The notes beneath the pieces were generated by a model. That model was not told the origin of the DNA. It was given only the letters and a program-made list of their open reading frames with translations, and did not search any database. Below are positions 1 through 38,092 of a stretch of 38,092 nt of DNA, in pieces. Numbering within the stretch: the first letter of the stretch is position 1; each line of letters begins with the position of its first letter. The stretch is from an uncultured Eubacteriales bacterium (GTDB lineage: Bacteria; Bacillota; Clostridia; Christensenellales; Aristaeellaceae), in contig OMZY01000026.1 of assembly GCA_900315675.1 (NCBI GenBank), positions 1 to 38,092 on the forward strand, written 5' to 3'. The translations under genes were made by a program, and so were the position numbers.

Positions 1-1
1 C

Positions 2-280
2 GAACGGCGTCAATCGATCTCCCAGGCAGAGTTTGAGAGCATCTGCCATGAAGTCCTTTCAAACCATTCAAACATAATCGATTGCTGGTTTGAAGAACCT
101 GGCATCGTGCATGTAGTTTATCCTTCCCATTCCGGGAAAACAAAAAATGGAGCCACCCTGTATTTCGGTGAAAAAGGATATATCACCTACGCGGGATGGA
201 AACATAACGCTGGAAGTAATGAAGGCATTTTTATCGGTGAAGAGATCAGCAGAAAGATTCAGTGCGCACTGTATGAGTAA
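2..280 (+). CDS. Hypothetical protein, 3' part only
   Basis: A reading frame is open from the left edge of the window and closes with TAA at 278-280, giving 92 residues of the C-terminus. It is rich in aromatic and polar residues (for example CWFEEPGIVHVVYPS) and has no motif I recognise. A clear intrinsic terminator follows 28 bp later, which supports it as the real end of a gene. The N-terminus, start codon and full length lie outside the window. Function unknown; base composition is AT-rich like the rest of the island. Confidence 0.55.
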   Translation, partial: ERRQSISQAEFESICHEVLSNHSNIIDCWFEEPGIVHVVYPSHSGKTKNGATLYFGEKGYITYAGWKHNAGSNEGIFIGEEISRKIQCALYE

Positions 281-308
281 ACAAATCTCCGCATAATACC
301 TGAGGATT

Positions 309-344
309 GTCTCCCCAAATCTATGATGGGGAGACTCTTTTTTT
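309..344 (+). terminator. Intrinsic terminator
   Basis: Perfect 8-bp stem GTCTCCCC / GGGGAGAC with an 11-nt loop, followed directly by TCTTTTTTT. It closes the transcript of the partial gene at 2-280. Confidence 0.85.
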
Positions 345-480
345 GTGAAAGCAGGTGCGAAACCGTTCTACATCAATCTATTAACACTATGCTCCATAAA
401 GCCCTTCAAAAGATTTCTATGGGTAATTGCACTGGCGGCACTTACAAAGTAAAATATACATGGCTTATATGCAAGGATGA

Positions 481-672
481 CAAGACAAAAGGAACCATGC
501 GCTCACACGGCCTAACGGAGTATTCCAGCAGCGGAATATTTGGATTGTTGACAGGAGCAGCCAGGTGATTGCCTACTACAACGGCACGTCCGGAGAAACC
601 CAAAACACCATTGATTATGCTAAGAAGCTCTGCACCGAAGTGATTGTTTCAATTAATCGAATTAACGGTTGA
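481..672 (+). pseudogene. Remnant of a SLOG/DUF1273-like protein gene
   Basis: In this frame the translation contains RNIWIVDRSSQVIAYYNG followed by TSGETQNTIDYAKKL, then a stop at 670-672. The pattern (R-N-x-W-x-V-D-x-S, V-I-A-x-Y-x-G-x-S-G-x-T-x-N-T-I-x-Y-A) matches the C-terminal half of the YpsA/DUF1273 group of the SLOG (Rossmann-like nucleotide-binding) superfamily. An in-frame TGA lies at 478-480 and no start or glycine-rich N-terminus can be found upstream, so only about 60 codons survive. The frame immediately precedes the ribosome binding site of the next gene. I infer a decayed gene; family assignment is from motif memory, not a search. Confidence 0.6.
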
Positions 673-704
673 ATGAAGAAACAATGAGGATGGAGGATAA
701 GATC

Positions 705-1835
705 ATGACCAGATTAACTTGTGAAATGTGCGGTAGTTCAGATTTCGTTAAACAGGATGGCCTATTTGTCTGCCAATCGTGTAAATGCAAGTACACCCCT
801 GAAGAAGCTAAAAAAATATTGGTAGTCAATCCTATAAAGATTGATCAGTCGGAAAAGCTGAAGAATCTATTTGATCTGGCCCGACGAGCAAAAGATGAAG
901 GCAATAGCGAGAAGGCTATAGAATACTATGATCACATACTGGAAGAAGAACCTCGGAATTGGGAAGCTGCCTTCTTTTCTGTATACTTCCATGCGCTATC
1001 ATGCAGGGTCTACGAAATACCATCTGAAACACAGAAGTTGATAAATTCTGTAAATAATGTGGCAGATTTGATTGAGTCGATTGAAAGTAATGACGAAAAG
1101 AAGACGGCGTATTTAGAAATTGCAATCCGGATTTTGGCCTTTTCAAAAGCTGTGTACGATCATGCCTATTCAATTTATTTGCCTATTCGTACAAATATCC
1201 ATAACGGAGTTACAGATAATTATATGCCACCTGAAGTGCTAAATGCGCAAGAAGATTTTACAAATCGTGTGTCGCCTTTAGTTTCGCTAGATGTAGCATG
1301 GGCCGAAAAACTTGATCAAATCTGTCTGGATCGCTATCAGGATGATCTTGAATTAAGGCAAAAAATAGTAGAGCTGTGGAAGGATGCCGTCAGTATTACT
1401 CATACTATATACAATTGGGAGAACAAGCGACAACAGGCAGTGACAGAAGAAAGTATAAATAGAATTGCAGACCCATATATTGAAAAGATAAAAAGGTATG
1501 AGCCAAATTATGTTGATCCAAAGACCAAATTAAAAAAAGCACAAACCGCAATGCAAGAATCACAGAAAGGATGTTATGTAGCTACGGCGGTATATGAGTC
1601 ATATGATTGCCCACAGGTTTGGACCTTGCGGCGCTACAGGGATTTCAAATTGGCTAGAAGTGTCTTTGGAAGAGCCTTTATTCGTATTTATTATGCAATT
1701 AGTCCTACTGTGATCAAATGGTTTGGCAGTACAAAGTGGTTTAAAAGGTTCATGAAAACTAAGCTAGATGCTTTCGTCACAAAACTCATTCAAGAAGGAT
1801 TTTCTAATACACCATACACAGATCAAAAGTGGTAA
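705..1835 (+). CDS. Zinc-ribbon/TPR protein with CFI-box-like C-terminus
   Basis: A 376-residue protein. The N-terminus has a TFIIB-type zinc ribbon (C6-x2-C9 and C23-x2-C26), then one or two TPR-like helices around residues 54-97 (LFDLARRAKDEGNSEKAIEYY), a helical middle without recognisable motif, and from residue 289 a module beginning GCYVATAVY with LRRYRDFKLA and GRAFIRIYYAISP. That last module follows the pattern of the CFI-box C-terminal domain (C-F-I-A-T-A-x-Y-G-S, L-R-x-F-R-D, Y-Y-x-x-S-P), here with CYV instead of CFI. I chose ATG 705 because GGAG at 692-695 lies about 9 nt upstream; a TTG at 669 is possible but has no ribosome binding site. Biochemical role unknown. It is AT-rich and sits between two gene remnants, so it is probably accessory cargo. 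Confidence 0.75.
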   Translation: MTRLTCEMCGSSDFVKQDGLFVCQSCKCKYTPEEAKKILVVNPIKIDQSEKLKNLFDLARRAKDEGNSEKAIEYYDHILEEEPRNWEAAFFSVYFHALSCRVYEIPSETQKLINSVNNVADLIESIESNDEKKTAYLEIAIRILAFSKAVYDHAYSIYLPIRTNIHNGVTDNYMPPEVLNAQEDFTNRVSPLVSLDVAWAEKLDQICLDRYQDDLELRQKIVELWKDAVSITHTIYNWENKRQQAVTEESINRIADPYIEKIKRYEPNYVDPKTKLKKAQTAMQESQKGCYVATAVYESYDCPQVWTLRRYRDFKLARSVFGRAFIRIYYAISPTVIKWFGSTKWFKRFMKTKLDAFVTKLIQEGFSNTPYTDQKW

Positions 1836-2003
1836 TTATCGGCTTGCAATTCTAAAGAGGCAGAACTTTCTCATGTGATTCAAGCCATTCATGTTCCTAG
1901 TGATTATGCTAATGGAACAATCCGAATCACTCTTGGAATGGATAACACCAAGGATCAGATGAATATTTTAGCACAGCAAATCAAACATATAATACTGCAT
2001 TAA
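1836..2003 (+). pseudogene. C-terminal remnant of a cysteine desulfurase (NifS/IscS/DndA type)
   Basis: Directly after the TAA of the preceding gene, and in the same frame, the sequence reads LSACNSKEAELSHVIQAI, then PSDYANGTIRITLGMDNTKD and a helix ending at TAA 2001-2003. This matches the active-site loop (S-A-C-S/N-S) and the R-x-S/T-L-G-x-x-N-T end of NifS-like PLP enzymes that remove sulfur from cysteine. The PLP lysine and the whole N-terminal three quarters are missing, so this is a fragment, not an enzyme. There is no ribosome binding site or start codon. It is either a deletion scar or a readthrough extension of the CFI-box-like protein; the former is more likely. Confidence 0.7.
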
Positions 2004-2054
2004 AGCTAAGGAGAATTAATAAATCATATTATAGTTTATATTATTTATGCTATT

Positions 2055-2477
2055 TCACGCATTTTCCACATTGGTTAATTCCATTATCCTTTTCGATATT
2101 TTATATGGAATAACAAATCTCCCTATTCCACGCTCATATTCATCTATATAATCCATCAATTCACTATCGTTAATACATTTATACGAAATTAATATAAGAT
2201 TTTGCTTTAATTTGACTATTCCTTGTAAAGAATCTGCATATTGCTTTATAAAATGTGTGCTTGGATTACGTGTGCCTGCTTCGACGGCAGCTATTAAGCT
2301 TCTTGTAAGATGATCCTCGCTGTTATCTGCGATAGTCTGAGCTGAAACATGCATAAATACTCTGAAAAATCGTAACACCCTCATAACTTGTGTTCTGTTT
2401 TCTTTATTATTCAAATTGATGCCATGTTGCGTTATGGGATTCTCGCTTTTTATAATATCCATACAGTCTATTTTCAC
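2055..2477 (-). CDS. XRE-like helix-turn-helix regulator
   Basis: A 140-residue protein. Residues about 35-85 resemble an XRE/Cro helix-turn-helix: a recognition-like stretch SAQTIADNS, then SLIAAVEAGTRNPSTHFIKQYADSL, which matches the usual I-x-x-x-E-x-G-x-R-x-P-S-x-x-x-L-x-x-Y-A-x-x-L pattern. The C-terminal half is unknown. The start shown is a GTG at 2475-2477; an ATG at 2460-2462 is an alternative, and neither has a convincing ribosome binding site. It is divergent from the DAC-domain gene at 2669, with about 190 bp between them that contain an imperfect palindrome, so it may control that gene and itself. Regulator role is inferred from fold and position. Confidence 0.6.
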   Translation of the reverse strand: MKIDCMDIIKSENPITQHGINLNNKENRTQVMRVLRFFRVFMHVSAQTIADNSEDHLTRSLIAAVEAGTRNPSTHFIKQYADSLQGIVKLKQNLILISYKCINDSELMDYIDEYERGIGRFVIPYKISKRIMELTNVENA

Positions 2478-2505
2478 ACCTATCTGTCTTTTTAGAATGA
2501 TTAAT

Positions 2506-2523
2506 AGTATTATACCTTATACT
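2506..2523. promoter_or_regulatory. Imperfect palindrome in the divergent intergenic region
   Basis: AGTATTATACCTTATACT: 6 of 9 base pairs match, with perfect outer arms AGTAT/ATACT. It lies 29 bp upstream of the XRE-like gene and overlaps a TATAAT on the minus strand (2511-2516) that could be its -10 box. A candidate operator for that regulator. Confidence 0.35.
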
Positions 2524-2630
2524 GTCAATCTTCAAATGATCAGTCCACATTTTACTGGCTGGATATTAATAGTGTCTAATCTGATTATTTAAGACACGGA
2601 AAAAACATCTTTAGTGCTAAAGAGTAATGT

Positions 2631-2636
2631 TATAAT
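2631..2636 (+). promoter_or_regulatory. Candidate -10 box for the DAC-domain gene
   Basis: A consensus TATAAT 33 bp upstream of the chosen start codon. The matching -35 hexamer (TCTTTA at 17-bp spacing) is poor, which would suit a promoter needing an activator. Confidence 0.45.
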
Positions 2637-2668
2637 CAAAAAACAGGAATATGAAAGAGAGCGTTTTT

Positions 2669-4078
2669 ATGGCAGAAGAATTTTATCCCAAAAATTTTGT
2701 TGACGAATATAAGCATTTTATTACAACGTATATTCTCCCCATTCTTGGAATAACAAATAATAATCTTGAAGATTGTACTGAAACAATAGACATAGGCAAT
2801 CATAGTAATGTTCGAACAAAAAATTGCATTACTGTTTTCTCTGCTTTTCAACATGATTTTTTTATGTTGAAAGATGTAGATGTGTCATCTGATAACATTG
2901 GTTTGGCACACAATCTTGTCGAAGCATTTACAAAGGTTTCACAATATCGATTTGATGGCACGTCAAAGATACAAATAGATTATTCGTCCGGAGGATTACG
3001 TAAAACCAATTATAAATATGCTATTCAAAAGGGTATATGCGACTGGTGCGCTGGTACCGACAACGTGAAGTTTTACGAACTATTTGAAGAACTAGAAAAA
3101 TGGTCTGTGAAAACATATGAAGGAAAAAAAGTAACCCTCGGGTTTATTTACGATCCTAAAGCTCAACCTTTATACGAGGAGAGTGATGACAGGTTCTTCA
3201 ATTGGCTTGATTTTATTAGCGATGATTATGCTGCGACGCTTACCGACTGTATTCACTCTGTGATTCAGCTTGATAAAAATTGCAACTACGTTAATCATCT
3301 TTCTATAACAAAAGGCAATGTGATCCCGGAATATACTCTGTCTCATCTGCTTCCATATCGTTTTGCACATATAATTGATACAGAAGTATATGGAAATCGC
3401 GTAGGTGTTTTCCTATTGAATAATGGGGACATTATTCTATCGAAACAAAGATCCATCAAATTCATCAAGCGAAACTACAAGTGGTTGAATTTTAGCTATG
3501 AAGCGTTTTCGAATAAGATTAGAGACAAACTCGAACTGTTTACAATTAATGATGAATTGCTTCAACAAGTGTACGCATCCACTCTTGACGTATCTCTAGC
3601 TCATACAGGTGGTATTATAGCTGTTGTCTCTGATATTTCTTCGATTACTGTCCCGGAGGAAAACGCTATCTTGAGCCCGTTTGATAATATACTAGCTCGT
3701 CCAAGCATGTTAGAGCTCAAAGAAGGTATAAAAAAGACAGAACAGCATAAAAGTATTAACGATAAAGAAATCGATAAACGCATACTGAAACGGAAAGCTA
3801 TTCTGAGTTTAGTCAATGAGCATTCATTTCAAACAATCGATCGCAAACTTCGTACTGAACTTATTTCTATGGATGGCGCATGCATCATAGATCCTAATGG
3901 TAGGTTTCTAGCCATAGGTGCAATCATTCAGAATGATAGCGGTTCATCGGGTGGCGGTAGAAGCGCTGCAGCAAAGAAACTCTCACAATATGGTTTCTCG
4001 ATAAAGATCTCCACTGATGGCTATATTATACAGCATCAAATAAATGATTCGTGGCCTTATATGCACATATTGACATAA
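2669..4078 (+). CDS. Putative nucleotide sensor with DisA-like (DAC) C-terminal domain
   Basis: A 469-residue protein. The N-terminal 290 residues have no motif I recognise. From about residue 295 the sequence resembles the DisA_N/DAC fold: a helix and strand (TLDVSLAHTGGIIAVVSD), then MDGACIIDPNGRFLAIGAII with the DAC-type D-G-A at 402-404, then GGGRSAAAKKLS at 429-440 and IKISTDGYI at the end. In active diadenylate cyclases the second motif is G-T-R-H-R; here it is GGGRSAA, so cyclic-di-AMP synthesis is unlikely and ligand sensing is more plausible, as proposed for the DACN-type relatives in bacterial conflict systems. ATG 2669 is preferred because GAAAGAGAG lies about 8 nt upstream; ATG 2651 has its AGGA only 2 nt away. 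AT-rich, divergent from an XRE-like regulator. Family call is by motif, not by search. Confidence 0.6.
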   Translation: MAEEFYPKNFVDEYKHFITTYILPILGITNNNLEDCTETIDIGNHSNVRTKNCITVFSAFQHDFFMLKDVDVSSDNIGLAHNLVEAFTKVSQYRFDGTSKIQIDYSSGGLRKTNYKYAIQKGICDWCAGTDNVKFYELFEELEKWSVKTYEGKKVTLGFIYDPKAQPLYEESDDRFFNWLDFISDDYAATLTDCIHSVIQLDKNCNYVNHLSITKGNVIPEYTLSHLLPYRFAHIIDTEVYGNRVGVFLLNNGDIILSKQRSIKFIKRNYKWLNFSYEAFSNKIRDKLELFTINDELLQQVYASTLDVSLAHTGGIIAVVSDISSITVPEENAILSPFDNILARPSMLELKEGIKKTEQHKSINDKEIDKRILKRKAILSLVNEHSFQTIDRKLRTELISMDGACIIDPNGRFLAIGAIIQNDSGSSGGGRSAAAKKLSQYGFSIKISTDGYIIQHQINDSWPYMHILT

Positions 4079-4124
4079 GTGTCACAACTTGTTACTCATT
4101 GACATAAGTGTAACAAGTTGTTAC
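4069..4124. repeat. Two 27-bp direct repeats carrying a palindrome
   Basis: Copies at 4069-4095 and 4098-4124 share ATTGACATAAGTGT and differ at two positions. The second copy contains TGTAACAA-G-TTGTTACA (4109-4125), a perfect 8+8 bp palindrome around one base; the first copy carries a one-base-degenerate version. The first copy overlaps the stop codon of the DAC-domain gene. Tandem operator half-sites are the simplest reading. Confidence 0.8.
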
Positions 4125-4127
4125 AAT
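4099..4127 (+). promoter_or_regulatory. Strong promoter with operator in its spacer
   Basis: TTGACA (4099-4104), a 17-bp spacer and TACAAT (4122-4127). The perfect palindrome at 4109-4125 fills the spacer and part of the -10 box, so a bound repressor would block RNA polymerase. Confidence 0.65.
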
Positions 4128-4133
4128 ATACCT

Positions 4134-4274
4134 CGTAAAAGAGAAGTCGGCGCAGTGATACGTCGCTCGCGTCGGATTATGAGGTTTCTGATAATCAGAT
4201 TCACTCATAAGCAAGACAGGTATAGGCCTGTACAAGAAACTTGGAATAGGATGCTATTCTGGGTTTCTTTTTTT
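4134..4274 (+). ncRNA. Candidate small RNA between operator-promoter and terminator
   Basis: The stretch from the expected start of transcription to a perfect terminator is about 140 nt. No frame in it has a convincing start, ribosome binding site or conserved protein. It contains short inverted repeats (CTGATAATCAG; ACAGG...CCTGT near 4217-4232). I infer a regulated small RNA or untranslated leader of a lost gene. A 107-codon frame runs through the segment and past the terminator, which argues against it being coding. Confidence 0.35.
4235..4274 (+). terminator. Intrinsic terminator of the candidate small RNA
   Basis: A 15-bp stem (4235-4249 with 4254-4268, three G-U pairs, no bulge), loop GATG, and a run of T to 4274. 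Confidence 0.8.
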
Positions 4275-4418
4275 GTGATGATATCATTATCAATGCCAGT
4301 AACCGGGATTGACGTTGGGGGGAGCTTTACGTTGATCGGGGCAGCTGAATCCTGTATTGTAAAGTTAATTACCTTGCATGATTCACATATTTGTTTTGTG
4401 CTTAACGGGTAAAGAGAA

Positions 4419-4450
4419 AGCCTTGTAGATACATGTCTACAAGGCTTTTT
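4419..4450. terminator. Bidirectional terminator at tRNA-Ala 3' end
   Basis: Perfect 11-bp stem AGCCTTGTAGA / TCTACAAGGCT with a 6-nt loop. TTTTT follows on the plus strand; on the minus strand the stem lies just downstream of the tRNA and is followed by TTCTCTTT. It insulates the island from the tRNA. Confidence 0.8.
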
Positions 4451-4451
4451 G

Positions 4452-4524
4452 TGGAGCATAGGGGAGTCGAACCCCTGACCTCGACAATGCGAATGTCGCG
4501 CGCTACCAACTGTGCTAATGCCCC
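4452..4524 (-). tRNA. tRNA-Ala (anticodon CGC)
   Basis: A 73-nt cloverleaf on the minus strand. Acceptor GGGGCAT pairs with ATGCTCC and contains the G3-U70 wobble that identifies tRNA-Ala. The D-arm is GCACAGTTGGTAGC, the anticodon stem CGACA/TGTCG with loop TTCGCAT (anticodon CGC, reading GCG), and the T-arm AGGGG-TTCGACT-CCCCT. The CCA end is not encoded. It marks the boundary between the AT-rich island and the GC-rich chromosome. Confidence 0.93.
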
Positions 4525-4617
4525 AAATGGTAAAATATACGACCATATTTTACATCGATCACTATGGCCGTCCTTCGTGATCTGTCTCATATAGGGTTAC
4601 AGTCTCGGACTCGTGTC

Positions 4618-4639
4618 CTACCAACTGTGCTAATGCCCC
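4618..4639 (-). repeat. 22-nt duplicate of the tRNA-Ala 5' end
   Basis: On the minus strand this reads GGGGCATTAGCACAGTTGGTAG, exactly the first 22 nt of the tRNA at 4452-4524, then diverges with no anticodon or T arm. It lies in a segment between two copies of CATATAGG (4588-4595 and 4639-4646). It looks like a recombination scar at the tRNA. Confidence 0.75.
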
Positions 4640-4794
4640 ATATAGGTTCCCGGATCTGCCGGGTGAGTTTCCTCGACTTTAACGTCCAGAGGTTTGGGAC
4701 GTGATCTTTTTGGGATCTTTGCTGCGCAGAAACCTAAAAGGCTTCATGCGCAAGCGGCAGTATATCACAGCAAAGACGAAAAAGCAAGGAATTT

Positions 4795-4823
4795 TTGACG
4801 GAGAGGTTGGTTTTCGGTATAAT
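4795..4823 (+). promoter_or_regulatory. Sigma-A-type promoter of the L,D-transpeptidase gene
   Basis: TTGACG (4795-4800), 17-bp spacer, TATAAT (4818-4823), 34 bp before the start codon. A TTG within it is in frame with the gene but cannot be the start because it lies in the promoter. Confidence 0.8.
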
Positions 4824-4857
4824 CCGGTTGTCAGATACAGATAAAGGAGAGAGGAAG

Positions 4858-6267
4858 ATGGCTGTGCGGATGCGGGCGTGGCTGCTTGGATTATGTGTGG
4901 CCTGTCTGCTCTTTTTTATTTTCCCCGCACTGGCGGAAACAGCGGAGCTGAGCATTTCCCTGCCGGAGACGGTGAGGGGATATACGCCCTGTGAAATTGT
5001 GATCCGGTCTCCGGCGGAAGGAGAGGCGGAACTGAAGCTGTTTGACATGACCCAGAACCTGTGGCTGGTGAGGAAGGAACAGCTGAAGGAAGGGGAAAAC
5101 ATCCTGCCCTGGGACGGACTGGGGGAATACGGCGAGCGGATGTTCGCCGGACCGTACCGCTTTGTGGTGAAGCTGAAAACGGCGGACGGAAAGGAACTGG
5201 CCAAGGAAAAGAAATTCAACATCAGCGGAACAACGGAGACGCTGGTTTACGCGCTGCCTTCTTCAGAAACCCTGTATCTGGAAGGCGGGGACAAATGGTT
5301 TGTGGAATGCTACGTGTCGGCCAAATGCCTGGTGGCGATGGAAGTGAAGGATTCCAAAGGAGAGACGGTTTACTTCCGGGATGAAAGCATCCGGGATCCG
5401 GACGGGATTTCCCTCTACTGGAACGGGGCACTGGACAGCCGGCGCAGAATTGCACCAGGGGAATATACAGTCCGGATGTGGAGCAAGCTGAACCCGGACT
5501 ACGACCATACCTTCCCGCTGACTGTGAAGGAAAAGGCACCGGAAAAGCCCGCCATCCAGGCGACGGGCCCGGTCATGCCGGAGCGGGGCATGAGCGACGC
5601 GGAAATATGGGAAATCATGATGAAACCCTCGGTGGTGATCAATGACAACGGCACCTTCCGCCGGTTCAACCTGTACGGCGTTCCGAAGACGGGAACCCGG
5701 GCCATCGGTACCCTTCGGTGCGCCCTGCAGGGATTGGAAATCCTGGAAACGGAGGACGCGTGGGCGCATGTGCGGGCGGCCCGGCACGAAGACGGGCAGA
5801 TGATGGAAGGATATTACCTGCTCAAGTCGCTGACGGTGTACGAGCCGAATCCGCACTACGGCGTGCTGATCGACAAGAAGGAGCAGACGCTGACGGTGTT
5901 CGAGGACGGAAAGCGGATCGGCACCGTGCCGGTTTCCACCGGGCTGGTGACCCCGGGAAACACCTACCGGGAAACCCCGGCGGGGGCCTTCCTGACGGAC
6001 GTGCATACAGGAGCCAGTTTTGCCCAGGAGGGATACCGGTACGAATATCCCCTGCGGTATGACGGCGGCAACTATATCCACGGCGTGGGATACGTCCGGA
6101 ACGGACGGTCCAGGGATTATTCCACCAACCAGCAGCAGCTGGGAAAGAAGGCCTCCCATGGGTGCACGAGGGTCAGCCTTTTTCTGCGGGAAGACAGCCC
6201 GATCAACATGTACTGGCTGTGGATTCACCTGCCGTATCACACCCGGATTATCGTCCTGGACGATTAA
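4858..6267 (+). CDS. Secreted L,D-transpeptidase (YkuD family)
   Basis: A 469-residue exported enzyme that would form or exchange L,D cross-links in peptidoglycan at the cell surface. It has an N-terminal signal segment (residues 5-27, WLLGLCVACLLFFIFPALAE), two all-beta regions with a FlgD-Ig-like pattern (ILPWDGLGEYGERMFAGPY and a second copy-like stretch near 190-215), an SH3-like middle (about 255-330), and a YkuD domain from about residue 335. The catalytic motif is SHGCTRV with Cys436; the upstream conserved His is in YIHGVGYV. ATG 4858 has AAAGGAGAGAGG upstream and lies behind a strong promoter. Monocistronic. Family assignment is secure; the exact cross-link made is not visible. Confidence 0.88.
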   Translation: MAVRMRAWLLGLCVACLLFFIFPALAETAELSISLPETVRGYTPCEIVIRSPAEGEAELKLFDMTQNLWLVRKEQLKEGENILPWDGLGEYGERMFAGPYRFVVKLKTADGKELAKEKKFNISGTTETLVYALPSSETLYLEGGDKWFVECYVSAKCLVAMEVKDSKGETVYFRDESIRDPDGISLYWNGALDSRRRIAPGEYTVRMWSKLNPDYDHTFPLTVKEKAPEKPAIQATGPVMPERGMSDAEIWEIMMKPSVVINDNGTFRRFNLYGVPKTGTRAIGTLRCALQGLEILETEDAWAHVRAARHEDGQMMEGYYLLKSLTVYEPNPHYGVLIDKKEQTLTVFEDGKRIGTVPVSTGLVTPGNTYRETPAGAFLTDVHTGASFAQEGYRYEYPLRYDGGNYIHGVGYVRNGRSRDYSTNQQQLGKKASHGCTRVSLFLREDSPINMYWLWIHLPYHTRIIVLDD

Positions 6268-6305
6268 ATGTACCTTTTCCTATTAAAGTGAAGGAAAAAA
6301 AGTAA

Positions 6306-6336
6306 TTGACATCGAAATAAAACTATTTAGTATATT
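6306..6336 (+). promoter_or_regulatory. Candidate promoter of deoC
   Basis: TTGACA at 6306-6311 and TATATT at 6331-6336 with a 19-bp spacer; TAGTAT at 6328-6333 (16-bp spacer) is an alternative -10. It lies in the only AT-rich stretch before the gene. Confidence 0.5.
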
Positions 6337-6370
6337 ATGCGGATTTTACCGCTTGAAGGAGGATGGATCC

Positions 6371-7102
6371 ATGGCTCTGACCCCGAAAGATATCGCCGCG
6401 ATGCTGGATCACTCAACGCTTCAGCCCTGGCTGACAGAAGACGATATACGACGCGGCTGCGAGGTCGCCCTGAAATACCAGACAGCGAGCGTCTGCGCCC
6501 GTCCCTGCGATGTGCCGATCCTGAGTGAAATGCTGAAGGGCAGCCCTGTGAAGGTCTGCACCGTCATCGGTTTCCCCCACGGCGCGCACCAGACCGCCAT
6601 TAAGGTGGCCGAGGCCAAACAGGCGCTGGCGGAGGGCTGCGAGGAGCTGGACATGGTCATCAACATCGGCAAACTGAAGCACGGTGACGCTGACTATGTG
6701 GAAAATGAGATCCGTCAGCTGGCGGAGACCGCCCACGCGGCCGGCGCCATCCTGAAGGTGATTCTCGAAACCTGCTACCTGACGGAAGAGGAGAAGATCC
6801 TGGCCTGCAGGCTGAGCACGAAGGCCGGCGCGGACTTCGTCAAGACCAGCACGGGCTACGGCAGCGCAGGATGTACGATCGAGGACCTGAAGCTGATGCG
6901 GGCGAATACGCCGGAGACGATGCGAATTAAGGGCTCCGGCGGCATCCGGGACCTGGATACGGTCCTTTCCGCTCGGGCCGTCGGAGCAAGCCGCTGCGGT
7001 GTGAGCGCCACGGAGAAGATCATGGCGGAAGCCGAAAAGCGGTACGCGGAAGGCACGCTGAAAGAGATTGAAGATCTCAAAGAGATGTCTGGTGGATATT
7101 GA
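6371..7102 (+). CDS. deoC: Deoxyribose-phosphate aldolase
   Basis: A 243-residue class I aldolase that cleaves 2-deoxyribose 5-phosphate to glyceraldehyde 3-phosphate and acetaldehyde in deoxynucleoside breakdown. The Schiff-base lysine is K158 in DFVKTSTGYG; the assisting residues are D94 in EELDMVINIG and K187 in RIKGSGGI. Length and TIM-barrel motifs are typical of bacterial DeoC. ATG 6371 has AAGGAGG at 6356-6362; an upstream TTG (6353) would overlap that site. No deoA, deoB or nucleoside phosphorylase gene lies nearby, so it appears to stand alone, 71 bp before ileS with only a repeat between them. Confidence 0.95.
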   Translation: MALTPKDIAAMLDHSTLQPWLTEDDIRRGCEVALKYQTASVCARPCDVPILSEMLKGSPVKVCTVIGFPHGAHQTAIKVAEAKQALAEGCEELDMVINIGKLKHGDADYVENEIRQLAETAHAAGAILKVILETCYLTEEEKILACRLSTKAGADFVKTSTGYGSAGCTIEDLKLMRANTPETMRIKGSGGIRDLDTVLSARAVGASRCGVSATEKIMAEAEKRYAEGTLKEIEDLKEMSGGY

Positions 7103-7118
7103 GTCCGAAGGACAGACA

Positions 7119-7153
7119 AATTCAGAATTAAGAATTCAGAATTCAGAATTATA
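7119..7153. repeat. AT-rich word array between deoC and ileS
   Basis: Several tandem copies of the word AATTCAGAATT or a one-base variant. Same family as the arrays at 11593, 13392, 14745 and 14848. The gap is too short for a T-box leader before ileS. Confidence 0.75.
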
Positions 7154-7173
7154 ACTGGAAGAGGTTATCGACT

Positions 7174-10100
7174 ATGTACACTAAAGTTGCGACAGATATG
7201 AATTTTGTGTCCCGGGAGCAGGCTATCGCGAAGATGTGGAATGAGAAGGACATCATCCGCAAGAGCTATCATCACCGGGACGGCAGTGAACGCTTTACCT
7301 TCTTTGACGGACCGCCGACCGCGAACGGTAAGCCCCACATCGGCCACATCGAGACCCGCGTGATCAAGGATCTGATCCCGCGGTACCAGACCATGAAAGG
7401 CAAGAGCGTGCTGCGCAAGGCCGGCTGGGACACCCACGGCCTGCCCGTTGAGCTGGAAGTGGAAAAGGCCCTGGGCCTGGACGGAAAGCCCCAGATCGAG
7501 CAGTACGGCATCGAGCCCTTCATCGGCGAATGCAAGAAGAGCGTGTGGAAGTACCTGCACGAGTGGGAAAAAATGTCCGAGAAAGTCGGCTACTGGGTCG
7601 ACATGGAGCATCCCTATATCACCTATGAAAACTACTATATCGAATCCGAGTGGTGGAGCCTGAAGCAGATCTTTGAAAAAGGACTGCTGTACCAGGGCCA
7701 CAAGATCGTGCCCTACTGCCCCCGCTGCGGAACCGCCCTGTCCAGCCACGAAGTGGCCCAGGGATACAAGAACGTGAAGGAAACTTCCGCGTTCGTCCGT
7801 TTCGCCGTGAAGGGCGAGGAAAACACCTACCTGCTGGCCTGGACCACCACACCGTGGACCCTGCCGAGCAACCTGGCGCTGTGCGTGAACCCCCACGACA
7901 CCTACTGCAAGTTCACCGCGCCGGACGGAAAGAAATACATCATGGCCAAGGCCCTGACCGACAAGGTTTTTGAAGGACAGGAACTGGCCTTTGAAGCTGA
8001 GTTTGTCGGCACCGACCTGAAGGGCATGGAGTACGAGCCCCTGTACCGCTTCGTGGAGCCGGACAAGAAGGCCTGGTTTGTGGTCTGCGACAACTACGTC
8101 ACCATGGAAGACGGTACCGGTATCGTGCATATCGCTCCCGCTTTCGGTGAAGACGACAACCGGGTCTGCCGGGAGAACGGCGTGCCCTTTGTAAATCTGG
8201 TCAATACCCAGGGTAAATTCATCGAGGAAACCACCTGGGCCGGCACCTTCGTGAAGGACGCGGATCCCCTGATCTTGCAGGACCTGAAGGAACGCGGACT
8301 GCTGTTTGCCGCTGTGCCCTTCGCCCATGACTATCCCTTCTGCTGGCGCTGCGACACGCCCCTGCTGTACTACGCACGGCCGACCTGGTTCATCAAGATG
8401 ACCGCCCTGCGGGACAACCTGGTGCGCAACAACCGGACCATCAACTGGATGCCGGACAACATCAAGGAAGGCCGGATGGGCAACTTCCTGGAGAACGTCA
8501 TCGACTGGGGCCTGAGCCGTGAACGCTACTGGGGAACGCCCCTGCCGGTATGGAAGTGCGAGGAAGGCCACCTGCACGTGATCGGCTCCATCAAGGAACT
8601 GCGCGAGATGGCCATCACCGATCCGGGTCCGGATATCGAGCTGCACCGTCCCTTCATCGACGCGGTAACCATCCGCTGCCCTGAGTGCGGCAAGGAAATG
8701 CACCGGGTGAAGGAAGTTATCGACTGCTGGTACGATTCCGGTTCCATGCCTTTCGCCCAGTGGCACTATCCCTTTGAGCACAAGGAAGAATTTGAAGCGA
8801 ACTTCCCCGCGGACTTCATCTCCGAAGCCATCGACCAGACCCGCGGATGGTTCTACACCCTGGAAGCCATTTCCACGCTGCTGTTTGACAAGGCGCCCTT
8901 CAAGAACTGTATCGTGCTGGGTCACGTGCAGGACGCGGAAGGCCGCAAGATGTCCAAACACCTGGGCAACGTGGTGGATCCCTTCGTGATGCTGGATAAG
9001 TTCGGCGCGGACGCGCTGCGCTGGTACTTCTACACCACCTCCGCTCCGTGGCTGCCCAGCCGCTTCAGCGAGGAAGCCGTGCAGGAAGGCCAGCGGAAGT
9101 TCCTGGCCACGCTGCAGAACACCTACGCCTTCTTTGCCATGTATGCCCAGATCGACGGATTCGATCCGCTGGCCCATCCGCTTGAAAAGACCGAGCTGAC
9201 CCTGATGGACCGCTGGATCCTGAGCAAGCTGAATACCCTGATCGACCAGGTGGACGATGACCTGGCCAACTACCGGGTGACCGAAAGCGCCAACAAGCTG
9301 GCCGCCTTCGTGGACGAGCTGAGCAACTGGTACGTGCGCCGGGGCCGTGAACGCTTCTGGGGCAAGGGCATGGGCGGAGACAAGGAAGCCGCTTTCGCCA
9401 CGCTGTATCACGTGCTGGTGACCCTGTCGAAGCTGTGCGCACCCTTCATCCCGTTCCTGGCGGAGGAGATCTACCAGAACCTGGTGGTGAACAACGTGCC
9501 CGGCGTTCCGGAAAGCATACACCTGTGCGACTTCCCGGTGGCGGACAAGACGGCCGTGAACACCGATATCGAAGAGCAGATGGACGCCCTGGTGGAAGCT
9601 ATCCAGCTGGGCCGCGCCTGCCGCAACACCGCGAACCTGAAGGTTCGCCAGCCCGTGCAGAAGCTGTACGTGAAGGGCGCCAAGTTCGAAAAGGCCTACC
9701 AGGAGCTGTGCGAGGATGAGCTGAACGTGAAGGAAGTCATCTTCACGGATGACGCCCGCGCCTTTACCACCTACCAGCTGAAGCCGCAGATGCGGACCCT
9801 GGGACCGAAGTACGGCAAGCTGCTGGGCAAGATCGGCCAGCACCTGGCCGGCATGGACGGCAACGACGTAGTGGACGCCTTCGGCCGCGGCGAGGAAGTT
9901 TCCTTCATGATCGACGATACTGAAGTGAAGCTGAACAAGGACGACGTGCTGACAACGCCCATGAACAAACCCGGCTTCATCGCGGCGGAAGACCGCGGCG
10001 TAACCGTGGTGCTGGATACCAACCTGAATGACGAACTGATCCGCGAAGGCTACGCCCGCGAGGTAATCTCCAAGGTGCAGACCATGCGCAAGGACGCCGG

Positions 10101-10299
10101 CTTTGAGGTGACGGACCGCATCAGCCTGTACTATGAAGGCGATGACGAGCTGGCCGCCGCGCTGGAAGCCTACGGCGAAATGATCGGACGGACCACACTG
10201 GCAACCTCCATGGCACGGGGAACCGCGCCGGAAGGCAGCGTAAGCCAGCAGTGGGATATCAACGGCAAGAAAGCCGAACTGGGGATCGCTAAAGCATGA
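7174..10299 (+). CDS. ileS: Isoleucyl-tRNA synthetase
   Basis: A 1041-residue class I aminoacyl-tRNA synthetase that charges tRNA-Ile in the cytoplasm. The HIGH signature is PHIGH at residues 54-58 and the KMSKS signature is GRKMSKHLGN near 590-599. WDTHGLPVELEVEK, the editing-domain TTPWTLPSN, DWGLSRERYWGTPLP and several Cys pairs (YCPRCG, CWRCD, IRCPECG) fit IleRS. The length and C-terminal layout fit the longer, eukaryote-like type of bacterial IleRS, often linked to lower mupirocin sensitivity; that link is from family knowledge. GGAAGAGG lies 9-10 nt before ATG 7174. The stop codon overlaps the next gene by 4 bp. No T-box leader is visible. Confidence 0.96.
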   Translation: MYTKVATDMNFVSREQAIAKMWNEKDIIRKSYHHRDGSERFTFFDGPPTANGKPHIGHIETRVIKDLIPRYQTMKGKSVLRKAGWDTHGLPVELEVEKALGLDGKPQIEQYGIEPFIGECKKSVWKYLHEWEKMSEKVGYWVDMEHPYITYENYYIESEWWSLKQIFEKGLLYQGHKIVPYCPRCGTALSSHEVAQGYKNVKETSAFVRFAVKGEENTYLLAWTTTPWTLPSNLALCVNPHDTYCKFTAPDGKKYIMAKALTDKVFEGQELAFEAEFVGTDLKGMEYEPLYRFVEPDKKAWFVVCDNYVTMEDGTGIVHIAPAFGEDDNRVCRENGVPFVNLVNTQGKFIEETTWAGTFVKDADPLILQDLKERGLLFAAVPFAHDYPFCWRCDTPLLYYARPTWFIKMTALRDNLVRNNRTINWMPDNIKEGRMGNFLENVIDWGLSRERYWGTPLPVWKCEEGHLHVIGSIKELREMAITDPGPDIELHRPFIDAVTIRCPECGKEMHRVKEVIDCWYDSGSMPFAQWHYPFEHKEEFEANFPADFISEAIDQTRGWFYTLEAISTLLFDKAPFKNCIVLGHVQDAEGRKMSKHLGNVVDPFVMLDKFGADALRWYFYTTSAPWLPSRFSEEAVQEGQRKFLATLQNTYAFFAMYAQIDGFDPLAHPLEKTELTLMDRWILSKLNTLIDQVDDDLANYRVTESANKLAAFVDELSNWYVRRGRERFWGKGMGGDKEAAFATLYHVLVTLSKLCAPFIPFLAEEIYQNLVVNNVPGVPESIHLCDFPVADKTAVNTDIEEQMDALVEAIQLGRACRNTANLKVRQPVQKLYVKGAKFEKAYQELCEDELNVKEVIFTDDARAFTTYQLKPQMRTLGPKYGKLLGKIGQHLAGMDGNDVVDAFGRGEEVSFMIDDTEVKLNKDDVLTTPMNKPGFIAAEDRGVTVVLDTNLNDELIREGYAREVISKVQTMRKDAGFEVTDRISLYYEGDDELAAALEAYGEMIGRTTLATSMARGTAPEGSVSQQWDINGKKAELGIAKA

Positions 10300-11594
10300 A
10301 AATTGCCTTGATCGGGCAGGACGTTCCAACGCTCCTGCCCGCCCTTTTAACTGACCTGCTTTTTGCCGGGGCGGAAGCGAACGCCGAAGTCACGGTGGAG
10401 GAAGGCAATCCTGCCATGCAGGAGCTGCTGCAGGGCTACGGGGAAAAGATTTTCGCAAAGGCCGGAAAGGGAGGATCCTTTCAGGCTTTTGCCGAGCGGG
10501 AAAAGGTGCTGGAGGGCGCCGACTGCGTGATTTACGCCGGCGACTGCCAGGCTGCCAGCCGCTTCTTCCAGGACCGGAACGCCCTTGGCTCCGATGACGA
10601 GGACAACCCCGGACTGACGGACCAGGCGAGGGTGAACGGCGGCATCGAAGGCCTGCTGCACGCGCTGCGGGCCGGAGAGATGATCCTGAAGCTCTGCGAC
10701 GACATGGACAAAGCCTGCCCGAAGGCGCTGGTGATCAACCTGGGACAGCCGGTGGCGAGAACCACCGAAGTGTTCGAGGAGCGGGGCTACCGCTGCTACG
10801 GCATGGGCCGGACGCCTATGCGGGGCGCCAACGGTATCGACACCTACGCCAAACGGCTGCAGATCAAGCCGGAAAACGTGCAGGCGGTTACTGCCGGCCT
10901 GCCGGGGTTCGCTTTCCTGACCGAAATGAAGGACGGAAAGACGGACCTGCTGAACAAACTGAAAAAAGCCGCGGACAACGGCGAACTGGGCAGCCTGGCC
11001 CGGCGGTGGCTGGGCTGGTGGGACGCGATCCCGGTGGGGGATGTGACGGACCACGCGGAGTTCCTGCCCGCCCAGGAAGGCTTTATCCCGGATGAACGCC
11101 CCGAGTTCGGGGAAACCGTGGAGAAACGCAAGGAACGCATCCTGTATATGAACACCGTGCGGGAGCAGGGGGCGGACAGCCGCGAGGGCGCCATGGCCCA
11201 GCTGCTGCTGCTTTCCAAAGTGCCGCCGGTGCGGCCGATGAAGCTGGCCCTGGCTCTGCTGCGCAGGGAAACGGCGGAGATTCCCGCCGTGGCCCGGAAG
11301 AACAACGGAGTCCTGCCGCAGCTGCCGAAGGACGCGATCATCGAGACCGCCCTGGTGCTGAAGGACGGGAAGGATGAAACGCCGGCTATCCGGGTGCCGG
11401 AAGCGCTGGCGGATATCCTGGGCGAGGTGGACAACGCGAACCGGCTGGCGGCAAAGGCTGCCTTCGGCGACCGGGAAGCCCTGCGGGAATGCGTGGAAAC
11501 GGATCCCGCCCTGGACGGACTGGACAGGCTGTATGTGCTCGACGTCGTGGAAGCACTGATCCGTATGCATGAAGATGTGCTGACAAAGTTTTAA
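10296..11594 (+). CDS. GH4-like protein with degenerate cofactor and metal sites
   Basis: A 432-residue protein with the overall layout of NAD- and metal-dependent family 4 glycosidases: a Rossmann start (MKIALIG), a middle reading ARVNGGIEGLLHALR and CPKALVINLGQPVARTTEVF, and a C-terminal half with NNGVLPQLPKDAIIE and DPALDGLDRLYVLDVVEALI. The usual GGGS dinucleotide loop is replaced by GQDV, the usual T-N-P by G-Q-P, and the G-L-C-H metal-ligand motif by YGMGRT, so classical GH4 catalysis is doubtful. It starts at ATG 10296, overlapping the ileS stop (ATGA), so it is translationally coupled to ileS. That partner is unusual for a sugar hydrolase. Fold family likely; function unknown. Confidence 0.65.
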   Translation: MKIALIGQDVPTLLPALLTDLLFAGAEANAEVTVEEGNPAMQELLQGYGEKIFAKAGKGGSFQAFAEREKVLEGADCVIYAGDCQAASRFFQDRNALGSDDEDNPGLTDQARVNGGIEGLLHALRAGEMILKLCDDMDKACPKALVINLGQPVARTTEVFEERGYRCYGMGRTPMRGANGIDTYAKRLQIKPENVQAVTAGLPGFAFLTEMKDGKTDLLNKLKKAADNGELGSLARRWLGWWDAIPVGDVTDHAEFLPAQEGFIPDERPEFGETVEKRKERILYMNTVREQGADSREGAMAQLLLLSKVPPVRPMKLALALLRRETAEIPAVARKNNGVLPQLPKDAIIETALVLKDGKDETPAIRVPEALADILGEVDNANRLAAKAAFGDREALRECVETDPALDGLDRLYVLDVVEALIRMHEDVLTKF

Positions 11595-11703
11595 TTCAGA
11601 ATTATGAATTCAGAATTCAGAATTATGAGTGGTCAGCCTCCTTTGAAAGCTACAGGCAGAAGATCATAACAATTGTGAACGATGAATTGTGAATGATGAA
11701 TTG
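11593..11703. repeat. Paired AT-rich word arrays between the GH4-like and methyltransferase genes
   Basis: Left array 11593-11628 is built from AATTCAGAATT/AATTATGAATT words. The right array 11669-11703 is built from AATTGTGAA(C/T)GATG words, in mirrored orientation to the downstream arrays at 13392 and 14745. About 40 bp of unique sequence lies between. The right array ends directly at the ribosome binding site of the next gene. Confidence 0.65.
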
Positions 11704-11716
11704 AAAGGAACCGTTT

Positions 11717-12580
11717 ATGTTTTTAGCTGACAGCTGGACAGATTACGAAGTCCTGGATACCGGCGACGGCGAAAAGCTGGAGCGCTGGGGCGATATTATC
11801 CTGCGCCGGCCCGATCCGCAGACGATCTGGCCCAAGGCCCAGGAAAAGCTGTGGAAGAGCGCCCAGGCTCACTATCACCGGAGCGAACGCGGCGGCGGAG
11901 AATGGGAATTCCTGAAGAAGCTGCCGGAACGCTGGACTGTGAAGCACGGAGACCTGAACTTCTACGTGCGGCCCACGGGCTTCAAGCATACGGGCCTTTT
12001 CCCGGAACAAGCGGCCAACTGGATCTGGATGAGCAACCTGATCCGAAAGGACGGACGGAAAGATATCAAGGTGCTGAACCTGTTCGGCTATACCGGCGGA
12101 GCCACGCTGGCTTGCGCCGCCGCGGGCGCCCATGTGACCCATGTGGACGCGGCGAAGGGCATGGTACAGTGGGCAAAGGAGAACCGGGAGCTGAGCAAAC
12201 TGCCGGAAGACCGGTTCCGCTGGATTGTGGAGGACGCCCTGCGCTTTGTGCAGCGGGAGCTGCGGCGCGGCAACAGCTATGACGGCATCCTGATGGATCC
12301 GCCCAGCTACGGCCGGGGACCCTCCGGAGAAGTATGGAAACTGGAAAACGAACTGTACGGGCTGATTGACACCTGTGCCCAGGCGCTGAGCAAGGAGCCC
12401 CTGTTCTTCCTGATCAACAGCTATACCACAGGCTTCCAGGCCAGCGTGCTGAGCAACATGCTGGAGAAGTGCGTGGTGAGCCGCTTCGGCGGAAAGGTGG
12501 ACAGCGAGGAGCTGTGCCTGCCTGTGACCGCGGGCGGGGTGCTGCCCTGCGGCGCCAGCGGGAGGTGGCAGCGTGATTGA
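11717..12580 (+). CDS. Class I SAM-dependent methyltransferase (RlmI-like)
   Basis: A 287-residue Rossmann-fold methyltransferase. Motif I is VLNLFGYTGGATLACAAAGA (residues about 116-135), the acidic ribose-binding end follows in THVDAAKGMVQWAKEN, and motif IV is DGILMDPPSYGRGPSGEVW. This layout matches the Methyltrans_SAM group near the 23S rRNA cytosine methyltransferase RlmI, but the PUA domain is absent, so the target base is not certain. AAAGGA lies 7 nt before ATG 11717. Its end overlaps the following pseudouridine synthase by 8 bp, which suggests a two-gene RNA-modification operon. Confidence 0.82.
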   Translation: MFLADSWTDYEVLDTGDGEKLERWGDIILRRPDPQTIWPKAQEKLWKSAQAHYHRSERGGGEWEFLKKLPERWTVKHGDLNFYVRPTGFKHTGLFPEQAANWIWMSNLIRKDGRKDIKVLNLFGYTGGATLACAAAGAHVTHVDAAKGMVQWAKENRELSKLPEDRFRWIVEDALRFVQRELRRGNSYDGILMDPPSYGRGPSGEVWKLENELYGLIDTCAQALSKEPLFFLINSYTTGFQASVLSNMLEKCVVSRFGGKVDSEELCLPVTAGGVLPCGASGRWQRD

Positions 12581-13370
12581 CCTGATCGGGGATATCCTGT
12601 ATGAGGACAACCAGGTGCTGGTGGCGGTCAAGCCTCCGAACATGCTTTCCCAGGCGGACAGAACCGGGGATCCGGATATCCTGTCCGTATTGAAGAATTA
12701 TATTAAAGAGAAATACCACAAGCCCGGCAATGTATACCTGGGCCTGGTGCACCGGCTGGACCGGCCGGTCGGCGGGCTGATGGTGTTTGCCAGGACCAGC
12801 AAGGCCGCGGCGCGGCTGGCAGTACAGCTGCAGGAGCACGACATCGGCCGGCAGTACCTGTGCGTGGTGACCGGCGAAGTGCCGAACGAGTTTACCCTGA
12901 CCGACTACCTGATTCATGACGAGATCAAGAACAGGGAAGTGGTCTGCGAGGCGGACGAGAAGGGCGGCAAAATGGCCATCCTCCACGGACGCTGCATTGA
13001 CCGCCGGAACGGAACGGCCCTGTGCGCCATCCGCCTGGAGACCGGACGGAAGCACCAGATCCGGGCGCAGATGAGCAACATCGGGGCGCCGCTGTGGGGA
13101 GACAACCGCTACGGCACCGGGATTCCGGGACAGCAGATTGCCCTGTGGGGCTACAAGCTGACCTTCCGCCATCCGACGCAGAATGAACTGATGACCTTCC
13201 ACTCCCTGCCGGAGGGCGGCATCTGGGACACTTACGCGGATCTGCTGACGATCCCCGAGGATGTGGACATGCCCCGGGAACGGCCGGCACTGGTGCTGCG
13301 GGAAGAAGTTGTGCAGAAGCTGGAAGAGTTTGACAAGTTCAAGCCGATCAAAACAGACGAGCTGCTGTAA
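12573..13370 (+). CDS. RluA-family pseudouridine synthase
   Basis: A 265-residue enzyme converting uridine to pseudouridine in rRNA or tRNA. The catalytic aspartate is in HRLDRPVGGLMVF, and GRKHQIRAQMSNIGAPLWGD is the conserved C-terminal substrate motif of the RluA family. There is no S4 domain, as in RluA or TruC. GTG 12573 has GGGAGG 8-9 nt upstream and overlaps the methyltransferase end. The exact site modified cannot be told from sequence. The last codons and stop form one arm of a perfect 10-bp hairpin. Confidence 0.88.
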   Translation: MIDLIGDILYEDNQVLVAVKPPNMLSQADRTGDPDILSVLKNYIKEKYHKPGNVYLGLVHRLDRPVGGLMVFARTSKAAARLAVQLQEHDIGRQYLCVVTGEVPNEFTLTDYLIHDEIKNREVVCEADEKGGKMAILHGRCIDRRNGTALCAIRLETGRKHQIRAQMSNIGAPLWGDNRYGTGIPGQQIALWGYKLTFRHPTQNELMTFHSLPEGGIWDTYADLLTIPEDVDMPRERPALVLREEVVQKLEEFDKFKPIKTDELL

Positions 13371-13391
13371 TGCAGCAGGAACTGCTGCATT

Positions 13392-13392
<1 letters not shown>
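13368..13392. repeat. Hairpin spanning the stop codon of the pseudouridine synthase
   Basis: TAATGCAGCA (starting at the stop codon) pairs perfectly with TGCTGCATTA at 13383-13392 across a 5-nt loop. No T-run follows; an AT-rich word array begins immediately. Confidence 0.7.
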
Positions 13393-14744
<1,352 letters not shown>

Positions 14745-14882
14745 AATTCACAATTCATAATTCATAATTCATAATTATGATTAGTGAATGTGCCGATGTC
14801 ATAATGTATAATGATTGAGTGAATTTCCAATGTCATCCTGAAGAATATTCTGAATTCTGAATTCTGAATTCTGAATTATATA
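14745..14882. repeat. AT-rich word arrays between tgt and the DUF4867 gene
   Basis: The left array (14745-14790) is nearly the same 45 bp as the array at 13392-13440, including the ATGATTAGTGAAT end. The right array (14848-14882) has four TTCTGAA words ending just before the ribosome binding site of the next gene. The middle holds no gene. Confidence 0.75.
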
Positions 14883-14899
14883 ACGAGGAGGAAATGAAC

Positions 14900-15535
14900 A
14901 TGAAGATCTTACCCGTAAGCGACCCGTCATTCCAGAACTACGGCCAGGTGATGACCGGCTACGACCTGAAGGAACTGCTGGAGACCCTGGACAAGGTGAC
15001 TCCCTGCCCGGACGGTGTGGAATATGTGCCGGAGCAGCCCGAACTGCAGGCACTGGCCATCGAGAAGGATCTGCGGAACAACGCCTATGGCGGAATGCCC
15101 ATCCAGATCGGCTGGTGCAACGGCCATAACACCAAGATGAACTGCCTGGAGTATCACCGGGACAGCGAGCTGAACGTCGGCACGGAAGATTTCATCCTGC
15201 TGCTGGCCAAGCGCGAAGACCTGGTGGACGGCATCCTGGACAGCGATAAGGTGGTCGCTTACCTGTGCCCCGCCGGCACCATGGTTGAAGTGTATGCCAC
15301 GACCCTGCACTACGCGCCCTGCAGCGCGAAGAAGGGCCAGGGCTTCAAGGTCATCGTTGTCCTGCCGAAGGGAACCAACCTGGCCAAGCCCGAGTTCACC
15401 GTGAAGAACGCTGAAGACGAGCTGATGACCGCCGCCAACAAGTGGCTGCTGGCCCACGCGGATTCCGCTGAAGCGGCTTCCGGCGCGAAGGTCTGCATCA
15501 AGGGCGTAAACCCCGACATCGCCGACCTGATCTGA
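14900..15535 (+). CDS. DUF4867 family protein, cupin-like
   Basis: A 211-residue cytoplasmic protein. It matches the DUF4867 group of Firmicutes, whose fold is cupin-like and resembles ureidoglycolate lyases. Visible features are an N-terminal SFQNYGQVMTGYD, a mid-protein MNCLEYHRDSELNVGTEDF with Glu/His residues typical of cupin metal sites, and YLCPAGTMVEVYATTLHYAPC in the second cupin motif. ATG 14900 is preferred since GAGGAGG (14885-14891) lies 8 nt upstream; ATG 14894 would be only 2 nt away. Followed by an intrinsic terminator. Substrate unknown. Confidence 0.8.
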   Translation: MKILPVSDPSFQNYGQVMTGYDLKELLETLDKVTPCPDGVEYVPEQPELQALAIEKDLRNNAYGGMPIQIGWCNGHNTKMNCLEYHRDSELNVGTEDFILLLAKREDLVDGILDSDKVVAYLCPAGTMVEVYATTLHYAPCSAKKGQGFKVIVVLPKGTNLAKPEFTVKNAEDELMTAANKWLLAHADSAEAASGAKVCIKGVNPDIADLI

Positions 15536-15552
15536 GAGAAGGCATAATGAAG

Positions 15553-15581
15553 GGCGCTGCATGAAAGCAGCGCCTTTTTTT
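15553..15581 (+). terminator. Intrinsic terminator after the DUF4867 gene
   Basis: GGCGCTGC / GCAGCGCC stem with a 6-nt loop, followed by seven T. Confidence 0.9.
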
Positions 15582-15688
15582 GTGGTATAATCATTCTGTT
15601 AAGCCGACAAAACAGAACAGAAAAAGACGGGAAGTTTCTGCACGGAGCGTTTATAGTATTACCAGAATAAGGACGGGAGGCAGGGAGT

Positions 15689-16369
15689 ATGGACAGACCC
15701 ATTACAACGCTGTTTATGCTGGTGTCGGTGGACGGAAAAATAAGCACGGGAGCAACTGACGTACTGGATGTTGATCAGGATTATGCCTGTATGGATGGCG
15801 TTAAGGAAGGCCTTCACCAGTATTATGAAATAGAACAGACTACGGATTTATGGTCACTGAATACCGGCAGGGTGCAGGCAAAGCTTGGAGTGAATGAAAA
15901 AGAGATGCCGCCCAAGACGCCGGTTTCCTTTGTGCTGATCGACAATTCCCATCTGAATGAGCACGGAGTCCGGTTCTTCTGCGAGCTGTCAAAGCAGTTT
16001 GTACTGATTACCACCAATCCGGATCATCCGGCCTTCAGGGTGAACGCGGAAAACCTGGGGATTATCCTTCAGGAAGAACTGTGCCTGGAGAAGGCACTGG
16101 TGAAGCTGAAGGAGGAATACGGGTGCGACAGAATTACGATCCAAAGCGGCGGGACCGTGAACGGACTGTTCCTGCGGGAGAAGCTCTTTGATTATGTGGA
16201 CATCGTTGTGGCACCGGTACTGGTCGGCGGAAAGACGACCTCCACATTGATTGACGGTGAATCCATTACAACCAGGGAGGAACTGGACAAGCTGGGGGTT
16301 TTAAAGCTGATCGATTGCGAAAAGCTGGAGAATTCATACGTCAGGCTGAGATATGAAGTAATCGGATAA
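15689..16369 (+). CDS. RibD C-terminal-type reductase
   Basis: A 226-residue protein of the RibD-C/dihydrofolate reductase-like superfamily, which use NAD(P)H to reduce pterin- or pyrimidine-type substrates. MLVSVDGKISTGAT is the typical N-terminal motif, and the C-terminal half has ITIQSGGTVNGLFLREKLFDYVDIVVAPVLVGG, the nucleotide-binding end of the fold. There is no deaminase domain, and no riboflavin genes are nearby, so it is not a bona fide RibD. ATG 15689 has GGGAGGCAGGG upstream. Ends facing the M32 gene across a bidirectional terminator. Physiological substrate unknown. Confidence 0.85.
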   Translation: MDRPITTLFMLVSVDGKISTGATDVLDVDQDYACMDGVKEGLHQYYEIEQTTDLWSLNTGRVQAKLGVNEKEMPPKTPVSFVLIDNSHLNEHGVRFFCELSKQFVLITTNPDHPAFRVNAENLGIILQEELCLEKALVKLKEEYGCDRITIQSGGTVNGLFLREKLFDYVDIVVAPVLVGGKTTSTLIDGESITTREELDKLGVLKLIDCEKLENSYVRLRYEVIG

Positions 16370-16387
16370 CAGAAGATGAAAGGAAAA

Positions 16388-16411
16388 GGACGCTGCAATG
16401 ACGCAGCGTCC
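16388..16411. terminator. Bidirectional terminator between convergent genes
   Basis: GGACGCTGC / GCAGCGTCC perfect 9-bp stem with a 6-nt loop; short T-runs on both sides (TTT on plus, TTTTCC on minus). Confidence 0.75.
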
Positions 16412-16434
16412 TTTGGTTATACCGGTATGTTGCA

Positions 16435-17934
16435 TTACAGCTTATAGAGTTCCCCGAATTTCTTCTTCAGATAATCCGTATAAACCTTCGCGTCCAGCGG
16501 GCCGCCCATGGCAGCGGGCAGCAGGTCGGCGGGCTTTTTCAGGCTGCCGTACTGATGGATCTTTTCGGTGAGCCAGGCGGTGACGGGAGACAGGTCGCCT
16601 TTGGCAACGGTGCCGCGGACATCCACGGTTTTTTCCATTTCATGAAGCATCTGGACGCCGTAGGCGCTGCCCAGGGCGTAGCTGGGGAAGTAGCCGATGC
16701 CGCCGAAGGACCAGTGGCTGTCCTGCAGGCAGCCGCGCTTGTTGTCCGGGACATCCACGCCCAGGACTTCCTTATACAGCCGGTTCCATTCGCCGGGAAT
16801 GTCGGCCACCTTCAGGTCACCGGCGATCATGGCCTTTTCCAGCTCATAGCGGATCATGACATGGAGGGAGTAGGTCAATTCGTCCGCTTCGGTGCGGATC
16901 AGGGAAGGCTTGGACAGGTTGATGGCGGAATACAGTTCCTCTTCGGTGACACCCTTCATCTGCTCCGGGAAGACTTCCCTCATGATCTTCAGCAGGGGCG
17001 TGCAGAAGGCGCGGCTGCGGCCGATGATGTTCTCATAGAAACGGGACTGGCTTTCATGGACGCCCATGGATACGCCGCCGGCAAGATTGGTGAACTGCAG
17101 GTCATCCCGCACATCCAGTTCATACAGGGCGTGACCGCCTTCATGGATGACGCTGTACATGCTGGAGAAGGGATCGTTCTCATAATAGTGGGTGGTGATG
17201 CGGACGTCCCACTTGTTGGTGCTGTCGGTGAAGGGGTGTTCGGTTTCACCCAGGGTGCAGTTCAGGGGATCAATGCCTTCCAGGGCCATGATCTTCCGGG
17301 AAAACTGACGCTGATCATTGACGGCCCAGGGGCCCTTCATGAAGGCAGGAATCGGCTTTTCCCGCGCGGCCACTTCCAGGATCACCGGGGACAGTTCCTC
17401 CCGCAGGGTGCGGAAGAAGGGATCCAGGGATTCCATGGAAGCGCCTTTTTCAAACTGGTCCAGCAGGACGTCATAGGCAGGCTTTGACGGATCCTTCAGG
17501 GAGGCGAAGCGGCGGCGGAAAGCGACAAGCTTCTCCAGGTAAGGAGCAAACATTTCCCAGTCGCTCTTTTCCTTCGCATCGTGCCAGACGGCGCCGGATT
17601 CGTTTGTCAGTTCCTGATAGGCGACAAATTCCTCCATGGGGAGGATGTTATATTCATCATAGTTTTCCTTCAGCAGTTCTGCTTTGCGGAAGGTAACTTC
17701 ATCGGTTTCTTCCCTGTGCTGCAGGATGGTATCCAGCATTTCACCGGTTTCCGGGTTTACAAGCTGTTTATAGGCCAGTTCGGTCAGGTAGGCCATGGCT
17801 TTGCCGCGGCCTTTCCAGGAGTTTTTCGGCGCAACGGTATCGCCGTCTACAGACAATATGCTCAGGGCATGATTGAGGGCATAAGTGGATTTTTCCAGTT
17901 CGTTCAGTTTTTCAATGGCTTCATTCAGGGTCAT
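16435..17934 (-). CDS. Carboxypeptidase M32 (thermostable carboxypeptidase 1 family)
   Basis: A 499-residue cytosolic metallocarboxypeptidase. The zinc motif HEGGHALYE (H-E-x-x-H) sits in SVIHEGGHALYELDVRDD, and family motifs GVHESQSRFYENIIGRS and IRTEADELTYSLHVMIRYELE are present, giving the further Glu ligand. Length is normal. ATG 17934 is chosen because AAAGGAG lies about 10 nt upstream; a GTG at 17943 would be directly against the ribosome binding site. No signal peptide. Single-gene unit with its own terminator. Confidence 0.93.
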   Translation of the reverse strand: MTLNEAIEKLNELEKSTYALNHALSILSVDGDTVAPKNSWKGRGKAMAYLTELAYKQLVNPETGEMLDTILQHREETDEVTFRKAELLKENYDEYNILPMEEFVAYQELTNESGAVWHDAKEKSDWEMFAPYLEKLVAFRRRFASLKDPSKPAYDVLLDQFEKGASMESLDPFFRTLREELSPVILEVAAREKPIPAFMKGPWAVNDQRQFSRKIMALEGIDPLNCTLGETEHPFTDSTNKWDVRITTHYYENDPFSSMYSVIHEGGHALYELDVRDDLQFTNLAGGVSMGVHESQSRFYENIIGRSRAFCTPLLKIMREVFPEQMKGVTEEELYSAINLSKPSLIRTEADELTYSLHVMIRYELEKAMIAGDLKVADIPGEWNRLYKEVLGVDVPDNKRGCLQDSHWSFGGIGYFPSYALGSAYGVQMLHEMEKTVDVRGTVAKGDLSPVTAWLTEKIHQYGSLKKPADLLPAAMGGPLDAKVYTDYLKKKFGELYKL

Positions 17935-18017
17935 GGGGTTCACTCTCCTTTATGGGCATGATTATAGCAGAAACCTGAGAGAAAAAGAAAGACGAGCCGG
18001 CGCCGAATGCCGGGACC

Positions 18018-18116
18018 ATGAAAAACATTTTCCTTTGGACTTGCCTGATGACCCTGTGCGCAGGTATACTTGCTGTATTAACAGCGAGGATTCCTTTCAA
18101 AAAGAGAAGGAAGTAA
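18018..18116 (+). CDS. Possible 32-residue membrane peptide
   Basis: A short frame reads MKNIFLWTCLMTLCAGILAV, then a basic tail FKKRRK before TAA. It has one plausible transmembrane helix and a positive-inside end. There is no clear ribosome binding site, and a possible promoter for the sortase lies inside it, so it may be chance. It ends 15 bp before the sortase start. Confidence 0.25.
   Translation: MKNIFLWTCLMTLCAGILAVLTARIPFKKRRK
18041..18070 (+). promoter_or_regulatory. Candidate sortase promoter
   Basis: TTGCCT (18041-18046), 18-bp spacer, TATACT (18065-18070), about 60 bp before the sortase start codon. Modest match to consensus. Confidence 0.35.
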
Positions 18117-18131
18117 AAGAGGGACAGGGGC

Positions 18132-19097
18132 ATGCCGTATTATCCGGAGAGAAGACCGGATCCGTATGCAGAAGAACAGAAGCGGATCGCGGAAGCCGCG
18201 GCGCAAAGCAAGCGCCGCAGGCTTGCTCTTGTTGCGGTATTTTCCCTGATTATTGTCTACAGCCTGATCCGCCTGATTGCGTACGGCGTGGAATATTTCT
18301 CCTCACGGGAGACAAGCCAGGCACTGTATGAACTGTACGAAGAACCCACTGAAGTGATTGCAGCCGTTCCGACCGCGGCCCCAACGGCTGTGCCCGTGAC
18401 TGAGGTACCGGTGCAGGCAATGAGCACCCCGGAACCGGAACCGACACAGTCCGTTTACCTGCCGCCGGTTCCCTATCCGGACAATCCGGACTGGAAGATC
18501 TCTGAACGCTTCCGGAAACTGAAAAAGAAAAGCAGTTATATTATCGGTTGGCTCAGCATGGATGCCCTGGAAGAAGCTGTGGTGCTGAAGGACAATACGT
18601 TTTTCCTGACGCACGACGTGTACGGAAAAAAGAACGCGAACGGCGCGATTTTTGCGGATTCCGGTCTCAATCTCATGACAAGGCCTTATACGATCTTTCT
18701 TTTCGGACATAACATGAAGAGCGGAAACATGTTCGGAAGACTGAAGAAATACAAGGAAAGCGCCTATTACTTTAAGCACAGGATCATCACGTTTGACAGC
18801 GAGTATGAGGACGGACAATACGCGGTGTTTGCCGTGGCGGATATCAACACGGAACCCGGAACACCGACCTATTACAACCTGTGGTCCCTGGAGTCCAACC
18901 GTATTGATGAACGGGAAGAGGCGCTGAACAAGCTGCTGTCCCGCTCGGTCCATGCCAACATGCTGGACGTGCAGCCGGATGAGCAGCTGCTGGTGCTGGT
19001 GACATGCGACCATAAGGAAACAGACCGGCTGGTGGTTGCAGCCAGGCGCCTGAGAGACGGGGAATCGGAGAATCACCTGACGCTTCCGGTTCGCTGA
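18132..19097 (+). CDS. Class B-like sortase
   Basis: A 321-residue membrane-anchored transpeptidase that attaches proteins to the cell wall. A basic N-terminus precedes one transmembrane helix (about residues 31-52, LALVAVFSLIIVYSLIRLIA), then a Pro/Thr/Ala-rich linker with TAAPTAVPVTEVP, and a sortase domain from about residue 125. The catalytic His is in FLFGHNMKSGNMF, the Cys in LVLVTCDHKETDR, and the Arg in DRLVVAARR. The spacing and GHNM motif fit class B. No sorting-signal substrate or pilin gene lies nearby in this window, so its targets are unknown. Confidence 0.88.
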   Translation: MPYYPERRPDPYAEEQKRIAEAAAQSKRRRLALVAVFSLIIVYSLIRLIAYGVEYFSSRETSQALYELYEEPTEVIAAVPTAAPTAVPVTEVPVQAMSTPEPEPTQSVYLPPVPYPDNPDWKISERFRKLKKKSSYIIGWLSMDALEEAVVLKDNTFFLTHDVYGKKNANGAIFADSGLNLMTRPYTIFLFGHNMKSGNMFGRLKKYKESAYYFKHRIITFDSEYEDGQYAVFAVADINTEPGTPTYYNLWSLESNRIDEREEALNKLLSRSVHANMLDVQPDEQLLVLVTCDHKETDRLVVAARRLRDGESENHLTLPVR

Positions 19098-19138
19098 ACA
19101 GCATTTTTCAATGGATACAAAGCTTGTGAAAAAAGTGC

Positions 19139-19167
19139 TTTACAAAGCGGAAAAGATGTGATAAGAT
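19139..19167 (+). promoter_or_regulatory. Promoter of tRNA-Ala(GGC)
   Basis: TTTACA (19139-19144), 17-bp spacer, TAAGAT (19162-19167), 12 bp before the tRNA. Confidence 0.7.
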
Positions 19168-19178
19168 ATCCGCTGTTC

Positions 19179-19251
19179 GGGGCATTAGCGCAGTTGGTAG
19201 CGCACAACACTGGCAGTGTTGGGGTCAGGAGTTCGAATCTCCTATGCTCCA
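19179..19251 (+). tRNA. tRNA-Ala (anticodon GGC)
   Basis: A 73-nt cloverleaf: acceptor GGGGCAT/ATGCTCC with the G3-U70 pair, D-arm GCGCAGTTGGTAGCGC, anticodon stem CAACA/TGTTG with loop CTGGCAG (anticodon GGC, reading GCC and GCU), T-arm AGGAG-TTCGAAT-CTCCT, discriminator A, no encoded CCA. Followed at once by a terminator. Confidence 0.95.
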
Positions 19252-19255
19252 CATC

Positions 19256-19292
19256 AAAACCCGGAATCACCTTTACGGTGGTTCCGGGTTTT
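19256..19292 (+). terminator. Terminator of tRNA-Ala(GGC)
   Basis: Long stem AAAACCCGGAA(T)CACC / GGTG(G)TTCCGGGTTTT with a short loop, then TTTTGACTTTT overlapping. A near-identical hairpin recurs at 25545-25578. Confidence 0.85.
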
Positions 19293-19365
19293 GACTTTTG
19301 GATCATCGTCGATTCGGAACTCCTGACTCGAGAACACTGTCAGCGGCAGTGGAGGGGGAAAGCCG

Positions 19366-19406
19366 CCGAGGACCTCCAGTGGAGGAAATCTCGTCGGCGG
19401 CTTTCT
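19366..19406. repeat. Large nested hairpin
   Basis: AAGCCGCCGA (near 19368-19377) pairs with TCGTCGGCGGCTT (19391-19404), enclosing CCTCCAGTGGAGG. It adjoins the dispersed repeat at 19417-19459. No coding frame or T-run is associated with it. Confidence 0.6.
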
Positions 19407-19416
19407 CAACCGAAAC

Positions 19417-19459
19417 GAGCGAGCTCCACAGTGTGGAGTCGCGACGATTGAGGTTGCGG
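19417..19459 (-). repeat. Dispersed 43-bp repeat, copy 1
   Basis: The reverse complement matches 37749-37791 at 39 of 43 positions and contains the palindrome CTCCACACTGTGGAG. The similarity continues a little further as a TTTCG(G/A)TTGA segment. Confidence 0.8.
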
Positions 19460-19461
19460 AA

Positions 19462-19478
19462 CAGGAGTTCGAATCTCC
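19462..19478 (+). repeat. Duplicate of the tRNA-Ala T-arm
   Basis: CAGGAGTTCGAATCTCC is identical to 19226-19242 inside tRNA-Ala(GGC), 236 bp downstream of it. The rest of the tRNA 3' end is not conserved. The following sequence to 19600 (with two GTGTACCG words) holds no gene. Looks like an old attachment-site scar. Confidence 0.6.
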
Positions 19479-19677
19479 GGGCAGGAGACCAGAAAAGTAT
19501 GTTTTTGTGTACCGAATGTGTACCGGATTCATGAAAATGATTATAAATTTATACCGGTGTGAAATTATACTGATCTGAAAATCGTTCAATCAATGTGGGC
19601 ATATAAGACTGAAATGATATAATGGAGCCGGACAGCTGCAGACACTTTGAAATATTATGATGAGGGAGCTGTGACCA

Positions 19678-21267
19678 ATGAAAAGAGTTCTTGTATTGCT
19701 TCTTATTTGCCTGGCATTAGCAGGACTCACTTCTGCAGAAGAAAAACCGGAACAGATACTTACTTCGGATGCACAGTCATTTCTTTTGCCTATGCCGGAT
19801 ATGAACGGCAAATGGGGGTACATTAACAGCGAGGGACAGTTTGTCATTTTCCCCCAGTTTGACTATGCTTCTGAATTCAGGGGATACTATGCGGCCGTTG
19901 GCGTTAAACGGGATGAAGACGATGATGATTACCATGAAGGGATCATTGACAGGAGTGGCAGTTTTGTTCTGGAACCTTTCTACATCATTGATGCGGGGTA
20001 TGACGGAGCTTATTATGGAGGGAAAGATACCGGGATCTGGCTTGTATTGCGAAAAGCGGATGAAACTGAAGATTCGAACGGAATAATGGGTTTTTTTGAT
20101 ATCCCATCCGGCCACTTTTCCGGATTTCATTGGTCTGATATATGGCATTGGTGCTCTGAAAGTCATCTGATCCCCGTGATGGACAACGAATGCAGAGTGG
20201 GTTATGCAGAACGGTCTTCCGGGGAAATGGTGATCCCATGCCGATATGACTTTGTTGATCCTTCCAACTTCTACGGAGGTGTGGCTGCAGTCTGCCTGAT
20301 TTCGGATGATGAAGACGAGGAAAATGAGGGGTGCATCATCCTGATCGACGAGGCAGGCAGAGAAATTACCTTGCCGGAAGGAATTCATGCTGTGCAATAT
20401 GAAGGAGCATTTGATGACCGTGTACTGGTCATTAATGATGAAGGTTTATATGGTTTTACGGATTCCCAAGGAAATATCGTTATCGAACCGCAGTTTATTG
20501 ATGCCGGGCATTTTTACAAAGGCCGGGCAGCAGTGGGATTTCAGACAGATGAATATGGATTTATTGACACAACCGGTACTGTGACAGAGCGCGGATTGAA
20601 GAACAAACCGGATTGGGAAGATGATTACAGTGATGGGATAACCTATGAAGTAGACGATAAAGCAGGAAACAACATTGTTATTGTAAAAAAATACTGTGAT
20701 GATAAAGAAGAGCCTGAAGCATATGGATTCTATGACAAGCAGAGCGGCTTTTTGCAGATGCCGATGTATGAAGAAATATCCGAATACACGGATCGGGATG
20801 AACCACTGATCGCCGTATGCCAGAATCAGCACTGGGGATTCTGCAAAAGAGACAGCGGGGAACTGGTGATTCCGTGTGTTTATGATGATGTGGATGATTA
20901 TGTGAACGGATTCGCAATCGGTTCGAGCGGTGAACAGGATGATATGTTTTTTGCTGATCAATACGAGTTATTTGATCGGGAAGGAAAGGTTGTTTCGTTT
21001 CCGGACGGCATGAATCCGGTGGATCTTCTCAGGGCGGATGAAGTATGGTTTGATCAGGAAGGGAATGTTATTCCATTTTCGGATGGAATCCATTCGGTAG
21101 ATCTTCTCGGTATAGATACTATAGTACTGATTATGCAAAGAACCGATACGGGTTATCTGTTTGGCCTTGGAAGCATAGACGGAAGTATTATTCTGGAACC
21201 GTATGCTGCGTATTGGGGTGATATATATGAAGAACTTGGCGTTGATGGATATTTGCCGGGAGGTTAA
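19678..21267 (+). CDS. Secreted WG-repeat protein
   Basis: A 529-residue protein with a signal peptide (MKRVLVLLLICLALAGLTSA, cleaved near residue 20; no lipobox Cys). The mature part is built of WG/KWGYI-type beta repeats: GKWGYINSEGQFVIFPQFDYAS, GYAERSSGEMVIPCRYDFVD, LYGFTDSQGNIVIEPQFIDA, EYGFIDTTG, AYGFYDKQSGFLQMPMYEEI, HWGFCKRDSGELVIPCVYDD and weaker copies. Such repeats usually form cell-surface or periplasmic binding scaffolds. Very acidic (EDDDDYH, DDEDEEN). Lower GC and more A/T codons than its neighbours. GAGGGAG lies upstream of ATG 19678. Ligand unknown. Confidence 0.8.
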   Translation: MKRVLVLLLICLALAGLTSAEEKPEQILTSDAQSFLLPMPDMNGKWGYINSEGQFVIFPQFDYASEFRGYYAAVGVKRDEDDDDYHEGIIDRSGSFVLEPFYIIDAGYDGAYYGGKDTGIWLVLRKADETEDSNGIMGFFDIPSGHFSGFHWSDIWHWCSESHLIPVMDNECRVGYAERSSGEMVIPCRYDFVDPSNFYGGVAAVCLISDDEDEENEGCIILIDEAGREITLPEGIHAVQYEGAFDDRVLVINDEGLYGFTDSQGNIVIEPQFIDAGHFYKGRAAVGFQTDEYGFIDTTGTVTERGLKNKPDWEDDYSDGITYEVDDKAGNNIVIVKKYCDDKEEPEAYGFYDKQSGFLQMPMYEEISEYTDRDEPLIAVCQNQHWGFCKRDSGELVIPCVYDDVDDYVNGFAIGSSGEQDDMFFADQYELFDREGKVVSFPDGMNPVDLLRADEVWFDQEGNVIPFSDGIHSVDLLGIDTIVLIMQRTDTGYLFGLGSIDGSIILEPYAAYWGDIYEELGVDGYLPGG

Positions 21268-21284
21268 GGACAGGAGCTTAATAC

Positions 21285-21402
21285 AATGAACAATTAACAA
21301 TTAACAATGAACAATTATCCGCTGCGGCGGAGGAGACAGTGTCGTCGCTTCTGCGACGACAAATGCATAATTCATAATTCAGAATGCAGAATGATATAGT
21401 GT
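21285..21402. repeat. Word arrays and hairpin in the intergenic region
   Basis: The 330-bp gap after the WG protein holds AACAATTAACAATTAACAATG words (21290-21315), a perfect hairpin GTCGTCGC-TTCT-GCGACGAC (21342-21361), and AATTCATAATTCAGAATG words (21367-21390). Same style as the arrays at 11.6-14.9 kb. No gene is seen here. Confidence 0.6.
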
Positions 21403-21445
21403 TTCCGCTTGTGTTGAACATTTCTGACTTTATCAGAACAGAACT

Positions 21446-21474
21446 CCGGACCGCCATCGCCGGTCCGGTTTTTT
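21446..21474 (+). terminator. Intrinsic terminator
   Basis: CCGGACC / GGTCCGG stem with a 9-nt loop that can extend by pairing GC with GC, followed by six T. It separates the WG-repeat gene from the ABC operon. Confidence 0.85.
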
Positions 21475-21598
21475 ATTCTCCTGATCCGGCATTTCATGTA
21501 TGCGATCCGGCAACATACGTCAGGAGATATTGAACGGGGTACGGCTTTCTGTTAAGGTTTGCTGCGTTGAGAAAATGTATGCCTAAGGAGGAAGCAAC

Positions 21599-22444
21599 AT
21601 GATTCAATGCAGCGGTATCACGAAATCCTTTACGGATAAGAAGGTGCTGTCCGGCATCAGCTTTGATATCCCGGACGGACAGATTTTCGGTCTCCTCGGT
21701 CCGTCAGGCGCGGGCAAAACCACCCTGATCAAGATCCTGACCGGACAGCTTGCGTTTGACGAGGGATCGGCCATGATCCTCCAGAAAAACGTAAGGCGCC
21801 TTACGGGAGAGGATAAGAAGAAGATCGGCATTATGATGGACCAGTTCGGCGTATACGAGCGGCTGTCCTGCTATGACAACCTGAAGGTGTTTGCGGACAT
21901 CTACGGTACCCCGAAGGAAAAGATCATGGAAACCCTGAGACTGGTAGGACTGGAGGATTCCGCAAAGAAGCCCGCTTCCAGCCTGTCCAAGGGTATGCGG
22001 GTCCGGCTCCAGCTGGCACGGGTGTTCATGGTTTCCCCGGAAATCATCTTCCTGGATGAGCCCACAACGGGCCTGGATCCGATGACGATGAAACAGATCC
22101 ACAGGATCATCCTGGACAAGAAAAAGCACGGCTGCACCATCTTCCTCACGACCCACAACATGGAGGAAGCGGCCAAGCTCTGTGACACCGTCGCCCTGCT
22201 GAATGAAGGCGTGATCGTGGACACGGGAGCTCCGGAAGAAATCTGCCGCCGGTTTAACCACCAGAAGAAGATCGTCCTTCACCTGAAGACAGGTGAGGAC
22301 AGGGAACTGTCCCACAGCAGGGAATCCGCGGCTGAGATCAGCAAGCTGCTGGAGGAGGAAAAGGTGGAAACCATCCATTCTTCAGAGCCGACGCTGGAGA
22401 CCGTATTCCTGGAACTGACCGGAAGAAAACTGGAGGAAGAGTGA
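21599..22444 (+). CDS. ABC transporter ATP-binding protein
   Basis: A 281-residue ATPase of an ABC-2-type exporter. Walker A is GPSGAGKT (residues 34-41), the signature is LSKGMRVRLQLARVF, Walker B is IIFLDEPTTGLD, and the H-loop is LTTHNME. A C-terminal extension (about 225-281) follows the core. AAGGAGG lies 7 nt before ATG 21599. First gene of a four-gene unit with a permease, a LytTR regulator and a DUF3021 protein. This layout is common for exporters that respond to peptides or envelope stress in Clostridia. Confidence 0.93.
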   Translation: MIQCSGITKSFTDKKVLSGISFDIPDGQIFGLLGPSGAGKTTLIKILTGQLAFDEGSAMILQKNVRRLTGEDKKKIGIMMDQFGVYERLSCYDNLKVFADIYGTPKEKIMETLRLVGLEDSAKKPASSLSKGMRVRLQLARVFMVSPEIIFLDEPTTGLDPMTMKQIHRIILDKKKHGCTIFLTTHNMEEAAKLCDTVALLNEGVIVDTGAPEEICRRFNHQKKIVLHLKTGEDRELSHSRESAAEISKLLEEEKVETIHSSEPTLETVFLELTGRKLEEE

Positions 22445-22446
22445 GC

Positions 22447-23133
22447 ATGAATAATATTCTTGTTATGATCAGAAAGCAGATGAAGGATACCTTCAAAAAC
22501 AAGGCGGTCCTGATTCAGCTGATACTGCTGCCGGTGGTTGCATTCGTGCTGGAACGGGTCATCAGGCCGGAAGGAGTACCGGAACTGATGTACACCAAAA
22601 TGTTTGCCGCCATGTATATGGCCATGGCGCCCCTGACCGCAATGTCTTCCATTATCGCGGAGGAAAAAGAGAAGAACACCCTCCGGGTGCTGATGATGTC
22701 CAACGTAAAGCCTGGGCAGTACCTGACGGGTATCGGCGCCTATGTATGGATCATCAGCATGATCGGTTCCGTATTGTTTGCCATTTCCTTCCCGGCGGCT
22801 GAGATGCCCTTCTTCTTCCTGGTGATGGGCGCGGGCTTCATTATTTCCATTGTGATCGGCGCCGTGATCGGTATTGCCTCAAAGAACCAGATGTCCGCCA
22901 CTTCCATAGGAGCTATGGCGATGATCATCCTTTCTTTCATTCCGATGTTTGCCATGTTCAATGACGGAATCGGAAAGGTGGCCAGGTTCCTTTACACCCA
23001 GCAGACCCGGTTCCTTCTTGACGCTATGTCCTTTGCTGAAATAAAATGGGATGGAGCTGCCATCCTGGCGGCGAATGCTGTCCTGGCGGTGGTGATGTTC
23101 TTTATCGCCTTCAGGAAAAAAGGACTGGAGTAA
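22447..23133 (+). CDS. ABC-2 type permease
   Basis: About 228 residues with six hydrophobic segments (for example AVLIQLILLPVVAFVLE, MYMAMAPLTAMSSIIA, YVWIISMIGSVLFAISF, FFLVMGAGFIISIVIGAVIG, GAMAMIILSFIPMFAMF and ILAANAVLAVVMFFIAF). EEKEKNTLRVLMMSNVKP between helices 2 and 3 is the usual coupling-loop sequence of ABC-2 permeases. GTG 22441 overlaps the ATPase stop; I prefer ATG 22447, with GGAGG about 10 nt upstream. Works with the ATPase at 21599. Confidence 0.88.
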   Translation: MNNILVMIRKQMKDTFKNKAVLIQLILLPVVAFVLERVIRPEGVPELMYTKMFAAMYMAMAPLTAMSSIIAEEKEKNTLRVLMMSNVKPGQYLTGIGAYVWIISMIGSVLFAISFPAAEMPFFFLVMGAGFIISIVIGAVIGIASKNQMSATSIGAMAMIILSFIPMFAMFNDGIGKVARFLYTQQTRFLLDAMSFAEIKWDGAAILAANAVLAVVMFFIAFRKKGLE

Positions 23134-23574
23134 ATGAGGATAGATATCGACATCAACGATCAGTATCCTGATACATCCGTGACAATCCATGCCCCAAGGT
23201 TGTCCCAGGATATAGAGAAGATGATCGCCATGATGCGGATGCTGGATATGCAGATCAGCGCGGAGAGGAACGGGGAAACCTACATCCTGGACGCCAACCA
23301 GATCCTGTATATCGAAGCGGTGGAGCGAAAAACCTTCATCTATACAGAGACGGATATGTATGAGTCGGAACTGAAACTGTATGAGGTGGAGGAGCAGCTT
23401 CTCGAAAGGGATTTCCTGCGGATCAGCAAACAGAGCATCGTCAACCTGAGGATGATCAAGAGCCTGAAAGCCGATATCAACCGAAAGATCAAGCTGACAC
23501 TGAAAAACGGGGAACAGATCATGGTTTCCCGGATGTACGCCGACGAGCTGCGCGCAAAGCTGGGGGTGAGGTAA
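23134..23574 (+). CDS. LytTR DNA-binding regulator without receiver domain
   Basis: A 146-residue protein. Residues about 50-145 form a LytTR domain: ILYIEAVERKTFIYTETDMYE, LLERDFLRISKQSIVNLRMIKSL and KLTLKNGEQIMVSRMYADELRAKL are the typical strands. The N-terminal 45 residues are not a phospho-receiver, so it is not controlled by a histidine kinase in the usual way. It follows the permease stop directly and is 1 bp before the DUF3021 gene. Probably regulates this operon; that role is inferred from the conserved neighbourhood. Confidence 0.88.
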   Translation: MRIDIDINDQYPDTSVTIHAPRLSQDIEKMIAMMRMLDMQISAERNGETYILDANQILYIEAVERKTFIYTETDMYESELKLYEVEEQLLERDFLRISKQSIVNLRMIKSLKADINRKIKLTLKNGEQIMVSRMYADELRAKLGVR

Positions 23575-23575
23575 G

Positions 23576-24055
23576 ATGAAAGAGAAAATGAAATACCTCA
23601 ACTGGCTTATCAAGGAAATCATGGCAAGCTTCGGAGGGGGCATCGTGACGCTCGCCCTGATGAGCTATCTGCTGGGAGACGGTGCGGCAGAGTTCAGTCC
23701 AGTATTCGGCCTCGGGAAGCGCGGCATACCGCTCGAGATCGTGGTGCAGTTCCTGCTGCTCGCAGCCTTCTCCGTCATTGTGAAAGACGTGTTCATGACG
23801 GACCGGTGGATCAAGAACATGAGCGTCTTCCTGCGGAAAACCCTCTATTTCTTCGTGATTATCCTGGGCGTATTCATTATGAGCCGCCTGTTCAAATGGT
23901 TCCCGGCAGACGCGGCCAGGGCCTGGATTTTCTTCGGTGCATTCTTCGCGGCAGCTATGGTTATCATGACCATACTGACCCGAACAAAGGAAATATCGGA
24001 GAACAATAAGCTGCAGGAAGCGCTGGAAAAATACAAGAAAAGGGAAAAGAAGTAA
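23576..24055 (+). CDS. DUF3021 family membrane protein
   Basis: A 159-residue protein with four hydrophobic helices (IVTLALMSYLLG; IVVQFLLLAAFSVIV; LYFFVIILGVFIM; WIFFGAFFAAAMVIMTILT) and a basic, charged C-terminal helix ending in KKREKK. It matches the DUF3021 group that is regularly encoded beside LytTR regulators, where it is thought to restrain the regulator at the membrane. Last gene of the operon; a strong hairpin follows 8 bp later. Confidence 0.82.
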   Translation: MKEKMKYLNWLIKEIMASFGGGIVTLALMSYLLGDGAAEFSPVFGLGKRGIPLEIVVQFLLLAAFSVIVKDVFMTDRWIKNMSVFLRKTLYFFVIILGVFIMSRLFKWFPADAARAWIFFGAFFAAAMVIMTILTRTKEISENNKLQEALEKYKKREKK

Positions 24056-24062
24056 TGATGAG

Positions 24063-24089
24063 GCAGCGGAGCGGAAGCTCCGCTGCATT
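24063..24089 (+). terminator. Probable terminator of the ABC/LytTR operon
   Basis: Perfect 10-bp stem GCAGCGGAGC / GCTCCGCTGC with loop GGAA; only a weak ATTTG follows, so termination may be partial. Confidence 0.55.
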
Positions 24090-24092
24090 TGC

Positions 24093-24146
24093 CTTCGGCA
24101 TAGTAAGGGATCTCTCGACTTCGCTCGAGATGACAGCCTTTATTCA
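24093..24146. repeat. Dispersed CTCGACTTCGCTCGAG-type element
   Basis: The segment GGATCTCTCGACTTCGCTCG, followed by AGATGACA, carries the inverted repeat CTCGA/TCGAG. It is the same class of element as 13470-13500 in opposite orientation. It lies in the 214-bp gap before the Card1-like gene. Confidence 0.6.
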
Positions 24147-24269
24147 ATGCTGCATGCACGGCCTGAGTCAGTATATTGCCTTGCTCGCAATACCTGGCAT
24201 ATGCTACAATCCAGACAGGTATAAACCGTTATTACAACAGGAGATCAGGAAAAGAGAAAGGCATTACGG

Positions 24270-25442
24270 ATGGAAGCAAAGACACTGGTTGAACTGTTTG
24301 ACGAGCGGCCGCTGGAAAACGTACTGGGCGTGGAGATTTTCCGCCCGGAAAAGGTGATCTACATCTGCCCGGAGGGAACGCCGGAACACGCGGAAAAACA
24401 GCTGTCGGATTATTTTGCCCACCGGGGCGTCCGGACAGAAACGGAATTCCTGCGGGTGAATGTTTATGATACACAGGAAATCCTGCAGGTGTTCCGGAAG
24501 GTGCTGCAGCAGTATCCGGAATCCGTGATGGACATTACCGGCGGAACGGACGCCGTGCTGTTCGCGGCCGGACTGGCCTGCGCGGAAGCGAAGATCCCGG
24601 TGGTCACCTACAGCCGGACGCAAAATAAATTCTATAACATCCAGAACGCGCCTTCCGCCCATGCTTTCCCGTGTGAGATTACCTTCTCCGTGGAGGACTG
24701 TTTCCTGATGGCCGGCGGATCCATGCGCAAGGGCCGGGTGGATAACAGCATCCTGTCCCGATATATGGAGGATATTGATCCCTTCTTCGAAATATTCCTC
24801 AAGTACCGCCGGAAGTGGGATAAGATCGTGACCTACATCCAGCGCGTATCAGCCGCACGGGAGGACGGAACCTATTCCCTGAGCGTGCAGGGAGACTATA
24901 CGGTCAAGGGCGAGCAGGGAGCCCGGCTGACGGCGCCGGAGGAAGCGCTCCGGGACCTGGAAAAGATCCGGATGATCTCGGGATTGAAGATCGTGCCGGA
25001 GGAGAGCGTGGAGTTCTATTTCCGGGATCCGCAGGTCCGGGCCTGGCTGCGGGACGTGGGCAGCGTACTGGAACTGTATATCTACAAAGCCTGCCTGGAT
25101 ACCGGCATGTTCAACGACGTACGGACCAGCGCGGTGGTGGACTGGAACGGGGATGACCGGGACAACGCGGTGTCCAACGAGCTGGACGTGATGTGCACCC
25201 AGGGCATTACACCGGTATTTATCAGCTGTAAGACCTGCATGATCCGGACCGAGGCGCTGAACGAGCTGGCAGTGCTGCGGGACCGTTTCGGCGGGGAGAT
25301 CGCCCGGGCGGCCATTGTGACGGCGGAACCGGCGGGGGCGTCCGCACGGAACCGGGCGGCGGAACTGAACATCCGCATTATCGACCTGAACGACCTGGAG
25401 GAAGGAACTATCGGGGAGAGCATAAGGAGCCTTATGAAATAA
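24270..25442 (+). CDS. Card1/Can2-like CARF nuclease (DUF1887)
   Basis: A 390-residue protein with two parts. Residues 1-145 form a CARF-type Rossmann domain with the ligand loop MDITGGTDAVLFAAGLACAE (87-106) and VVTYSRTQNKFYNI. Residues about 255-385 form a PD-(D/E)XK-like nuclease with E268 in SVLELYIYKA, D306 in NELDV and FISCKT (318-322). This matches the DUF1887 family that includes Card1 and Can2, nucleases activated by cyclic tetra-adenylate during type III CRISPR defence, which cut single-stranded DNA and RNA. No cas gene or CRISPR array lies within the window. GAAAGG is 8 nt before ATG 24270. Likely a stand-alone gene. Confidence 0.88.
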   Translation: MEAKTLVELFDERPLENVLGVEIFRPEKVIYICPEGTPEHAEKQLSDYFAHRGVRTETEFLRVNVYDTQEILQVFRKVLQQYPESVMDITGGTDAVLFAAGLACAEAKIPVVTYSRTQNKFYNIQNAPSAHAFPCEITFSVEDCFLMAGGSMRKGRVDNSILSRYMEDIDPFFEIFLKYRRKWDKIVTYIQRVSAAREDGTYSLSVQGDYTVKGEQGARLTAPEEALRDLEKIRMISGLKIVPEESVEFYFRDPQVRAWLRDVGSVLELYIYKACLDTGMFNDVRTSAVVDWNGDDRDNAVSNELDVMCTQGITPVFISCKTCMIRTEALNELAVLRDRFGGEIARAAIVTAEPAGASARNRAAELNIRIIDLNDLEEGTIGESIRSLMK

Positions 25443-25475
25443 TGAAAAATGAAGAATGAAAAATGAAGAATTTCA
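25443..25475. repeat. A-rich word array after the Card1-like gene
   Basis: GAAAAATGAAGAAT repeated about two and a half times (25443-25472). Together with the terminator at 25545 it fills the 148-bp gap to the minus-strand DinB-like gene. Confidence 0.5.
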
Positions 25476-25544
25476 GATACTTTCTTCGCAGGAGTAATAC
25501 ATGTCCGGCACAAATGAAGAGAGTATGAAAAACAGTTATAAAAG

Positions 25545-25585
25545 AACCCGGAATCACCGTGAAGGTGGTTCCGGGTTTTGGTTTT
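25545..25585. terminator. Bidirectional terminator
   Basis: Stem AACCCGGAATCACC / GGTGGTTCCGGGTT with loop GTGAA, followed on plus by TTTTGGTTTT and on minus by TTCTTTT. It is nearly identical in sequence to the terminator at 19256-19292. Confidence 0.8.
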
Positions 25586-25590
25586 GGGGG

Positions 25591-26115
25591 TCAGGGCTTG
25601 ACCTGACCTTTCCGGTAGCGGCCGAAGAAGACGCCGTCGTCCACATAACCGGCGGTTTCAGAAACCCACATGGGGAACTTGCCGGTGGCCAGGGCGGTCT
25701 GGCCGTTCAGCATGCCGGTATGGAAGGAAAGATGCCGGTACTGACGGAGGACCAGCTCCATACGGGTGAAGCGGCAGTTCTCCGGCTTTTCATACAGCAT
25801 TTCATCCGTGAGCGTATCCAGGTAAGCCATGGTTTTTGCTTCAATCTGATCCAGATAGGACAGCAGCTGTTCATCGGTCAGGACGACAGACGCGGGATTA
25901 TCCGGATTATCCATGCCTTCCTGATGGAAGGAAGGCTCTTCATAGACATTGGGATTGATGAACCATTTATCCGCGGAATGAAGCGCGTGGTAAGCCCACC
26001 GCCAGCAGGGAGCGCCGCAGCACAGGGCATTCCGGTCATAGGTCTGCAGGGAGGTTCTGATATTCAGAAAGTTAGGTTTGACGGTATCCTTGATAACCAT
26101 AATCAGTTCGTTCAT
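25591..26115 (-). CDS. DinB-fold protein
   Basis: A 174-residue four-helix protein of the DinB/YfiT-like superfamily, whose members are metal-dependent thiol transferases or hydrolases. The His positions fit the metal site: WRWAYHALHSADKWF and LRQYRHLSFHTGMLNGQ. The C-terminus is a beta-like stretch typical of single-domain members. ATG 26115 is preferred because AGGAG lies 9 nt upstream. Divergent from a LysR-type regulator, which may control it. Substrate unknown. Confidence 0.7.
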   Translation of the reverse strand: MNELIMVIKDTVKPNFLNIRTSLQTYDRNALCCGAPCWRWAYHALHSADKWFINPNVYEEPSFHQEGMDNPDNPASVVLTDEQLLSYLDQIEAKTMAYLDTLTDEMLYEKPENCRFTRMELVLRQYRHLSFHTGMLNGQTALATGKFPMWVSETAGYVDDGVFFGRYRKGQVKP

Positions 26116-26135
26116 GAGCATTCTCTCCTGTTCGG

Positions 26136-26164
26136 TTGCTTTTTTCCGGGCCCGTGAGTATAAT
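26136..26164 (+). promoter_or_regulatory. Promoter of the LysR-type gene
   Basis: TTGCTT (26136-26141), 17-bp spacer, TATAAT (26159-26164). It lies in the 125-bp divergent region with the DinB-like gene. Confidence 0.6.
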
Positions 26165-26240
26165 AGCATCGGTCGTATGATCAGTAAAATTGAAATAAAT
26201 GAAAGAAACAATCACAAAAACCGATGAGGAGAGAGGCGAC

Positions 26241-27125
26241 ATGACGATCACCCAGATGGAAACCTTCCTGAAGATTGCGGAGACACGGAATTTCACCATC
26301 GCCGCGAACCTTCTGGGATACGCGCAGTCCACCGTGACCATGCAGATCAAACAGCTGGAGGAGGAGCTGGGCTGCCTGCTGTTTGAACGGCTGGGGAAGA
26401 CCGTGGCACTGACCGCGGAAGGGGAGCGGCTATGTGAATACGCGGCGAAGATGACGCAGCTGGAACGGGAGATCAGGCTGGAAGCTCCGACGGTGAAGGA
26501 ACCGGCCGGAATTCTCCGGCTGGGCGTATCCGAGTCGCTCTGTTACCAGGGCTTGCCGCAGGTGCTGCTGAAGTATAAACAGCAGTATCCCAGGGTGGAA
26601 ATCCAGCTTTCCTTCATCATGCACGATACCTTTCCCGCCCAGCTGAAGAAAGGCATGCTGGACATTGCCTACTCCCTGAATCCGCCGACGGAATACGGCG
26701 ACCTGGACATGCTGTATGACAGGCCGGAAACGCTGGGGTTCTATGCGAGCCCGGAGCATCCGCTCGCAAAGAAGAAAAAGATCACGGAAAAGGACCTGAA
26801 AGGTGTTCCGTTGCTGCTGACTTCCCATAGCTGCAGCTTCCGGCATATGCTGCTGGAGGATCTGGCAGAGGCCTCCGTGACACCGCATATTGCCCTGGAA
26901 ACCAGCAGCAAGGAGGTCCTGAAGCAGTTTGCCATCAACGAGCTGGGAGTTGCTTTTATGCCGGATCTGGCGGCCCGGGGAGAAGTCCAAAAAGGCCAGC
27001 TGAAAAAGCTCGGCTGGGCCGGAAAAGCATTCCCGATCTGCGCCCGGATCTATGTCCACAAGGATAAGCATGTGAGCACGGCCATCCGGGAACTGGCGGA
27101 GCTCATAGCGGAAAGTGAAGGGTAA
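26241..27125 (+). CDS. LysR-family transcriptional regulator
   Basis: A 294-residue regulator. Residues 1-60 form the winged helix-turn-helix: MTITQMETFLKIAETRNFTI and AANLLGYAQSTVTMQIKQLE, then LGCLLFERLGKTVALTAEG. The substrate-binding domain begins at GILRLGVSESLCYQGL (about residue 87) and runs to the end. GAGGAGAGAGG precedes ATG 26241; an upstream ATG at 26199 lacks a site. It is divergent from the DinB-like gene, the usual target position for LysR regulators. Effector not predictable. Confidence 0.92.
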   Translation: MTITQMETFLKIAETRNFTIAANLLGYAQSTVTMQIKQLEEELGCLLFERLGKTVALTAEGERLCEYAAKMTQLEREIRLEAPTVKEPAGILRLGVSESLCYQGLPQVLLKYKQQYPRVEIQLSFIMHDTFPAQLKKGMLDIAYSLNPPTEYGDLDMLYDRPETLGFYASPEHPLAKKKKITEKDLKGVPLLLTSHSCSFRHMLLEDLAEASVTPHIALETSSKEVLKQFAINELGVAFMPDLAARGEVQKGQLKKLGWAGKAFPICARIYVHKDKHVSTAIRELAELIAESEG

Positions 27126-27233
27126 AAGAGACGGAGTATTCTGATCAGCTGAACCATTTCCGCAGGATCTGGGTATCATTTCACAGTATCTGTTACGTTT
27201 CTTACGATATTGTAAGACAGAAGTCACCTGAAA

Positions 27234-27257
27234 GTAAGGTTGGTCTGATAACCTTAC
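27234..27257. promoter_or_regulatory. Perfect inverted repeat upstream of the ECF sigma gene
   Basis: GTAAGGTT-N8-AACCTTAC, ending 5 bp before the ribosome binding site AAGGAGG. Another short one, CTTAC-N6-GTAAG, lies at 27201-27216. Possible operator or leader hairpin. Confidence 0.5.
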
Positions 27258-27276
27258 AGCCAAGGAGGGATGACTC

Positions 27277-27783
27277 ATGGAGATGATACTCGGCGGACGG
27301 AAGACAGAAACCATCCAGAACTACGAAACTGTAGTTTCCGCATGGTATGACGCCTACGGAACGGACATTCTGCGCTATTGCTTTATGATGCTCGGTAACC
27401 GGACGGACGCAGAAGACGCAACCCAGGAGACATTCCTGAAGGCCTGGCGGAATATCGGCCGGTATGAAGCCAGAAACGGATGCTCCCCCAAATCCTGGAT
27501 TGTCCGGATTGCGGGGAATACCTGCCGGGATTACCTCCGGAGAGCCTGGCACAAGTATGAGAGCCGGCTGATTACCCCGGAGGACCTGCAAAAGCTCGGG
27601 AACGCCCCGGATGAAAGCCGGGAACTGATCATGGACGTGATGAACCTGCCGGAGAAATACCGCGAGGTGGTACTGCTGGTATTCATGCAGGGCATGACGG
27701 TGCGGGAAGCAGCGGAATGCATGCAGACCAGCGCCTCCACCATATCCAGAAGACTGGAAAAAGCCAGAAAAATGATTGCCTGA
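27277..27783 (+). CDS. ECF-type RNA polymerase sigma factor
   Basis: A 168-residue sigma-70 family factor with only the two essential regions. Region 2: ILRYCFMMLGNRTDAEDATQ, ETFLKAWRNIGRYE and SWIVRIAGNTCRDYLRR (residues about 30-90). Region 4: LPEKYREVVLLVFMQGMTVREAAECMQTSASTISRRLEKAR (about 127-165), with a proper helix-turn-helix. AAGGAGG lies 8 nt before ATG 27277. No anti-sigma gene follows: the next gene is a MerR regulator with its own promoter area. It may be regulated in another way or at a distance. Confidence 0.9.
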   Translation: MEMILGGRKTETIQNYETVVSAWYDAYGTDILRYCFMMLGNRTDAEDATQETFLKAWRNIGRYEARNGCSPKSWIVRIAGNTCRDYLRRAWHKYESRLITPEDLQKLGNAPDESRELIMDVMNLPEKYREVVLLVFMQGMTVREAAECMQTSASTISRRLEKARKMIA

Positions 27784-27816
27784 ACGGATCATAATGAATC
27801 CTCCTTTTTTGCAGAG

Positions 27817-27842
27817 GCCCTGCCGGGTTGCCCGGGCAGGGC
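27817..27842 (+). terminator. Hairpin after the ECF sigma gene
   Basis: GCCCTGCC / GGCAGGGC stem; a T-run (CCTTTTTTG) precedes rather than follows it, so its role in termination is uncertain. Confidence 0.35.
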
Positions 27843-27897
27843 TTCTGAGTTATGATCGGTATGATTTTCCGATCAAAATCAGCGAAAACGGAAAAAT

Positions 27898-27948
27898 CCC
27901 CTTACGTCATGTATTGCATGTGACGCGGCGTAATATTGTAGGATGACG
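27898..27948 (+). promoter_or_regulatory. Candidate MerR operator region
   Basis: Imperfect palindrome CGTCATG..CATGTGACG (27907-27927) and a second pair GACGCGGCGT/ATGACGCCG around 27924-27955, with TAATAT at 27931-27936. Dyad symmetry over a promoter just upstream of a MerR gene fits autoregulation. Confidence 0.35.
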
Positions 27949-27968
27949 CCGAAAGGAGGTGGAACGCT

Positions 27969-28694
27969 ATGGCACAATACACCACCGGAGAACTGGCGAA
28001 AGAGTGCGGCATCACAGTCCGGACCGTACAGTTCTATGACCAGCGGGGTATCCTGGTTCCCAGCGCACTGACCGAAGGCGGACGCAGGCTGTATTCGGAG
28101 GAAGACCTGAGGATGATGAAAATCATCTGCTTCCTGCGGGATACGGGACTGTCCCTGGACACCATCGGAAAGCTGCTGAAGGAAGAGGATCTGGGCAGCG
28201 TGGTCTCCATATTCCTGGAACAGCAGGAACAGGTGCTGCAGGAGGAGATCACAGACCGGAAAGATAAGCTGGACCGGCTGGAAGAACTGAAAAGCGGACT
28301 GAAGGATCTTCCGTCAGTTTCCGTGGAATCCATCGGTGACATAGCGACCGTTGTGGAAAATAAAAAGAAACTGAGCGCGGTGCACCGGAAAATGGTGCTG
28401 GTCGGACTGCCTTTCACAGTGGCAGAAGACGCGGGGATCCTGCTGTGGATCTTCAAAGGACAATGGTGGCTCTTCGCGGGCGCCCTGGTGGCGGCCATTC
28501 CCGTACTCATCTGGATGGTCCGGTATTATTACCGCAACGCCGCCTATATCTGTCCTCAGTGTCACGAGGTTTTCAAACCGGCCATGAAAGAGTTTTTCTT
28601 TGCGAACCATACGCTGAAGACCCGGAAACTGACCTGCGTAAAATGCGGGCATAAAGGATACTGTGTAGAAACATACGGAGGAAACATGGAATGA
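27969..28694 (+). CDS. MerR regulator with membrane and zinc-ribbon C-terminus
   Basis: A 241-residue protein. Residues 1-75 are a MerR DNA-binding domain (YTTGELAKECGITVRTVQFY, RRLYSEEDLRMMKIICFLRD), followed by a coiled-coil helix (LEQQEQVLQEEITDRKDKLDRLEELK). Then comes one or two hydrophobic segments (WWLFAGALVAAIPVLIWMV) and a four-Cys ribbon (YICPQCHEVF and LTCVKCGHKGYC). A transcription factor held at the membrane is unusual for MerR. AAAGGAGGTGG precedes ATG 27969. Its stop overlaps the next gene's start (ATGA), so both are made together. Confidence 0.82.
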   Translation: MAQYTTGELAKECGITVRTVQFYDQRGILVPSALTEGGRRLYSEEDLRMMKIICFLRDTGLSLDTIGKLLKEEDLGSVVSIFLEQQEQVLQEEITDRKDKLDRLEELKSGLKDLPSVSVESIGDIATVVENKKKLSAVHRKMVLVGLPFTVAEDAGILLWIFKGQWWLFAGALVAAIPVLIWMVRYYYRNAAYICPQCHEVFKPAMKEFFFANHTLKTRKLTCVKCGHKGYCVETYGGNME

Positions 28695-30034
28695 AGAAGG
28701 TACTGTCTGTTTTACTGGCCCTGATGATGCTGGCTGCCTGCGGAACGGTTTTTGCGGAACAGGAAGCCCGGAAGATCGAAACGCCCGCGGACGCGGATGA
28801 ATGGATTGCTACGCTCTTTGGTGAGCATCCGGAGGAACTGGAAGACGCCTGGGCAATGGTGCCTGAGGTGAAAACAGCGCTGGCCGCATCCGGCGGTATG
28901 AAAACCCTGGCGGCACAGCTGGCTGCCCTGGGCGCGGCGGAAAAGATCAGCCCCGCATATATGAAGGAAATCCAGGGCTTTCAGGCGTTCTTTGTCCCCT
29001 GCAAATTCGCCGCCGCGGCCATCGATCTTGTGCTGTATGTCCAGGACGGCGCGATTGCCGGCGTGCAGACAGGCGTCTACAGCGGAAAAGAAGAAGAGAA
29101 CGAGTCTGAAGACCGGATCAGCAAGGAACTGAACCTGCCGGTTCCTGCCATGGACGGCGAACTGCCGGGTATCCTGACCCTGCCGACAGGGGACGGCCCG
29201 TTCCCGGCAGTTGTTCTGGTACACGGTTCCGGCCCCAACGATATGGATGAAACCATCGGCAACGTGAAGCCTTTCAGGGATCTGGCGGAAGGCCTGGCGG
29301 CGAAAGGCGTCGCGGTCTACCGTTATGACAAGCGGACCTATACTTTCGGTATGAAGATGGCCGAAAACCATCAGGGTACGCTGATGGAGGAAACAGTGGA
29401 TGACGCCGTCGCGGCGGTACAGCTGCTGGCACAGCAGGACCAGATTGACGCAAGCCGGATCTATGTGCTGGGACACAGCCTGGGCGGCAACGCGATTCCG
29501 ATGATTGACAAAATGCTGAAAGAGCAGCCCGCGTCCGCCTGCGGATACGTTATGATGGCCGGTTCTCCCAGAAACCTGGGCGAGCTGATGCGGGAGCAGT
29601 ATGAATTCCTTTTCACCGTACAGCCTGAACTTATGGAACAGGCCCAGATGGACAAGGAAGCCATTCTCAGCGATCTGGACAGGCTGAATGATCTGGACTC
29701 TCTGACGGACGACGATATGGTGCAGGGCGTCTACGCGCCGTACTGGAAATGGCTGGCGGAATACGACCAGCTGAAGATGGCGGAGGAGATCACAAAGCCC
29801 GTGCTGGTGCTTCAGGGCGAAGAAGACTGGCAGGTGACGATGAAGGATTTCGGCATCTGGAAGGAAGCTTTCGGAGACAGGGAAAACTGGACGATGATCT
29901 CCTATCCGGGACTGATTCATGCCATGACGCCCGGAGTGATGAACGAGGCATCCCTGAACTATACGAAAGCGGAAAAAGTGGATGAAAAGGTGATCGGCGA
30001 TATCGCTGATTTTATCCTGGCTCAGGCCGAATAA
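28691..30034 (+). CDS. Exported alpha/beta hydrolase with DUF3887-like N-terminus
   Basis: A 447-residue secreted hydrolase. The N-terminal signal (MKKVLSVLLALMMLAACGTVFA) contains LAAC, a possible lipobox, and also an A-x-A-type cleavage site. Residues about 30-130 look like the DUF3887 domain that often precedes such hydrolases. The esterase fold follows: oxyanion loop VVLVHGSGPNDMD, nucleophile GHSLGGNAIPM, acid residue in VLQGEEDWQV and catalytic His in GLIHAMTPG. Overlaps the MerR gene by 4 bp, suggesting the pair is co-regulated. Substrate unknown; esterase-like. Confidence 0.85.
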   Translation: MKKVLSVLLALMMLAACGTVFAEQEARKIETPADADEWIATLFGEHPEELEDAWAMVPEVKTALAASGGMKTLAAQLAALGAAEKISPAYMKEIQGFQAFFVPCKFAAAAIDLVLYVQDGAIAGVQTGVYSGKEEENESEDRISKELNLPVPAMDGELPGILTLPTGDGPFPAVVLVHGSGPNDMDETIGNVKPFRDLAEGLAAKGVAVYRYDKRTYTFGMKMAENHQGTLMEETVDDAVAAVQLLAQQDQIDASRIYVLGHSLGGNAIPMIDKMLKEQPASACGYVMMAGSPRNLGELMREQYEFLFTVQPELMEQAQMDKEAILSDLDRLNDLDSLTDDDMVQGVYAPYWKWLAEYDQLKMAEEITKPVLVLQGEEDWQVTMKDFGIWKEAFGDRENWTMISYPGLIHAMTPGVMNEASLNYTKAEKVDEKVIGDIADFILAQAE

Positions 30035-30053
30035 GCGTATACAGAAAAAGGCT

Positions 30054-30084
30054 GGAACCGTTCTGAGACGGTTCCGGTTTTTTT
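30054..30084 (+). terminator. Intrinsic terminator after the hydrolase
   Basis: GGAACCGT / ACGGTTCC perfect 8-bp stem, 6-nt loop, then GG and seven T. Confidence 0.9.
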
Positions 30085-30180
30085 GTGCGGAAAAGATTGC
30101 AACAAAACAGATGACAGTGTCGTTTTATATAGTGTACAGAACAATGTACGAAGATTCCGGAACGGAACAAGGAGGAAAAA

Positions 30181-31074
30181 ATGAAGAAACTGATATCACT
30201 GACAATGGCTGTGCTGATGCTGATGACAATCGCAATTGCGGCACTGGCCGAAAGCACTGCCTCAAGCCCCATTGCACAAACCATAGACAGCTGCGGAACG
30301 CTGCTGTTCAAAACAGACAACGTTACCCTGAAGGGCGGCGTGGAGCTTTCCCTGGACGGAAACTGGTTCAAGACGGCGGAAGTGACCTGCCAGCAGGAAG
30401 GGTACAACTCCTGCATTGACCTGAAGGTCAAGAGCCTGCGGAAGAACGGAAAAACCAAAGACAGCGGATACACCGTCTTTGACCAGAACGGCGCGGTACA
30501 CCTGGTTGAGGTGATCAATCCCGGCGTTTACCAGACGACGGCGGCAGTTAAGAACAACACGGTGCTGCGCGGTTCCGCAAAGACCGAACTGCTGCTTAGC
30601 CTGCTGCGCGCCCTGGGAAACCAGGCGGAGGCTTTTGTAGGCGACAAAGCCGTGACCGTAACGAAGGCTGAAAACGGCGGCCAGGAAATCCAGCTGAAGC
30701 TGGACAGCGCGAAACCGGAAATCCTGGACCAGGCGCTGACCCTGCTGCTGCAGTTTACGGGTGAACGCTTCTTTAACGTGAACAGCGACGATATCTTTGA
30801 TCACACGGGAAACTTCAGCGACTATATTACCGTTTCCCGGGCGATTCTTTACACCACAAAGGCCGTTTCCGTGCAGAACGCGGAGATTACCGTGAAACTG
30901 GACGAAAAGGGCGAACTCGAGTCCATTGCCGGCAGCGGCGCGGTGAAGCTGACATCCGTCAAGGGTGAGGAACACCTGCTGGAGGGCAAATTCAACATGG
31001 ATGTTTCCGAACGCGGCACGACCAAAGCTGAAGCGTTTGACGCTGAAAAGCATGCGGCGAAGAAGGCTCAGTAA
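30181..31074 (+). CDS. Secreted protein of unknown function
   Basis: A 297-residue protein with a signal peptide (MKKLISLTMAVLMLMTIAIA, cleavage near ALA-ES). The mature part has no motif I know; it alternates beta-like segments (GGVELSLDGNWFKTAEVTC) with helix (TELLLSLLRALGNQAEAF) and ends in a lysine-rich tail, KHAAKKAQ. GGAGG is 6 nt before ATG 30181. Monocistronic, with its own terminator. Probable promoter elements near 30115-30140 (ATGACA, TATATA) are weak. Confidence 0.75.
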   Translation: MKKLISLTMAVLMLMTIAIAALAESTASSPIAQTIDSCGTLLFKTDNVTLKGGVELSLDGNWFKTAEVTCQQEGYNSCIDLKVKSLRKNGKTKDSGYTVFDQNGAVHLVEVINPGVYQTTAAVKNNTVLRGSAKTELLLSLLRALGNQAEAFVGDKAVTVTKAENGGQEIQLKLDSAKPEILDQALTLLLQFTGERFFNVNSDDIFDHTGNFSDYITVSRAILYTTKAVSVQNAEITVKLDEKGELESIAGSGAVKLTSVKGEEHLLEGKFNMDVSERGTTKAEAFDAEKHAAKKAQ

Positions 31075-31090
31075 CAATTTACAACAGAAA

Positions 31091-31126
31091 ACGCGGGACG
31101 TCCCGGCGACGTTCCGCGTTTTTTTC
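31091..31126 (+). terminator. Intrinsic terminator after the secreted protein gene
   Basis: ACGCGGGACGTC / GACGTTCCGCGT near-perfect stem (one G-T pair) followed by seven T. It separates this gene from the convergent GH38 gene. Confidence 0.88.
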
Positions 31127-31149
31127 TGCTGTCATGACCGGGAAACTGT

Positions 31150-34100
31150 TCAGTCACGGTCTGGCGCTTCCTCAGGGGTGCGGTTCTTTCGGGCCAGGCG
31201 CAGGGTCACAATTTCAAAGGGATGGAAGGACAGGGTGAAGGTTCCGTCAGACACGGGCAGGACCTCCTGCGGCTCTTCCGCCAGGGAACAGGTACAGACC
31301 GCACTGAAGGGCAGGAAGGGATGCACAACAGCGGTCCGGGCACCGCCCATGCTCTCATACAGGCGGATGACCAGGTCGCCGGTGCCGTCTTCCGACAGCT
31401 TGACGCTTTCCACGGTGACAGAGGGATCACTGCAGATGAGCAGGCGGAGGGGAACCGAGGAACCGGGGACGGTGATGAGCGGGTCGTTGAGGGCTTCGGC
31501 GGCTTCCGTCACGCCGCTGGTTTCCAGCGGACCGTTCCAGGCCCGGTAGGCATAGACGAAACGGTGACGGCCGCGGTCGGCGGAGGCGTCCGGATAAGTC
31601 GGCGCGCGGAGCAGGCTGAGACTGATGACGCCGTCATTGACGGAAACACCGTATTTGCAGTCGTTCAGGAGCGCAGCGCCGTGGGTGGCGTCCCGCAGAA
31701 CGGTCCAGCCATGAGCGCAGACCTCAAACCGGTCGGCGTCATACTGACGGGACCGGTGAGCGGGGCGGGAAAGATAACCGAACTGAATCTGGTGATCCGC
31801 GTTGTCCGCGTCGATGCCCGTATCGAAGGAAACCTTCAGCAGACGGTGGCATTCCTGCCAGTCCGCCTCGGTAATAAACTCAAGCTGTTCTTCCTCGGCG
31901 GTGAGCCGGATCCACTGGGTGATGACGGAAGCAGAGAAGCGGGTGGTGATCTTCAGCTCCGCAAACAGGCCGCTGGCACAGACAATCTCCGTCTCATATT
32001 CCGCGTTCATGGGGACCTCCCGGCGTTCCGTCTGGCTGTCGATATCCCAGGCGTCAAACATACGGGGAAGATCGCGGAAGAGATGGAAGACGTTGGAGGG
32101 CGTACGCACCCGCTCCCGGTCGTCCTGCAGGAGAACCAGGGAAAGGAGTTCACCCTTTTTTGAAATGACGGCGCGAAGCCGGGAATTCTGCATGATATAG
32201 TTGCCGCCTTGGCGGCGGACATCCGCAGTGGAATGCACCGGCACCTCGGCAGGGTACATGGTGACGGCGGACATGGGCTCCAGGCAGGCAAGCACCAGCG
32301 CTTCCTCCTTATAGGCGGCAGCCTGGAAGCGTACGCCCTCCCGGGTAACGGCGCCGGCGGTAAACCGCTCGTCCGCCCGGATGATCCGGGTGATCCGGTG
32401 GGAAGAGGGATTGAAGACGGTCAGCCCGAGTCCGTTGCGGCAGAAGGTGAGCAGGGCGTCCCGGGCGCCGCGCAGGGACGTATCACGGACGCGGGCAATA
32501 TCCTGCCGCGCCTGTTCATAGACCCGGGCAATGGAGGAACCGGGGAGAATATCATGGAACTGATTGACGAGAAGCAGCTTCCAGGTTTTCTCCAGCGCCG
32601 CGGCCGGATACTCCGCCCGGCCGGTAAAGGCCGCCATGGCAGCGAGCATTTCCCATACGCGCAGGACGTGCTCCGCCCGGCGGTTTCCCTTTTTGATCAG
32701 CGCCTGGGTGGTATAGGTTCCCCGGTGGCAGGGGAAATACAGCTCCCCGCGGTAAACGGGCAGGGGTCCGTTGTTCCGTTTTTTCAGGTAATCCTCCGGA
32801 GTCATCCAGTACAGCTTCGGCGCTCCCTGGAGATCCCGCTGACGCCGGATCTGCTCCAGATCGTCCCGCGTAGGTCCGCCGCCTCCGTCTCCGTAACCGA
32901 AGGGCAGGTAGAAATCACGGCTGCCGTCCTGCTCCAGACGGCTGATCCAGCGGGCATGGACTGTTTTTGCGTCTGTCCGGGTCTCATAGCCCATGTGCAG
33001 GAAGCCGGGAATCACGGAGCCGTCCAGGCCGCGCCAGAGAAAGGCGTGATGCGGGAAGGGTTCCGAATCGTTATAGGACCAGAAGATTTTCTGGGTGGTG
33101 AGGCCTGTCATGCCGAAGCCTTTGATGATCTGCGGCAGGGCGGCGCTGTAGCCGAAGGTATCCGGAAGCCAGGCAACCCGGCTTTCCACGCCCAGGACCT
33201 CCCTGAAGTACCGGCGCCCGTACAGGAACTGACGTACCAGCGATTCGCCGCCGGACAGGTTGGTATCCGGCTCCACCCACATACCGCCGTCGGCAATCCA
33301 TCGGCCGTCGGCAATGGCGGCTTTGATTTCCTCAAAGAGCTCCGGATAGTGCTGACGGCAGAGCTCATATTCCGCGCACTGGCTCTGGAGGAACCGGGCT
33401 TCCGGGTATTCTTTCAGGAGACGGAGCACAGCCGCGAAGGTGCGGGCAGTCTTCCGGCGGGTTTCCTCCATGGGCCACAGCCAGGCCAGGTCCAGATGGG
33501 AATTGGCAATCACGCCCATGGAAGCGGCAAAGGTGCCGTTATGCGCGTTGATGAGGGGCGCGATCAGTTTCCGCGCCTCCGTATATGCCTGCCGGCGCTG
33601 CTGCAGGGGCTGCTCCGCGTCCAGAATATCCAGGAGACGGGTGAAACCGACGGAAATGGCCTCCCGGAAGGGATCCTGCGGATCCAGATAATCATGCACA
33701 TCCCGCAGCACCGTCAGGTCCAGCCAGAGCTGATAGGCTTCCTCATTCCACCAGCCGAAGGTGCTGCGTCCGGTTGACGCGGAACTGTTGGGGGAGAAGG
33801 TGATCCCGGTTTCCGGGAAAACGGGGCGGCCGGGATGCTCCGGCAGCGGGGTGCCGCCGTAGACTTCCAGGGCGATATCAAAGCTTTCTCCGCCTTCCGC
33901 CTTCCGACAGACAGTCTGATCGGATATATACTGATGGGGATGGTCCATCCGGTCTGCCCGGCGTGCGCCGAAGGCCCTGCCGTTGACAAAAAGTACGGCT
34001 TCACCGCCGGGATTCAGATCCAGGACAATCCGTTCCCCGCGGGCTTCCTCCGGGACGGTAAAACGGCCGAACATCCAGGCATAATCCCAGGGCATGCCCC

Positions 34101-34269
34101 AGGCGGTTCCGGCCGGAAGGGGCGTGCGCGGGTGCTTTTCAGCCTCCCGCAGGGTCAGGGCGGACGGCGCGGAAAAACCTTCCAGGATAATTTCACCCAG
34201 CGGGTGATACAGGTCTGAAGCCAGCGCTTCAATGATACGCTGCAGCTGTCCGACGGTTTCGCTGATCAT
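31150..34269 (-). CDS. Alpha-mannosidase, glycoside hydrolase family 38
   Basis: A 1039-residue intracellular enzyme expected to remove alpha-linked mannose from imported glycans. Residues about 1-220 form the N-terminal beta domain; the GH38 catalytic domain follows with ANSHLDLAWLWPMEETRRKT (zinc H and D), WVEPDTNLSGGESLVRQFLYG, and WLPDTFGYSAALPQIIKGFG, where the Asp is the nucleophile. HDILPGSSI is the further conserved zinc region. The C-terminal beta-sandwich fills the rest. ATG 34269 has AAAGGAG 7 nt upstream. Last gene of an operon with a symporter and a glycerophosphodiesterase. No signal peptide, so the substrate must be imported. Confidence 0.92.
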   Translation of the reverse strand: MISETVGQLQRIIEALASDLYHPLGEIILEGFSAPSALTLREAEKHPRTPLPAGTAWGMPWDYAWMFGRFTVPEEARGERIVLDLNPGGEAVLFVNGRAFGARRADRMDHPHQYISDQTVCRKAEGGESFDIALEVYGGTPLPEHPGRPVFPETGITFSPNSSASTGRSTFGWWNEEAYQLWLDLTVLRDVHDYLDPQDPFREAISVGFTRLLDILDAEQPLQQRRQAYTEARKLIAPLINAHNGTFAASMGVIANSHLDLAWLWPMEETRRKTARTFAAVLRLLKEYPEARFLQSQCAEYELCRQHYPELFEEIKAAIADGRWIADGGMWVEPDTNLSGGESLVRQFLYGRRYFREVLGVESRVAWLPDTFGYSAALPQIIKGFGMTGLTTQKIFWSYNDSEPFPHHAFLWRGLDGSVIPGFLHMGYETRTDAKTVHARWISRLEQDGSRDFYLPFGYGDGGGGPTRDDLEQIRRQRDLQGAPKLYWMTPEDYLKKRNNGPLPVYRGELYFPCHRGTYTTQALIKKGNRRAEHVLRVWEMLAAMAAFTGRAEYPAAALEKTWKLLLVNQFHDILPGSSIARVYEQARQDIARVRDTSLRGARDALLTFCRNGLGLTVFNPSSHRITRIIRADERFTAGAVTREGVRFQAAAYKEEALVLACLEPMSAVTMYPAEVPVHSTADVRRQGGNYIMQNSRLRAVISKKGELLSLVLLQDDRERVRTPSNVFHLFRDLPRMFDAWDIDSQTERREVPMNAEYETEIVCASGLFAELKITTRFSASVITQWIRLTAEEEQLEFITEADWQECHRLLKVSFDTGIDADNADHQIQFGYLSRPAHRSRQYDADRFEVCAHGWTVLRDATHGAALLNDCKYGVSVNDGVISLSLLRAPTYPDASADRGRHRFVYAYRAWNGPLETSGVTEAAEALNDPLITVPGSSVPLRLLICSDPSVTVESVKLSEDGTGDLVIRLYESMGGARTAVVHPFLPFSAVCTCSLAEEPQEVLPVSDGTFTLSFHPFEIVTLRLARKNRTPEEAPDRD

Positions 34270-34326
34270 GCGCATACTCCTTTACAGTTTTTTCCACAGG
34301 CCGATGAAATGAATCTCATGAACGGG

Positions 34327-35079
34327 TCAGGCATTTTCATACCGCAGCGGCGGAGCACAGTATTCAAAGATAACGCTGTCATTGTTCTTCGCGTCGGCGA
34401 CCGCGTCATGGGAGGTCCAGCCGACCAAGAGAACGCCCCGGTTCCGCTTGCGCAGGATGCGGGAAGGACGGACGCCGATTTTATAGGCAATGAAATCAGG
34501 ACGGTTCAGGAAAGAGAACCGGCAGCCTGCCAGCATCCGGGCAACCGGAGCGGGAAGGGAACCGGCATAGTCCTCCGCGGGCTGGGACAGCTGGCCGCGG
34601 AAGATTTCCGGGGCATGCTTCCGGAACCAGTAAACAATCCGGGGATCAAAGGACTCAATACAGAAAACGCCGGGATAGGACCGGAGAAGCTCCAGGGTCT
34701 TTTCGCACAGTTCCGTGTTCCGGGGTCCGGTTTTCAGTTCCACGATCAGGGGACCGGCTCCCTCCCGCAGGACGGCAAGGACATCCGTGAAAAGAGGAAG
34801 GGTCTCCTCCGTATCCAGCAGCTTCATTCGCTGCAGGTCCGCCAGGGAAAACTCAATAACCTTCCCGCGGACGCCGCAGATCCGGTCCAGGGTATCGTCA
34901 TGGAAGACGACCACCTGCCCGTCCGCAGAGAGCTGGACATCCAGCTCCACCCCGTAGCCTTTTTCCGCCGCGGCGCGGAAGGCAGGGAGGGAATTCTCGG
35001 GAACACCGTGATGATTGTCATACAGTCCCCGGTGGGCATAGAAGAAACCGCGGAAATCAGACGCGGAATACTGTCTCAT
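34327..35079 (-). CDS. Glycerophosphodiester phosphodiesterase
   Basis: A 250-residue GDPD-family enzyme that cleaves glycerophosphodiesters to glycerol 3-phosphate and an alcohol. The signature is FFYAHRGLYDNHHGVPENSL, then VELDVQLSADGQVVVFHDDTLDR with the metal-binding Glu, Asp and His, and later ELKTG. No signal peptide: cytoplasmic. It starts 1 bp after the symporter stop (GGAGG 9 nt before ATG 35079) and lies 57 bp before the GH38 gene. The set of three suggests use of a phosphodiester-bearing mannose polymer; that is an inference. Confidence 0.93.
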   Translation of the reverse strand: MRQYSASDFRGFFYAHRGLYDNHHGVPENSLPAFRAAAEKGYGVELDVQLSADGQVVVFHDDTLDRICGVRGKVIEFSLADLQRMKLLDTEETLPLFTDVLAVLREGAGPLIVELKTGPRNTELCEKTLELLRSYPGVFCIESFDPRIVYWFRKHAPEIFRGQLSQPAEDYAGSLPAPVARMLAGCRFSFLNRPDFIAYKIGVRPSRILRKRNRGVLLVGWTSHDAVADAKNNDSVIFEYCAPPLRYENA

Positions 35080-35080
35080 C

Positions 35081-36496
35081 TCAGTCATCCTCCGCAAAGG
35101 CTTCCAGGCCGGAAACATTTGCTACTTTCCGGGTTTTGATGTTTTTTACCAGCAGGATGAAGACCAGGGCGCTGCAGACGGTGAGGATGGAAGAGTAAAC
35201 AGGCAGCGCGCCCCAGGCGCCTGTCCGCATGAAGATCAGGCCCAGCAGAATGGGGGTAACCGTCTGGGCAGACATGCTGGCCGCGTAATAATATCCGGTA
35301 AACTTGCCGATCTTCCTGGAGGTGCACAGCTCCACCACCATGGGGAAGGAGCAGTTGTGCACCAGCGCCATGCCGAAGCCCTTGAGCGCCCAGACGCCAA
35401 AGAGGATGGCCGGGAAGGAGAATTCCCCGTGTTCACCGACGACCTTGCCGGTGGGATGGACGAAGATCATGATCACGGTAGCCAGGACAGAGAGCAGCAG
35501 GCCGCAGGAGACGGTCCATTTCCGGCCGATCTTTTCGGCAATGCTGCCGGCGATCAGGAAACCGACGGCGGAGGCCAGGCCGCCGCCCAGGGTCAGGATC
35601 ATGGTGGCGCCGGAAGAGGCGTTCAGGTAATAAATAACATAGTTGCCGATATAGGTGCCGATGGCGTTGTCAGACATGAACCAGAGGAATTCGGCACCCA
35701 GGATCGCCAGCAGCATACGGCGGTTGGCGGGGGACATGGGGCCTTCGTCCGTGGCGGGGGTCTCAATCGCGGCAAGGCGTTCGCCTTCCGCCAGCTCGTC
35801 CTTCATCTCCTCCTCAATCTTGTTTTCCCGGATGGTGAAGAAGAGTACCAGGGCGGAAATGACCATGAGCAGGGAAGCTACGATGAAGGGGATCTCAATG
35901 ATCCACATCTTGGTGCTGCGGTCGGTGACGTTGATATAGTCACTGAGCTTCAGGAACAGGCCGAGGATGGTGGCAAAGCCGCCGCCCAGGTAGCCCATGA
36001 TATTGATGATGCCGTTGGCTTTGGCCCGCAGGGGCTTGGGGGTGATATCCGGCATCAGCGCCACGGCGGGATTGCGGTACATCATCATGAAGATCAGGAC
36101 AACGCCCATCATGATGATCATGCCGGCGATGTTGTTCTGATGGAAGAACAGGGGGATGAAGGGGAAAGCCACAGCGGAAACGAAGGTGCCGACGAGAATG
36201 TAGGGCATCCGCTTTCCGATGGGCGTGCGGGTCTTATCGGACAGGTTGCCGAAGATCGGCAGGAGGATCAGGGCGGCCAGGTTATCGCAGGCCATGATGA
36301 TACCGACCAGCCACTGCACGTTCAGGATATTCTCCGGGGCGCTGGCTTTCAGCTCAGCGGAGGTGAGGCCGTACATCCTGTGGGCGAACAGGTCCGTCAG
36401 GAAGGTGGGACACCAGGAGTCGTACACCTGCCACAGCAGGAGGATGCCGAAGAAGGCAAAACCGATCTGGCAGGTCCGTTTGACGTTGAGTTTCAT
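35081..36496 (-). CDS. MFS/GPH-type sugar-cation symporter
   Basis: A 471-residue membrane protein with about 12 hydrophobic helices. Between helices 2 and 3 it has GNLSDKTRTPIGKRMPYILVG, the D-x-T-R-T-P-x-G-K-R-x-P motif of GPH and related major-facilitator sugar transporters; the central loop is long and charged (IEEEMKDELAEGERLAAIET). ATG 36496 has AAAGGA 9 nt upstream; an earlier start (36517) lacks a site. First gene of the operon with a glycerophosphodiesterase and a GH38 mannosidase, so it probably imports a mannose-containing glycoside. Confidence 0.88.
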   Translation of the reverse strand: MKLNVKRTCQIGFAFFGILLLWQVYDSWCPTFLTDLFAHRMYGLTSAELKASAPENILNVQWLVGIIMACDNLAALILLPIFGNLSDKTRTPIGKRMPYILVGTFVSAVAFPFIPLFFHQNNIAGMIIMMGVVLIFMMMYRNPAVALMPDITPKPLRAKANGIINIMGYLGGGFATILGLFLKLSDYINVTDRSTKMWIIEIPFIVASLLMVISALVLFFTIRENKIEEEMKDELAEGERLAAIETPATDEGPMSPANRRMLLAILGAEFLWFMSDNAIGTYIGNYVIYYLNASSGATMILTLGGGLASAVGFLIAGSIAEKIGRKWTVSCGLLLSVLATVIMIFVHPTGKVVGEHGEFSFPAILFGVWALKGFGMALVHNCSFPMVVELCTSRKIGKFTGYYYAASMSAQTVTPILLGLIFMRTGAWGALPVYSSILTVCSALVFILLVKNIKTRKVANVSGLEAFAEDD

Positions 36497-36578
36497 ACGA
36501 TACAATCCTTTCCGCACAGTGGGATTCCGTCTGTACCGCCGGAAGAAAACCGTCCGGCGGACGCCGGTATTCTGTGTT

Positions 36579-36600
36579 TTTCCCTGTCAGGGAAATTATA
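36579..36600 (-). promoter_or_regulatory. Promoter and operator of the symporter operon
   Basis: On the minus strand a TATAAT (36600-36595) is followed immediately by TTTCCCTG-A-CAGGGAAA (36595-36579), a perfect 17-bp palindrome at the expected transcription start. A repressor bound there would block initiation. No matching regulator gene is adjacent. Confidence 0.6.
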
Positions 36601-36634
36601 CCACAAGGAGGCAGGAAAAAGCCATCCAATACGG

Positions 36635-36663
36635 TTGACAGACGCGGCGGTAAAGGATAAAAA
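36635..36663 (+). promoter_or_regulatory. Promoter of the pdxA-like gene
   Basis: TTGACA (36635-36640), 17-bp spacer, TAAAAA (36658-36663), about 60 bp before the start codon. Confidence 0.6.
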
Positions 36664-36722
36664 AAGAAGTGAAGAAAAGACTGCCTGACGGAAAGAAAAG
36701 CAGGAAGCAGGAGGAGCCGGAA

Positions 36723-37727
36723 ATGAACAGACCTTTGATCGGGATCCCGATGGGAGACGCGGCCGGAATCGGACCGGAAATTGTGCTGAAAGCTGCCGCT
36801 GACCCGCAGACGCAGGAGACTGCCCGCTGCGTGGTGATCGGGGACCGGGGCGTGATGGAAAAAGCAAAAACCTATCCGGGAATGCCCGCGCTGGAAATCA
36901 ATGTGATCCGGGGACCGGAGGAAGGAAGATATGAGCCGGGAATCCTGAACCTGATCGACCTGCACAACATTGACATCAATCAGCTGCGGGTCGGCACGGT
37001 GGACGGGATGTGCGGAAAAGCGGCCTATGAATACATTGCCGAAAGCATCCGCCTGGCGAACGCGGGAAAGATTGACGCGGTGGCCACAACGCCCATCAAC
37101 AAGGAATCCCTGCGGAAGGGCGGGGTACCCTACATCGGCCATACGGAAATTTTCGGCGCGCTGACCGGGACGGAGGATCCCCTGACCATGTTTGAGGTGC
37201 GGGGAATGCGGGTGTTCTTCCTGACGCGGCACGTATCCCTGCGCCAGGCCTGCGACCTGGTGACGAAAGACAGGATCAAGGATTATGTGCGGCGCTGCAC
37301 GGAGGCGCTGCGCCGGCTGGGCGTGACCGAAGGAACGATGGCAATCGCGGGACTGAATCCCCACAGCGGGGAGCACGGCCTGTTCGGCAACGAAGAGATG
37401 GAAGAGGTTTATCCCGCGGTAGATGAACTGCGGCAGGAAGGATATGACGTAGCCGGTCCCATCGGGGCAGACTCCGTGTTCCACCTGGCGCTGCAGGGAA
37501 GGTTCAACAGCGTGCTTTCCCTGTATCACGACCAGGGACATATTGCCACAAAGACGCTGGACTTTGAGCGGACGATCGCGATTACCAACGGGATGCCCAT
37601 CCTGCGGACTTCCGTGGATCACGGAACGGCCATGGACATTGCCGGAAAAGGAACCGCAAGTGCGGTGAGCATGATCGAGGCGGTACGGCTGGCGGTGAAA
37701 TACGCGCCGGCGTTTATGAAAAATTAA
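36723..37727 (+). CDS. pdxA: 4-hydroxythreonine-4-phosphate dehydrogenase family protein
   Basis: A 334-residue PdxA-family oxidoreductase. In the vitamin B6 route PdxA oxidises 4-phosphohydroxy-threonine; close homologues (PdxA2) act on threonate or erythronate phosphates. Motifs are [60 protein letters not shown] and [15 protein letters not shown], with metal-binding His in YIGHTE, YHDQGH and [14 protein letters not shown] lies 8 nt before ATG 36723. No pdxB, pdxJ, serC or threonate kinase gene is here, so which reaction it serves is open. Divergent from the symporter operon. Confidence 0.88.
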
Positions 37728-37748
37728 AAATGATGCGATCGCCGTATT

Positions 37749-37803
37749 CCGCAATCTCAATGGTCGCAACTCCACACTGTGGAGCTTGCTCCCTTTCGAT
37801 TGA
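37749..37803 (+). repeat. Dispersed 43-bp repeat, copy 2
   Basis: The reverse-complement partner of 19417-19459, 39 of 43 positions equal over 37749-37791, with the palindrome CTCCACACTGTGGAG at its centre; a TTTCGATTGA extension also matches copy 1. Confidence 0.8.
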
Positions 37804-37933
37804 CCTCAGAACCGATGAAATTTCCGCCACTGGCGGTCATCGGCTCTTCGCCCAAAGTTTTTCAGGACTTTGACGGCTTGCTGATTTGTCCAAATCTTCG
37901 ATTTGGGTAACAAATCACATACAGAGGAGTAGC
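37804..37933. other. Structured non-coding segment
   Basis: A nested hairpin (CCGATGA...TCATCGG around CCGCC-ACT-GGCGG, 37813-37845) and CCAAATC-TTC-GATTTGG (37891-37907). No gene is seen between pdxA and the tandem repeats. Confidence 0.55.
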
Positions 37934-38080
37934 ATGGGAAGCATTAGCCACGAATGGCTCGGCGTTACCAGTGAATGGCTCGGCGTTACCAGCGAATGGC
38001 TCGGCGTTACCAGCGAATGGCTCGGCGTTACCAGCGCTGAAGCGCTGACGCCTGCATGGACGATCTGTTACCAGTGCTAA
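37934..38080 (+). CDS. Possible short peptide from the tandem repeat
   Basis: ATG 37934 has GAGGAG 4-5 nt upstream and opens a 48-residue frame with four EWLGVTS heptads, ending at TAA. It could be a repeat-encoded peptide, but the unit length of 21 bp would keep any frame open, and the spacing to the ribosome binding site is short. No homology known. Low confidence. Confidence 0.2.
   Translation: MGSISHEWLGVTSEWLGVTSEWLGVTSEWLGVTSAEALTPAWTICYQC
37951..38034 (+). repeat. Four 21-bp tandem repeats
   Basis: Units at 37951-37971, 37972-37992, 37993-38013 and 38014-38034, each (C/T)GAATGGCTCGGCGTTACCAG without spacers; only the first base of unit 2 differs. Confidence 0.95.
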
Positions 38081-38087
38081 AGCACTG
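38032..38087. repeat. Two hairpins with compensatory changes
   Basis: CAGCGC-TGAA-GCGCTG (38032-38047) and CAGTGC-TAAA-GCACTG (38072-38087), both preceded by GTTAC. The C-to-T change in the 5' arm is matched by a G-to-A change in the 3' arm, so pairing is kept. Confidence 0.8.
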
Positions 38088-38092
38088 ACAGA

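Follow-up and report, generated by a model that had tools for sequence, protein, structure and literature searches.

A DAC-fold protein with an altered catalytic motif and a structured RNA behind its gene in an uncultured Eubacteriales bacterium

Organization of the locus

The window analyzed here is a 38,092-nt stretch of contig OMZY01000026.1 (assembly GCA_900315675.1) from an uncultured Eubacteriales bacterium of the Aristaeellaceae. Close to its left end, the forward strand carries a gene (2669–4078; open frame, alternative ATG at 2651) for a 469-amino-acid protein with a predicted diadenylate cyclase (DAC) fold. The gene lies in an AT-rich region (1–4445) whose left end is cut by the contig end and which ends at a tRNA-Ala(CGC) gene (4451–4524). 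The GC content is 0.31–0.42 over positions 1–4000 versus 0.55–0.62 over positions 5001–13000. The tRNA gene and its right flank are kept in all four sibling genomes examined, but none of the four had a match to the left of the tRNA gene within the 9–13 kb fetched. Because the homology with the siblings starts at the tRNA gene and nothing is shared leftward, positions 1–4445 constitute a tRNA-linked variable region, in agreement with an earlier sequence-only reading that had described an AT-rich tRNA-linked island. On the other side of the tRNA gene, the window has an extra stretch (4531–4644) whose end (4618–4644) repeats the 5' end of tRNA-Ala; this stretch is present in sibling G066 and absent from the other three. 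To the left of the DAC-fold gene, positions 669–1835 encode a zinc-ribbon/TPR-like protein in which NCBIfam detects a CFI-box-CTERM domain (E 3.4e-19). No CBASS gene was found among the scanned neighbors in the window, whose contig ends 2.7 kb upstream.

An ORF on the reverse strand (2055–2477) is divergent from the DAC-fold gene and had been read as an XRE-like regulator. The ORF is there, with a weak helix-turn-helix (HTH) signal: HTH_3 at E 0.021, short of the cut-off, and HTH_VI in PADLOC at E 1.5e-5. A putative operator (4069–4124, forward strand) consists of two tandem 27-nt repeats (4069–4095 and 4098–4124) that are 93% identical and contain palindromes at 4081–4095 and 4110–4124. The first copy overlaps the stop codon of the DAC-fold gene, as previously described. 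The palindrome GTAACAANTTGTTAC occurs twice at the repeats and elsewhere in the 38 kb only at one site with three mismatches, that is, 3 matches versus 0.62 expected.

The DAC-fold protein

DAC enzymes are known to make c-di-AMP. In an AlphaFold2 model of the protein (mean pLDDT 82, pTM 0.84), the C-terminal domain (residues 290–469; 3536–4075) has a DAC fold, and by this prediction it is a DAC-type domain with an altered catalytic motif. A first, diverged DAC-like domain (residues 126–274; 3044–3490) is visible in the predicted structure only, so the chain probably contains two DAC-like domains. Two features of a canonical DAC are present, namely the predicted fold and the DGA motif (D402–A404; 3872–3880). 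The third, (G)TRHR, is missing: GGGRSAA (G428–A434; 3950–3970) stands in place of GTRHRAA, and the canonical RHR reads GRS. The sequence-only reading had already named the open frame and both motifs and had proposed a DAC-like C-terminal domain that had lost the GTRHR motif, and the present analysis bears this out. The second DAC-like domain, indicated by the model, goes beyond that reading.

Has the protein lost its activity along with the motif? None of the 12 of 13 alignment rows that reach the site has RHR (L004 stops before it). Relatives have GGGR, GGAR or SGGR there, and the replaced site is invariant across a 10-row alignment of homologues. Since the replaced site is itself conserved, altered activity is as possible as lost activity. 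The earlier proposal of a sensor rather than a synthase is thus borne out for the missing motif, with a sensor being one option next to an enzyme of altered activity; the DAC of DS-2, for comparison, depends on its predicted catalytic residues. We know of no activity for a GGGR site.

The protein matched no Pfam family at E<=1, PF02457 (canonical DAC) included, and no Pfam or PADLOC family at that threshold, so it has no ToxN- or Abi_2-type domain. PF02457 matched one of five members of one homologue alignment (E 7.6e-4). The Pfam DACNx names denote sensors, and a literature search for them returned nothing relevant.

Relatives and their distribution

A tblastn search against plasmid and phage records gave four relatives and a scan of genome contigs gave nine more. 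Whole-genome searches found seven genomes of the small-genome genus g51 (L007–L013), a distant relative (L014) and little else. The gene is rare and patchy. The protein was found in 1 of 45 genomes within the genus, which is the window's own, and in 1 of 200 genomes in the family, 9 of 391 in the class and 1 of 398 in the phylum; in the orders of three relatives it was found in 3 of 160, 3 of 196 and 1 of 43 genomes. The centre genome is part of each tally, and fragments account for some of the matches. A canonical DAC (PF02457) was present in five of the seven non-g51 hosts tested and in none of the three g51 genomes tested. Two further module hosts (G1009 and G1010) likewise showed no canonical DAC, possibly due to incomplete assemblies.

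A viral origin of the protein was considered and rejected because no relative was found in IMG/VR and a structure search of BFVD returned nothing at E<=0.001. The sole record labeled as phage (L005, MT837587) is an unverified, unannotated scaffold in which the gene beside the homologue resembles, by eye, a bacterial surface protein.

A conserved structured RNA behind the gene

The region past the stop codon contains a promoter (TTGACA-17-TACAAT, 4099–4127) and an intrinsic terminator (stem and T run, 4234–4275), both on the forward strand. Given the terminator stem at 4234–4269 and its T run, the predicted transcript would span about 4134–4275, or roughly 140 nt, as the sequence-only reading had it. 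The promoter scores 11 of 12, the top of 13 in the region. Taken alone, such signals are at the chance level, as the region has 13 promoter-like sites versus 11.7 expected by chance and 2 terminator-like sites versus 1.9. The promoter and terminator at 4099–4275 rise above chance because they are conserved in relatives.

A promoter, a short folded predicted transcript and a terminator follow the stop codon at 11 of 12 Bacillota loci outside g51. The twelve are the window, L002, L014 and L015–L023, all with readable downstream DNA. The g51 loci were counted apart, and the set leaves out L005 (DNA ends 24 nt past the stop), the decayed L035, L038 (a short weak match, E 1.3e-6) and the alphaproteobacterial L003 and L004. 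The single miss is L014, a distant relative with a profile match over 88 columns, at which no RNA was seen, the best promoter score was 8 and no terminator was found. The two alphaproteobacterial relatives likewise yielded neither an RNA of this kind nor its promoter or terminator. Of the 11 module genes, 7 have a promoter scoring at least 11 of 12 at most 130 nt from the stop, versus none of 109 further ORFs at these loci; at a score of at least 10 of 12, the counts are 10 of 11 and 12 of 109. Of the 11 RNA loci, 10 gave a terminator stem with a T run in a scripted search, L016 via a weak 6-bp stem. The terminator of L022 lies beyond the range of the script and was seen as an 18-bp stem. The promoter of L022 is ~340 nt from the stop, behind an apparent palindromic insertion, which by eye is MITE-like, covers ~20–330 nt past the stop and separates the gene from the RNA promoter.

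Evidence for a structured RNA also comes from an alignment of seven of these RNAs (window, L015, L016, L017, L018, L020 and L023). They have a common layout in which a bulged hairpin (P1), a GA linker, a second hairpin (P2), a G(C/T)RMR linker and a third hairpin (P3) precede the terminator. In the window, P1 (4148–4174) consists of 6 bp, a 1-nt 3' bulge, 5 bp and a tetraloop; P2 (4177–4210) comes after the GA, which is invariant in the seven RNAs; and P3 (4216–4231) follows the linker GCAAG (4211–4215). Two-sided change was found at 21 of 24 pairs in a set of seven RNAs, two of them close (L020 and L023), with the tested structure derived from the same sequences. In this set, 95.6% of cells were paired versus 74.5% in shuffled and 27–45% in slid controls, and the covariation score was 0.768 versus 0.326 +/- 0.039 for shuffled alignments (reached in 0 of 500) and 0.08–0.16 for slid ones. 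The number of further pair types gave a weaker signal (35 versus 29.5; 9 of 500 shuffles reach 35). RNAalifold recovered the same helices unaided and predicted 23 pairs, 20 of them with two-sided change. The folding-energy z-scores range from -4.9 to -1.1 across the seven RNAs and are unremarkable in three of them (-1.1 to -1.7). Thus, the three-hairpin structure is conserved and its place 3' of the gene is constant, a result that extends the sequence-only reading from a single transcript to a conserved structured family. A small coding gene was rejected, because the variation is of the base-paired kind and the lengths of the core vary.

Not all of the RNAs fit this alignment. The L019 RNA, present in an earlier alignment and dropped from the covariation count, is by eye a variant with a longer P1 and the same GA-P2-GCA layout. 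The RNAs of L002, L021 and L022 resemble each other and differ from the rest. In the decayed copy L035, a 41-amino-acid C-terminal ORF and much of the RNA remain; its P1 is imperfect, and it was missed by RNA model R1.

Model R1 gives the seven aligned RNAs 64–78 bits. At E<=1e-10 it matched only at the gene, in six of nine host genomes, these six being among the sequences from which R1 was built. In the L019 host it gave a weak match elsewhere only, in the L018 host a second weak match, and in the L021 and L022 host genomes no match. Among 391 genomes of the class, searched with stricter filters, it found the RNA of the window and one weak match (E 0.0094). Weak R1 matches of 12.7–28.4 bits at L011, L021 (6916–6988), L031, L032 and L061 were judged false by eye; those at L032 and L061 overlie coding ORFs. 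Rfam 15 had no match at the RNA in the window and ten RNA-bearing relatives, and at E<=10 its only matches in the window were far below the gathering threshold.

Gene neighborhoods of the relatives

Do the divergent XRE-like gene and the operator belong with the protein and the RNA? The sequence-only reading had them in one shared neighborhood. Among the upstream neighbors of 11 homologues (L002, L003, L007, L009, L015–L018 and L021–L023), an HTH was found only at L007, and this signal is a sigma factor that is not divergent. The upstream DNA of L019 and L020 is shorter than a gene, and the other g51 loci, L004, L005 and L014 fall outside this count. In the 130 nt past the stop, the palindrome has at least 4 mismatches at every one of the 13 other loci. 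The XRE gene and the operator were therefore rejected as parts of the module, being conserved in neither the upstream genes nor the palindromes of the relatives scanned; what the homologues share of the proposed neighborhood is the RNA.

Defense genes lie near only some of the loci, and these neighbors agree with the link to conflict genes suggested earlier. At the A. vitis relative (L003, 6622–13546), the DAC-like gene is flanked on one side by a divergent Cap15-type receptor gene and on the other by a type II CBASS with cyclase, E1-E2 (Cap2), JAB (Cap3) and phospholipase genes. At L015, a Lamassu-like LmuAB precedes the gene and a UG17 reverse transcriptase (best DRT match; 12259–13602) follows it. 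Next to L021 are a helicase and an SngB of the Shango type, the one Shango gene covered there. A reverse transcriptase at L023 (4804–5823) has UG17 as its best DRT match and comes with an RT-18 RNA, and L017 has Fic and AAA_21 genes nearby. L018 and L019 are, by eye, surrounded by housekeeping-looking genes. The ORF lists of the Bacillota loci contain no second protein gene that is constant beside the DAC-fold gene.

The g51 loci have a setting of their own. At all seven, rnpB (RNase P RNA) comes immediately after the DAC-like gene. Upstream, six of the seven have a sigma-factor-like ORF (domain tested in L007), and L009 has an O-methyltransferase. Since the upstream gene differs in L009 and rnpB is kept, the rnpB side is the constant side. 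With rnpB behind it at 7 of 7 loci, the g51 gene looks like a housekeeping gene, not a defense gene.

Comparison with known systems

The NCBIfam profile NF053872 (DS2_3_antiphage), which from its name we take to be the DAC encoded by the third gene of DS-2, gave weak matches in 7 of 10 homologues (12–17 bits versus a cut-off of 630). The window protein, at 14.2 bits against the same cut-off, did not reach the threshold. DS-2 (DefensePredictor) is composed of a phospholipase, a cGAS and a DAC. Defense was abolished when either of two predicted DAC catalytic residues was mutated, and 15 of 30 DAC homologues adjoin CBASS (PMC13092281). The likeness to DS-2 consists of a DAC-type protein in phage defense, weak DS2_3 matches around the DGA segment, and the CBASS beside the A. 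vitis relative, which like DS-2 includes a phospholipase. However, the window protein is far under the profile cut-off, has no CBASS gene seen alongside and comes with a dedicated RNA. Canonical DACs (DisA, CdaA and DacM; PF02457) have RHR where the window protein has GRS; unlike them, the window protein has no PF02457 match, probably has two DAC-like domains and has a putative RNA partner.

In type III toxin-antitoxin systems (ToxIN and kin), an RNA adjoins a protein. The present locus is similar in having an RNA beside a protein that it might inhibit, and differs in its DAC fold, in having no tandem-repeat antitoxin array and in an RNA that lies 3' with its own promoter. In other words, an adjacent conserved structured RNA is present, whereas a ToxN- or Abi_2-type protein is not. 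Among systems in which an RNA neutralizes a protein, AbiF with RCd22 is the closest functional parallel: a lone defense-type protein with an associated structured ncRNA that neutralizes the toxin through direct interaction (PMC12373285). AbiF, however, is an Abi_2-family protein and the window protein has no such domain. Searches of the open-access literature turned up no account of a DAC-fold protein paired with an RNA of its own, and the novelty would lie in this pairing.

Possible mechanism and alternative explanations

The best explanation for the locus is a two-part module: the DAC-fold protein, and a structured RNA that is dedicated to it and has a separate promoter immediately downstream of the gene. 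The fold, the motif change, the promoter with its RNA and terminator, the covariation, the confinement of strong R1 matches to the gene, the defense neighbors, the DS2_3 matches and the rarity count for it. Counting against it are the small number of aligned RNAs, the ordinary folding energy of three of them, the low DS2_3 scores, the divergent RNAs (L002, L021, L022 and L019), the lack of an RNA at L014, the rnpB context in g51, the alphaproteobacterial forms without the RNA, the patchy defense neighbors and the lack of an IMG/VR relative. How would the two parts work together? It appears somewhat probable that the RNA forms a complex with the protein and controls its state, and the case for a defense of the module against phages is evenly balanced.

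The favored model is that a steadily made RNA would keep the protein silent, in the manner of RNA antitoxins and the AbiF RNA. Infection would then destroy the RNA, titrate it or halt its production, and the protein would be freed. The two DAC-like domains of the freed protein would cooperate on nucleotides as an internal pseudo-dimer, making, binding or depleting a signal, and this action would lead to cell arrest. Because no second protein gene is constant in the Bacillota loci, the protein would act itself or via host nucleotide signaling. As a whole chain, with an RNA inhibitor released on infection, the model is tentative and slightly more apt to fail than to hold. A bolder form, in which a pseudo-dimer with GGGR.AA for RHR is held and released by the three-hairpin RNA and makes or consumes a nucleotide other than c-di-AMP, would be a new class of RNA-controlled immune enzyme; it is a doubtful possibility. 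The pairing of a DAC fold with a dedicated small RNA would link nucleotide signaling and RNA control in a single small unit; it provides a testable RNA family and a motive for seeking RNAs beside other DAC and CBASS genes.

The main rival to the inhibitor reading is that the RNA is an activator or cofactor. In this case the RNA would switch on the protein, a nucleotide cyclase or transferase, and serve as its catalytic partner. Such an enzyme would suit a DAC fold with a conserved replacement site, the position of the A. vitis relative between Cap15, which is a cyclic-dinucleotide receptor, and CBASS, and the promoters scoring 10–12 of 12 that 10 of 11 loci have at a distance of at most 130 nt. 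However, the Bacillota forms have no constant effector gene alongside and we are aware of no activity for the GGGR site; an RNA-activated enzyme is unlikely. Another possibility, the sensor of the sequence-only reading, is a nucleotide-sensing regulator, in which a pair of catalytically inactive DAC domains would bind a cyclic nucleotide and relay its state via the RNA to other targets. The loss of RHR, the lack of a constant effector gene and a terminated RNA that could work in trans all agree with it, but a motif that is conserved and not drifting in the 10-row alignment argues against it and such a regulator is distinctly improbable.

The g51 loci raise the question of a mobilized housekeeping factor, whose g51 gene would replace the missing canonical DAC or work with RNase P, and from which the mobile forms would derive. 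The position directly before rnpB in all seven g51 genomes, even in L009 with its different upstream gene, fits this origin, as do the three of three tested g51 genomes without PF02457. Against it, g51 is one clade and may therefore represent one event, five of seven tested non-g51 hosts have a canonical DAC and the gene is sporadic outside g51; this origin is very unlikely. Finally, an independent small RNA that is merely positioned behind the gene is scarcely credible, given that the genomes searched hold no strong RNA match away from the gene and that the same gene-RNA order recurs across several host groups, in places of the genome that are unrelated to one another.
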